A stretch of 64,000 nt of DNA. Origin: Cenococcum geophilum 1.58. Lineage: Eukaryota > Ascomycota > Dothideomycetes > Gloniales > Gloniaceae. Of the stretch, positions 1-64,000 are shown piece after piece. The position numbers and the translations under genes were made by a program. Under the pieces are notes generated by a model, which saw only the letters and a list, made by a program, of their open reading frames with translations, searched no databases and was not told the DNA's origin. The stretch covers positions 1 through 64,000 of the forward strand of contig KV748259.1 of assembly GCA_001692895.1 (NCBI GenBank), given 5' to 3'. Each line of letters begins with the position of its first letter. The stretch's first letter is position 1.

Positions 1-1925
1 TAGTTCTACTACTAGACTTATATAGTAACTTAACTACTATATANAGAGTAGTTATAGTATAAGGCTACNTAATAGAAGAATATATATATAAGGAACGAGA
101 TATATATATAAGAAGCGATAGCCCTTAAAGAGGTAATACGCCTAAATATACTAGCTAGAAAGCCTACTACNTATAAGTAGTAAAGAGAGAAAAGGAAATA
201 TAGAAATTATTAGCTTACTAGGCGGAGACCTAACACTATACTAGTAGAGCGCTATAATGGTAATAGAGGATAAAAGGTTACTAATATAGATAGAAATCTA
301 CTACACTAATTATAAGATAGGCAGATCTTAAATAGAAGCGATAATAGAAGGAGGTAGCGAAAATATAAGACGCAGCTATAAAGAACACCCTATAGTTAAT
401 ACTAATAAAGGTAAAATCTATAGTTGCCTTTCTACTATAGATAGAGGTTTTAGGCCTAAATATAGCTAGTAAGTATCTATATTTAAATANNTTACCTTAA
501 TATATATATNGGTGGCCTATTTAGTTAGTACGCTATATATTACTATTCTANAGTTACCGCTTANTAAGGGACTAGCTACTTANTAGTATAGGTATAAACA
601 ATATTACCTAAATACTCTCTATAAGTAGAGGCCTATAGGTAGTAATAAGATAGCTTATAGGCTAAGAAGTTCTTTAATAGTTCTAAATAGTATATAAGAT
701 CTAATAGGAGGACACTAAAGGGTACTCCTTTTTCTAGCCCCTTAAAGACTAAATATCCCTACCTAGCTGTAGGTAGTATACTAGCGAATTACTAAATACT
801 TCTACTACCCCCCCCTAAATCTTCTAATATACTTAAAAATATAGTATATAAGGTAGACCTAAAGATATAAAGATATATTAGTTTGGGAAAGGTAGAATAT
901 ATATAACTAGCTAAAAGGAAATACTTAGGGTTTTCCCTTTATAGGAAAAGGCCCTATAAAGGAAAATCCTAAGTATTTCCTTTTAGCTAGTTATATAATA
1001 TTCTACCTTTACCAAACTAATATATCTTTTATATTTTAGGTCTACCTTATATCTATACTTTTAGGTATATTAAAAGATCTAAGGGGGGTAGTAGGAGTAT
1101 CTAGTAATCTATAGCGTACTATCTACAGCTAGGCAGCGGTATATTTAGTCTCTAAGGGGCTAAAGGTGTATATCCTTTAGTGTCCTCCTATTAGATCTTA
1201 TATACTATTTAGAACTACTAAAAACTCTTTAGCCTATAAGCTATATTAATACTACTTATGGCCCTAAACTTATAGAGAGTATAAGTAATATTATTTATAC
1301 CTATACTAGTAAATAGCTAGTACCTTAGTAAGTAGTAGCTAATAGAAAAAGTAGTATATAGTATACTAACTAAATAGGCTATCTATAATATATTAAGGTA
1401 TAGTATTTAAAATATAGATACTTACTAGCTATATAATTTAGGCTTAAAATCTCTATCTATAGTAGGAAGGTGGATATAGATTTTACCTTTATTAGTCCTT
1501 TATATAGGAGAGAGTATTAGTATTAACTATAGGGTATTCTATATAGCTACGTCTTATATTTTTACTACCTCCTTCTATTATTGCTTCTATTTAAGGTCTA
1601 CCTATTTTGTAATAAGTATAGTAGATCTCTATCTATACTAATAGCCTCTTATCCTCTATTACTATAGTAGTACTCTACTAGTATAGCGCTAGGTCTCTAC
1701 CTAGTAAGCTAATAGTTCCTATATTTTCTTTTCTTTATTTATTACCTATAGGTAGAGGGCTTCCTAGCTAGTATATTTAGGCGTATTGCCTTTTTAAGGG
1801 GCCCTTAATCCTTATATACGTTTTAGTATTTAGCATATATTTTCTTTTACTAAGTAGCCTTATACTATAACTATTCTCTATATAGTAGTTATATTAATAT
1901 ATAAGTCTACTAGTANAACTACTAC
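1..1925. repeat. giant imperfect inverted repeat (palindrome), left edge open
   Basis: The sequence from 1 to about 945 returns as its reverse complement from about 952 to 1925, with a spacer of only about 6 bases near 946-951. Matching blocks can be followed the whole way: the centre (AAGGAAATACTTAGG on the left, its complement after the spacer), the ATTAGTTTGG/CCAAACTAAT pair, the GGAGGACACTAAAGG block near 705 against CCTTTAGTGTCCTCC near 1176, and the CTACTACTAGACTT start against the sequence near 1900. The arms differ mainly by transitions and small indels, as expected if each decayed separately by RIP. Base 1 pairs at about 1921, so the palindrome probably extends past the window. I recognise no protein in either arm. 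It could be two head-to-head copies of one element or a large foldback element. Confidence 0.85.
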
Positions 1926-2194
1926 TTTATATTNTAGTATAGCGCGTANTNTTCTCTTATAAACCCCTATAGTTCTATATAGGTACTAGTCCCATAGCTT
2001 AGCTAATAGCGCTAAGGAGCTTTTTATTAATACCTTACTGCCTAGTCCTAGGCCCTAGATCTAGGAGCCGTATAGTATTATTAGCCTTACTATAAATAAA
2101 TAAATAAATATCTATATAATTTCCTATATAATTATTTTTATAAATTCTATAATTAATTACTAGTATAAAAATATATATCTATACGCCTATATAT
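1926..2194. other. AT-rich spacer, nothing recognised
   Basis: This is AT-rich spacer sequence between the palindrome and the 12-bp minisatellite, with scattered N calls near 1927-1951. I see no coding relic or terminal repeat in it. Confidence 0.4.
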
Positions 2195-2455
2195 TTATAT
2201 AAAGCTCTATATAAGGCTCTACACAAAGCTCCGCTCGAAGCTCTACTTAAAGCTCTACTCGAAGCTCTGCTTAAAGCTCTGCTTAAAGCTCCTCAAAGCT
2301 CTGCACAAGGCTCTGCTCGAAGCTCTGCACGAGGCTCTGCACGAAGCTCTGCACGAAGCTCTACGCGGAGCTCTACGTAGGGCTCTGCGTAAGCCTCTAC
2401 TAAAGCTCTACATAAGGCTTTATTAAAGCTCTGCGCGAGGCTCTACCTAAAGCTT
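2195..2455. repeat. 12-bp minisatellite, degenerate
   Basis: About 20 copies of a 12-bp unit close to GCTCTGCACGAA stand head to tail, with many transition variants (GCTCTACTCGAA, GCTCTGCTTAAA). Copies near 2365-2390 switch to a GCGTAGGGCTCTGCGTA variant. The same unit and a similar variant build the array at 28455-28865. The copies here carry more C-to-T and G-to-A changes than those at 28.5 kb, so this array looks older or more exposed to RIP. Confidence 0.85.
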
Positions 2456-2479
2456 ACCCCCTTCTATAAAGCAAATCTA

Positions 2480-2870
2480 TACCTACTAGTAGTCCTTAGT
2501 TATTATTTAAAGCTAGCTCGTCGGTTTGGGTACTCTGGCTGCGGTAGGAAGAGGTTATGGGAAAGGTGCGGCTGCTACGACTCGGGGGCGTCGGGCGTGA
2601 CGACGAGATAACGAATTGGAATCGGGCAAATTGGGCAACGTAGTCTTCTTCGCCAGGTTTGATTTAGTAATTCTAGCCATCAGGAATAGCTTAGGGAGCT
2701 ATAAAAGTTAAGACAATTTGGCTTAAAGTAGGTGTATATAGGCCTAAATACCCCGCGCGGGACTAATAAAAATCCAAACCGTGTACTAGACCTTCTAACG
2801 AAGGTCTTGCTAAAAGCGGCTAGCGGCTTGGCAAGGTAAGCCTTGGCAAGAAGGTCTGGGAACGAGACAA
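2480..2870. other. less mutated, GC-richer segment of unknown origin
   Basis: About 390 bases keep CA and TG dinucleotides and runs such as GGGGGCGTCGGGCGTGACG, unlike the TA-saturated flanks. It ends abruptly at about 2870, where the gypsy integrase relic begins. Near its right end are two small hairpins: AGACCTTC/GAAGGTCT around 2785-2806, and GCCAAG/CTTGGC around 2830-2848, followed by another AAGAAGGTCT. I found no ORF. It may be the end of an element inserted into the gypsy copy after RIP had run. Confidence 0.45.
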
Positions 2871-5800
2871 GTATATAGTGCTCTAGTACTCGCTTATAAA
2901 TACACTACCCCTATTAAAAACAATATTATTTAAAGGTCCTATTTATACAAAGACTCTAAATAAGAGTTCTGCGAGTTATATAGTATTAATTATCTTATAT
3001 ACTAGATAGTAGCGTACTAGCTTTATAAAACGGTCTATAAGGACAAAGATAAAGTTATACTCTACGCTATTAGGAGTTTCAGACTTTGGGAGATCCGTAA
3101 TAAAGTTAAGTAAATAATGCCGTTAGGCTTGGATGGGGGCCTAAAGAGGCTGTAGCTTACTATAGGGTTTATAGTGGCGCGATTTAGAGTGTTAGTAGGT
3201 ATTGCAATTATCTAAATATTTATAAAAGTCCTAGGTAAGGCCGTTCTAAGTATACTTTTACGCGATTACCTTAAAAGTATGGTTAAAACTATAGTAGCCG
3301 CCTATAGAATTATCATAATTCCGCTTAAGGATCTCCTATTATAGTAGTATATAATTCGGCACCTAGACCTTATTATTTTGCCTTAGAAGTCCTTAATTAT
3401 TAAGGGTATAGTCCTTATTACTAGCAGGAACTTATTTTTAAGTTAACTAATTATATATAAAGCATATAAAGGCGTCTCTTTTTTATACTCTATAAATAAA
3501 ATTAACTAGTAACTTAGGGGGGTGTTCTATAAACGCCGTTTTGGCTAAGGCAGCTACTACTACTTCTTACTATAGCACGAGACTTTACATAAAGTCGGTA
3601 CTAGTAAAGTAACGTATAATATATAGGTAACTTACTAGGTCGTTATAGGGGACCGTAGCCTAGACTAAGGGGTCTTCCCTAGGGTTAAGCGCTATTAGGC
3701 TAGTTAAGGTAGTCTTAAAGAAAATAGTAGGACGCTTTAGTCCGCTAGCGCTAAGTTCACAAGGGTCGCTTATATACTACACGTATACTACTCGCTGGTT
3801 TAGTATAATAGCACTAGGGCCGCCCATAAGGCCTATAACCCGCAACTTTTACTATAATATAGGCAGCATAGCATTAAGGATTATCCTCTTACTACTATCT
3901 TTAAAGCCTTTAGTATAATCCGGGCGCCAGGATAGTATATTAGCGGGATTTACTTTACCTAGCTTATATTTAATCTTAAAATTAAACTTAGCTAGTTTCT
4001 TAGCGTACTAGGCCTAGCAAGTAGATAAGCTCTTAATAATTATAAAGTACCTAAGATTGTTATAATTATAGAGTACGCGCGTTATATGCGCGGCGTGTTT
4101 AAGGTAATAGCGCTACATCTTAAAGCATTATACTATAGCGAGTAGTTCTTTATTATGCGTATTATATTATACTTCTAGGCTAGTAAGCTTCTAACTATAG
4201 TAGGCGATTAGGTACTAGTGAAGTTAATCCCCCTATCCTAAAGGCTATAGAAGTATACCACTATAGGTATAGTTAAAAGCGTTAGTAATTACTATTAGGG
4301 GTAGATTAGGGTTAAAGTAATAAAGTAGAGGAGCCTATATAAACGTGGTGCGTAGCTTATAGAATGCCTACTATATATTATCGGGCCAGGACTATGGTTG
4401 ATACTATTTAGTAGGCCCTTTTAACTTACGCTTTTACTTCTTCTCCCTATCTAATATTAGGTCGCGATGTGCCTATATAAGATATATATATAGGGGGTAT
4501 GCTATATCTAAGTAGTTCTAAATAAATCGCCTATAAAAGTTAGCAAAGCTAAGGAAGACCTAGATATCCCTATAGGACTTAGGCTTAGGCTATTCCTTAA
4601 TAGCTTTTATGCAGTTAGGGTCTATTATAATACCCCTAGGGGTAACAATAAAGCCTAGGAACTCAACGTTCTTAGTATAAAAAATGCATTTTAATAATTT
4701 AGCGTATAGGCCCTAAGTACGGAGCTATTATAGTACTTACTTAATATACTTAACGTGCTTATCCTCATTATTTAAGTAAATAAGAATATTATCTAAGTAA
4801 ACTATATAAATAGTATCTACTAAGGTTTTTAGAGCTTTATAAATATAGCTCTAAAACGTTATAGGGGCGTTAGTAAGACTAAAGGGCATTACTAGGTACT
4901 TAAAGTAACTATAGCGTGTCTTAAATACGGTCTTCTATTTATCTTCCTTTTTAATATAAATCTTATAGTACGCATTATAAAGATCTAGCTTTATAAATAT
5001 CTTTATATAGCTAAGCCTATTAAAGAGTTTGCTAACTAGCGGTAGGGGGTACCGGTTCTTAATTATAATCTTATTTAGGCGTTTATAGTTAATATATAGC
5101 CGTATTATACTGTCTGCTTTTAGTATAAAGAGGATAGGCGCTCTAGTAGGCGACTTACTAAGCCTAATCTAGCCCTTTTTAAAAGCACTATCTAAATACT
5201 TTTATAAGATCTGCAACTCTTTCTATAAAAGGTTATAGAGGGGCATTTATAATAGCGTCTTGCCTTCTTCTAAGTCGATTATATGGTTGTACTTAGAGTT
5301 CTATAATAGCATGCTTGCTAGCTTATTAGAAAAAACATTAATTTCCTCCTTATATATATCTAGTAGGCCAGGGGCCACGGAGGTTAAAGCGACTATTATG
5401 TAGTAGTGTGCTTCTAAAAGCTAGTAGAGAGAAGGGTGCGGCCGATATACGTTTTATAGGTATACTCGCACTAAGAGTATATATAGCTCCGCTATAGTAT
5501 ACTTAATAGTTTTAGGGTTTTAATTACCTCCCCCTTATATATAGGTAATCTGCGCTAGCACTAAAGGGTCTCTATAGGTACTTACTGCCAGTAACGGCAG
5601 GTCCTCTACTATATTTATAACCGGTATCTCTATATCCAGAGTATCTATATAGGTACTTGCTGCTAGTAATAATAGGTCCTCTATTATATTTACGACCGGC
5701 GTAGAGAAGGAGTCTTCTAGCTATAGCGAATAGACTATTTTACTAGCCTTAATATCTGCTAGGAGAGTATTAAGGGTGACTATTTAGAGGCGTCTAGGGT

Positions 5801-6430
5801 CCGAAGTACCCTAGATAAACTGTTTAGAACGGAAGCTAATTAATAAATCTACTTTTGCAAGCCAATCCTATCTAAGAACTATATTATAACTATCAAATAA
5901 GCCGCCCTAAAAGATCTACGAGCTAATAGTGCGAGGGGTACCCTAGAAGTTACTAGTAGTGACCGTTAAATTATAAGCATCCTAGATTGTTATCTAGTTA
6001 CTATTAAGGAAATATATAATAGGTTTATGTAAATATAGCATATAGCATATAGGTAGGTTAAACCTACGGATAATATCTTAATTAATAAGGTTAATTTAGC
6101 ACCTATTATTATATAAAGTATATAGGCGGACTTTGCCCTAGGGCGTATCTATTGCAATATATACTATAATGCGTTTCTTCTCTCCCTCTATATTAGGCCC
6201 TAGTTGCAGTTAAAAGAGATGCGCTACTAGGGCTTTAGGTTTTCTAAAGGTTAAGCTAACTTCTTTTTATTAGCCTGCTTCTAGTGTTCCTTATAGTGGC
6301 CACCTATAGTTCTTTAACTTATATGCGTAGCACTAGCGTCCGGGAGGTCCCCTAAGCTATCTAGCTTTTAGGTAGTCTCCCTAGGAGTTTACTTAGAAAA
6401 GCATCGCCCTTTTTAGGTTCTATTCCCTAA
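2871..6430 (-). pseudogene. gypsy A pol relic: protease, reverse transcriptase, RNase H, truncated integrase
   Basis: On the minus strand a retropepsin-like stretch lies near 6053-6112 (NLINQDIIRRFNLP, with the DSGA-type start decayed). Reverse transcriptase follows at about 5200-4500, with an RLYINYKRLN-type block and a YLDNILIYL catalytic motif at 4800-4774; the canonical second Asp of YLDD is Asn. The text after it (FLGFIVTPRGI-like) is typical of the gypsy RT/RNase H connection. The integrase core is readable at 3060-2871 (VLIDRFIKLVRYY, then NRGSVF for the usual DRGSVF) and is cut just after. Dozens of TAG/TAA codons stand at Gln/Trp positions. It is a clear relic with no function left. 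Confidence 0.85.
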
Positions 6431-7416
6431 GCCTAACTCTATAAAGCCTGTGCTGCGACCACGCTTTATACGTAATAATTTGCCACTACTACTTACGCGA
6501 TCTTCCGTAAGCTTTATAGTATTAAGCAATTACTCTACACAGCGGATTTTGTTAAAGAGGTCTTTAGCGGTTTTTACCCGTTAGGTAAAGTTCTGGCGGA
6601 AGAGCTTTACTTATAAGTAGGCTGGGAGATATAAGAACTAAAAGTCTACCTATTATTTAGGATTAATAAAAGGGGTATATAAGAAGAGGTCCTCTAAGCT
6701 ATATATATAGGCTAGGAAGACGTTAAACCTCTAGTTCTCCTTTATAACAGCCGTATAGTATATTATAGCGTTATTAAAGCGTCTTATTATAGGGTTCCTA
6801 ATCTAGTCTTAGACTATAGTCTTAAATTCGTCCTATAGTAAAGGACCCTTACCCTTAGTGCCTAACCGGCGATAAACTAGTTAGGTAATTGTCTTCTTTT
6901 TTATAAGACCTTTAATGGCCTAGCGCGTGCGTTACTTATAGTCATAGTTAGCATTATTAACCTTAAATCGGTTCTTAACTGCGGTAATCTACCGGTTAAA
7001 ATGCTGTTAAGTAGTACCGCTAATATTAGGTAGTGACTTCTTAACCAGGGTATTAAGATTTAATCGGCGTATACGTTTGCCGCGTAACTTATACTCTTTA
7101 CTAGAGAGGCAACAGGAGGGCTTTATTAAATTAATAATACTCCGTAAGTTAGCTATTTTCTTAGCTAGCTCATCTAGCTCCTTTATATTAGCGGTATTAG
7201 GTAGCACGCTAGTAACCTTACTAAGCTTCTGTTAAGCCTAGGTATATAAGTTAAACTAGTCTTTAGCGTTCGTAGATATCTAATCGTTTTAAGATTTAGA
7301 AAATGGCTTAGTATGCTTTTAGCGGTTTCGTCTATACTAGATCCTAAGGTGTTCTACGGTTGCATTGCTCGCGTATTATCATTAGGTATAGGCGTCGGTT
7401 TTCTTTTTAGAGGCAT
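6430..7416 (-). pseudogene. gypsy A gag relic
   Basis: A minus-strand ATG at 7416-7414 opens a Lys/Pro-rich N-terminus (MPLKRKPTPIPND) and the frame continues toward 6430 with in-frame TAG/TAA. The 66-codon stretch between 7207 and 7007 is the longest piece left open. The zinc-knuckle region expected near 6430-6480 is too eroded for me to name its ligands. Assignment as Gag rests on position directly upstream of the protease/RT relic and on the start codon following the presumed leader. Confidence 0.55.
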
Positions 7417-7612
7417 TATAGAAAAATTAAACCGGCTATCCTCCTAAGGGAATTGGTAAGGATTTAAATATAAGGTAAGAATATAGATAGGGAGTCTAAT
7501 AATAGAACAATAGGTATATTATATAGACAGAGATAAATCCTTAAGGGAAAAGGAAGAGTCTATGTGCGAGGTAGGAAGGGTTTTCCCTAAGTATATATAG
7601 AGCACGTGCCTT

Positions 7613-7651
7613 ACGGGCGAGTCACCCCTAGGTTGCCCTAGGGTCGCCCGT
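7613..7651. repeat. short perfect hairpin in presumed gypsy A leader/LTR
   Basis: ACGGGCGA (7613-7620) and TCGCCCGT (7644-7651) form an 8-bp GC-rich stem in otherwise AT-rich DNA. The loop holds two CCTAGG-like palindromes. It lies about 15 bases from the TATA-like stretch, so a secondary structure in the retroelement leader or LTR is possible. Confidence 0.5.
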
Positions 7652-7699
7652 ACCTTGCGGCTATATAACTATCTACTTAGGTTTTACCTAATAGTAATG

Positions 7700-9290
7700 T
7701 TTCTATAAGTACTGGTTAAGGACCTATAGGTTATATTAGCAACGTATTTAAGCTTAGTTAAGGTAATATATGTAATGTTTAGTATTTCTATAAAGATCGT
7801 AAGGAGTATATAATTAAGAGGTTAGGTTTAAAGATAAGTTAATTTAATAGCATATAAGAACTAGGAGTACGACATTTATATTCTATTTCTCTCCTAGGGC
7901 GAAGTTAGAATAGAAGGTAAAAGGGAAAGACGGAGTATACTAGCCGCCCTTTTCTACCCTATGTGGTGTTTATAGTACAATATTTAGTAGCTATAATTAC
8001 TTTTAGCTTATATATCGTCTGCGCCTAAGACTATAGGCGCCTAGAGTAATCTATAAGTAAGGCATTATTAGGAGTAGTTATTAACTAAGCTATTACTAAA
8101 TTTAAATAGCTAATAATCCCTAATAGACGCTGGATACCTTAGTAGGTTTAGAAGCGTTTATATAAAGTTATAAACTAGAACCGGAAGTTAATAATAACCC
8201 CTAATAACGCCTCTCTTAGTAGGAATAGCATTATATAATCTACTTCCGACACCTATCCTTTCTGGGGTAAGACACTACTTATATAGTAAACTTATCCTAG
8301 CCAGTTAATCTTATATATTAACCCCCTATCTATAGTAAAGGAGCTATTAGTGCCTATAGGGTAATTTATTTAATATTCTGGCTAAGCCCTTTATAAGCAC
8401 TCCGCCTTATATAGGCAGTAATTAACTTTTATTAATCTGCCTTATATTAGGAGAGATCTTTTACTTAAGGCGTTAAGAAGCTAGTACTTAGAGGTCCATA
8501 GGCTTATTCTATATCCTAATAATATTAACTACAATTTCTCCTTAAGTGGTATCCTGTAACCCTAAGTACCTATAAGTATAGCGTCCCTAAATTGTTAGCT
8601 AGTAAGTAGGCGTTTATAAATAAAAAAACCAACTTTAGAGATAACAACGGTAACGTAGAGGCGTTAGCTGGTTGGGAAAGTGACTTAAAATAGGACGCAG
8701 AGATATTATATAATGGAGAAAATGGTTTTAGCACTAAAGATTAAAAAATAGGAGTAGATAGTAATAGAAAGATATTAAGCGACGAGGCTATATAGGCGAT
8801 GGTTAGATACGGTGGCCTTAACTTTATAGTCTTAAATTTATAAGTAAAGGATAAAAATATAAAGAAGAGTTCTAATAAAAGCTAGTAAAAGGGTTAAAAC
8901 TTTAGCCTCTCTTTATTTAGCCTATCGCGAAATAAAATAATATTTTACTATTCCTACTAGAGTCTCTACCCGCTTAACTTATAGCGAGCTATAAAGTATT
9001 TATAATAATCTATACTTTTACTTAAATAAATTTATTTACTACCTTAAAAGCAATAATAAAAGGTAAATCTATACTAACGACCTAGGATTTTTTGATTTTC
9101 TTATAGACCTAGGACGCATGCCATACTAGCAACTATTAGTCGTATTTAAGACTATAGTACTTATAGATTTATATCTTAAGGATATAAACATATTCTCTTA
9201 TAGTGTTTTCCTTTTATTTAAATTATTTCTCCACTTATAAAATATAGCAGTTATTTATCTATTCTAGTGTAGTAGGGAAGGGTAGTTAGG
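7700..9290. other. unassigned AT-rich sequence
   Basis: No recognisable transposon or host domain. Plus-strand stretches from about 8880 to 9290 read in one frame with only TAG/TAA stops, which hints at an old coding region. TGA is rare everywhere here because TG has been depleted, so this is weak evidence. Confidence 0.3.
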
Positions 9291-9425
9291 TTATATAAGG
9301 GGGCTTAGACTTATAGCCACGCTTATAGGGCTGTTTATATATAAACTTCTCTAAGTATATATAAGGGGGCTTTAAGTCGTTATAAAGTTTATAGGAGTCT
9401 TTATATAGGAACTTCTTTAATATTT
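9291..9425. repeat. 66-bp tandem duplication
   Basis: Two diverged copies in tandem, each starting TATATAAGGGGGCTT and ending near AACTTCT. The GGGGG tracts are at 9299-9303 and 9365-9369, giving a 66-bp period. Confidence 0.6.
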
Positions 9426-9498
9426 CTAAATCTAAGACTTATATATTTCCTTTTTTTTATAGTTATAGTATTTTCTTAATATTTACTTCTTATTTATA

Positions 9499-10237
9499 AG
9501 CTAGGCGTTAATAAAGGGCGCTAGATTAGATTACCCTGCTTATATAATTACCCTACTTATATAATTACTCTACTTACACAATTACCTAGCTTGCACGATT
9601 ACCCTACTTTTATAATTGCCTAGCTTGTATAATTACCTAGTTTGCATAATTACCTAGCTTGCATAATTACCTAGCTCGTATAATTATATAGTTCGCATAA
9701 TTACCTAGCTCGTATAATTACCTAGTTCGCACGATTACCTAGCTCGCATGATTATCTAGCTCGCACGATTACCTAGTTTGTATAATTACCTAGCTTGCAC
9801 GATTACCTAGTTCGCATGATTACCTAATTCGCACGATTACCCAGTTTGCACAATTACCTAGTTCGCACAATTGCCTCGCTCGCACGATTACCTAGCTCGT
9901 AGGATTGCCTAGCTTCTATAAGCGCCATACTTGTATAGTTACCTAGCTCGCGCAATTACCTAGCTCGTAGAATCGGCCGGCTCCCACGAGCATCCGGCTC
10001 CCACAATTACCCAGTTCGCATAATTGCCCGGCTTGTACGATTACCTAGCTTCTATAAGCACTATACTTATACGGCTATCTAGTTTATACGATTACCTAGC
10101 TTATAGGATTGCCTAGCTGTTATAAGTATCTAGCTTATATAATTAAAGCCAAAGTTATTAAACCTATTAACACCCTATTTATACGCTAGGCATTAATTAG
10201 AGGGCGCTAGGTTAGACTACCCTACTTATATAATTAC
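9499..10237. repeat. pair of about 55-bp direct repeats flanking the 17-bp array
   Basis: The stretch at 9499-9554 (GCTAGGCGTTAATAAAGGGC and onward to CTGCTTATATAATTACCC) returns at 10182-10237 with mainly transition differences. A partial third copy (GAGGACGCTACGCC) sits near 10350. The pair encloses the minisatellite, so array and flank may have duplicated as one unit. Confidence 0.7.
9540..10160. repeat. 17-bp minisatellite, about 36 copies
   Basis: Head-to-tail copies of a 17-bp unit near ACCTAGCTCGCACGATT, with variants in which CG becomes TG or CA and CA becomes TA. A few insertions occur (GCTTCTATAAGCGCC near 9910, CCCGGCTC near 9975). Copies in the middle (9830-10020) keep more CG and CA than the ends, so mutation load differs along the array. 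Confidence 0.85.
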
Positions 10238-10860
10238 CTACCTTATAGGATCCCCTAGCTCCTATAAGCCCCTAGCTCCTATAACCTCCTAGCTTATAGG
10301 ACTAAAGCTATAGCCGCTAAATCTATTAAGATTCTAGCTATATATTTTAGAGGACGCTACGCCTAACTACCTAGCTTACTCTTTTTTATAGAATTCCTTA
10401 ATTAATTAATAGTGCCTATTTGGAAAATATCTCTTAATATCTTTCTATAATATAAATTTCTTATTACATAATTCTATAAGAAGATTCTCTTTCTTAACTA
10501 TCTATACCGGCTCTTTAACGCGAAGAATATTGCTATAATAGTGCTAATATATACCCACTGTTCTCCCTAGTAGGGCTTTTATAATATTATCCTATAATAA
10601 AACTATAAGTAATACTTAAGGAGCTAGCTCTATAAGGATTTTATCTTTATCGGCTGTCTATATATTAGTTTTAGGCTTTAGCTCCCATAAGGCTTTATTT
10701 ACAATCACAATCTTTAAAAAATATTAGTAAAGCTATTAGAAGTTATATCTAAAAAAAAGAAACTAACCGGCAATATACGCTAAAACTCTATATCTAGGTT
10801 ATAGTGTTATAAGCAATCCTATATATTACTTAACCTAGTAAATATAAGTAATATATAGCC

Positions 10861-13092
10861 TTAGTAGGATAAGGTATAAAATATATATAATTAGGTATAT
10901 CTCCGAAATTCAAGCTAGTAAATACGGCACCTATTTAGCAATATTTATAAATAGAAAGCTGTCCTGCCTTAAATAGTATATAATAGCTTTCTCTTCATTT
11001 ATCTATTTACTACTTGCCCTAGTATTAAGAAAAAGGCTATAATATTTCTACTTATAACCTAATATTAGTCTATTAAGCTTAGATAAAATGCTATCCCAAC
11101 CCTTACTATCCTTAAAAGTCGTGTTTATTAACTTAAATTGTTGTTTAATTAACTAAGACTTATATACGGATACTAAGGGCTTGTTATTTATATAAGGGCT
11201 AGTTAAGTTACGCTTTATAAAGTATTAGTAGAGTCTTACTAGGAAAAGGCTAATAGTATAAACTAATAGTCTAGGTAGATTTTAGAGAGCTAAGTTAATT
11301 AATATTAAGCGGGTAATTAGTGCTAATAGCTTTAGATTAACTATTATTAGTAAAACCCTCGCTAGATACTAGACTGGTCGCTCTCCTTAACTTATTAGGA
11401 ATATCTATAAAGTAAACTTTATTATCTAAATTAATAGATTTTATTAACCTTAAATGTAATAATAATAGATCGCATTGCTAAAGTAATTAATTGGAGTGCA
11501 TCTTATATTAAAGCAATAAGAGGTATAGTAGGAGCGTTAGCAGTAATTAGGAGGATATTTAGTAGAATATATCTATTTAATAAAGCACTAGGCGGCTAAT
11601 AAATGCAATAACACTACTAGTATAATTCCCCCTTAATGCATAAGCGCTATAATTTTAAGAATTTTAGACGTATGTATATAAATTTATATTATAGTGTAAG
11701 TAGATTTATTTAAGGACTAAAGGATTAATTTTAATTATATACCGAAATCTTAACTCTAAGCTAGATACAAATAACTACCATTAAAGGTCTATAATATTAA
11801 CGAGTAAATATAGCTTCTATAAGAGAGCACTCTATACACCTTTCTCTTTAATATAGCCCTATAAGTCTTAAAGAATCGCCTAGATTATAGCTTGTAATTT
11901 AATTAGAATAGATACTATATAGGAGATATTAAATATACTTAGACTTGTAATACGTTAGAGTAATTATATATTAACTTAGAGAAAGCAGATATATAGATAA
12001 TATCTTATACTTTTCGCTCTCTAGTTCTTCTATAAAGAATACTAAGAAAATCCTATAAAGGCTTAGGAAACAAACAAATTATTCTATAAGAGAGTATATC
12101 TATAGTCCTCTTATAAGTTGGAGTTTTATCTATTAGAGTCTTATCTAGGCAGGTGCTAAGAATTTCACTTAATATTATATTATTAAGTGTTTAGGGGACT
12201 TGTTGGTATTATATATATATAGAATCTACTAGACCCCTAAATGCCCTTTACTAGTTATTTAGGCCCGTAGTAATTTAATTAGACAATAAACCGATGCTAG
12301 GACGCTTAAAATTATCTAATTTAGGAGGTGTCGTTTCCTAGCTTTATAAGCTCTCTATAGGCTAACTAATCCTAATAATAAAAGACGCCTTTTCTAGATC
12401 CACCTTAACAGATTATAGGGTATTCACTTATTAATAAAGCTTAGTAATTAATACACTATATCTAGAATCTTAATCCTAACTATAAGCGGCTATTAAAGTA
12501 CCAATAATTAATATAAGAGGTAGCTAAATATAACGCTTTAAGGAACTAATAGTTGGCGTAATTTAGTAAGTTGCGGCTTTAATAAGTAAGCTAATAGTTA
12601 AATAAGCATCTATATTAAAGAGTAAAGAGCGGCCGTAAAAAGTTAGCGGAAATAGAGTAAGCTAGGGAATGGTTTAAAAGGAGCGGTAAAAATAGTAAAG
12701 TAAGGTAGTAATAAATAAAAGATATAGAAGACGCGTTAAGGTAACTAACAGGGCGGATAATAAAGGTAATTATATATCTCTAGTGTAATGGGGCGGAAAT
12801 CAGCTCTATATATTAGGTATTTTCATATTATTTCCTTTAGATAGCATCCTTAGATTTACTAAGGCGTCTTACTCTTTAGTTCCTTAAAGAAAAAATTATT
12901 ACAAATTATATATCCTACGCGTTAGTTAGAAAAGGAATCCTTTAATAGCACTAAGGCTTATAGCCTTCTATGACAAAACAAGCTATATTATTAAATATTT
13001 TATATTACACGCCTAATTAAGTTTGCGACTTATATCGCCTCCTCTCTTAGCTAGAAGAGATTCGATTTTTAACTACGTATTATAAGCAAAAG
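10861..13092 (+). pseudogene. unassigned protein relic, single frame, basic C-terminal half
   Basis: Frame 1 runs from about 10861 to the first TGA at 13093 with only TAG/TAA stops, as expected of a RIP-mutated gene. The most protein-like part is 12430-12780: LLKY, EVAKYNAL, RVKSGRKKLAEIE, AREWFKRSGKNSKVR, then IKDIEDALR and LTGRIIKVIIYL. This Lys/Arg/Glu-rich helix followed by an acidic IEDALRxLTG motif resembles the C-terminal helices of fungal DUF3435 proteins, but I cannot see the recombinase active site. Absence of TGA is weak support because TG is depleted throughout. Treat it as an unidentified fungal ORF, DUF3435-like at best. Confidence 0.35.
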
Positions 13093-13142
13093 TGATATAA
13101 TTTAGAAGTTAATAATCGCTACTATATTAGCGCAGCTCTAAT

Positions 13143-13218
13143 AAGGCCTTACGCTAATTATATCGCTTTAATTAAGTATCGCGCACTTAATTAAAGCGAT
13201 ATAATTGGTATAAGGCTC
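13143..13218. repeat. strong hairpin with 22-bp perfect stem
   Basis: The 22 bases at 13156-13177 are the exact reverse complement of 13185-13206, with a 7-base loop (ATCGCGC). Imperfect pairing of the GGCCTTACGC and GTATAAGGCTC flanks extends the structure to about 13143-13218. In a region where repeats normally differ by many transitions, a perfect 22-bp stem is striking. Confidence 0.75.
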
Positions 13219-13529
13219 TTCTATATCTTAGGAGCTAGAGGTATACTAGCAATCTATTAGGGAATTTAGAGCGGAGAGAAACCGTACTCTTAACTACTCT
13301 TTTATCTTAACACAAATTACACTACTTATAACCTACTATTATAAAGGTTAGCATTACAGCAGCTTTAGATCTTATCCGTAATACCTCTAATAAGTAGCTT
13401 TAACCTTATCTTCCTAATATTACGTATACTATTTAAAGGCTCTAAAAGCTTCCTATTAATACCTTTTAATATTCTCTACCTCTCTTAGAGAATAAATAAG
13501 GCCACTATAATTCGCTCTACGCTCTTTTA

Positions 13530-13690
13530 GGGAGTAATAATGTCTAGTCCTCTTTAGGGAATATCTAGCCTTCTCTAGGGAGTATTTAGCCTTCTCTAAG
13601 AAATAAGGATAATGTTATCTAGCCTTTTTTAGGGAGTAAGGATATCCAGCCTTTTCTAGGGAGTGTCTAGCCTTCTTTAGGGAATAAAGT
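13530..13690. repeat. short interspersed tandem motif (CTAGCCTTCTCTAGGGAGTA type)
   Basis: Six or seven copies of a motif near TCTAGCCTTCTCTAGGGAGT, separated by variable short linkers such as AAGGATA, between 13530 and 13690. On the plus strand it reads as repeated SSLLQGV-like peptides once TAG is allowed. It could be a coding repeat of a decayed gene or a degenerate minisatellite. Confidence 0.5.
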
Positions 13691-13699
13691 TGCTTCTTT

Positions 13700-14049
13700 A
13701 CTTCCTTTTTATCTAGATATATAAACCTACTTAACGCATTATTGACGAACCTCTCTAAGATTAAGACATTTGTTAATATATCCGTAGAGAAAAATCTAAG
13801 GTTATTATTAGTAAACTAAAGTAGTTAAACAAATAACCCCCCTTTTTTATTTTTATTTTAGGTCCGTTATATTATACTACATATAATACTACGTATGCAG
13901 CCTCTAAGCTATAGCGCTATAGTTCTATATATATAAATCCTTTTTAGGCAGCTTAATATATACTAGTAGCTATGTCCTAGTAGTTTATAAACCCCTAAAC
14001 TAGGAGTTTATAGTTCCTTAGTAAACTAAGTTACTACAACTATTAGGGA
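13700..14049. other. AT-rich spacer, nothing recognised
   Basis: This lies between the repeat motif and the C-terminal end of the LINE ORF1 relic. No endonuclease or reverse transcriptase motif is visible on the minus strand here, although a LINE ORF2 would be expected. Confidence 0.4.
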
Positions 14050-14879
14050 ATGAGAAAACGGTAGGAAAAACTATAAGAAATCCTAATACCTGTCCCTGTC
14101 CTTTTGCAATTAATTTCTATCCTTTTGCTCTCTAATATCTTTTTTAAGAGCCTAGTAGGAGTTACCTCCTTCTAGAATCCTATTTGTTTTATCTTATTCT
14201 TCTATAGAACCTTTTAAGCTAGTGCTACCTACTAGCTTAGCTGCTTTAAGGACCTCGCAGTCTTTACTATTAGCAAAGTAGTTTTCTTTACAGTTAATGC
14301 AAAGAGGAGTAGTATACTTATAGGGCTTACCTATTATTATATAGGTAGAATAAAAGTAGTCTTTAAATAAATATACAGCTGCACAAAATCTATAGGCTCT
14401 AGTAGAGTATCTATCTCCTATATGGCCAAATTTTTGGCAGCTAGTGCACTGCGTAGTAGGAAAGACTTCGAGGTATTTTACTACCTTAGTAGCTATACTT
14501 ACAATTAATATCTCTTTTTGCTTAAGGATTTCTTATCTTTTTTCTTCGTTCTCTATAGTAAAAACTATAGAGCTAAATCTGGTTTATAGATTATGTCTTT
14601 ATTCGCTAGATAAGATCCATCTAGGTAGTCCTTATATCTTTATAGGATTAAAGGTCTCAATTTCTTCTTTTAGAAGCTTAGAGCCTCCTTCTTTTAAAAA
14701 AGGTAGGGTAGGAACCCTATGGGCTATAATTTAAACCCATAGTTCTAATTTTTATTCTCTTTAAAAGGTAAAGCAGTTATGCTAGATCTCCTTATATTTA
14801 ACTAAGAAATCTACATTATACTCTTCTATAGTCGTAAGGAGAATATTTTATTTTCCTTTAGTTCTAGCTATAGACGCTA
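14050..14879 (-). pseudogene. LINE 1 ORF1 relic, C-terminal part with CCHC knuckles
   Basis: On the minus strand the stretch around 14450-14405 reads CTSCQKFGHIGDRY, a C-x2-C-x4-H-x4-C knuckle whose last Cys has become Tyr (TGC to TAC). A second knuckle-like block at about 14312-14268 reads CINCKENYFANSKDC, where the usual His is Tyr. Paired knuckles of the CxxCQxFGH and CxNCxxNHxAxxxxC kind are characteristic of ORF1 (Gag-like RNA-binding) proteins of fungal Tad and related LINEs. The open stretch on the opposite strand at 14444-14734 is an antisense shadow. Confidence 0.75.
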
Positions 14880-14887
14880 ATACTAGC
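14880..14887. repeat. hAT 8-bp target site duplication, left
   Basis: ATACTAGC directly before the hAT terminal repeat. The right copy (36713-36720) is ATACTGGC, differing by one G/A transition of the RIP type. Eight base pairs is the hAT superfamily size. Confidence 0.9.
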
Positions 14888-15015
14888 TAGGGGTCTTAAC
14901 GATTAAATCTTATCGCGATTAGATCCGATTATAGTCTTATTAATAAGAATTCTAGAATCGCGATAATCGAATCGCGATTGCGATTATTCTTGGCATTCCT
15001 ATAATAAAATTCTAA
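14888..15015. repeat. hAT left terminal inverted repeat and subterminal motifs
   Basis: The TIR starts TAGGGGTCTTAACGATTA. Several CGCGATTA, TAATCG and GCGATTAT motifs follow up to about 14990. The right end carries the same motifs (36630-36700). Confidence 0.85.
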
Positions 15016-15069
15016 TTCTAATATCCTTATATTTTAAGTTCTATTCGTATAAAATAGCTTCTAACTTAA

Positions 15070-16649
15070 ATTTATCCCTTCTTACTCTATTAATTACATC
15101 CTTAAGAACCTAACACTTTCGTAAAAAGATATCTCTAGTCTATAAATATTGCTGTAACCCGTATAAGGATAAACCAAAGAGAAAGAACGGGCGGTTATTA
15201 TACTACTGTAGGATCTATCTAGACGAAATAAAAGAGAACGGTTATCCCTTAATAACTAACCTTCGGAACCATCTTTTTAGCAAGTATTAAATTAATTATG
15301 GTGCTTAGGAAAATCGTACGAAAGAAGAAACATATTAATGGCTTGCTAAACTCTATACTAAAGTAATGGAGTTAGACGTTTGTATAACTAAGATTAAATT
15401 TATAGTCTTAAAGAAGATTTTAAATAAGGATATTCTAAACCAGGCACTTCTAAATTTAATTATTATATAAAACCTCCCCTTTAATATAGTACAATAGCTA
15501 GAATTCTATGTTTTCTATAGAGCCTTAAATCCAGAATTAATTAAGCCTGGTATCCTTCTAACAGCGCCTATAATAGTTATTTTATATATTAAGGAATTAT
15601 TTATAAACTAGAGGGATGTCGTATAAAAGAAGATATAATTGGCCCTTACTTAGATTTATATCTTAATTAATATTTAAATATCTCTAAATAATTACCTCCT
15701 TTTTATAATCTGCGCTTACTTTATAGACGACTAAAAAGAGCTAAAAAAATCTCTTTTTACTCTTTGTACGGTTTTAGAATATAGTAAAGATAACTAATAG
15801 GATACTTTTCTTTTAGTCCTCTAGGAATATAGGATTATATATAAACTTAAAGCTCTTATTACGGATAATTCTAGAATAAATAACACTCTCTATTATACGA
15901 TCTCTAATTTTATAGCTCTTTAGAATATCTATTAGGATCTATCTATTTAATAAATTTGTTACTAAGGGTATATTATTAACCTTGCTGTCCAGGACTTTCT
16001 TTTTAAGAAGTGATTAATATTTCTATAATTAAGTTATATGAAGAAGATGAGATAAACGGAATAGATCTTAATAAAAAGGAAAGAAAAAAAAAGAGCAGAC
16101 TTTTTAAGCTATGGGAGTACTTAGAAAGCTCCATAATATCGCCGTCTATAGCCGTACTTCTATAGGTTATACGGCTATGTTTAAGCAAATTATTAAAAGG
16201 ATGATTTTGCTAGATAATTATATAAGATAGGATTTCTAGTTTAGCCTTCTTAATATAGCTCTTAAAGTAGAGTTAAAAGTTAATAAGTATATAAAGAAGA
16301 ACCTAAAAGCTCTTAAGAATAATGTACTTTTACTATAGGACTAGGTAAACCTTTATACGATCTACTCGTTTCTAAAACTTTTTTATTAAGCAACCCTTAA
16401 AACATAAGGTGATTCCGTACAAATTAATTAAGTTCTCCTTACTATAAATATTCTTCTTATATATATTAAGCGTGCTTTTATTACCTATAAGAAGAATAAA
16501 GACTTAGTTACTTAAATTTAATGTTTTTAGGAAAAGTATACTTTATACTACTAGCATACGGATAATTTACCCCTCTATACTGCCGCACTTGTCCTTTATT
16601 CTACCTATTATACAAAATATATTAAAGTAGACTAGAAGAAGGCCTAGTA
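15070..16649 (+). pseudogene. hAT transposase relic, N-terminal and catalytic part
   Basis: A BED-like zinc-finger stretch (KYCCNPYKDK, then LRNHLFSKY) lies at about 15140-15285. The core includes LPFNIVQQLEF-like text near 15475 (TAG read as Gln), ITDNSRINNTLYY near 15855-15900 (hAT core, DNxSxN) and GYIINLAVQDFL near 15965-16000. The CHxxRC-type residues expected before GYIINLAVQ have decayed. FQAMGVLRKLHNI near 16105 is typical of fungal hAT copies. The frame runs to the LTR at 16650 and resumes at 35936. Stops are TAG/TAA at Gln/Trp positions. Confidence 0.85.
16645..16649. repeat. outer chromovirus TSD, left (TAGTA)
   Basis: TAGTA before the LTR at 16650 is repeated exactly at 35931-35935 after the other LTR. 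Removing one copy plus the element restores the hAT reading frame. Confidence 0.9.
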
Positions 16650-17072
16650 TATAACGGAACCTTATAGCAAGTACTACGATAGGCTCGTTAATGGGCTAGG
16701 TGTATAGGTGATGCAAATTAAAGTTAACAATGTAATAACAACTAGCGGAGTGGTTACCTAATAGATTAACTTTAATTATATTCTAAGAATTACTATAAGG
16801 AAGGAACTATCTAGGTAGGAACTAAGGGTCCTTAAATACACAACCGTACTCCTATAAAATCCTTTTTATACATAATATATATGTACTCTATCTACTCTAT
16901 TATAGATTATATAGATCCTATAGATCCTATAGATTATGTTACGTAACCTTAGTTACTATTTCTTATTATATAGCTCTATTAGCTCCATTCTAGACCGTGC
17001 TTAAATTAACTAACTAGCTTCTTTTAACTCTTCTCCAAGTAGTTATAATATTGTACTTAAAGCGTCCGTAAT
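16650..17072 (-). repeat. outer chromovirus LTR (3' LTR in coding sense)
   Basis: 423 bp, matching the LTRs at 35507-35930, 21687-22113 and 30965-31391. Ends are TATAACGG and CCGTAATA, RIP-altered forms of TGTAACGG and CCGTAACA. Confidence 0.93.
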
Positions 17073-18785
17073 ACCATCTTCCTCCTCTTTATCTTTATCC
17101 TTAAAGATTTAAAATATCTCTAAGTTATTTACTAAAGGTGTAATATCTATCTAATTAATTTGGTTAATATCTTTACTTATTATACCTAAAGCAATTTCTT
17201 CTTCCTTAACTGCTCGTCGTACTCGCACTATTGCTGCAATATTGTCTCTTGGTAAGATTATATCGTCTCTATATTCTCGCTGCTTAAAAGAGGGGTTAGT
17301 TTATATTATATTGGCGAACCTATCTTCGCAATAACCGTCCTTTTACTTAGAGTGCACTAAAGCAAATATTTATTCGTCTTATAACGTTCGCTCTATCTCT
17401 AATACTAAATATACGCGACCTATTACTTTTAATAGCCGTTTAGTTCCCTAGTTAATTTGTTTTAGGGTTTTATATTTATTTTACTACTACGCGGCTAGAT
17501 AATAAACTGTTTATTACTCTAGCGGAATTATATTATTCCTATAACGCAGAACGGGAGGCTGCTAATACTTAGCAACGGGCCTTTAAGTCTTATCTTACGG
17601 CATCTACTCGGTTAATCCGTCTTGAGAAGGTTTATAAGAAGGTTTATAAGAAGGTTTATAAGAAGGAGTAAAAGCTAGTAAAACAAGAATTATAGAAACT
17701 TAGCAATAAAAGAACGGATTCTTTTTTAATAGAGAAGGAAACAGATCCAAGTAGTTTAGCAACTGCTCTTCTTAGGTCCCCCTTAGGTAACTTATTTTTT
17801 AACGATTCTTCTTTATTAATACTGCCTAACCTAATTTCTTCTAATACTCCTATACCTTTCTTATAGCGTTCTTTAAATTTTCTAGTGGTTCCTAGGTAGT
17901 CTTATTATAGCCTATCTACTTAACCTTATACTATGTTTTATTGTTAATATCCTTATAACTAATAATCTTTAAAACTTACTATTTATCTTCTTCCTATTCT
18001 TTATACGTGTCTACTTTATAAACTAGTAGCTTAACATTCCTATATACTGGCTTTAGTATTACAATATACTATATAGGGTAGATCTTTATCCTAGCTAGTA
18101 GGTTTAACTTAAACGTAACTAATAAAATCTTTTGTATAATTTTAAAAGGTCCTAATTTGACGTAGTCTAACTTCTTGCTTAGTCGTTAACTCTTAAAATT
18201 TTTATATAGTAGCCATACTTTATCTCCCTCCTTAAGATCTAATCCCTTAGATCTTTTAGTATTATAATACTTTTTTATTCTCTTTTATACTTTCTTTACT
18301 AATTTTATAAGGTCTATATAAAGATTTATTAATATCTTTATTTTTTCTTTAGCTGTGCTACTTGTTTTCTTCGCTTACCGTAGTAATAATAATGTTCTTA
18401 GCTTATATCCATAGTTCGCCTTAAATAGTAATATGCCTATTCCTTCTTAAGGTGTTATATTATATATAAACTATATAACTAATAATAGCGATACCTAATT
18501 ATTCTGTATATAATTAATATAGTATTTTAGATACTGTTCTAGTGTCTAATTTAATCTTTCTATTTAACCGTCTGTCTGCGGATAATATACGGTAGAAGTT
18601 ACTACTTTAACTCCTTACTCTGCTAAGAATACTTCTTAGAATACTACTATAAATTTTAAATCTCTATTTAATATAATTTTACTTAATACTCTATACCTTA
18701 TAAACACTTCTTTAATATAGATTCTAGCGATATCTTCCGCTAATATCTCTTCTGTACACGCTATAAAGTATCCCCACTTTATAAG
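17073..18785 (-). pseudogene. outer chromovirus: integrase core to chromodomain and C-terminal tail
   Basis: Reading down from 18785: WGYFIACTEEILAED (integrase core), LSKIILNRDLKF, EVFLAE and YYPQTDG near 18590-18785, so the catalytic-core text missing from the inner copy is preserved here. The chromodomain is at about 17990-17830 (YLGTT, a Trp replaced by stop, LENLKN-like). A poorly conserved basic tail reaches 17080 and contains three copies of a 12-mer GGTTTATAAGAA at 17629-17664. This copy shows the pre-insertion sequence CCTAAGGGGGACC that is split by the minisatellite insert in the inner copy. Confidence 0.85.
18781..18785. repeat. small LTR element TSD, left (ATAAG)
   Basis: ATAAG precedes the left LTR; GTAAG (20423-20427) follows the right LTR. 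Four of five bases match and the fifth is an A/G transition. Confidence 0.75.
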
Positions 18786-18959
18786 TGTTGGAATGTATAT
18801 TGCGCGGTCACGTGTATCTGATTAGTCACCCTTATGGTGACTTATCAGCCCCCTACTTAAGCACTGCGATCCTTATAATCCTCTGCTTTTAATACCTATT
18901 TGCAACACCATCAGAATAAAAGTATACTCTTAATAGGCCACCCCCCTATAAAACCGACA
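18786..18959. repeat. small element LTR, left
   Basis: 174 bp. It contains a perfect hairpin GTCACC-CTTAT-GGTGAC (18825-18841), also present in the right LTR. Confidence 0.9.
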
Positions 18960-19391
18960 TTAATTAATGGTTAACCTTATAGGTTACACCATAGATTAAT
19001 AAGGTCTTTTTAGAAGAGATAAGGCCTCTGCGACTTCCTTACACGAACTTACGGAACTACCTTATGCTAAGGAATATTAGATATTTTCTTTCCTCCTTAC
19101 ACGAGCAAAGAATCTAAAAGATATTTAAGGAATTAACAGCCTTACCCGCCCTTAATTCTACGTCCATTACGCTTACCGCAAGCTTACTACCTTTACTTCC
19201 TTATACGAACACGAAGAAGACCACGCGTTCCCCGACTCCCCCTTAGCTTCTTACGCAACTACCCCTTACCTCTTACGCAACGTTAAACTCGACTTCTTTA
19301 CTAAACCTATTAAGAAACTACGTTAAAAACGACTGTAAACGCGTCCAGAATACCTCGCACGCGCTAAAACAGTTACCCTATATAAGCTCGA

Positions 19392-19626
19392 CACTCTGCC
19401 ACGACCCTAGCGGCTCTGCTACGTCAAAATCACGTTAATAACGCGCTCTCCAGCCCCCTGCTCCTCTGTTAGCATCTACAGTAGTTACTAGCGCGCCCTT
19501 ATCTTACGACAACTTTAGCTCTGCCAGGCTCTCAAAGTTCTGCCAGCACGCTATTCCTACATATTCTTAACACTCTGCTATAACCCTAGCGGCTCTACCA
19601 CGTCGAAAATCACGTCAATAGCGCGC
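19392..19626. repeat. 55-bp internal direct repeat of the small LTR element
   Basis: CACTCTGCCACGACCCTAGC and following bases at 19392 return at 19571 (179 bp later) with a few transitions; both copies run into ATCACGTyAATArCGCGC. Confidence 0.75.
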
Positions 19627-19678
19627 CTATAACGCCAGCGCGCTTCCTATCCTCTACCCTCTCAAATCTGCCGGCGCC

Positions 19679-19933
19679 TTGCGGCAGCTACGAACCCTCA
19701 ATAATGGCACCGTACTGCCATATACCATCGATAAACTAATAGCGCCGCTATGCCTGCTATTACGATACCGATCGCGCCGATACGCCTACAATCCATTAAC
19801 CTACGATAGCGCCGATATACCTGCTATCTATCGACCAGCTGATAGACAAGCTCTATGCTTAACCACTACCACTACCGCCGCTAGTACCGTACTACCACCC
19901 AAACAGACCTCTAGCTGCTCCGCCTGCAGCTAA
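19679..19933 (+). CDS. 84-codon open frame inside the small LTR element, doubtful
   Basis: Open from ATG at 19679 to TAA at 19931-19933. The protein is basic in its first half (LLLRYRSRRYAY) and ends in a Thr/Ala/Ser-rich tail that overlaps the start of the TGCTCCGCCTGCAGC repeat run. It has no zinc knuckle, protease or other recognisable domain. It may be a chance ORF in a less mutated, GC-richer stretch. Because the element lacks pol, any product would at most be accessory. I do not assign a function. Confidence 0.2.
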   Translation: MRQLRTLNNGTVLPYTIDKLIAPLCLLLRYRSRRYAYNPLTYDSADIPAIYRPADRQALCLTTTTTAASTVLPPKQTSSCSACS

Positions 19934-20110
19934 CCCCCATTCAACCGTTACTGCTCCGCCTGCAGCAGACCTACCCTTGCTGCCTTACCCGCAGCCGACC
20001 AATAACTTACTGCTCCACCTGCAGCTATACCAATACCTTACTGCTCTGCCCGCAGTAAACAAACCTACCTTTACTGCCCTACCTATAGCTAATTAACTTC
20101 TACTGCCTTC
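19910..20110. repeat. TGCTCCGCCTGCAGC repeat run with PstI-like palindromes
   Basis: Seven degenerate copies of a unit near TTACTGCTCCGCCTGCAGC, about 30 bp apart, occupy the 3' part of the small element interior. Just downstream a purine-rich AAAGAAAGAACTGC occurs twice (near 20130 and 20231), each followed by an LTR-start-like GTGTyrGAATGTA. The second copy leads into the true right LTR at 20249. Confidence 0.65.
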
Positions 20111-20248
20111 CTATAGCGCCACAAGCATAAAGAAAGAACTGCTAGTGTCGGAATGTATGGACAGAGGTTATGTTGGAGTGTATATACAAGGGTTACGTGG
20201 TTATATATCTTAGGATAGCTGTTCTACGCACAAAGAAAGAACTGCCCG

Positions 20249-20422
20249 TGTTAGAATGTATATTGCGCGGTCGCGTGTATCTAATTAGTCACCCTTATGG
20301 TGACTCATCAGCCCCCTACTTAAGCACTGCGATCCTTACAATCCTCTGCTTTTGATACCTATTTGCAACACCATCAGAACAAGAGTATACTCTTAATAGG
20401 CCACCCCCCTGTGAAACCGACA
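20249..20422. repeat. small element LTR, right
   Basis: 174 bp, same length as the left copy, preceded by a purine-rich AAAGAAAGAA tract that could serve as polypurine tract. Confidence 0.9.
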
Positions 20423-21686
20423 GTAAGCTTATCTACTATTACTAAGATTGCGTTATAATCTCGTCCGGTAATAGGGTCTCTTAACTTTAATAGCTTTATA
20501 ATAAAGTCCTATAATATAACCTCCTATAGTCTCTCTAGTATTTTAATAGGTTATAGCCCTCTATATAGCTTATGCCTTATTAGTTTATTCCTTTAGTAAT
20601 TTAGATACTCCTTTATTACTTTTCTTACGATATTTTAGATTCTATTAATAATGTACTTCTCTTAAAGTCTTAACACTAAGCCCGTGGCTCTATTGTGTTC
20701 TTAAGTTATTTCCTTATAAAAATCTTCTATAAAATGCTCTACTATGCTTCTTAGGATATACTTTACTTCTTAATTTATATATATATCCACCTATAGATCT
20801 TTTAGTTATGCTTTTAGAATCTTTTATACTTAAAAGCTCTCTAGTGTCTTATAGACTTTTCCTAGCTCGTTATTTTCTTAAGTTACTATAATTTTCGGGT
20901 AATTATACCTAATTAGTCCGTCCGTATCTTTTTGCAGTAAAGCCCCTAATAGCTTTTTGTTGTTCTATAGTTTAGCTTTTTAACTTAGAGCGTCTACTTA
21001 TATATTGTCTATGCCCCTAGTATACTAAATTTTAAAATGGTATTCTATAAGCATCTCTACCTATCTAACCTATCTTTAATTTAGTTCTTTTATTATTAAG
21101 AATCCTATTAGGTTCTTATAATCCGTTTTAACTATAAATAGTTTTTTTATGCCTTGCAAGAATGCTCTTTATTTCTTTAGTACTGTAACTATACCTAATA
21201 ACTCCTTATTATAGATGTTATAGTTTAACTCTAGTAGTGTTATCTTCCAACTATAGTATGCCACTAGGTGCTATCCGTCTTAATATTTCTATATAAAGTA
21301 TACCCCTAGTATAAAGTCTAATGCATTTATCTCTATAACTATCTCTAGGCTTAGTTAATAGATCTTAAGAACTAGCTCCTAGGTAAACAACTCCTTAACT
21401 CTTTTAAATAACTCTTACTATTCTTTTCCCTATACCTATAGTTCTTCTTTCTTTGTTAATCGCGTAAATGGCTTAATATCCTTTAAATATTACGCTATAA
21501 ATCTTTTGCAGTAATTGCAAAACCTTAAAAATAATTTTAACTATATAACGTTCTTTAGTTCTTACCAATTTACTATAGCCTTAATCTTNTTTAGATCTAT
21601 ACTAAGTTAGCCTAGTTTAATAATAAATCTAATAAAATCGGTTTTCCTTATAAAGAACTCGCATTTCTTAATTACTACTAGCATCT
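20423..21686 (-). pseudogene. outer chromovirus: end of RT, RNase H, start of integrase
   Basis: At 21686 going down the frame reads MLVVIKKCEFFI and FIIKLG, which continues directly from the RT segment ending at 31392; the inner copy has the same text uninterrupted (MLIAIEKCEFFTRKTDF). RNase H and integrase N-terminal sequence follow down to 20423, where the small LTR element interrupts. Stops are TAG/TAA throughout. Confidence 0.8.
21682..21686. repeat. inner chromovirus TSD, left (CATCT)
   Basis: CATCT before the inner LTR; TATCT (31392-31396) after the other LTR. The single C/T difference is a CA-to-TA change. Confidence 0.88.
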
Positions 21687-22113
21687 TGTTACGGACGCTT
21701 TAAGTACAATGTTACAACTACTTGGAGAAGAGTTGGAAGAAGCTAGTTAGTTAATATAGGCACGGACTAGGATGGAACCCGTGGAACCATATAACGAAGA
21801 ATGGTAAGCGAGTTATATAATAGTTGGACGTGTTATCTGCGTTAAACGTAAGGAACGTTACGTTTAATATAGATAAGACGTATATTATATACAAGAAGGA
21901 TTTTATAGGAGTACGGCTGTGTATTTAAGGACCCTTAGTCCCTACCTAGATAGTTCCTTCCTTATAGTAATTCTTAGAATACAATTAGAGTTAATCTGTT
22001 AGGTAACCACTCCACCAGTTATTATTACGTTGTTAACTACTATCTTTATATTTCCTATATACCTAGCCCATTAATAGAACCCATTATAGTTCCTACTACA
22101 AGGTTCTATTACA
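21687..22113 (+). repeat. inner chromovirus 5' LTR
   Basis: 427 bp, TGTTACGGACGC...TATTACA. This is the least mutated of the four family B LTRs at its start, and shows that the family LTR has canonical TG...CA ends. Confidence 0.93.
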
Positions 22114-22158
22114 TAATCACTACCTAGTTACGGTATTAAATATAGAAAGTCGAATAAT

Positions 22159-23215
22159 ATGCCACTAAAAGCAGCCACTATAACGCTATTAACGGCGGCA
22201 ACTACTTTAAGGTTAGGGGGTAACACTAGTATAGCGGACACTGACTCGCAACAACCTATAACGGTAGAACAATTATAAGAAATAGTGGATTAATTAATAG
22301 AAAACAATACGGTACTTAAGAATAGACTTAATGGAATTGGAGTAGTAAAGGTTAAGTTACTATTAATTAAACGATTCTTAGGAGAGAGATTAAAGCTTAA
22401 AGGATTTCTAACGCAAATATATTTTAAAGTTATGTAAAAAGGGGCTAAGTTAGCTATGATAATGGACCAGATAGCCTACGCAGGACTATTCCTAACGGGT
22501 TAGGCACTTAAATAGTTTAAACCCTACTTAATAGAAATATAGATTAACGGAATAACTACTATAAATTAAGAAGTACGATTTGTGTTTTCTAGCTGGGTAG
22601 GATTCGCGGAATAATTAATATAGATATTTAGAGACCTAGAAGCAACGACTATAGTAAAGAGAAAGCTTTAGGACCTAATACAGCGAACTTTAGTAATTAA
22701 GTATATAATATAGTTTTAAATACTTATAATATAGGTTAAATAGAATAATAAGGCGCTTATAGCATAGTATAAACAAGGACTTAAGGCTAAAGTCTAAGAT
22801 ATAATTATTCTAATAGAAGATACGGACACTCTAAGGGAATTAATAGATTAAGCGATTAAGATTAATAATAGGATCTTCTAAAGAGAATAGGCTAAGAGAG
22901 GCTAAGATAGAGTTCTATAGTTGTATAAGACGTAGAGCACGTAATAACCGAAGCTAAGTTAGAAACTATAGTATGGCGCAGAGCCAATAGACCTAAGTAG
23001 TACTAAAAAAGCCTATAAGAGATAGAGTAAGAAACTATAGAAACCTAGAGGTTAAGGATTTAGTAATTATAGGACTAAGGAGCAGAGGCTAAACTAGGGA
23101 TCTTAGCAGTAGAAGATGTTTAGGCCAACTCTATAGTAAAGTTAATAGTTTAGAGACGGAGCTTATATAAATTGCGGAAAACAGGGTTACTTTACGAGGG
23201 ATTATAAAGATGGTT
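22159..23215 (+). pseudogene. inner chromovirus gag relic with zinc knuckle
   Basis: ATG at 22159 opens MPLKAATITLLTAATTLRLG, followed by an acidic, Gln-rich coil and a capsid-like region (RFLGERLKLKGFLTQIYFKV near 22370). A nucleocapsid-type knuckle is at 23161-23213 (AYINCGKQGYFTRDYKDG), the CxxCGKxGHFxxxC motif with one Cys, the His and the last Cys changed to Tyr. The outer copy has the same protein, but its start codon is ATA. Stops are TAG/TAA only in the part checked. Confidence 0.85.
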
Positions 23216-25290
23216 AGAGTTACTATATAATAAAGGGAACAAGACTAATAGTATGTAATATATACGTATAAAGGGATAATAGTGTACTATAAGGAACAAA
23301 AGAGTGTTTAATTAAAAGTTTTACGTTCTATTATAACAACATATGCTAAATTTATAAAAACGCTAAGTATAGTATAAGCTATTAGCTACAAGAGCTAGAG
23401 TTAAAAGGACTTAAAGGAACTAAAGAGTTAGATAAAAAATAAGATCGACTTTATAAGCTAGATTAAGATATCACAGCAACGTGCGGATAATGATTAGTAA
23501 CAATAACAATGGAGTTAGAGTACTTATTAATTAACAGCGATAAGGATAGTAAGGGAACTAACTGGGGGTATCTAAACCTTAATGACGCAATAAAAGTAGA
23601 GACTAGGACCGCTATAGAGCAAGGTTTAGTAACGGGTATTATAACACCGTTAGACACGGCGTCTATTGCTTTATAAAACGGAAGGAGTAATATTTAGGGA
23701 CGATTAAGCAAGTAAACGACTGCTAGTGCTAGCTTACCACTTAATAAAGGCAAAAGGCTAAAGGCTTAAGATTCTTATAATAAGATAAGAGATAACTAAG
23801 ATTCTTAAGACAAGATAAGGCAAGCTTAAAGACCCACAACAGACAGAAACCGATAGAGTAGAGTAGTAGCTTAGTTCAAAGATATACGAATAAGCTCGGG
23901 ACAAGAATTCCCAACGGCATAAGACTTTTAAGAAGAGATAAGTGAGATCTAGGACTCTTAAGATAAGACAAGGACACTAGTAAAGCCTAATTAGACTAAG
24001 GCTAGAGCTAAGCTTAAGTTAGAAGTAAGCTTAGAATTAAAGAATCTAAGGAGTTAAGAATTTGGAGTATAAATTAAAACACCTATAAGTAAGAAGTAAG
24101 GAGCTTCCTTATAAATTAGGGAATCTGCAGTGTAAATAGCAATTAGACTAGGAGACAGATATATAGACCTAGAAGACTTACTAGGGGAATATAGTATTCG
24201 GCCTAAAGATCGAAAAGTTAATACTAAGATTAAGAAGTATAAAGACTTTAAGGATCCACTCATAAGACGCGACGTAAAAGAAACTATAAAGGAATTTAGG
24301 GTAAGAATTACCTTATAGCAAGAATAGAAACTAGATAAGAGATCTAGCATATTAGGATATATAAGGGACAGAGCGCTAGTATAAAGGATTACTAATAGAC
24401 CTAGAATAGGCACACTAAGAGCTAAGTAGCTTACTGAACTGGAATAAGAAGAGGATCTAGGGATTCCTACTAGGTTTAAAGAACGATATACTAAAGGCTA
24501 TTACAATATAGTAATGAAGAGATATTTCCTTACGGACGAGCCGTATATACTTAAGCAGCTGTATTAAAAGTGGTACAGACAATGACATAATAATAAGTGG
24601 GAAGATTTCTATATATAGTTAGATAAAAAAGTTATCTAAGACTACCCGATTATAAAGAAGGCTATAACTTACATTAAGGGGGCCTTAATTATAATATTAA
24701 AGGATCTAAAGGAGTAATTAGAGGACTAAAGAAGTGAAAGGCGAATCTTAGTACCCGCGAACGAAGTTGTAACGCTTAGATTAATATAAGAAAGGTTTAA
24801 ACTTAAGNATAAAGANAANCNGAGAGTTAACCTAAGACATTAAGTATATTATATACTATCGTGGATAGTATACGTAGATAATGCGTATAATATATATAGA
24901 GCACTAAAGGATAAAAATTGGAAGTATCTAGTAAGGATATATTAGATAATAGACGAGGCAAAGTATTAAAACGCTAAGTATATACATAGTTAGTATCTAG
25001 TAGAAGTTTAAGAATAAGGGGACTTAATACTTTAACTAGAAAGATTTCTTATAGAAGAATACCTAGATAGACGATAATGGTGGGAATATTTAGAGAACAC
25101 CTATCTATAGTATATTAAAGATAAAAAACGAACTAAGTATTAGCCTAAGTTAGACCAAGTATAAACAGGATCTAGCAGCCAGTAGTTAGGAAAAGTAGAG
25201 GCCTATAGGACTAGAGGGAGCTAGTAGTAGAGCCTTAGACCCTTAAAGGAATTTAAGGATAACACCTAAATTTATAAGTTAAATGGCAAG
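23216..25290 (+). pseudogene. family B spacer region between zinc knuckle and protease, unknown function
   Basis: About 2 kb, roughly 690 codons, separate the Gag knuckle from the retropepsin motif, much more than the short linker usual in chromoviruses. The outer copy has the equivalent stretch (about 34430 down to 32460) at similar length. Shared text includes RFKERYxKGYYNI, RRYFLxDxPYIL, WEDFYIQLDKKVI and YPIIxKAITYIKGAL near 24470-24690, with W/Q read through stops. So it is part of the family, not an insertion in one copy. I do not recognise the domain. Antisense open stretches at 23463-23657 and 24054-24413 are shadows. Confidence 0.65.
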
Positions 25291-27780
25291 ATTAACAGTT
25301 TAAGGCATTAATAGATAGTGGAGTAATAAGAAACTATATCTTACTAGTAGTAGTTAAAAGAATAGGGTTATTATATAGATAGAAGGAATATCCTTACCTA
25401 TTAGTGACAATTTTAGGAGATCTAATAGCCTATAGAGGAGGTATTATTAATCTTAAAATAGGACCTATTTAGCTAACTATTAAAGGAAGACAAGTCGAAA
25501 TGTCTTTCAATATATTACTATTAGGGAATAATAAGGTAGTATTAGGAATGCCTTAGTTACAGGAATACAATCTAAGAATTAATTGGGTTATAGGTTAGGT
25601 CAATATTAGAGATACTTAACGCCATAAAATACAATAATAAACCAAGTTAGTATAGTACTAAGTAGGAGCGACCTATAAAGAAATAGAAAAAGGGCTAAGC
25701 TATATACCAAAGAGATACTATAAGTATGGTAAGAAACTATAGTTACCTAAGAGTAAAAAGCTGTTAGAGTATATAGTATAGGACTATAAGATAGAATTAA
25801 AACCAGAAATAAGTTTAAGGTTCTTTCTAATTTATAAGCTTACTAAAGAGAAAGGTAGAGCACTAAAAGAGTTTATCTAAGAGAACTTATAAAAGGGATA
25901 TATTAGACCATCGCAGTCATTAGTAGGTTATCTAGTACTATTTATACTAAAAAAGAATGGTAAACTAAGGCTGTGTATTAACTATAGACAGTTAAACAGC
26001 ATTACTAGGAAGGATAGGTATCCTTTACCCTTAATTAGCGAAATCTAAGATAGGATTAGCAATGCGCAAATCTTTACGAAGATAGATCTAAGATAGGCGT
26101 ACTATTAAATTAGAATTAAGAAAGGCGACAAATAGAAGGCAGCCTTTAGGTTAAAGGAAGGACTATATAAACCATTAGTTATGCAATTTAGGCTTATAAA
26201 CGCACTAGTAACGTTCCAAAAGCGTATTAACAATATATTAGAAGAATATTTGGATAAATTTGTTATAGTATACCTTAATGATATTATTATCTACTTAATA
26301 AGTAAGGAAGAGCACGGAGAATACGTTAAATAGGTCTTAAGGAGACTATAGGAAGAATAAATGCTAATAGCAATTGAGAAATGCGAATTCTTCACTAGGA
26401 AGACTGATTTTGTTAGATTTATTATTAAACTAGGCCAACTTAGTATAGATCTAAAAAAGATTAAGGCTATAGTAAATTAGTAAGAACTAGAGAATATTAC
26501 ACAGTTAAAATCATTCTTAGGGTTTTGTAATTACTATAGAAGGTTTATAGCGTAATAGTTAAAAAAACATTAAACCATTTATATAATTAACGAAGAAAGA
26601 AGAACTATAGGCATAGGGAGAGAAACAGTAAGAACTCTTTAAGAAAGTTAAAGAGTTGTTTACCTAGGAGCCAGTTCTTAAGATCTATTAACTAGGACTA
26701 GAGACGGTTATAGAAATAGATATATTAGACTTTATACTAGGAGTATATTTTATATAAAAGTATTTAGATAGATAGCATCTAGTAGTATACTATAGTCGGA
26801 AGATAACACTACCAGAGTTAAACTATAACATCTATAATAAGAAGTTATTAGGTATAATTACAGCACTAAAGGAATAGAGAGCATTCTTATAAGGCATAAA
26901 AAAACTATTTATAGTTAAAACGGATTATAAAAACCTAACGGGATTTCTAATAATAAAGGAACTTAACTAAAGACAGGTTAGATAGGTAGAGATGCTTATA
27001 AAATACTATTTTAAGATTTAGTATACTAAGGGTATAGATAATACGTAAGCTAATATATTAAGTTAAAAGGCCGAACTATAAAATAATAATAAGCTATTAG
27101 GGGCTTTACTGCAAAAAGATATAGATGGACTGATTAGGTATAATTATCTAAAAATTACAGCAACTTAAGAGGATAAGTTAGGAAAAGTCTATAAAATACT
27201 AGAAAGCTTTTAGGTATAAAGAATTCTAAAAGCATAGCTAGAAGATTTATAGTTAGATATATACAAAAATTAAGAAGTAAAGTATATCCTAAGAAGTATA
27301 GCAGAGTAGTTTATAAAGGACTTCTATAAAGGACTAACTTAAGGATATAATAGAGCCACGGGCTTAGTGTTAAGACTTTAAAAGGAGTATATTATTAACG
27401 GAATTTAAAGGATAGCTAGGAGGGTTACTAAAGAGTATTTAGATTATTAAAGGAATAAACTAATAAGGCATAAGCCGTATAGAGGGCTATAACCTATTAA
27501 AATACTAGAAAGACTATAGGAGGTTATATTATAGGACTTTATTATTAAGTTACTAAAGTTAAGAGATCCTATTACTAGATAAGATTATAATACGATCTTA
27601 GTAATAGTAGATAAGCTTATAAAGTAGGGATACTTTATAGCCTATACAGAAGAAATTTTAGCGGAAGATGTCGCTAGAATCTATATTAAAGAAGTGTTCG
27701 CAAGATATAGAGCATTAAGTAAAATTATATCGGATAGAGATTTAAGATTCGTAGCAGCATTCTAGGAGGTATATATAGAG
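25290..27780 (+). pseudogene. inner chromovirus pol relic: protease, RT, RNase H, truncated integrase
   Basis: Retropepsin motif ALIDSGVIRNYI at 25304-25340 (DSGA with A to V). Reverse transcriptase at about 25900-26550: [13 protein letters not shown] block, then VYLNDIIIY at 26268-26294, where the first Asp of YLDD is Asn. RNase H and the integrase zinc region follow. The integrase core is read from LQDFIIKLLKL (27530) through ILVIVDKLIKQGYFIAY to SDRDLRFVAAFQEVY (about 27770). There it stops abruptly and joins text that precedes the chromodomain, so the last catalytic residue (Glu) of the DDE triad is deleted. Confidence 0.88.
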
Positions 27781-27807
27781 GGCAGGAAGAAGATAAATAG
27801 CAAGTTT

Positions 27808-27962
27808 TAAAGATTATTAGTTATAAGGATATTAATAATAAAATATGGTATAAGGTTAAGTAGATAGGCTATACTAAAACTACCTAGAAGCTACTAGAAA
27901 ATTTAAAAAACGCTATAGGAAAGGTATAGGAGTATTAGAAGAAAATAGATTAGGTAATATTA
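27808..27962 (+). pseudogene. inner chromovirus chromodomain
   Basis: Reads IISYKDINNKIWYKVK, a stop for Trp, IGYTKTT, a stop for Trp, LLENLKNAIGKV, then EY and KKID. This is the YxVKWxGYxxxxxTWEPxxNL pattern of integrase-attached chromodomains, which direct integration to marked chromatin. Both aromatic Trp codons are TAG. Confidence 0.85.
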
Positions 27963-28061
27963 ATAAAAAAGGATTATTAAAGAACGAGTCACCTAAGGGC
28001 ATCGGGAAAATATTCGCAGGATGAGATTCAAGTTGACTTTGGTGTTCGCGTTTCGCGTAAT

Positions 28062-28395
28062 TGACATGCAATTTAACCAACTTAACACGCAATTAACCAA
28101 CTTAACACGCAATTAACTAACTTAATACGCAATTTAACTAACTTAACACGCAGTTAACCTACTTAATATGCAATTTAACTAACTTAATACGCAGTTAACC
28201 TACTTAATATATAATTTAACTAACTTAACACGCAGTTAACTACTTAACATGCAATTTAACTACTTAACACGCAGTTAACCTACTTAACATATAATTTAAC
28301 TAACTTAATACGCAGTTAACCTACTAATATTTAAAAGTTAAATAACACGCAGTTAACCTACTTAACAACTTTAAAAGCTAACTATATATTCCTTA
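28062..28395. repeat. minisatellite 1: about 20-22-bp AACTTAACACGCAATTAACC unit
   Basis: About 15 copies, alternating AACTTAATACGCAATTTAAC and CTACTTAACACGCAGTTAAC forms, fading out near 28395. Confidence 0.88.
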
Positions 28396-28454
28396 ACATG
28401 CAATTAAGGTAAAGTTATATACTAATTACGCAAATGAATTTTTACATAGTTTTA

Positions 28455-28865
28455 TTACTTAGAGGCTCTGCATAAGGCTCTACACAAAGCTCTACACAAA
28501 GCTCTACGTACAGAGGCTCTGCACGAAGCTCTGCACGAAGCTCTGCACGAAGCTCTGCACGAAGCTCTGCACGAAGCTCTGCACGAAGCTCTGCACGAAG
28601 CTCTGCACGAAGCTCTGCACAAAGCTCTTGCACGAAGCTCTGCACGAAGTTCTGCACGAAGCTCTACACGAAGCTTTGCATAAGGGCTCTACACAAGGCT
28701 CTACACGAAGCTCTGCGTACAGAGGCTCTACCCGAAGCTCTACGTACAGAGGCTCTACGCGAAGCTCTGCGTACGGAGGCTCTGCACGAGGCTCTGCACG
28801 AAGCTCTGCACAAGGCTCTCGGCGAAGCTCTGCGTACAAAGCTCTACACGAAGCTCTGCATTGGG
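28455..28865. repeat. minisatellite 2: 12-bp GCTCTGCACGAA unit
   Basis: About 34 copies; 28510-28620 is almost perfect. A GCTCTGCGTACAGAG variant recurs from about 28700. Twelve is a multiple of three and the unit has no stop in several frames, which produces spurious open frames on both strands (AELR, EALH and QSFV peptides). The same unit forms the array at 2195-2455. Confidence 0.93.
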
Positions 28866-28949
28866 TCCCCGCTATATTTCCGATAGCCTCTCCTATATAG
28901 CCACCTTATTTTTTTATCCATCCATCCTCCTTACATCCTCCCTACCTAG

Positions 28950-29455
28950 GGAGGCACCAGAACGGCAGCCAGCAGAGGACCGTCGCCAGAACTAGCAGAC
29001 GTTACCAGAACCAGACGACCGTCGCCGTCGCCAGAACTAGAACACCGTTACCAGAACCAGACGACCGTCGCCAGAACGAGACGACCGTCGCCAGAACCAG
29101 ACCACCATCGCTAGAACTAGACGACCGTTACCAGAACCAGACGACCGTCGCCGTCGCCAGAACTAGAACACCGTTACCAGAACCAGACGACCGGTCGCCA
29201 GAACGAGACGACCGTCGCCCAGAACCAGAACGACCATCGCTAGAACTAGACGACCGTTACCAGAAACCAGACGACCGTCGCCGTCGCCAGAACTAGAACA
29301 CCGTTACCAGAACCAGACGACCGGTCGCTAGAACGAACGACCGTCCGCCAGAACTAGACGACCATCGCTAGAACTAGACGACCGTTACTAAGAACTAGAC
29401 GACCGTCGCCAAACCAGACGAACCGTCGCCAGAGCCAGACGACAACGACTAGCCA
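28950..29455. repeat. minisatellite 3: about 20-bp ACCGTCGCCAGAACCAGACG unit
   Basis: About 24 copies with a higher-order block (CCGTCGCCGTCGCCAGAACTAGAACACCGTT-like, written here in part) recurring near 29015, 29145 and 29275, 130 bp apart. Confidence 0.9.
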
Positions 29456-29499
29456 GCAGACACTATAAACGATTCCAATCGATCGATCGAATCAGGCAC

Positions 29500-29965
29500 A
29501 CAGACAGGTAGGCATAACATGAGAGATGCTAGACGGGTAGGTAGATACTGACAGGTAGGTATTAGATGCAGACTGTAATAGGATGCAGACAGGCAAGCAA
29601 TGCAGACAGGTAGGCAATGCAGATAGGTAGGCGATATAAATAGGTAGGCAATGTAAACAGGTAGGCGATGCAGATAGGTAGGCGATATAGACAGGTAGGC
29701 GATGTAGACAGGTAGGCAATGCAGATAGGTAGGCGATGTAGATAGGTAGGCAATGCAGATAGGTAGGCGATATAGATAGGTAGGCAATATAAACAGGTAG
29801 GCGATGCAGATAGGTAGGCGATGTAGACAGGTAGGCGATGTAGACAGGTAGGCAATGCAGATAGGTAGGCGATGTAGATAGGTAGGCAATGTAGACAGGT
29901 AGGCGATGTAGGTAGGTAGGTAGATAGGTAGGTAGGTAAGTTAATAGGTAGATAGGTAGAAGAGA
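29500..29965. repeat. minisatellite 4: 17-bp AGGTAGGCGATGCAGAT unit, ending in GTAG microsatellite
   Basis: About 24 copies between 29560 and 29910, differing by transitions (GATGCAGAT, GATGTAGAC, AATGCAGAC, GATATAGAT), then GTAG/GATA tetranucleotides to 29965. Three units equal 51 bp, which gives long spurious minus-strand frames with a 17-residue period. Confidence 0.92.
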
Positions 29966-30107
29966 ACCATTGCTATATTATATTAAATTATCTAAAATAA
30001 TATTTATTTTGCTAGCCTTATAAATAGCCTTAAAGTAGCTTTTATTTATTTAAAATATGCTATTAGTATAAAAGAGGTAAATATAATTGTGGTTGCCAAA
30101 TGCGCAG

Positions 30108-30175
30108 ATTACTGGCAGGTTTCGCGTAGGTTGCGCGCAGGTTGCGCGCAGACTGCGCGCAGGCTGCGTGTCAAA
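30108..30175. repeat. minisatellite 5: 12-bp GCGCGCAGGTTG unit
   Basis: Five degenerate copies (GGTTTCGCGTA, GGTTGCGCGCA, GACTGCGCGCA, GGCTGCGTGTC), CpG-rich, followed by AAAAAAACACGAC. This is the last array before the right end of the insert. Confidence 0.8.
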
Positions 30176-30285
30176 AAAACACGACATAGGCTAGTCGGTC
30201 GAGTTGCTAAATGCCCTCAACTGCGCGCCAATTGCGTCAACCACTAACCATTGAGGCCATTAGTAGGGTACTATATTTTGCCGAT

Positions 30286-30964
30286 AGGGGACCTAGAAAG
30301 GGCGACTGCCGAACTACTTAAAGTTGTTTCCCTTACTATAGGAAGAGAGTTAGTTCTTTTATTACCTAGTTCCTAAAGACCTTATTAAATAAGTTTCTAC
30401 TTTTTTAAACGGACTTTCTTATAGATATATTTTAAATGCTAAAGATAAGTATAAGCTAAACGCTAAGCTTTAAGGACATATACGGACTTTTCTAAGGTAT
30501 ACTAAACCTTAAGTAGCGTAGAGGCTAGCTTACCATTAAGCTTTACAGTAGTAGATTAAATATAAAACCCTATAATAAATTACTTAGGGAACTTAAAAAC
30601 TATTAAGAGTAATAGGACGCGTATACTTAATATTAGATATAGAATAAACGTTATATAATAAACGTATATTAGCGCGAGTACATTTGGAATAAGAGGAAGG
30701 TTAGTAACTAGAAGGACTCGCAATTATAATATAACTTAACCCCTCTTTCGTATAATAAGAGTAAGGGATTACTATTACTTTACCTAGCGATAGTATTAAG
30801 GAAACGGTATAAAGATAACGCTTAACCTAAAAAAGAGAAGAAATTGCTTTAGGTATAATAAGCAATAATATTAACTAAATTAATTAGACGGATATTATAC
30901 CTCTAGTAAACAACCTAGAGATATTAGGTATCTTTAAGGATAAAAATAGAGAGGAGGGAGATAG
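30286..30964 (+). pseudogene. inner chromovirus pol C-terminal tail and polypurine tract
   Basis: Resumes the frame split by the minisatellite insert (GDLERATAELLK, matching GDLRRAVAKLLGS in the outer copy). It runs as a Leu/Ser/Lys-rich tail with ALRTYTDFSKVYQTL-like text near 30470-30530. It ends in a purine-rich GAGAGGAGGGAGATAG (30949-30964) directly before the 3' LTR, a good polypurine tract. Confidence 0.7.
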
Positions 30965-31391
30965 TATTACGGACGCTTTAAATATAATATTATAACTACT
31001 TAGAGAAAAGTTAGAAGAAGCTAGTTAGTTAATATAGGCATAGACTAAGATAGAACCTATAAAACCATATAACGAAGAATAGTAAGTAAGTTATATAATA
31101 GTTAGATATATTTTCTGCGTTAAATATAAAGAATGTTATGTTTAATATAGATAAGACGTATATTATATATAAGAAGGATTTTATAGGAGTACGGCTGTAT
31201 ATTTAAGGACCCTTAGTCCCTACCTAGATNGTTCCTTCNTTNTAGTNATTCTTAGAATANAATTAGAGTTAATCTGTTGGGCAACCACTCCACCAGTTAT
31301 TATTACGTTGTTAACTACTATCTTTGCATTTCTTACACACCTAGCCCATTAACAGAACCCATTGTAGTTCCTACTATAAGGTTCCGTTACA
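30965..31391 (+). repeat. inner chromovirus 3' LTR
   Basis: 427 bp, TATTACGGACGC...CCGTTACA, with ambiguous N bases at 31230-31260. It carries more TA changes than the 5' LTR in its first half. Confidence 0.93.
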
Positions 31392-34300
31392 TATCTATTC
31401 TTTTTATAGTCTCTATAAAACCTATTTAATATATTCTCCGTGTTTTTCCTTAATTATTAAGTAAATAATAATGTTGTTAAGGTATGCTATAACGAATTCA
31501 TTTAAGTGCTCTCCTAATATATTATTAATACGCTTCTAGAATATTACTAGTGCGTTTATAAGCCTAAATTATATAACTAATAGTTTATATAGTCTTTTCT
31601 TTAATCTAAAAGCTGCCTTTCATTTATCGCCTTCCTTAATTTTAATTTAATGGTACGCCTATCTTAGATTTATCTTTATAAAGATTTGCGTATTACCTAT
31701 TCTGTCTTAGATTTCGCTAATTAAGGGTAAAGAATACCTACCCTTTTTAGTAATGCTGTTTAACTGCCTATAGTTAATATATAGCCTTAGTTTGCTATTC
31801 TTCTTTAGTATAAATAGTACTGGATAACCTACTAATAACTGTAATAGTCTAATGTATCCCTTTTATAAGTTTTCTTAAATAAACTCTTTAAGTGCTTTAG
31901 ATTCTTCTTTAGTAAGCTTATAGGTTAGGAAGAACCTTAGACTTATTCCTAGTTCTAACTCTATCTTATAGTCCTATACTATATAATCTGCTAGCTTTTT
32001 ACTTTCTAAGCTCTATAGTTTTTTACTATACTTACGGTATCTTTTTAGTACATAACTTAAGCCTCGCTTAGTCTCCTTATATATTACTCCGACTTAGTAC
32101 TATACTAACTTAGTTTACTATTGCATTTTATAGTATTAAGTATCTCTAATATTAACCTAACCTGTAATCCAATCGATCTTTAGATTGTATTCCTATAACT
32201 AAGGCATCCCTAATACTGCCTTATCCCGTCCTAATAGTAGGATATTAAAAGATATCTTAATTTATCTTCTTTTAATAGTTATCTAAATAGGTCCTATTTT
32301 AAGATTAATAATCCCTCCTCTATACGCTATTAGATCTCCTAAAATCGTAACTAATAGGTAAAGTTGCTTCTTCTATCTATAAGGTAATCCTATTCTCTTA
32401 ACTGCTGCTAATAAAATATAGTTTTGTATCGCTCTACTATCTATTAGCGCTTCAAACTGCTAATCTTACCATTTTATTTATAAATTTAGGTGTCGTCCTT
32501 AAATTCCTTTAAGGGTTTAAGGCTCTACTACTGGCTCCATTTAGTCCCGTAGGCCTTTACCTTTTCTAACTATTAGCTGCTTAATCCTTATGCGCTTAGC
32601 TTATTCTTTAGCTAATACCTAGTTTGCTTTTTATCTTCTATATACCATAAATATATATTCTCTAGGCATTCCCACTACTATTATCCGTCTAAGCATTTTT
32701 CTATAAGGAATCTTCTTAGTTAAAGTATTAAGTCTCCTAATTCCTAAACTTTTGTTAGATGCCAGCCGTATATATACTTAGCATTTTTATACTATTGCTT
32801 ATCTAGCGCCTAATATATCCTTATAGGGTATTTCCAATTCTTTTACTTTAGATTCTTATGCATTTTATATATATTATCCACGTATATAATCTATAATAGT
32901 GTATAGTATACTAGGTGCTTTAGGTTAACTCTTAACTTATCTTTATCTTTAAGTTTAAACCTTTGCTATGTTAATCTAAACGTTATAACTTTATTCGCAG
33001 GTATTAAGATACGCCTTTTACTTCTTTAGTCCTCTAATTATTCTTCTAGATCCTTTAACGTTATAATTAAGGCTCCTTTAATATAAGTTATAGCCTTTTC
33101 TATAATTGGGTAGTTCTAGATAACTTTTTTATCCAACTATATATAGAAATCTTCCTACTTATCGTTATGTCGCTGCCTATACTATTTTTAGTACAGCTAT
33201 TAGAGTATATACGGCTTGTCCATAAGGAAGTATCTTCTTATTACTATATTATAACAGCCCTTTATATATCGTTCTTTAAACCTAGTAAGAATCCCTAGAT
33301 CCTCTTTACTCTTTAGTTTAATAAGCTACTTAGCTCTTAGTATACCTACCCTAGGCCTATTAGTAATTCTTCGTACTAGTGCTCTATCCCTTATACGTCC
33401 TAATATGCTAAATCTTTTGCCTAGTTTCTGTTCTTGCTATGCGATAATTCTTCGTCTAAATTCTTCTATAGTTTCCTTTGGTTTGCGTCTTATAGATAAA
33501 TTCTTAAAGTCTTCTTACTTCTTAATCTTGGTATTGACTTTTCGATCTTTAGGCTGAACACTTTATTCCCCTAGTAAGTCTTCTAGGTTTATGTATTTGT
33601 CTTTTAATCTAGTTACTATTTATATCGCGGATTCTCTAATCCCGTTAATAGTCCTTATTTATATCTTAAAATCTTAGTTCTATAGGATTCTTAATCCTAA
33701 GCTTGCTTCCATTTTAAGCTTTACTCTAGCCTTAGTTTAACTAGGCTTACTTAGTGTTCTTATCTTGTTTTAAGAGTCTTAAATCTTACTTATCTTGTCT
33801 TAAGAGTTTTATACCTATAGAAAACTTCGTCCTAAGCTTATTTATATATTACTAAACTAAGCTATTGCTCTGCTCTATCGGTTATCGTCTATTATAGGTC
33901 CTTAAGCTTGCCTTATCTTATCTTAAGAATCTTAAGCTTTTGGCCTTTTGCCTTTATTAAGTGCCAAAGTAGCTTACTATCTTACTTCTCTTACGTCTTG
34001 CAAAGCAATAGACATCGTGTTTAGTGGGGTCTTAATCCCTACTAATATTCCCTATTCTATAGTAGAATTATCCTCTACCTCTTATATAATATCTTTAAGG
34101 TTTATATATTCCTAGTAAACCGCCTTTATCGCCTTATTGTTATAAAATGTTTTGCCTTTATTAAATTTATTATCCTTAATATCCAATCTGCAAACTAGTT
34201 TATTAGTTCCTTTATATTCCGCTAAATATAGCTCTTATAGCTAATAGCTTACGCCATACTTAGCGTCCTTATAAATTTAGTATACGTTATTATAACAAAA

Positions 34301-34430
34301 CATAAAACTTTTAATTAAATATTCTTTTATTCCTCGCAGTATATTATCGTCCCTTTATACGTGTATATTATCTACTAGTCTTATCCCTTTTACTACGTAG
34401 TAACTCTAACTACTTTTATAGTCTTTGGCG
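31392..34430 (-). pseudogene. outer chromovirus: spacer region, protease and first half of RT
   Basis: The minus strand reads the family B spacer from about 34430 to 32460, the protease block ALIDSRAIQNYILL near 32455-32415 (DSGA, G to R), and the RT up to IAYLNNIIIYL at about 31495-31465, where both Asp of YLDD are Asn. It is cut at 31392 by the inner element and continues at 21686. Confidence 0.85.
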
Positions 34431-35461
34431 TAATAACCTTATTTCCCGCAATTTATATAAGCTCCCTTTTTAAACTATTTTTCTTACTATAGAGTCTGCC
34501 TAAATGTCTTCTGCTGCTAAGATTTCTAGTTTAGCCTCTACTTCTTAGACCTCTAATTACTTAATCCTTATCCTCTAGGTTTTTATAATTTCTTATTTTA
34601 TTTCCTAAATTCTTTAGTACTACTTAGGTCTATTAGCTCTGCGCTATACTATAGTTTTTAACTTAGCTTTAGTTATTACGTACTTTACGCCTTATATAAC
34701 TATAGAACTCTATTTTAGCCTTTTTTAGCCTGTTCCCTTTAGTAGATCTAATTATTAATCTTAATCGCTTAATTTATTAAATCCTATAGGGTTTCCGTAT
34801 CTTCTATTAGAATAATTACGTCCTAGACTTTAGCCTTAAGTACCTATTTATACTGTGCTATAAGCGCCTTATTATTCTATTTAACTTATATTACTAACGT
34901 CTAGAATTACGTTATATACTTAATTGCTAAGGTTTATTACGTAATATTTTAGAGTTTTTTTCCCGCTATGGTTACTGCCTCTAGGTCTCTAAATATTTAT
35001 ATAAGTTGCTTTATAAACCCTTCCTAGCTTACGAATATAAACCGTACTTCTTAATTGGTGGTTATTATTCCATTCGCTTATATCTCCGTAAGGTAAAGCT
35101 TAAACTATTTAAGTGCTCTTCCTAATAGGAATAGTCCCGTATACGCTATTTAATCTATAGGCGTTAGCAGCTTCGCTTCTTCTTACGTAACCTTAAAGTG
35201 CATTTACATAAGGAATTCTTTAAGTTTTAATTTTTTCTCTAAGTACCTTTTAATTAATAGTAACTTAATCTTTGCTGCTTCTATCCTATTAATCCTGTTT
35301 TCTAATATTATATTATTTTCTATTAGCTAGTCAACTATTTCTTATAGCTGTCCAACTATTATAGGCTGCTGTAAGTTAGTGTCTGCTATACTAGTATCGT
35401 TACCTAATCTTAATACAGTTGCCGCCGTTAATGGCGTTGTAGTGGCTGCTTTTGGTAGTAT
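34430..35461 (-). pseudogene. outer chromovirus gag relic, start codon lost
   Basis: Homologous to the inner Gag. The initiator is ATA (complement of 35459-35461) where the inner copy has ATG, a TG-to-TA change on the coding strand. The zinc knuckle at about 34470-34432 reads GAYINCGK, stop, GYY. The N-terminus (LPKAATTTPLTAATVLRLG) lines up residue by residue with the inner copy. Confidence 0.85.
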
Positions 35462-35506
35462 ATTATTTAACTTTTTATATTTAATACCGTAATTAGGTAG
35501 TAATTA

Positions 35507-35930
35507 TATAACGGAACCTTATAGTAAGTACTATAATAGGCTTATTAATAGGCTAGGTGTATAGGTAATGCAAATTAAAGTTAATAACATAATAATAACT
35601 TATGGAGTAGTTGCTTAATAGATTAACTCTAATTGTATTCTGAGAATTACTATAAGGAAGGAACTATCTAGGTAGGGACTAAGGGTCCTTAAATATACAA
35701 CCGTACTCCTATAAAATCCTTCTTGTACGTAATATACGTATACTTTATCTGCTCTATTATAGATTATATAGATCTTACAAATTACATAGATTACGTCACG
35801 TAACCTCGGTTACTATTCCTCGTTATATAGCTCTATCGGCTCTATCCTGGACCGTGCTTAAATTAACTAACTAGCTTCTTCCAACTCTTCTCTAAGTAGT
35901 TATAACATTGTACTTAAAGCGTCCGTAATA
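35507..35930 (-). repeat. outer chromovirus LTR (5' LTR in coding sense)
   Basis: 424 bp; ends TATAACGG and CCGTAATA in plus orientation; directly followed by TSD TAGTA (35931-35935). Confidence 0.93.
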
Positions 35931-35935
35931 TAGTA

Positions 35936-36440
35936 GACGCTAGCCTTATAAAAGGTTAAAGAGTTTTAGGAGTAATATAAAGAGACTTATTAAGCCGAAA
36001 TACCGTATAATTATATTAAAAGCAATCTTCACTAAAAATAGGAGCCTCTTAATAAGTACGATTAGATTTTAGAAGGGCTTAAAAATAACGTTAGAGTAAA
36101 TAAAGATAAAGATAAGTATAATAATTACTATTCTAAAGTATCGTATAATATTTAAAGCCAGCTAGTACTTTAGTGGTGGTGCCAGGATTAGCAATAAAAG
36201 AGATGGCCCCTTCTTTTACGATTTGCAATTAAAATTCTTTTAATTTCCGCTATAAGCGACGAGCCAGAGAGGGTATTTTCTGGAGGACGTTATATGATTA
36301 TATAGGAAAGAATGTTACTTAAACTAGAGAATATTAAAAGAACTAAGTGTTTAAAAAGCTGGTATAGAAGTAGTATCTTAAAAGGGTAGAAATAAACCTC
36401 TATATAAGGTAATATTTAGGAAGGCTTCTAAAAATAGTCC
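35936..36440 (+). pseudogene. hAT transposase relic, C-terminal part with hATC dimerisation domain
   Basis: Continues the frame broken at 16649: VKEF and QYKETY-type text, then the hATC hallmark SDEPERVFSGGR at about 36256-36291, followed by ERM, LKLENIKRTKCLKSWYRS and IL. This domain mediates transposase dimerisation in hAT elements. The frame ends by 36440, before the subterminal motifs. Confidence 0.9.
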
Positions 36441-36629
36441 TTACGGCTTTAAGTTGCTAGCAGGCAACTTCTAATACTAAGGACGGTAGAAAACGGTAGG
36501 GTAGGTGGAAACGAGGTATTATAGGTAAGCTCTGTAACAGCTGTATATATATAAATTAGTATAAATACTTAGGCAAGGGTCTTATTAATAAAATAGCTAT
36601 GGCTTAACTGTGGCTTAGCTGTGTGGCTT

Positions 36630-36712
36630 AACGATTATCGCGATTCTACGCACGATTCTTAGCGATTACGATTATTTTATCGATAAGAATCCCGTAATCG
36701 TTAAGACCCCTA
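36630..36712. repeat. hAT right subterminal motifs and terminal inverted repeat
   Basis: GGCTTAACGATTATCGCG, CACGATTC, GCGATTACGATTATTTTATC, then TAATCGTTAAGACCCCTA as inverted terminus. Confidence 0.85.
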
Positions 36713-36720
36713 ATACTGGC
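36713..36720. repeat. hAT 8-bp target site duplication, right
   Basis: ATACTGGC, partner of ATACTAGC at 14880-14887. Confidence 0.9.
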
Positions 36721-37453
36721 TTTTTTACTTGCAGTTTTGATATAAATAGTTAATTAACTTTGTTTCGTATAGAGAATATATCTAAGAATTAGTCCTTTTT
36801 ATCTATAATTAGGACTAGCTTCCTTTTTTATAGCTACTTTTTTTTACTTCTAGTAGAGGTAGAGGTAGAGCTAGGCGTGCTACTAGTTACCCTACTAGAA
36901 GAAGGAGGGGTAGACAATAATAATAAGGAAGGTAAGGAGGATAAAGAAAGGAGGTCCTTCTTTAGCCTCTTTACGTAAGTTTCTTTAATAGGAGCTACCT
37001 CCTTATAGAGAGCTCTTATTTCTTTTATATGTCCTTTTAGGGTATCTTTTGCCTTTTCTTTCTCTTTAGTTGCAAAGGGATTCCTTTCTTTTAGTATACT
37101 TTATGTATAGTCTACTAGCTATCTAACTTATTCTTATTTTTCTTCTTGTTTTTCTTCTTCTTCTTCTAGCACTTTATAGGCCTAGATTAGGCTTTCTAAA
37201 GCCTTATATAGATGTTGTTCTAAAGAAAGGGAAAAGGAAGGTATACTAGGTATACTATCCGTAGTAGTTATTAGTTTTATTGTCTTTTTTTACAGGTTTT
37301 TGGTTTTCTTTTTCAGGAGAAGACTAAGGATGTCCTCTTTTTTCTCCTGTCCTAAATAGGCTAAGAGAGGAAGAAGGGGGAGAGAAAGTAAATATAGACT
37401 CTTTGTCACTTATTTCTATAGGAGGTTTTTTTTAACCTATTAGGCCTTGGCAT
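36721..37453 (-). pseudogene. LINE 1 ORF1 relic, N-terminal part
   Basis: A minus-strand ATG at 37453-37451 opens MPRPNRLKK. A run of eight A then seems to carry an indel, after which the good frame reads PPIEISDKESIFTFSPPSSSLS, GEKRGHP, a Lys/Arg/Glu-rich coil (ARRRRRKTRRKIR near 37160; EKEKAKDTLKGHIKEIRALYKEVAPIKETYVKRLKKDLLS near 37070-36950, quoted in part) and a Ser/Thr-rich linker. Basic and coiled-coil N-termini are usual for LINE ORF1 proteins. It continues at 14879. Confidence 0.65.
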
Positions 37454-37740
37454 TTTATACCGTAGTTTTGGTATTAGTAGTAGTTGTAGTAGTAGTAGTT
37501 TTGGTGTTTATATCCGTGCCTTGCTTATAAGCTAGGACCACCCCTAAGAAGAATTTTCTATTGGGGAAAAGGGAGTAAAACGACAAATAAATCCACCTCT
37601 AGCTTGCTAGGCAGTGAGGATTAGGTCTTAGAAGTTGGAAAATCGATTGTTTTTGGTGGTAAGATGGGTATGCGTAAGTTTTAAAGTGCGGCGCTACCTT
37701 TTGATAAGGTTGCATGTGTAGTAAAAGGTAATATCTCCTT
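37454..37740. other. less mutated stretch upstream of LINE 1 ORF1
   Basis: This keeps TG/CA (GGTGGTAAGATGGGTATGCG). A GTA-rich microsatellite sits at 37465-37498. It is possibly the LINE 5' leader, where a promoter would lie, but no boundary is visible. Confidence 0.35.
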
Positions 37741-40379
37741 ATTAAGGATCTTATTACTACCGACAGTAATTTATTAAATAACGCTATTTTTTAAAAACTT
37801 CTTAGCCAATAGACGCTTATAGATTCTTTTAAGAAATAGTAATTAGTATCTATAGGTACGTTAAGGATTAAAAGTTTAATTAAAAGTTAAGCCGCTTCCG
37901 TAAAGAGAGTTAGCTATATTAAATTGTTTATAAGAAGTATAAGATATCGCAACGTCATTAAAGCGGCTTTAGCTGTTAGATATAGAATTAAGCTTTATAT
38001 TATATAAAGACTTAAAGTAGTAGGGCTATTAGTTCTCTTAGCCTTTATCTATAATACTTACTAGAAATTAAATTTACCGGATATTAATGACTTTCTTATA
38101 ACTTTATAGCACCTAGATTATTTTATAATATCCAAAATTGCGTAAAGATGCTTAACTTAGATAGGAAAGTGTTAAGAGCTCTATTCTAGCTAAATGCTTC
38201 CTTTTAGACTACTATATCTTAGCACTATTAACCTGCCTAAGCCGAGCCTAAAAATCGAATTCCCTTTCTTTATCTATTGGCTAGCAAATGCCCCCGTATA
38301 GAAGTTACTAAACCTAGAAATCCTATATTAGCGTATAATTACTAATACGTAGATTTAACGATATTGTATACTTCTTAACTACTAATAACGGCCTTAATAA
38401 ATAATATAGCTACCTTGCATTTTGTTATAGAGGCGGAGAGCATATTTATTAAGATCTTTAGTAGTAATTCCAATTAGTATTAAGGCCCTCTGTAAATCCT
38501 AATAGAGCTCTATAGGGCCTATCCTAATATATATTAGGGTCCTTCGTAAATTCCCCTAGAGCACTTTTATAGCAGTTCCGATATATATTAAGGCCCTCCG
38601 CTAATACCCTTTAAGCTATTTAATGGCCATCTTAATATTTATTAGGGGCCTCCACTAATTACTACGCTAAGTAAGGGCGAGTCTTCTAGTTTTTATATCA
38701 CTTTAGCTAGTACCACAATAATAAACAATAGGCTTAATTACTACACTACGGCTCCTTATATATAGTGTACTAATTATCGCAGCCTATAAGGCCTATTATA
38801 CTCCAACGTTCTTAGTATAGTATCTCTTATATATTAATCTAACGCTATTATGGCTGCTATAAGGCAGTAGCTGTTTTGGCCTATATAAATATATAGGCAA
38901 GCCCACCTCTATACCCTTTAAAGATTTGGGGTGTATAGTATAGGGCACCTAGAGTCTCGCCACTTTTAAGTTAAAAGGATTAGTAGTCCGTTAACACTTT
39001 AAACCTTAGTAATTTATTATCTAAGTCTAATAGTCTAATAGCTAATATTACTATAGCCTTTCCTAAACTCTCTGCAGGTATATATAGAAGGGGTTTTTAT
39101 AGGTTATTGTATAGTATTAGATATAGCTTTTTAAGAGATACTACGTCGGGGATTATATTTAGAATTATTATAGCAATAGCTCTAGCTTTCTAGTTACAAT
39201 TATTAGCAAAGCGTTATATATATTTTGGCATTTAGCACTTACCTCTAAGTATAGAGTAATGTATTTATCTATTATAGTAGTGGCGGGTAAAGTAAAGAAG
39301 GGTGTATTAAACGTTTATAAAGAATACCCTTAGCTCTATATTGCTAGATAGGCTTTTAAATTATCTATATCTTTACTATTAATCCTAGAAGCTATCTATA
39401 GTGTAGACATAATTAAGTTTAAGAAGGAAGTTATAATTAAGGGACTTTATTAGTAAAAGATAATAAAGACAATTTAGGGCTAAAATCTTAGTAGGGCTGA
39501 TTTCTAGTTAGGTAGAACCTACGTAACGTATTAATAATAAAGCCTAAATATCTAATATGCCTTAGTTTAAGAGGTTTAGACAATATATAAGAGTTAACTA
39601 TTGCTTACCTTAATATTTATCGGTAAGTGGGTTGTGTTATAGGCCGTAGATTAAGATATCTTTTCCATTTTTATATAAAGACCTACTCTTATCCTCCTAT
39701 TAACCTAAACTTTCCTTACTATTATCTACCTATAATTATCTTTATATCTAAGTAACCTTATAAGAATAACTGGTCTTAGTATTACTATAGAGATGGCTTA
39801 AAAGGACCTCTAGTTTTGGAGAGATAGACGTGTCTATATCTACGCTTAGAATATAAACTAGGCTCTATTTATCTACTACAATAGTTACAAGCTTAAGAAA
39901 ATTAAAGTAAAAGCTAAGGAATAACTTTTTTATATAACCTCATAGCTTTACAAATTCTTAACATAATAGCTATCCGCTATACTTTAGCCCATTACTAATA
40001 TTACGGCTAGAAAACCGTCTTTAGAAAATTTATTTACTAAGGAAATTATTATAAAGTTTTTACATTCTTAGGTGCAGTTAAGAAGATAAATAGTAAAAAA
40101 AAAATTCTATAATAGATAGAGCGTAAAATATAGGATAATAGAAATTGTAATATAAAGTATAGTATAGAAGAGGACTAGGATAAAGATAGGGATGTGTATA
40201 AGAACGTGTATAAGGAGGATATAGTTGCCGGGATTAAGGCTTTAGGGATTAATTTAAAGGAGAATATATCTCTCCGCTAATAAGAACTGTTCCTTTTATA
40301 AATAGTATAGCGAAGGCTATTATATAACGTTTTCGCATTTCTATATATAATTATGGCGTGCTAATTTACACCTCCCCCT
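37741..40379. other. unassigned AT-rich sequence
   Basis: Heavily TA-mutated. Plus-strand pieces (for example 39300-40100, SITIEMA ... FTKEIIIKFLHSQVQLRR) look faintly protein-like, but I match them to no family. A weak repeated motif, TATATTAAGGCCCTCCG with variants (near 38490, 38530, 38590, 38640), recurs about every 50 bp. The copia element is inserted at its right end. Confidence 0.35.
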
Positions 40380-40384
40380 ATACT
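40380..40384. repeat. copia TSD, left (ATACT)
   Basis: Exact 5-bp duplicate at 45768-45772. Confidence 0.92.
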
Positions 40385-40662
40385 TGTCGAACATTGAGGT
40401 CACTGTTAAGTACCACCTTATGACTTATACCCTATTTCTTGCCATTGTATATCTTACTATCTATTTTCTATTACCTATTCATTACCTATTACTAACTAAG
40501 TGGCAATGTTGACTTGGTGGCGATTAAGTAATAGTTCCAAATCGTCGTTAGTGTTGTCATTAGTGTCGTCGTTAGTTTTTTGCCCTAATGCTATGTATAT
40601 AGAGAGCTTCTAGAGCCAGCTTCAATTGACAGAGTTCTTATAAGTGACTTGTCCGTCTGACA
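40385..40662 (+). repeat. copia 5' LTR
   Basis: 278 bp. It carries about 20 of the 24 AT-ward differences from the 3' LTR, for example TTGACTTGG against TCGACCTGG. The interior begins GTTATAAGCCCGGG, presumed primer-binding region. Confidence 0.95.
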
Positions 40663-40789
40663 GTTATAAGCCCGGGCCATCTACTGCATTATCTTTAATT
40701 TGAAACCCTAATTACCCTATTGTTAACTAAACAGTAGAAGCCTTAAAATATCCTCTTAATAATCCGAAACCCTTATTATAACGCATACT

Positions 40790-43700
40790 ATGATTCTAGC
40801 AGGCCTAAACGATTAGGACTAATAGATTAGTATTATTAAGTATAGAGCCGACGGTGAGAGTGTATGGGAGTATATTAATCCGGATGTTAAGAAAAATAAT
40901 CTACCTAGACATAGAGCACCATTAGAGCTATTACTATTAGTTATTAATTCTTAGAAGACTACGTTCTTAGCCCTTAATAAAGGCAAGAAGGAAGAGCTTT
41001 AAGCTTTATAAAAATAGTACGACCGTGCTTATAAGCGGTATAAGAAAGAGGAAGCAGCCCTTAAGTCTCTACGCACCTATATTATTAGCACTATTTCCCG
41101 TAATTATATTAACTATACCTTTAAAGGAAATACCGTCTATAATATCCTTATGTTACTTAAGTAGGCAGTTGCTCTAACTAATGACGCTTAGAAGGTTAAT
41201 CTAGCTACCCAATATTTGAAAATAAAGAAAGCCCTAAAGAGTTAGAATATTAAGAAGTGGCTCCGCGAGTGGGAGAAGGTGTATAACGACTGTAAGAAGG
41301 TTAAACTACCTGAGGTAGATGGCGATTAACTAGTTAAGGACTTTGTGTATGCCGTTAAATCTGTTTTATTAGGATGGTTAGAATACTAGAAAAACAAATT
41401 ATAGAACCTTAAGAGGAAGAAGGAAAAACTACCTACCCTTTAAGTTATTATTGAGGTCTATTAAAATTATCGTTAATTAGACTTAGCTTAGAAGGCAAGA
41501 AGCCAGTAGGGCTCCTATATAGTAAGCTTTAAAGGAGAGCTAATTAATAAGCCTAAATTAGAAACTAAACTGGAAGCTAAATCTTTAAGAAGGTTAGATA
41601 AGGAATAGACAAAGCTGTACCTATACGGATTGCTATACCCGTGGAGGAAATGCTTCTACCTTATTAAGTTAATTTAACCATTGGGTTGGAAACTAAATAA
41701 CTTAAAAATATAGTTAGTAGAGCAGAAGCTTGCTAAGGCTTTACCCGAATTTAAGGCCTTAATTAACCGATTGAGGAGCTAAGCCTTATCCAATAAGAAG
41801 CCAGAGAATGTAGAGAATGTAGAGCAGAAGAGCTTACCTAGTAAACTATACGGAAGCTTCGCAGTTAATTAAGCTGGAGCTTATATCGCATCTAATTATG
41901 CTTTCCGTGATAGTGTAATTCTTAACCCTATAATAACCCTATATGTCATTAATGACCGAGTGAGGTTTATAGGTGAAATCCGACCGGCTAGTAATTAGTT
42001 GTATATAGGATCTAGTACGGAAACTATTAAAGGCTTCGGAACAGCTGAAGTTATAGTTATTACCCTATTAGGAAAGTAGAAGATTTATCTAAATAAGGCT
42101 GCATATGTACTAGGATTTTATATAAATTTGGTCTATAATTAAAGACTTAATAAAAAGGGTGTCTTTTGGCACAATAAGGGCAACTACCTCTACCGTCGCG
42201 GTGGTGAGAAGTTCGTATATTGCGGATATTACTATAGTTAGATAACCCTTGAATATAACGAATTAAAGCCTAGGACGGAGGACGCGTCCTTTGCGGCTAA
42301 ATTAACGGAATTTTTACTAAATTAAAAGGTAGACGGACGGCTTTAGCATAGTCGACTTAGATATATAGGAAGTGCTGCGATTAAGAAATTGCCTAAAGAA
42401 GTAACTGGGGCGATTATATAAGGCCCTATAATAATTGAATGCGAAACCTGTATAGTTAGCAAGGCTTATAAGGTGATATTAAGAAGGGCACCTATGGATA
42501 AGGCGACGAGACCTTTCTTCCGTATACACGTGGATTTGATTTAGGGAATTAAAGCCTATAATGGACATAAATACGTAATCTATTTCCTTAATGATTCGGT
42601 TTAAATTAATAAGGTTAAGACATTCGCGTAGAAGTTATTAACCACTTAAGTAATTATTAAGTATTGTAATGTAGTTGAGCGACGCTATGGCTTTAAAGTC
42701 GCTATAATTTATATTGACAATAAGTTATCGCTTGGAAATAAATTCGATAACTAGACAGCCGAAAAGGGTATTATGGTAGAGTACTTAGCTCTAAGTATAC
42801 CAGAATAGAACGGTCCTGTGGAATGTTTTAGGGGGGTGATTATAACGAAGTCTTAATATATGTGAATTGAAGTATGACTACCAGAAGAACTCTGGCTCGA
42901 AGTCTTTAAAGTAGTAGCGTATGTAACGAATAGGACACTAAGCCGACGGCTTGACTAAAAGACGCCTTTTGAAAAGCTTTAATTAGTAATGGGCCTCTTA
43001 CTAACTAAGCCGAATATAGCTTACTTATGTGCCTATGGCTATAGAGCCTATCCACTTAAGTACAATATTCCTCGCACCTAAAAGCTTGCTCCTAGAGCCT
43101 ATATCGGGTATCTAGTAGGGTATAATTTAACGAATATCTTTCGAATATATGTACTAAGCGAAAAGAAGGTTATTTGAATAAGAGACGTTACGTTTAATAA
43201 GCGGCTTATCTATAACGATAGCCAGCCAAATCTTATAAATTTGCTTTGAGAAAAGGCCGATTAAATGCTAAAGGTAATTAATGTAATTAACCCCGACAGA
43301 ATGCTTTAAGAGGACTTAAATGAGGATAAGGATAATAAGATTTTTGATGAAATTTGTGTGGACACTAATTAAAATCTATAGGTGGATTCTAGTGGAAATC
43401 TGAGATAAATCGTTAATTGTAAGTAGCTAGATACTTAAGCTGATAACTTAATTGTAGCAGACACCTTAAAGAACGATTCTCTACCTGGCCTTCCTATACT
43501 AGAATTAACGCTAGAACCTTAATCGATTCCTACCAATTTAAGCTCCTTAAATACCTTAAGATCCTACGCTCTATCTACCCGTTGACGCCCTGGTTTTAAG
43601 TATATTAAAATTAACCTAGAGGAGTTAAAGAAGAAAGACTTAGCTAAGGTCTCTAAGGACAATATTATATAAGGAAGAAGATTAAAGAAGCTAACAAAGC

Positions 43701-45363
43701 GAAATAAAGCCTATTTAACTCACCTTAAAGAGGTAGATACCTTCCGACCGTTTTAAGCAGCCTTTTATACAGGGCTTAAATATTAAAGGAAAATACATCG
43801 CGATGAGCTTCTACCTCTACCTAAGAATTGGAAGGAGCTGCTAATTTACTAGTATAAAGTAGAGTTCCTAGTAGCTACTATGAAGGAGTATATAGACCTA
43901 GACAATTGTGAAACGTTTAAAGCCGTAGATAAGATACTATCAATTAAAACGGTACCTATTACCTGGGTATTTACCTATAAAATAGATATAGACGGATAAT
44001 TAACAAAATTTAAAGCCTAACTTTGTGTTAGAGGTAACCTATAAGAATTAATCTATAAGGATACCTATGCAGCAACTCTAGCAGCTAGAGTCTTTAGAGC
44101 TCTCGCAGCAATTATCGCAGCATTTAATTTGGACGTTTGGCAAGGTGATGCTGTTAACGTATTTATAAACAGCCTAATTAACGAGATAGTCTACATTAAG
44201 TGTCCAGATGGATTTGCTATCAAGGGTAAATATCTACTACTACGTAGAGCTCTCTATGGACTTTGACGATCGCCACGTCTATAGTATAATGACTTTAGCA
44301 ATTAACTCATTAAATTAGGGTTAAGGCCCGTTAGTAGAGAGCCGTGTCTCTACTACAATGACTTACTAATCGTATTCTTCTACGTAGACGATATCTGCGT
44401 CGCCTCTACTAAAGAAAATTAATTAGAGCTCTAGAGCTTTAAGGAAGCACTTATAAAGAAGTATAAGATAAAGGACCTAGGTGAACTATTTTGGTTCCTA
44501 GGAATTTAAGTTTTAAGAGATAGAAGTTAAAGAAAGCTATGGCTCTGTTAAGACTCCTATATTAAGAAGATTGCTAATGCATTTTACCTAACTGATATAC
44601 GCTTAGTTAGTACACCTATAAGCACCAACGAGCTCCTACTTAACCCGGAGGAAGCTTTAAAGTAGGAGATCTATGTCTACTAAAGGATGGTCGGATTACT
44701 ACTCTACGCGACCTATATTATAAGACCTAATGTAGCTAGAGCTTTAAGCAAGCTATCGGAGTTTCTACGAAACCCCTTACCTCTTCACAACGCCGCAGCT
44801 TGACGAGCGATCGTATACCTATATTAGAATAGGACTCTAGCGATCGAATACTTAGGACAAAATATAGGAAGTTAAGCCTTTATGGGGGCAAGCGACGCGG
44901 TGTTTGGAGATAATTTAATAAGCAGACGTAGTACGGAAGGATATTTGTTCACCTTATTCGGAGGAGCAATCAATTGGCGCTCTATAAAGCAGACGCTAGT
45001 AATAAAGTTAAGTATAGAGGCAGAGCTTACGGCTCTGTCCCATGCAGGAACTAAGTTAATTTGGTAGAGTCGCTTCTTTAGGGAAATTAAATTATCCTTA
45101 GATAAGGAATAAACGATTAGCTGCGATAATCTATAGATAATTAGACTGCTTATAAAGGACGGACAAGAGCTCTCTATAAAGCTTTAATACGTTAATATAT
45201 ACCACTACTGGCTACGCTAAGAAGTACGTAATAGTTAAATTAAAATCAACTGGATACCTACCGCTGTAATAGTTGTAGACGGCTTAACGAAGGCCCTACC
45301 GCGCCAGAAGCATAAAGCCTTTGTTTAACAATTAAATCTCATTAATATTAAGGATCTAATTTA
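40790..45363 (+). pseudogene. copia gag-pol relic
   Basis: ATG at 40790 (MILAGLN) opens the frame. A CxxC...H knuckle-like block at 41616-41670 reads LYLYGLLYPWRKCFYL with two ligands turned into Tyr. The protease block at about 41912-41960 reads ILNPIITLYVINDR. The integrase zinc region is near 42340-42450 (HSRLRYIGSAAIKKLP, CETCIVSKA) and its core near 42520-42990 (HVDLI, YVIYFLND, NGPVECFRG, TPFEKL). RT has FFYVDDI intact at 44375-44395 (YVDD 44381-44392) and KYKIKDLGELFWFLGI. RNase H has ASDAVFGDNLISRRSTEGYLF and EAELTALS; the open stretch 44882-45067 is part of it. The frame ends near 45363 (NLINIKDLI). Stops are TAG/TAA and several TGA. Confidence 0.93.
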
Positions 45364-45477
45364 ATTTAATCTGGATGATATTGGATAAGGTAACTATATG
45401 GATTTCTTTAACTTAACACTAAATTGGTATTGTAACTTTTTCTATTTTCTATTTAGCTGCTCAGTCTTAACTAAGCA

Positions 45478-45489
45478 GCTGGGGGGGTA
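45478..45489 (+). other. copia polypurine tract
   Basis: CTGGGGGGGTA directly before the 3' LTR; a G-rich tract in the expected place for priming plus-strand synthesis. Confidence 0.7.
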
Positions 45490-45767
45490 TGTTAAACATT
45501 GAGGTCACTGTTAAGTACCACCTTATAACTCACACCCTATTTCTTGCCATCGTATGTCTTACTATCTATTTTCTATTACCTATTCATTACCTATTACCGA
45601 CTGAGTGGCAATGTCGACCTGGTGGCGATTGAGTAATAGTTCCAAATCGTCGTCAGTGTCGTCGTCAGTGTTGTCGTCAGTCTTTTGCCCTAACGCCATG
45701 TATATAGAGAGCTTCTAGAGCCAGCTTCAATCGACAGAGTTCTTATAAGTGACTTGTCCGTCCGACA
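45490..45767 (+). repeat. copia 3' LTR
   Basis: 278 bp, the better preserved LTR, containing a GTCGTCAGTGTCGTC triplet-like run (45650-45690). Followed by TSD ATACT (45768-45772). Confidence 0.95.
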
Positions 45768-45772
45768 ATACT

Positions 45773-46970
45773 ATATAATTACACTTATAGCTAGCCAAGC
45801 TAGGCTTCTCTACTTATAATAGGTTAGCCTCCTATATTCTATAAGCACACTTAGTCTTACCTTTTATTAATCTTTTACTATTTATAGCAAGGCTAAAATA
45901 GGTATCTTCTCGTGTTTATGCCGTCTAGTAAGTTATATTTAGGCCTACTTTTATATATTCCATACTATTTACAGCCTAACTTAAATCTACGCACTTCCTT
46001 ATTACTCTAGTAAAAACTACTACGTAGTTTAACCTTGCTAATACATATACACTACCTCTACTAGGGTTTTATATAAATAAACCTCTAAGACCTTTAAAGA
46101 ACTCTAAAGACCTCTAAAGACCGGTAATAACTTACCCGCTAAATTAGGTAGTATATAACCTACCCCTTCTATATTTTTAGTAATCTAATCCCTACTTTTA
46201 GGTACCTATTATTGTGATAGATACATCTAATATAGGCTAAGGGTCGGCCTATTAGGTTCTAAAATTAGGGGGAAAGATTTTTAAGGAGGATAAAAAACGA
46301 AATATTACCTTTATTAGATGGGAAGAAGGCAAATTATATAAAGTAAAGGTAGGTAATTACCCATATTATAAGCGAGCAGGTCTCTAAACTTTTAAAGATT
46401 TATAAAATTATCGGTATTCTATATATTCCACCCGATATTCGCTAGGCTATAGTTTCCATACGTAATATAATTATTAAAATATCTTTAGCCGTACCGGGCT
46501 CCTATGGTAGCATATTAGCTATAACGGCACTTAATTATAAAAGAGAGGCGATAACGCCTAATTACCTTTCCGGCAATATACGGTTTATAGAAAGTAGAAA
46601 GGAAGCTTTAGAGTAATTAGATAAAGAGGTTTAGGAATTTAATAACGCTAACTAGGCTACTAGGCCCCCCCTTATGATTAAATTAATGTCCTAGGCTCTA
46701 CTAATACTTACAGTAACTGCAGTACTTTTATATAGGAAATAATTTAAGTTTATATAAAGGAACCACACTACTTAAATTGCTTAATTTTGTTTAAAGAATA
46801 TACTTAAAGCCTAAGATCCCCTTAGAGAAATGTAAACGCGTTTAACCTCTATTATTACTATTAAAGTTTCTTAGCGTTTATATAAAATAGCCTATCTTAT
46901 AAAATACGGAGGAGATTTTCTAAAACTACTTGCTACAATTAATCCTTAGTATTAAAACTAAAATTGTACT
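45773..46970 (+). pseudogene. unassigned protein relic convergent with DUF3435
   Basis: From about 46380 to 46960 one plus-strand frame reads smoothly with TAR stops: IIGILYIPPDIRQAIVSIRN, LAVPGSYGSILAITALNYKR, YLSGNIRFIESRKEALEQLD, EVQEFNNAN, then a Pro/Thr/Arg-rich part. Composition and length suggest a real gene once. I recognise no domain. It ends about 20 bases from the C-terminus of the convergent DUF3435 relic, so the two may have belonged to one mobile unit. Confidence 0.35.
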
Positions 46971-46984
46971 ATTTATAGAGTAAA

Positions 46985-49150
46985 TCCATATTCTAAATAG
47001 TTGCAGCGCTCTATAAAACCATACCATATATATCGTTGGTATATTATTATAGGTGCATTTTATGCGCCAAAATTACCTAATAGAGGTTGTATTGGATCTT
47101 TTCCCCTTCCCTAATATTCGCAAGGTGCTTCTGCTTAAAGTATTTACTAAGATTACCTAAGATATAAAACGAATATATGCGCTGTTTAATTAATAGGTTT
47201 TCGTTACCTAGATAAAGAAAATATATCTTTAGCCTCTTGTTACTATATACTAATACTTTAGCTACTTTTAAGGCTTTTACTTAAGAGTTAATCTTAGCCT
47301 TATCTATTATCTTAACTGGTATTGCATAATCGCTAGATTGTTTATAAAGTTTAAAAGCAGTAGGGTATATTTTACCTTCCTTAACCTTATAGTATTGTAT
47401 AACCGCATAAATAGTCCTATCGCGTTAATAAATCTCCTCTTTAAATATAGTACTTAGTAGGCTAATAACCACATTAACTAATTCCTTCTATTTTAATAAT
47501 ATGCCCTTATAGAGATTTATTATTACCCTAGCCTTTATATTAACTTAAACGCTAGTAAGCTGTAGTTTAATATTACGTACTAGTTACTCCTATTCTCAGA
47601 TCTCCTTAATATCTTTAAAAAGTGCATATTACTAGCATTACATTTCCCTATTAATTTCGCCATTAAGCGCCTTATACTTTAGATATTTTATAGCTTTACC
47701 TTTAAAATAGTATTTAAGTTACTCTCTTTACTTAAGCAGAGAATAAATAGTAGGATAATTATTAACTAATAAAGATTGTTTTGTTATAAGCCGCCACGGT
47801 TATTAAGGATTAATTAAACGGCTTATAGTATAAACGGCCTGCATTAATATATCTTAGGGCTAGAGGCCTCGGATAATCACTTATATATCTACTATAATAT
47901 ATTATAATATGTAGTACCTTAAGAACGTTTATATATCAGTATGCTATATTATTAGGTTTTATATAGCCTTACTAATGTTACCTATATTTCTCTTTAGTGC
48001 TTCTAATAGAAAGTCCGGTCGCAGTAAAGCTTACTATTTTTGTAAAATGCCTTTCCGGCACTATATCTAAGCGAATATAGGTAAGAGACCTAAGTAAAGC
48101 TAGTAATCTCCCTAAGCCCTTTAGTCTAAGGTGCAAGGGTAAAGTATAAAAGAGGTTCGTTATAAGAAATGGTCTAGCTATTTAGAGTTCTTACTAACTA
48201 ATAGAACACGGGGATATTATCTAGTTTCCAATTTAGCTATAATGGTAGCTTATTGCGACCTAGCTTAATATAGAGCTTGCTTAGCTCTTTAGGAGATATA
48301 AAGTTATATACTATAAACGCCCAATTAGCGAAAAGGAGACTAAGAAGGAAGATATAGGGGCTAAAGCTAAGGGATAAGTTATAAATAATTTTAGGAATAG
48401 GGAAAGTATTTTTAGTTAGTAGGTAAGCATTAGTACTTATTTTATAACGTTATAAATAGTAGGAACTAAAAGGAAAGGATAGAACTTTAAAAACCTATAT
48501 ATTTTTTTACACTAAGATACTCCTTTATAAATTTAAATGTAAATTCTAGTAAAATATAGTAGGGCCCACCCTCTAGGTCCTAGAGTAGCGTAACCCTAAT
48601 ATGCCGATAATAGAGATTAAGGAGGGCTTAGGGCCGATTTTTAGTAAAACTACTTAGTTATAGATATAGCTGAAGTAGTATCCTATAGCGTCTATAGGAG
48701 TACCTCTTTTTAGTCATTATTAGGTTCGTCTAGAGCACTTTTATATGGTCTTCTATATATATATATAGAGCTTCTCTAACCCCGTCTTCTTTAAGTAATA
48801 CTTCTTAGCTAGCTTTCTAAGCACCTAGCCCTAAAATTAGTCACGTCCGAAGCCTAGGATATATAATATCTTAAAGCAGCTAGGATACGCTTACCTTATA
48901 TACATTCCTATTTAACCAACTATTAAGCTTTATACTAGTCGCTCTTTTGTATATAAAGCGGTAGACCTTTTAGTATATCCTAAGGGAGCTTAATACCTTA
49001 GTCCCGCGGCACCTCCTTCCTCCTTTCCCTTAGCGTTAATTAAGCAGCTAGTTAAAAAAAGCCGTAGAGATTATAAAGAGAGACGGTTATATAGGCCTTT
49101 TAAGGGTCCTTTCCTAAGTACGCCTAAAACCTATATCACACGTTAGCGCT
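46985..49150 (-). pseudogene. DUF3435 tyrosine-recombinase relic with C-terminal C2H2 finger
   Basis: Minus strand, N to C: LQLSSFTKNRP and ALLNL at 48660-48609 (the TxNRPxALL block carrying the catalytic Arg), HIRVTLL and DLEGGPYYILLEFTFKF near 48590-48540, FLLSLLF near 48330, LAPQTKGLREITSFTQVSYL and SLRYSAGKAF near 48140-48050, NLII, HTDI, TFLRYYI near 47965-47905 (H..I.TFL.HY, the catalytic-Tyr box), then ALFKDIKEI. A CFLCLGNxxLPxKxR-type block follows near 47235-47180 (YFLYLGNENLLIKQR), then YSFYILGNLSKYFKQKHLAN and a C2H2-like HKMHL...YGMV near 47095-47030. This order defines fungal DUF3435 proteins, the superfamily of Crypton and Starship-captain recombinases. It is broken by many TAR stops; the N-terminus is unclear above 49150. 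Confidence 0.88.
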
Positions 49151-50300
49151 ATAAGGGTAGTATAATATAGTAGGGAAACGGAAAGAGATGGGCTGCTTAC
49201 TAGTACTATTGCTTTTTAATACGGTTAAGTAAACGGGTACTGCTAGGTTTATAATCCTCCTTTATATATTCTACTTTATTAAATATATTATGCTATTTAA
49301 GGTAGTACTTAGGCGGGTAATCTTTATTAGCGAGGAGCTATACCCGATTATTATCGTTATTATTACTACTAGTATTAATGTTAGTTAAGTCTATGCTAGA
49401 ACTAGCTTCGTTAGTTTTTAAATCTATATATTTGCTTTTTTTAGACAAAGAGTATTTATCTAATAGGTATTACTATATATTACGTTGTCGTTAGCAAACT
49501 TATTAAAGAAAGGAGGGTTAGTGCAATGCTGCTATTAATAAATACTTAAAGACGAGTAAGGTAGATAGTAAGTAAAATAGGTAGCTATTTATAGTTAATA
49601 AGCAAGGGCAAAGCCATTTTAAGTACACTAGCCAGCCAAATTTAGAGGGGCCTATTTTGGCGCCTAATAGTAATATAAGTATATGGCGTACCTAGGTGTA
49701 CCTAGGCGTACCTTAGCGCGAAAAAGGGCCAAGGGTGCCTTACTCTGTTACTAACATTATTTACGCCTATACTAGATTAATATAGGCAATCCAGACAACC
49801 TTAGCACTTAGGTTACTAGTCGTAGGTTTTAGTGGTTTTTTAGGTAAATTAACCTTAGAAAACGGCATTATAAACCGCTAAAAACGGCGGCTAAATCGCC
49901 GTCTAATTGTTTAAGGTAGTAAATAGAATATATAATTAGAGTAGTTTATATATATTATACTAATAGTACACTTTTTATTTACAGAGTAGGCGATACTAGT
50001 ACTAGTTTAGCGTTTAGGCATTTTGCCGCAGTTTGCTTATAAATGCTAAAAACTTATTACAGAATATGTAGTTTGCGTAAACCGGTAAAGACTATATACG
50101 ACCGCTTAAATTATATGTTTCGCACGTTTTGTACGTTTCGCAGCAAATTGCTGTAAACTGTAACAACGTGCCCAAAAAATTTTCTTAATGTAGGTTAGCT
50201 ATTATTATAGGTTTATAATAATAAAATAGTAGCTCTTATCTTTTTGCTACTATATATATAGGAATTAAGTCTCCGCCTTATATTTAATAGATATACTTAA
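49151..50300. other. spacer with a less mutated core
   Basis: No gene recognised. About 49660-50200 keeps TG/CA (GCCGCAGTTTGCTTATAAATGC, AGTTTGCGTAAACC) and several short inverted motifs (AACGGCGGCTAAATCGCCG near 49890). It could hold a small non-autonomous element or the promoter side of the DUF3435 or DUF6589 genes. Confidence 0.35.
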
Positions 50301-50395
50301 TTAATATTATAATATCTATATAAGCTAAGGTGAAGATATTTATATAAGCTAAAATAAAGATATCCGCATAAGCTGAAATAAAGATATTTATATAT
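50301..50395. repeat. 24-bp tandem repeat, 3-4 copies
   Basis: ATATCTATATAAGCTAAGGTGAAG and three transition variants (ATATTTATATAAGCTAAAAT, ATATCCGCATAAGCTGAAAT) in tandem. Confidence 0.75.
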
Positions 50396-50439
50396 CTATA
50401 CTATAAAATAGCTAACTGCTACGTTATATACTACGCATT

Positions 50440-52960
50440 AAGAAAATTATACGCTAGCTAGAATTATTATTAATAAAAAGAACTCGCTTAATATATTAAG
50501 ATAGAAACGTACTATAAGCCTAAGTATTTAAAAGTCCTCTAGTATATTATAGCCTTATTAAATCCGTCCATATAAGGGTTATATAGTAAATCGCTAATAT
50601 AAGACATCCGCATATTAAAATTAGTAATACTACTCTATAAGAGCCGCTTTAATCTAAGTTAAAGAATAGTAGGTGCCTTAAACCTAACGTCCCGCATATA
50701 CTAACGCATTATTAAGTCCTTAGCAATTATATCCGTAAGGGACTAGATATTAACCGCAGGAGACTTAATTATATAATTGGATATTATCCGCTTACTAAAC
50801 ACGTTCTTAAACTTAGTATAAAGAGGTCTAGTATAGCTTATAGTAAGAACACTCTACTTAAATAGAGAGTCTACTCTAAAGATTAAGTTTCCGCGTAATT
50901 AGAGTAACTCCTTTAGCTAAAGATTTAGTAGTTTATTAAGTTAATTAGCTTTAAAAAAGCTATTTAACTCTCCGCGATTATTAATTAGTCCATTTACTAG
51001 TACGGCCCGCTAAAGTACTAGATTATACGCCTCCGTTATAACTAACCTCTAACAATACATTATTTTAGATATATAGTTATTACTCCTTAATCTAGTAAAG
51101 TAAAGGCAAAGGTGGGTAATTATACGCTTTAAAAGGCCAATATCCGCATACTTAATAACGTATTTTAATACTTTATATATTTTAACTACCTAGAGATACT
51201 AAATATAATTAAAGAACTCTACGTTAATAATCTAAGTGGGCTAGCTTAAAATAGCGGAGCTAGGTACTATAAGCAATTAACCTATAATCTAAAAACCTCC
51301 GCGGGTAAAGGGCTGTAAAGAAACTAATTTATTAGCCTTATGGCTAACTTTAAAGCTAAAACCTACTGCGTAGATATCCTTAATATGCTATAGAAACTGC
51401 TCGGGCATTAAGGATCTAATATATCTTTTAACCGCGCCTTCTTTATATATATTAAGCCTATTATAGATATATGTTAAAAAAAAGCATAATAATACGCGTA
51501 TTAAAACTAAGTAGTACTAGCTCTTTAAAGTAGTAAAAGGGAGGGCGCTCTATAGGAATATTTTATTGCCTAAGGTAATTTATATAAGTATAAAGCGTAG
51601 AGTACTGCTACGCATATTACTTACTACCAAAGAAAGTCCTTATAATTACATATAAGAAGTTTAGCTAGAGGTACTAAAGACCTAAAATAGGTAGTACTTA
51701 ACGGTAGCTATTATATAGGAGCGTAGCCTCCACCTACTCCCGCTTATAGGCGTATATAAGCTTTATAGTTTTTTAATTACCATATACTAAATATAATTGG
51801 TTTTAAAAATTATTATTATAATTAAGCTATAGTTGCTCTAGAAAGATCGTCTTAAGTACGCAGTAGTTGCTATTTATAGAAGCCTCGCTCTCTATAATAG
51901 GGCCTAGATTTATATACGTTGTCTTTATAGATAGTAGAATATTAATCTTTAGTATACGCGGGTATTTAAGCTTAGTATTAGATTTAAAAACACTATTTAT
52001 AGCGGCCGTATATGCGTTTTAGAGAGCATCTATAATTATAAATATAGATATCTAATTTTAAACGCTGTTATATATATTACCTAAAGCCTTAGCAATATCC
52101 TTAATCTAAAGCTATATATAGTTATACAGTATACTTTAAAGAAGGCTATTAGGGGGAATATAAGATCCGCGGATAAGCTTTCTAATAGTATAGAAATAAA
52201 AAACGCTAGTGTCTCTGATTAACTAATATTATATTCGCTTAAGGTAGTTAAAATTATTATATATAATATAGATATTATTAAAAGTAAACATTAATTAGAG
52301 GCAAGCCTTTAACAATATTAGCACTAGTATATCCGCCGCTAGTATTATAACCTTCCTTAGAGCGTTTAGCTAATTCCATTTTTTAGCAGTTTAGTGTTTT
52401 ATATCCGTTAATAAGCCCTAGTTTATAAAGTAGTAATAGAACCTAACGCTTTACACTTATACCTTAAAGATAAAAACTAAGAAGCTAAGTAAAATAGTTA
52501 GCGGATCTTTAAGCGCGGCCTAATAAAAGGATAGATATAAGAAAAACAACCCACCCTAGATATAGATTCCGCGATTTATTACCCCTTAATTATACTAATA
52601 ATCTTTCTATTAGTTAGTAGAGTAGTAGGGTATATTAGCTAATTGCCTTATAGCCCTATAAGAGTTAAATATCTTTAAACTCTAGATCTAACTTCTAGGG
52701 GCTAAAGATAACCGTCTTTTACTAAAGATTATCAAGCTCTTTATAAAGGATATTTATAACCGTATAAACTAGTTTTAAATAGATATCCGCAGTCTCTATA
52801 ATTATATTACGGATTTCTTTATCTCTTAAAAGGGTAGCAATAAGCCCCTTTACCTTCTTCTTTTTACCTTCTTTTTTTATACCTTATCTTTTTTTTACGC
52901 TTTCTTTTTTATTAGTATTAAGCTATAGCCACGCTAAAGGAAGGTCACTAAAGGACTATT
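50440..52960 (-). pseudogene. DUF6589 protein relic (putative fungal transposase-like)
   Basis: Minus strand, N to C: a Lys-rich start near 52950-52840, LIATLLRDKEIRNIII, WNQLNALRKV-like text near 52370, IYIIYNNFNYL at about 52275-52240 (usual YDNFNY), LGPIIESEASINSNYCVLKTIF near 51915-51855, LYLVYGN (usual FGDQKT) at 51795-51774, EATLLYNSYR and PILGL, LNFLYVIIRTFFGSK near 51690-51620, NIPIERPPFYYFKELVLLSF near 51570, KYADIGLLKRI near 51155-51122, NGLINNRGELNSF near 50995-50955, and IIAKDLIM. This order matches fungal DUF6589 proteins, which occur in large variable families and look like transposase relics. Asp residues at two of the conserved positions are now Asn. It is about 830 codons long, a normal size, so once probably complete. 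Confidence 0.82.
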
Positions 52961-53699
52961 ACTAGTCCCGTAAATGCTCTAAAATAACTTTAATCTTCTC
53001 TTCCTTTATTATATAGCGCGATATCTACTTAACGGATACCCCAGTCAGTATTTAGATAAGCGTCTACCGGTTAACTAATATTGTGTTTATAGAGGGGGTA
53101 GGTAATTTAATTGTTAATATATTACCTATTTGGCGGCGCTTTTTGCTTAATATCGTGGAGGCTAATAGGGTAGATATATTTATTAATTATAGAGCTAAAA
53201 AAATACTCTCTTTAGGACCTTCTCATAAAAAAAACTGGACCTCTTGCTGCACCTGGCCTAAAAAGACTAAAACCAACTAAAAGAACCCTGTAAAACACCT
53301 AGAGAATCCCCCTAAGATATATGCATCGTAAGGGAGGCATACGTCAAACGACGGTGGTTTATACTCGCGCGCGACCGCCAGAACCACGCCTAGCAATAGC
53401 CCTCCACAATAAAGATGGGCGAATGCCACACTATAAAGCGGAAATACCTTTATTAAGAAGGCATCTAACAAAATACAAAGCCTATTAGATATATTTAGTA
53501 CCTAGAATTGCGGGGGAGTAACTATTAGCTATAACGATCTAACGTAGCTAGTAAAATGGCTCCGCCAGTCTAGTAAACCTTAGGTGCCCCTTTAATAAAC
53601 CCTTAATTAAATCCTCTAACAGCTAAGTAAAATTAAAAATAAATAAAACCTCCCTTTACCGGCGAACCGTACCTAGGCTACTATAGCTACGCTTTTATA
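52961..53699. other. less mutated stretch upstream of LINE 2, possible 5' leader
   Basis: 53040-53460 keeps CA/TG and CpG (GAGGCATACGTCAAACGACGG, CGCGCGCGACC). Short open frames on both strands at 53083-53280 and 53277-53471 are unconvincing. The LINE 5' untranslated region with its internal promoter would be expected here, starting near 53.3 kb. Confidence 0.4.
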
Positions 53700-54366
53700 G
53701 TATAGGGAACTTACCCCCCTTAAGACAATAACTAGGTATATAATTATAATATAACTAAATATAGAAAAAGTAGAGGGGTTTAGGGGATAATTAGAAATAG
53801 AAGTCCTTATAAAAATCCGTAAAGAGGTTTACGACGCTATTGCGGTCCAATACCTTAGGAGTGGAGACATTAGAGTCACCCTAAAGGACTAATAGGTAAA
53901 GGAACGAGCTATAAGGGTAGGGGAGAGGCTAGGAGAACGTATTAGCATAAAAGTACTCTATAAGGATTACCCAGTTAAAGTCCTAGCGGTCCCTATAAGC
54001 CTTAAAATAGAAAAGGGACGCTAAGTAGATAACACAGCAATTATATAGGAGATAGTAAGATAAACGGAACGCCTTATACTAGGACTTAAGATTACCTAAA
54101 TCTAATAGCTTTAACAGGAAAATGTAAATTAAGTAAATAATAAGAATAATAAGAGGATATAAGGGTTATTAGAGACTCGCTAGGGAGACGCTAGACAAAC
54201 GCATAGCTCCCTTATTGTTAGTATACATACACTAAAAATATAAAAACTCTTTATCTAAAAAGGAATAATTATAAACGGCCTTATATACAATATAAGGCTC
54301 TATAACTATAGACTACGCCTAAAATAATACTATTATTACGTATAATAGGGATATACCCTATTATAG
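53700..54366 (+). pseudogene. LINE 2 ORF1 relic, first part
   Basis: Reads EVLIKIRKEVYDAIAVQYLRSGDIRVTLKD (quoted in part), ERAIRVGERLGERISIKVLY, YPVKVLAVPISLKIEKGR, ERLILGLKIT, THSSLIVSIHTLKI, GIIINGLIYNIRLYNYRLRLK, then a first knuckle whose Cys are Tyr (YYYYV.QGYTLL, for CFNCxxxGHTLLQC). It ends at the 230-bp insert. Confidence 0.8.
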
Positions 54367-54598
54367 TACGTGCCGACTATCAAGGTACGAGGTACGAGGT
54401 GACTGTATGTCATTAACAAACGATATCGTGTGAGGATCTATATATAGAGGTGAGGCGGTATATATGTGTCGCTTAGGGGTTGGGTCCGTGCTTATGCATA
54501 CGCGTATATAAGCTATAATAACGCGTTAGGTCAGTGCTGTGATATACCTAATCTACATACATAGTATAGGTATGCTGCGGCCACTATATAGGCCCCTA
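54367..54598. other. about 230-bp unmutated insert in LINE 2 ORF1, unknown
   Basis: The first knuckle (…GYTLLQY) and the second knuckle (NIRHYL, IKCVNCH, SIYKA) are split by about 230 bp that break the frame and keep TG/CA (GTGCCGACTATCAAGGTACG, GTCAGTGCTGTGATATACC). It contains a doubled GGTACGAGGTACGAGG. I see no LTR-type ends, TIRs or poly(A). Candidates are a SINE-like element, a solo end of a small transposon, or a deletion remnant. Confidence 0.6.
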
Positions 54599-55130
54599 TA
54601 ATATAAGACACTACTTAAATTAAGACTAAATAAAATGCGTAAACTGCCACTAAAGCATATATAAGGCGTAGGAGAGAGAAGACTGCATTAAATAGAGGAG
54701 ACGGAAGGTAAGGGCTTAATAGCTACAGGAATAACTGTACGCGAGGTTATATAAATGGAAATAATAGGCGATAAGCTAGGGGGGCGTAGGTACCTTTCTA
54801 GCGTTTTCTACCTTTAATACTAGGGGGCTAGGCTAGCTATCCCAAGCCTTAATAGGCTAGAAGCGATGCTGCGCGATATTACTAGACTATATAGGGATAT
54901 AAGGGAGAGGACGCCCTATAGGAAGACCCTTATAAACAGCTATAGTAAGCTTAAGACCAGAACAATTAAGAATTAGACTTAACGCGGCAAATATAATATT
55001 TATAGCTAACTTTTAAAGGGCGTATAGCTAACTAGTAAGAATAGGGGAAGAACTGGAGATAATAATAGATTTAGATATAGAAGCGCTAATAGAAATATAA
55101 GATATGGAAATAGAAAGCTCTATATAAAAT
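54599..55130 (+). pseudogene. LINE 2 ORF1 relic, second zinc knuckle and C-terminus
   Basis: IKCVNCH.SIYKA.ERED (about 54630-54685) is the CxNCxxxHxAxxxxC knuckle typical of LINE ORF1, with His lost. A basic RRRKVRA tail, then Ile/Arg/Asn-rich text (RYRSANRNIRYGNRKLYIK) near 55070, low in confidence. Confidence 0.65.
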
Positions 55131-55219
55131 AAGTAGTAACTAGGGTATAGATATAAGAGATAGAAGTTTTAAATATTCTAGAGAAAGTAGAAATAAAAAA
55201 AGCGAGAAATAATAAAGAG

Positions 55220-55581
55220 GCGAAGGACGCTTACTAGGGGTCCGCTACCTATCTATTATATAGTATAACTATAGCAACACAAACCACCATTTTATAAGGC
55301 CCTTACTAGACAGCCTAGATCTAGAGAAATACTATATCCTTGCTATATAAGAGCCGTACTATAATACCTACATATAATTAACATACTGCCCCTAAGGATT
55401 TTAGCTCCTATATAAACCAAAAGCAGCTATACGTATATGCTTTATAATCAGTAAGACTATTAGCCTATCCTTATAGTTATAGCAGGCAGTTAATTTAGAT
55501 ATTATAATTATATTAATATATATAACCTTAGGGTCAAAGGGGTCCTATAAATAGAGAATATTATATTAGTAATAAGCTTAC
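55220..55581 (+). pseudogene. LINE 2 ORF2, APE-type endonuclease, first half
   Basis: YNYSNTNHHFIRPLLDSLDL leads to ILAI, stop, EPYYN at 55336-55365, the ILAIQEP motif carrying the catalytic Glu of APE-like LINE endonucleases. Then YCP.GF.LLYKPKAAIRICF. Cut at 55582 by the gypsy insertion, with CTTAC duplicated. Confidence 0.88.
55577..55581. repeat. gypsy C TSD, left (CTTAC)
   Basis: Exact copy at 61771-61775. Confidence 0.93.
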
Positions 55582-55792
55582 TGTAACGGCGCTATCGCAC
55601 GTTACCTGCCAAATTCTGCCATATTCTGCTGACCTACGATTAGCCCGCCTAAAGCTAGCGCCTTGGCGGCTCACCCTATATATTTGTTTACATCGGTTCT
55701 AGTAACCCCTTTTCCTTCTCTTTAGCTTAGTATCTTTATAATACAGCATTCGTTCAAGCTTCGGTTTAGAGGCATTTGTTTAAGCCGTAATA
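55582..55792 (+). repeat. gypsy C 5' LTR
   Basis: 211 bp; starts TGTAACGGCGCTATCGCACG. Carries a CTGCCAAATTCTGCCATATT motif that also occurs at 61255-61280, just upstream of the 3' LTR. Confidence 0.95.
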
Positions 55793-56032
55793 TTATACTA
55801 AGCTCTCCCTACCTTGCCTGGGAAGGCCTTAATAATATCCTACCCTAAAGAAACTTCATCTGCAACGACGCATTAACGCGCTATACTTAGACACTAAAAC
55901 AACTCTATATTACCTGGGAAGGCCTAAATAATATCCCACCTTATAAGCCAGACAGGACTAGACCTATACCCCTAGAATTAAAACTAAAGCGTATAATACT
56001 AACGAACCTTAGGAAGCTAACGATGGCACCTA

Positions 56033-57235
56033 AAGTAAGCTTATCTAAGAGAGCTACCTTTACCTAAGAGGAACCTAAGATCCAATTAGGATTAGAAATT
56101 AAAGATAATAATNATNTNNTANANATACGCGAGNAGATTCGCGCCCTNNNAGCNAGCTAGGAAGCNNATTNTCTTAANGNNAGNAATATATAAGAGACCC
56201 TATAAGAGATCCTAGAAAGCCTTACGGCCCTATAAAATAGCCTAGCTTCCCCTTCTTAAAGCCCTAGCCAACCTATTTACTCTACTAAATGTGATATACT
56301 AGGGAGTACGGATATAATAATAAAGTAATTAAAGTCCGTTAAGCTCCCTAACCCCCTACTACTGTTTAACAGGATAAACCCTACCTTTAAGAATTGGAGG
56401 ATTTAAGTATAAGGAAAGCTCCGCGTTAACTACAACTATTTCCTTTCTAAAGAAGCTAAAATGCTCTACCTCTTTAGTCGAACCACTAGGGACACCTAAC
56501 GGCACCTTTAAGCTAAGTTTAAGGACGACTCCCCTATCCAATTTATATCTATTAATAAGATAATATGGTACCTAGCGGCTATCTACGTTAACCTAAATAA
56601 AGTACGGGATGCCCGTTATAATTATAATTACCTAATAATAAAACCAAACTAACCCTTTGCTGAATTTTAGACTTAATTCCTACACCTTATAGGAGAAGGC
56701 TAGGTTCCCCTTAAGAACTACTAATTAGACCTATATAATAAGCTAACAATCCAGCTATAAGAAAAGATCGCTGTAACCTTAGATAACTTACCAACCTATA
56801 AAAAACTTGTAGCTTATTGCCTATTATTAGACTTAGAACTAAAGCGGATTAACACCCGCCCTAATTAGTAAAAGTAACTCCGTAATAATTGGAACTCGCT
56901 AGCTATATCTATAGGAGCTAAAGTAGGAAGACAAGTTACAACTACTCTTATACTAAAAGCGGTTATAACTACGCACTAGCAAGCCTCGCCTAACTAGCCA
57001 CATACTATACTATTAACTAGTATTTACCGTAATACTCTAATTAACCCTACCTTGGCTATGTACTTTAACTATAATAAGTAAAGTTACTTTACCTTATCCT
57101 GCCTGAAGCTAAAGGATATAGGCAATATTAAGGAGATAGAGGAAGAAGAAACGTCCAATAAGTCGGAAAAAGAAGAACCCTAGGGAAAGACTCCCCCCTA
57201 GGGTACCCTATCGATCTTAAAGAGATTAATCTTAG
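56033..57235 (+). pseudogene. gypsy C gag relic
   Basis: ATG at 56033 (MAPKVSLSKRATFT). Cluster of N calls at 56113-56180. Capsid-like region (MWYLAAIYVNLNKVRDARYN, FAEF, HLIGEG, IAVTLDNLPTYKKLVAYCLL) at about 56560-56840; zinc knuckle at 57064-57105 reads FNYNK, stop, SYFTLSCL, the CFNCNKxGHFxxxC motif with decayed ligands. A Glu-rich tail (EEEETSNKSEKEE) ends near 57180. Confidence 0.88.
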
Positions 57236-60200
57236 TTAGTTAATAGGTAGAAAGCATTTCATAGTTCTATATATAGTATCTTAAAATGGATATAGAGTTA
57301 ATATAACCGCCCTTATTAATACTAGAGCAAATAGCTTCGCCTTTATAAATACTGCCTATATAAATAATATTGCCAAGTTTCTAAATATAGAAGCTATCTA
57401 ACTAGAGAAGCCTGTTTAGGTAAAGGGCTATAATAGCTAAGCCGGTCGGCCTATTACCTACGTCTTAAAGTTATATATTACTCTTAACAGACAACGCTAA
57501 TACGGCATCCCCTTTTATATCCTAGACCTAGGGTCCTATAATATAATCCTTAGACGAAAATAGATATCCTATTTTAATATTTAGTTAAATATGCAAAAAG
57601 GACGGTTTATCTGGCCGGAGGATAGACTAAGGTTACCCTCCTTTATTAGGGAGATCTAAACTAACCGCAAGATACTAGCCGTAAGGGGTAACCCTACCTA
57701 CTAGTAGGATGTCCGGGCCCGCGACCTAGCCTTTACCCAAGAGGACGCCCGCCGCGAAGCTAAAAAGAACTCTATACTAATAAAGATACTCTCCCAAAGC
57801 GTTATATTTAAAGAGGACTCTACGTATAGAAGCGGGATAGATAATAATATAGATAATATCTAAATCGCATAGATCTAACTGTTATAGAAAAGAACGTATT
57901 AATAGGATATAAGGGATAACCTCCGAAAGATATAATAGGAGCTAAAAGGAGTAATAATGACGCTAGTACCCTAGAAGTCCCTAAAGTTACATACGCCCCT
58001 ATTATTAGTTAACCCCCCTACTATAAATATTGCCGTAATTAGCGCTATAGCGTTTTACTTTAATATATACCAGAAGGACAATAAGGTCTTTATAATAAGC
58101 CTATATAAGATTAACCGAATTATTAATAATAGAGAGAAAAGGCTAGATAAGGAAACTAATAAGGAACTAGTTAAACGCCTTCTTTCTACCATTTATATAG
58201 GCTATAAGGATATATTCTTAAAGGCGGCCTTAGACAAGTTACCCCTCTACCAGATATATAATTATAAGATTTAATTAGAGGCCAATAACTTACTAGGCTA
58301 TAGCCCCCTCTACTATTAATTAACGGATAAGCTAAAAGTAATAAAGTAGTACTTAATTAACAACCTAGATAAAGGGTTTATCGAGCTAAGTTAAGCCCCT
58401 TTTACTTCCCCTATCCTATTCGTAAAAAAGCCTAATAAAGGCCTTTATTTTTATATTGACTATTAGAAGCTAAACGCTATTACTTAAAAGGACTAGTATT
58501 CTATTCCTTTAATTAATAAGACCCTTACACGTTTAAGCTAGGCAAAGATCTTTACTAAACTTAATATCCGCCAAGCTTTCTACCAAATTAGGATAGACCC
58601 TACATCTAAAGATTTAACAACGTTTTATACCCGCTATAGTTCCTATAAATATAAAGTTCTTCCTTTTAGACTAATAAACGGACCGGCTATATACCAAAGG
58701 TATATAAATAACGTTCTTTTTAATTACCTTAACGAATTCTGCACGGCATACCTAGACGACATTCTTATATACTTAGACGACAAACTTAAGCATCAAGTTT
58801 ATATTAAGAAGGTCCTAGAAAGGCTACGGAACGTAAGCTTATAAGTTAATATTAAGAAATGCGAGTTTAGGGTAAAACGTATAAAATACCTTAGGTTTAT
58901 CGTAACTATAGAAGAAATTAAGGTTAACCCTAAGAAGGTAGAGGCAATCCGTAACTAGAAGCCCCCTTGCATAGTAAAAGGAATCTAGTCCTTCCTTAGT
59001 TTTTATAATTTCTACCGCCGGTTTATCCGTAACTACAGAATTATAGCAAAACCTCTTATATAACTAACTAGGAAGGATATACCTTTTATCTTTAATAATA
59101 GCTGCATAGAGGCCTTTAAAAAGGTAAAAGATCAGCTTATCTCTTCCCTAATCCTTTATTACTATAACCCAGACCTTAAATTAATGCTAGAAATAGACGC
59201 CTCTAATAGGGTCGTAGTAGAAATCCTATTACAGTTATATCTAGACGGCGAATGGTACCCTATAGCTTTCTTCTTAAAGATAATAAACCTGGCTAAGTGT
59301 AACTATAAAGTATACAACAAAGAAATACTAGCTATTATTTAATTACTCTTCTAATAGCGCGTAGAGCTTAAAGGTATAAACTTCTAAATTAAGATATATA
59401 TAGATTATAAAGCCCTAGAGTACTTTATAACTATAAAGCAGCTTATAGGGTAATAAGCCTAGTAGGCCGAAATACTCTCTTAATTCTTCTTTATAATTAT
59501 ATATTATTCTAGTAAGTAAAACTCTAAGGCTAATGCCCTAACCTAAAGAGAACAAGATATAGGACTTTAGGATGAGCTAAAGACCTAATATTAGACGCGC
59601 GCCCTCCTCTATCTAGAATAGCTTAACCTACGGATCCTTAAGGAGCTAGACTTTTAGTAAAACGAGCTAACACTAATAGAGGAGTTCTTAAATAAGCTAA
59701 TAGGGCTAATTAACTGCCTCCTAACTACAAACCGTATAGCTAACGCCCTAAGGGCCCTTCGTGAATAAGCCGTAAAAGGAGACCCCAATTTTAAGATAGA
59801 GGAAGGATTGCTCCTATACTAGGAGTAGCTTATAGTCCCTAATATTAACAATCTACGGACTAAACTAATCCGTAAAGCTTATTGCTAAGTCTCTATAGCA
59901 TACCCTAGCAAGAATAAAACCCGTAAAATTATTAACTGCCGCTACTACTGGCTAAGAATAGTTGTGGATATTAATTAATATATACGGAACTGCGAAGATT
60001 ACTAGAGAGCTATAATCCTATGGGATAAGACCCTAGGACTACTTAAGCTACTCCTAATACCAGAGCGCTCTTAGCAGCATATTTTTATAGACTTTTATAA
60101 ACTACCTAGGGACCGTAACGGATATAATATAGTTATAGTTATAGTTAACCGCTTTAGTAAACGCCCGTTCTTAATTCTATGTCATAAAAATATTAATACT

Positions 60201-61150
60201 AAAGAGGCAGCCCGGCTATATATCTATTACGTCTACTAAATCTACGGACTACTAAATACTATTATGTCTAATTATAGGCCATAGTTTATATCGGCCTTCT
60301 AGAATAAGTTTACCTGGATCTTAGGTATTAAGCTAAAGCTTTTTATAGCTTATTACCCCCAGATAAACGGTTAAATAGAGATTATAAATTAGTACCTAGA
60401 CTAGAGGCTTAGGCCCTTTATTAACTATTTTTAGGATAACTAGTCTAAACTACTACCCTTAATAGACTACGCGCAAGCAACCCTACCCCACAACTTTATA
60501 GGGTTTACCCTAATTTAGCTAGAAATAGGATACTTACCCTATATAAGCTTTAACTAAAAAAGGCTAGAAGAACCCTAGACTATATAAGAGAAGCTATTCT
60601 ATACTAAGGCCCAACAGTATACTAAATAATTAAAGGAGGCCTAGACGGTAGCCCGCGAGAACCTAGAAAAAGCTTAGAGGTTAATAAAACAGCAGGCAAA
60701 TAAACACCGTTAAGAGCCTAATTTTGCCCCTAGTAATATAGTCTAGGTTATAATAAGGAATTAAAAGACTAAATAACCTAGCCGTAAGCTAGACTACTAG
60801 ATAGTAGGACCGTATAAAGTTCTTAAGAAGATAGGTAACTTATATAAGATAAAGCTCCCAGACTTAATTAGGGTTCACCCTATTTTCTTACTAGATAAGT
60901 TATAGAAAGCTATAAACAACCTATTGCCCAAACAAAAGAACGAGCCTCCCCTACTTGTTTAAGTAAACAGTAATAACAAATAGGAGGTTAATAAAATACT
61001 GGCCTGTAAGATAGTACGGGGAGTGCTAAAATACCGTGTCTAATGGAAGGGCTACAATCCTAACCTAACCTAATACCCTATGTAGAACTTTATAGGCTAC
61101 CCCTAGAAGCTTAAAGAATTTTATAATTAATACCCTAATGCGCCTAAACC
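57236..61150 (+). pseudogene. gypsy C pol relic with chromodomain
   Basis: Protease block ALINTRANSFAF at 57309-57344 (DSGA-type, D to N). RT near 58380-58960: KLNIRQAFYQIRID, FRLINGPAIYQRYIN, AYLDDILIY with both catalytic Asp present (58749-58772). RNase H: LMLEIDASNRVVVEILLQ near 59180. Integrase zinc region near 59880-59990 (HRxY-type text lost) and core near 60085-60370 (IDFYKLPRDRNGYNIVIVIVNRFSK, quoted in part; SNYRP; AYYPQING). Chromodomain near 60990-61100: ILACKIVRGVLKYRV, stop, WKGYNPNLT. The C-terminus follows at about 61150. Stops are TAR. Confidence 0.93.
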
Positions 61151-61315
61151 CCTAAAGTACCTAGATAAATAGATAGAATGCTAGTATAATAAAGACGATA
61201 AATTACCAAAAGAATATAGGAATAAAAACGCCCTAAAGCCCTAATACAGCTATCTGCCAAATTCTGCCATATTCTGCCGTTTTCTGCTAGTACCGTAAAA
61301 TTTCAGATATCCAGG

Positions 61316-61338
61316 AACTTTAACCGCCGGTTAAAGTT
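61316..61338. repeat. perfect 23-nt palindrome between pol and 3' LTR
   Basis: AACTTTAACCG-C-CGGTTAAAGTT, two 11-base arms around one base, GC-rich in the centre, in the 3' untranslated region of gypsy C. No change has broken it, although the surrounding element has many. Confidence 0.8.
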
Positions 61339-61543
61339 GTCTAATTAGTTAGATCCGTACTAAGACTTTTAGCGGCTACTCTTTCTAGCCTAGTGCTTCT
61401 ACTTAGCCTATAATCGCCCTTTATACTTAGTTAGGACGGACTTATATCCCCTTTATCTCCTCATCTTATATTTTTATAATCCTATATTTATAAGCCTAGT
61501 GCTACCCTATTTTTTCTAACTAAGCCTAAGGGCAGGCTTTCTT

Positions 61544-61559
61544 TTAAAGAGGGGGGTAA
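61544..61559 (+). other. gypsy C polypurine tract
   Basis: AAAGAGGGGGGTAAT directly before the 3' LTR at 61560. Confidence 0.85.
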
Positions 61560-61770
61560 TATAACGGCGCTATCGCACGTTACCTGCCAAATTCTGCCAT
61601 ATTCTGCCGACCTGCGATTAGCCCGCCCAAAGCTAGCGCCTTAGCGGCTTACCCTATATATTTGTTTATATCGGTCCTAGCGACCCCTTTTCCTTCTCTT
61701 TAGCTTAGTATCTTCGTAATACAGCATTCGTTCAAGCTTCGGTTTAGAGGCATTTATTTAAGCCGTGACA
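61560..61770 (+). repeat. gypsy C 3' LTR
   Basis: 211 bp, same length as the 5' copy; differences seen are transitions (for example GACCTGCGATT against GACCTACGATT). TSD CTTAC follows at 61771-61775. Confidence 0.95.
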
Positions 61771-61775
61771 CTTAC

Positions 61776-62110
61776 TTAAAACCAAAGGTATAGAGTCTAT
61801 CCTATTAGGAGATATAAACCTCTACTACCCGCGGTAAAAGGGTATCTATATTGCTGCTAAATAACAGGTAGAGTGCCTACTAAAAGCTATAGATACCTGG
61901 GGCCTTAAGCTAGCTACCCCCCCTAGAGCAATTATATGGCAATAAGGATCCGCTAGAAGTACAATTGACCTTATATTTATAAATAAAGGCCTATACTAGA
62001 GACTTAAAAGATATAACCCTAAAGAAGAATAGGCACTTACTTTAGACTATATCCCCATCTAGATATAGCTAGATTTAGACATTAAGGCGTAACTAAATAG
62101 TAAAAGATAC
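61776..62110 (+). pseudogene. LINE 2 ORF2, APE-type endonuclease, second half
   Basis: SILLGDINLYYPR at 61799-61835 (LGDFNxHH, catalytic Asp and Asn kept), LLKAIDTWGLKLATPPRAI, GSARSTIDLIFI (SxxSxID) and ALTLDYIPI (usual SDHxPI, decayed). Continues 55581 after removing the gypsy and one CTTAC. Confidence 0.88.
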
Positions 62111-62929
62111 GTAATAAGGATGCTTAAGGCAGATAGCTTCCTTAATACAGTTAAATAACAACTTTAAGACCTAGAAGAAATTCACCTAATACTAAACAAG
62201 CGAGGCTTATTAGCTACCCCTAAGGAAATTAACCAAAGACTAGAAAGGATCTAGACAGCAATTAAAAATAGGTTAGAAGAGTACTACCTAGTCTTAAAAC
62301 TAGGCCCCTATACGCGACATATATAGTCCATATAATACGCGGTTTTTATAGCTAGTCAACGATAAGTAAAAAGGAAATACTTAAGTTGCTATAACCCTAA
62401 AGATAAGAGATAATATAAAGACATAAGAAACTAATTAAAGAATACCCTAAAAAAAGAAGTAAGGAACAACTGGAGACAATTTATAAATAAGCATACTTTT
62501 AACCTAAGCCTCCCCTATAATAAGGGCCTATAGGCTATAGCAAAATAGGTAAAGAAAAAGGTAGGGCGACTAGTAGAAGACCTATACCTACCACCTTTAT
62601 AAAGAGTAGGAGAATTACAGGCCACTAATAATAATAATAAGAAGGTAAAGATCTTTATAAAAAGGTTCTTCTCCTAACTAGCTCTAGTAGACCTTAGTAA
62701 CATTATAGGTAAAACACTAGTAACTCGCCTGTGAGTTAACAGCGACATAATAATAGAGGAAATAGCCAGAACTATTAGCCGCCTTTTAAATAACATAGTA
62801 CTAGAACTAGATAGGATTCTAAATAAGGCCCTAAAGACTTATAGATTACTTATAGCACCCTAGCTTACAGATATAGCCAGAGCATACTTTACTATAGGCT
62901 ACTACCTATAACTTAGAAGATCTATAACA
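62111..62929 (+). pseudogene. LINE 2 ORF2 linker between endonuclease and RT
   Basis: Reads through with TAR stops as a Lys/Arg/Asn-rich linker (KNTLKKEVRNNWRQF-like near 62440-62480, LVEDLYLPPL near 62570), as usual for LINE ORF2. Confidence 0.7.
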
Positions 62930-64000
62930 ACAGTTATCCTACAAAAAAAAAGGTAAAGTAAATTACTTAATCCTAGGAAGCTACCGCCCTATTGCCTTAA
63001 AAAACACCCTTAGTAAGATCTTAGAAAAGGTAATAGCGGACCGCATAGTAGATATAGCTAAGGAATATACTCTACTACCATAGAGCTAAATAGGGGCAAG
63101 AAAGAACCGCTTAATACTATTAGTACTTACACTACTTGCTACCACCATTAAATCTACATAGGTAATGCGAAGGGACTTTGTAGTATTAATGCTTAGCCTA
63201 AATATTAGTGGCGCTTATAATAATATACCCTATAAGCGTCACCTATATATCCTTAGGGCAAAAGGCTTCCTAGAATAGATTATATAATTTATTTAAGGGT
63301 TTATAGGCNAGAAAGAAATATTACTNGTCTTTANTANATACNAGAGCNNCCCTATNNNANTTANAATAGNAATACTATAAGGATTACCCCTCTCGCCTAT
63401 ACTTTTTCTTTTCTTTATAAGTAACCTACTTAACTCCTTTAAGGAAGGGGCAACCTAGGGGATAGGCTTTATTAATAATATAAACCTAATTATATACGGG
63501 CCAATAGCTGCAAAGAATTATAGAATACTAGAGAAAGCCTATAACACCTATATAGAATAGGCAAGACGATATAGAGTCCAATTCTTACTAGAGAAATACC
63601 AGCTAATTTATTTTATAAGAAAACGCAACTAATCTATAGATCTCTAGCATATAATTCACATTTAAGGCTTTAGGGGTTAATTAATTTAGGGCCTAAGGGT
63701 ATTAGGAGTATAGGTAAATAGTAAGCTCCGGTAGAGCATATATACGGCGTAAGCGGCCTATAAGGGCTAAGTATAGTACATCGTATTATCTAGGATCGTT
63801 AATTCTATATAGGGTCCATGCTTCTAGAGATTATACCTACTATATATAGCAGTTATCCAGCTAACTATAATGTATAGGTCCAGTATTTAGGCCATTAGAG
63901 AATCTAAGAAAGGCCCCCCTAAGTCGCTCCTTAAACTACTCTAAAAGGTCTAAACAGCCTGCCTTTAGAGTATAATAGGCGTATATAAGCAAACGGCCAC
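62930..64000 (+). pseudogene. LINE 2 ORF2 reverse transcriptase, cut by window end
   Basis: NYLILGSYRPIALKNTLSKI at about 62957-63016, KVIADRIVDIA, MLSLNISGAYNNIPYKRHL (LDISGAFDNV, D to N) near 63190-63245, LQGLPLSPILFLFFISNLL near 63378-63435 and GFINNINLIIYG at 63465-63500, the FxDDxxL box with both Asp now Asn (GAC to AAC). Then LEKYQLIYFIRKRN near 63590. Cluster of N calls at 63309-63371. Confidence 0.9.

Follow-up and report, generated by a model that had tools for sequence, protein, structure and literature searches.

A family of minisatellite-filled non-autonomous transposons in Cenococcum geophilum that shares its ends with a likely ~20-kb Plavaka element

CACTA/EnSpm elements carry subterminal repeats that are possible binding sites for their transposase, and a rice study by Inukai from 2004, to go by its title, reportedly dealt with minisatellites propagated by transposable elements. 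Among the other classes relevant here, Tc1/mariner elements duplicate strictly TA, Helitrons have neither terminal inverted repeats nor a target duplication, and MITEs are short (well under 1 kb), non-coding, bear terminal inverted repeats (TIRs) and reach high copy numbers. The Tetris foldback transposon and DAIBAM, both from the Drosophila virilis group, are non-coding elements with internal tandem repeats of varying number, their inverted repeats being long (up to 1735 bp) and their units about 220 bp (PMC4079207, accessible text). For PlavakaB, the accessible text of a recent survey gives duplications of 2 or 3 bp and termini CATCA..TGATG, and for EnSpm families CAC..GTG ends with a 3 bp duplication (Kojima 2025, PMC12730594). 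The Plavaka families in that text come from Agaricomycotina, and it mentions no 20-kb element, no DUF6532 and no minisatellite-filled derivative.

The element described here, from the fungus Cenococcum geophilum, is likewise non-coding and filled with tandem repeats of varying number; in contrast to Tetris and DAIBAM, its inverted repeats are short and its arrays are built from five different short units. Its termini, CATCG..CGATG, agree with those available for PlavakaB in four of the five terminal bases, and its target duplication is 2 bp in all 20 copies compared, against 2 or 3 bp in PlavakaB. With MITEs it shares the TIRs and the high copy number, and the window copy is also non-coding, but 19 of the 20 copies are 1.4-3.1 kb long; a relative of 564 bp (L002) has similar ends and lacks the large arrays. 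The preliminary description of this locus knew of no fungal element, among those described, that is built in this way, and we found none in the open-licence literature searched, as far as its text was accessible; what is described is the Plavaka transposition system itself, so that the mechanism of transposition is known and the cargo is unusual. No paper on subterminal repeats and transposase binding was found in the same open-licence literature.

The window, that is the whole stretch of 64,000 nucleotides analysed, contains a retrotransposon interrupted by an insertion that had been described, from the sequence, as mobile-looking, with inverted-repeat ends and with borders set by an uninterrupted sister copy of the host. 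The family ends, the 2-bp duplications and the empty site all agree with this (Table 1). The borders are indeed sharp and the sister copy at ~17.8 kb fits exactly, 193 of 216 bases of the left flank being identical, except that the element is one base longer at either end than first drawn. Since the empty site in the sister reads CCTAAGGGGGACC and the interrupted copy reads CCTAAGGG, then the element, then GGGGACC, precisely the two bases GG were duplicated, which places the element at 28000-30286. The 5-bp duplication AGGGC/AGGGG that had been considered possible is ruled out by this empty site and by the 20 copies compared, and the real length is 2 bp: the C of the supposed AGGGC is base 1 of the element, and the A of the supposed AGGGG is its last base, a position occupied by G in 13/20 copies and by A in 7/20. 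The window copy accordingly has T outermost in its right terminal repeat (reverse complement), where most other copies have C. Nothing plausible is encoded, as originally judged: all six open reading frames of at least 60 aa appear to be low-complexity readings of the arrays, and an Rfam scan of the element returned no family at the gathering score.

Table 1. Coordinates of the element and related features in the window
Feature	Position	Strand	Evidence
Non-autonomous element, entire	28000..30286	+	2287 bp; ends and 2-bp duplication as in 20/20 full copies
2-bp target site duplication GG, left copy	27998..27999	.	Duplication survey and empty site in sister
2-bp target site duplication GG, right copy	30287..30288	.	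Duplication survey
Left terminal inverted repeat CATCGGGAAAATATT	28000..28014	+	406 exact ATCGGGAAAATATT matches genome-wide, control 8
Right terminal inverted repeat, reverse complement TATCGGCAAAATATA	30272..30286	-	469 matches of GGGTACTATATTTTGCCGAT with at most two mismatches, against 0 in the control
Array A, 20-bp unit ACACGCAATTAACCAACTTA, 41-bp higher-order units	28064..28367	+	Tandem Repeats Finder; also at left end of Plavaka-linked L092
Array B, 12-bp unit GCTCTGCACGAA	28465..28860	+	Tandem Repeats Finder and array census
B-C spacer, contains match to RGGTCCCCGCTATATT	28861..28972	+	RGGTCCCCGCTATATT: 897 matches genome-wide
Array C, 20-bp unit CCGTCGCCAGAACCAGACGA	28973..29443	+	Tandem Repeats Finder and array census
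Array D, 17-bp unit GATGTAGATAGGTAGGC to 29920, then TAGG run	29582..29959	+	Tandem Repeats Finder and array census
Array E, 11-bp unit GCAGGTTGCGC	30115..30168	+	Also at right ends of L017, L030, L031
Right terminal region homologous to L017, L030, L031 right ends	29975..30286	+	Sequence comparison
Uninterrupted sister copy of host retrotransposon, part adjoining empty site	17780..17995	-	

The terminal inverted repeat is real and recurs throughout the 177,193,698-base genome, so that the search for further copies with the same ends turned up hundreds. The left end ATCGGGAAAATATT had 406 exact matches, against 8 for the reversed-pattern control; a 22-base version of it, with up to three mismatches, had 550 against 3, and the right end GGGTACTATATTTTGCCGAT, with up to two mismatches, 469 against 0. 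Among the matches listed, at least 82 of 156 left ends have a right end no more than 8 kb away, at a median distance of 2391 bp, and at least 74 of these 82 pairs are spaced 1-4 kb apart. The 20 full copies compared are that of the window and 19 of 20 fetched regions, L088, in which no left end was recognisable, being left out; most of the 19 had been picked for having both ends among the matches listed, which favours intact copies. The length of the duplication proved constant, a perfect 2 bp in 20/20 (TA 13, AA 4, TT 1, AT 1 and, in the window, GG 1). TA was also the commonest dinucleotide adjoining the ends in 68 loci (42 of 80 ends, some loci overlapping and a few ends not being true ones). 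The copies measure 1370-3060 bp in 19/20 cases, and the remaining one, with a nested insert, 7144 bp. The family is mobile, and its several hundred copies carry ordered minisatellite content.

Tandem Repeats Finder recovered the five successive arrays of the preliminary description, with the unit of array E corrected from 12 to 11 bp. The minisatellite build is thus real, and the arrays, far from being peculiar to the window copy, are the ordered content of the family. Counted at three or more units, they kept the order A-B-C-D-E in 20/20 copies, and all five were present in 14/20 (A in 19, B in 19, C in 17, D in 19 and E in 17). The largest cluster per copy held 2-27 units of A, 0-44 of B, 0-43 of C, 0-22 of D and 2-5 of E. 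L084 has A, B and E, but where C and D would stand its units are different ones. A census with looser patterns, which gave the order in 11/20 copies, was discarded because it did not tell B and E apart. In L049 (~1575-2051) one copy is apparently inserted within array D of another, suggesting that insertion can also take place into the arrays. The left and right subterminal regions appear to share a weak and uneven inverted similarity, suggestive only: the mean alignment score over the 20 copies was 6.9, versus 3.1 after shuffling and 4.0 after shifting, and in four copies the observed score was reached by 10-74 of 300 shuffles.

A 2-bp duplication that is not strictly TA, combined with CA..TG ends, pointed to a CACTA-like clade, and the genome was therefore searched with the Plavaka transposase model PF18759, before the comparison with the published PlavakaB termini and duplication was made. 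The search gave 123 matches, all above the cut-off and each with at least one stop. By our own split, group 1 consists of the first 66 of the 123 rows and group 2 of 19 among the remaining 57; these 66 and 19 rows, all 76 DUF6532 matches and all 150 DDE_1 matches entered a test of position relative to the family ends. At least 7/66 group-1 matches have a left end 1957-2211 bp away, with the gene pointing towards it, and at least 13/66 have a right end at 16748-16979 bp, with at least 7 more at 19-26 kb, among the ends listed. The wrong orientation gave 0/66 for left and 0/66 for right ends among those listed, and 46/66 had no right end within 28 kb among them. The 150 DDE_1 matches, taken as a control in both orientations, had two left ends within 5 kb and five right ends within 28 kb among those listed, at scattered distances. 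The fixed offsets of Plavaka from both ends imply an element of ~20 kb. At least seven end pairs lie 15-28 kb apart, and four of them enclose a group-1 Plavaka match at the expected place (C7:3798206-3818012, 19807 bp; C10:374439-394371, 19933 bp; and two on C5 of 23024 and 26009 bp); three long pairs, on C2, C4 and C54, contain none of the 123 Plavaka matches.

Some Plavaka-linked loci also resemble the short element in sequence. L092 begins, within its first 460 bp, with the family left end followed by array A. The right ends L017, L030 and L031, all Plavaka-linked (that of L030 belongs to a copy whose left end is listed as well), share 93-94% identity over their last 1521 bp. Homology to the window element, at ~84% identity, covers the final 282-289 bp of these ends and 278-285 bp of the element; it takes in array E and is directly preceded by a further matching piece of 29 bp. 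On this comparison arrays A and E are parts of the ends, common to the short and the long element. L090 and L091, two Plavaka loci for which 1.5 kb of flank on either side was included, are 92% identical to each other, and neither has tandem arrays at the score used or a match to the short elements. The ~20-kb Plavaka element, pieced together from positions and from parts of different copies, with ~12 kb of its interior outside the parts read, is the likely autonomous partner with shared ends that the preliminary description had proposed to look for, the transposase lying at fixed offsets inside those ends. We therefore consider the window element very probably a non-autonomous cut-and-paste DNA transposon of Plavaka type, in the CACTA/EnSpm-Mirage-Chapaev-Transib clade, that has kept the ends of this ~20-kb element, an assignment by position, through PF18759 at fixed distances inside the ends of the long partner; the window element encodes no such domain. 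L086, with 7.1 kb between its ends, was rejected as an autonomous partner: its interior resembles an unrelated nested insert and has no open reading frame of 90 aa or more. This insert, of ~4.8 kb (L086 ~2557-7375), contains a repeated stretch.

Arrays B-D did not turn up in those stretches of the Plavaka-linked loci that were read, ~12 kb of the partner interior lying outside these. The 16-mer RGGTCCCCGCTATATT of the B-C spacer, matched in the window at 28863-28878, has 897 matches in the genome (control 4), which exceeds the number of ends found, and of its places in C1-C2 (77 of the 100 listed), 22 have a family end near by and 55 do not, among the ends listed. These observations favour an origin of the B-C-D module in another, more abundant repeat family, from which it would have been captured between Plavaka ends and then amplified. 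Such a history is compatible with the Plavaka assignment, and we give it an even chance, since older copies may have mutated ends, or ends outside those listed, which might account for some of the excess or for the whole of it, and since the spacer matches in the loci read, judged by eye, lie within the present element, bar one match with three mismatches in L061. In many other copies the spacer reads CATCGGGTCCCCGCTATATTCCCGATAG, which itself resembles two facing element ends.

Could the family be mobilised by a Tc1/mariner-type or other TA-specific element (ESTA or PHISTA, for example), with Plavaka a mere neighbour? The prevalence of TA, both among the duplications (13/20) and beside the ends (42/80), is what such an element would leave, but 7/20 duplications are AA, TT, AT or GG, and Plavaka lies at fixed distances from both ends in one orientation only, which DDE_1 transposases do not, so that we regard this explanation as improbable. 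Membership of Tc1/mariner itself was rejected on the same seven duplications, and that of the Helitrons on the presence of both inverted repeats and a duplication. The repeats near the ends recall CACTA/EnSpm elements, from which the family differs in its 2-bp duplications and its CATCGG ends; a strict CACTA/EnSpm assignment was rejected because these ends are neither CACTA nor CAC. Finally, tandem arrays are error-prone in assemblies, but an assembly artefact, or a one-off chance pile-up of repeats, has virtually no standing, given that the ends are dispersed in their hundreds, the duplications are exact and the array order is identical in 20/20 copies.

Five read-through pieces of the Plavaka-linked loci (two right-interior frames of L030 and three from L093) gave only sub-threshold Pfam matches, to DUF6532 (E 0.0028), MgtE_N (E 0.004) and ECT2_PH (E 0.11), the DUF6532 match being located in the right interior. 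A genome search for DUF6532 returned 76 matches, of which, among the ends listed, at least 15 lie 1319-1396 bp from a right end, with at least two more at 9318 and 26236 bp; in the wrong orientation there were none among the ends listed. Within 60 kb DUF6532 and group-1 Plavaka form 35 divergent pairs, and the distance is 15.0-15.5 kb in 18 of these; within 20 kb, 15 pairs have DUF6532 downstream of group-2 Plavaka on the same strand, 13 with a distance of 4012-4126 bp. The argument for this pairing lies in the narrow distances, the opposite-orientation control having covered distances to ends. DUF6532 looks like a regular companion of the Plavaka transposases in the Cenococcum geophilum genome, and Plavaka and DUF6532 are also listed together among the additional domains of two Ganoderma species (PMC8955403, in the part available). 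In group-2 Plavaka (e.g. C13:2385054-2389898 and C91:195355-200229) the domain was matched in two pieces, possibly separated by an intron. A search for TET/JBP cargo gave no match here, and none in the control genomes either.

The insert had also been described as far less RIP-mutated than its host, which holds with a reservation. The composite index is -0.09 in the non-array part of the element, versus 1.23 in one 5-kb flank and 1.27 in the other, but for the element as a whole it is 0.88 in the window copy (mean 0.83 over 19 copies), probably raised by units of the arrays, the TAGG run for example. In the end regions of the 20 copies it ranged from -0.32 to 0.66; Plavaka-linked loci gave 0.90, 0.92 and 1.13 (L090, L091 and L093), and the right interior of L017 and L030 gave 1.37. 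The unique parts of the short elements are thus little affected by RIP and the long partner strongly. Differences from the repeat unit in arrays B-E are mostly transitions (transitions:transversions B 104:5, C 131:24, D 129:0, E 60:2). Among the most frequent are C-to-T at CpA and G-to-A at TpG, the changes expected of RIP, but A-to-G changes and those at CpG sites are also present, and array A is rich in transversions (164:97). Spectrum and index together indicate an element lightly affected by RIP rather than free of it.

Other repeats occur in the window. A separate 12-bp array at 2196-2454 is ~70-80% identical to array B, with no element end seen near by, and a long 17-bp minisatellite at 9530-9973 has a different sequence (unit ATTACCTAGCTTGTATA), with related units to ~10300. 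A repeat containing GTCGGCAGAATATRGCAGAATTTGGCAGG with conserved flanks was seen in three places, at window 55634 (one base differs) and 61612, both on the minus strand, and in L085 near 389. The repeat starting GTCGGCAGAATATGG (window 55634 and 61612, minus strand; L085) was considered as a related element and rejected, the similarity continuing past the supposed end.

From these data we propose how the family may have arisen and spread. The short element would have kept the ends of the autonomous one, that is the short inverted repeat with array A subterminal on the left and array E on the right, while the interior, comprising the Plavaka transposase, the DUF6532 gene ~15 kb off and the stretch between them, would have been replaced by the B-C-D module, captured from another repeat family, perhaps in gap repair after excision. 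The Plavaka transposase of the 20-kb copies would bind the inverted repeat in trans, and perhaps the subterminal repeats too, which makes the subterminal arrays putative transposase binding sites. Mobilised in this way, the element would be excised and pasted at a staggered cut, preferably at TA, leaving the 2-bp duplication. After insertion, slippage or unequal exchange would make the arrays grow and shrink, giving the differences in copy length, and RIP would slowly erode the copies. More tentatively, the whole could be pictured as a two-tier system, in which giant ~20-kb Plavaka elements that end in minisatellites and carry two or more genes, among them transposase and DUF6532, are accompanied by several hundred derivatives that spread foreign minisatellite cargo. 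The arrays might then be tunable platforms for transposase binding, their length setting mobility, and DUF6532 might be a conserved Plavaka accessory protein, a thought suggested by its recurrence 4.0-4.1 kb downstream of group 2 (13/15 pairs).

A large, non-coding, minisatellite-filled repeat family is thereby tied to a definite transposition system, which provides one route by which minisatellites of differing sequence spread jointly through a genome. The family also draws attention to DUF6532, a protein that probably accompanies Plavaka transposons. With hundreds of natural copies that differ in array length, the drift of the arrays, the action of RIP and any effect of array length on mobility become measurable in this fungus.
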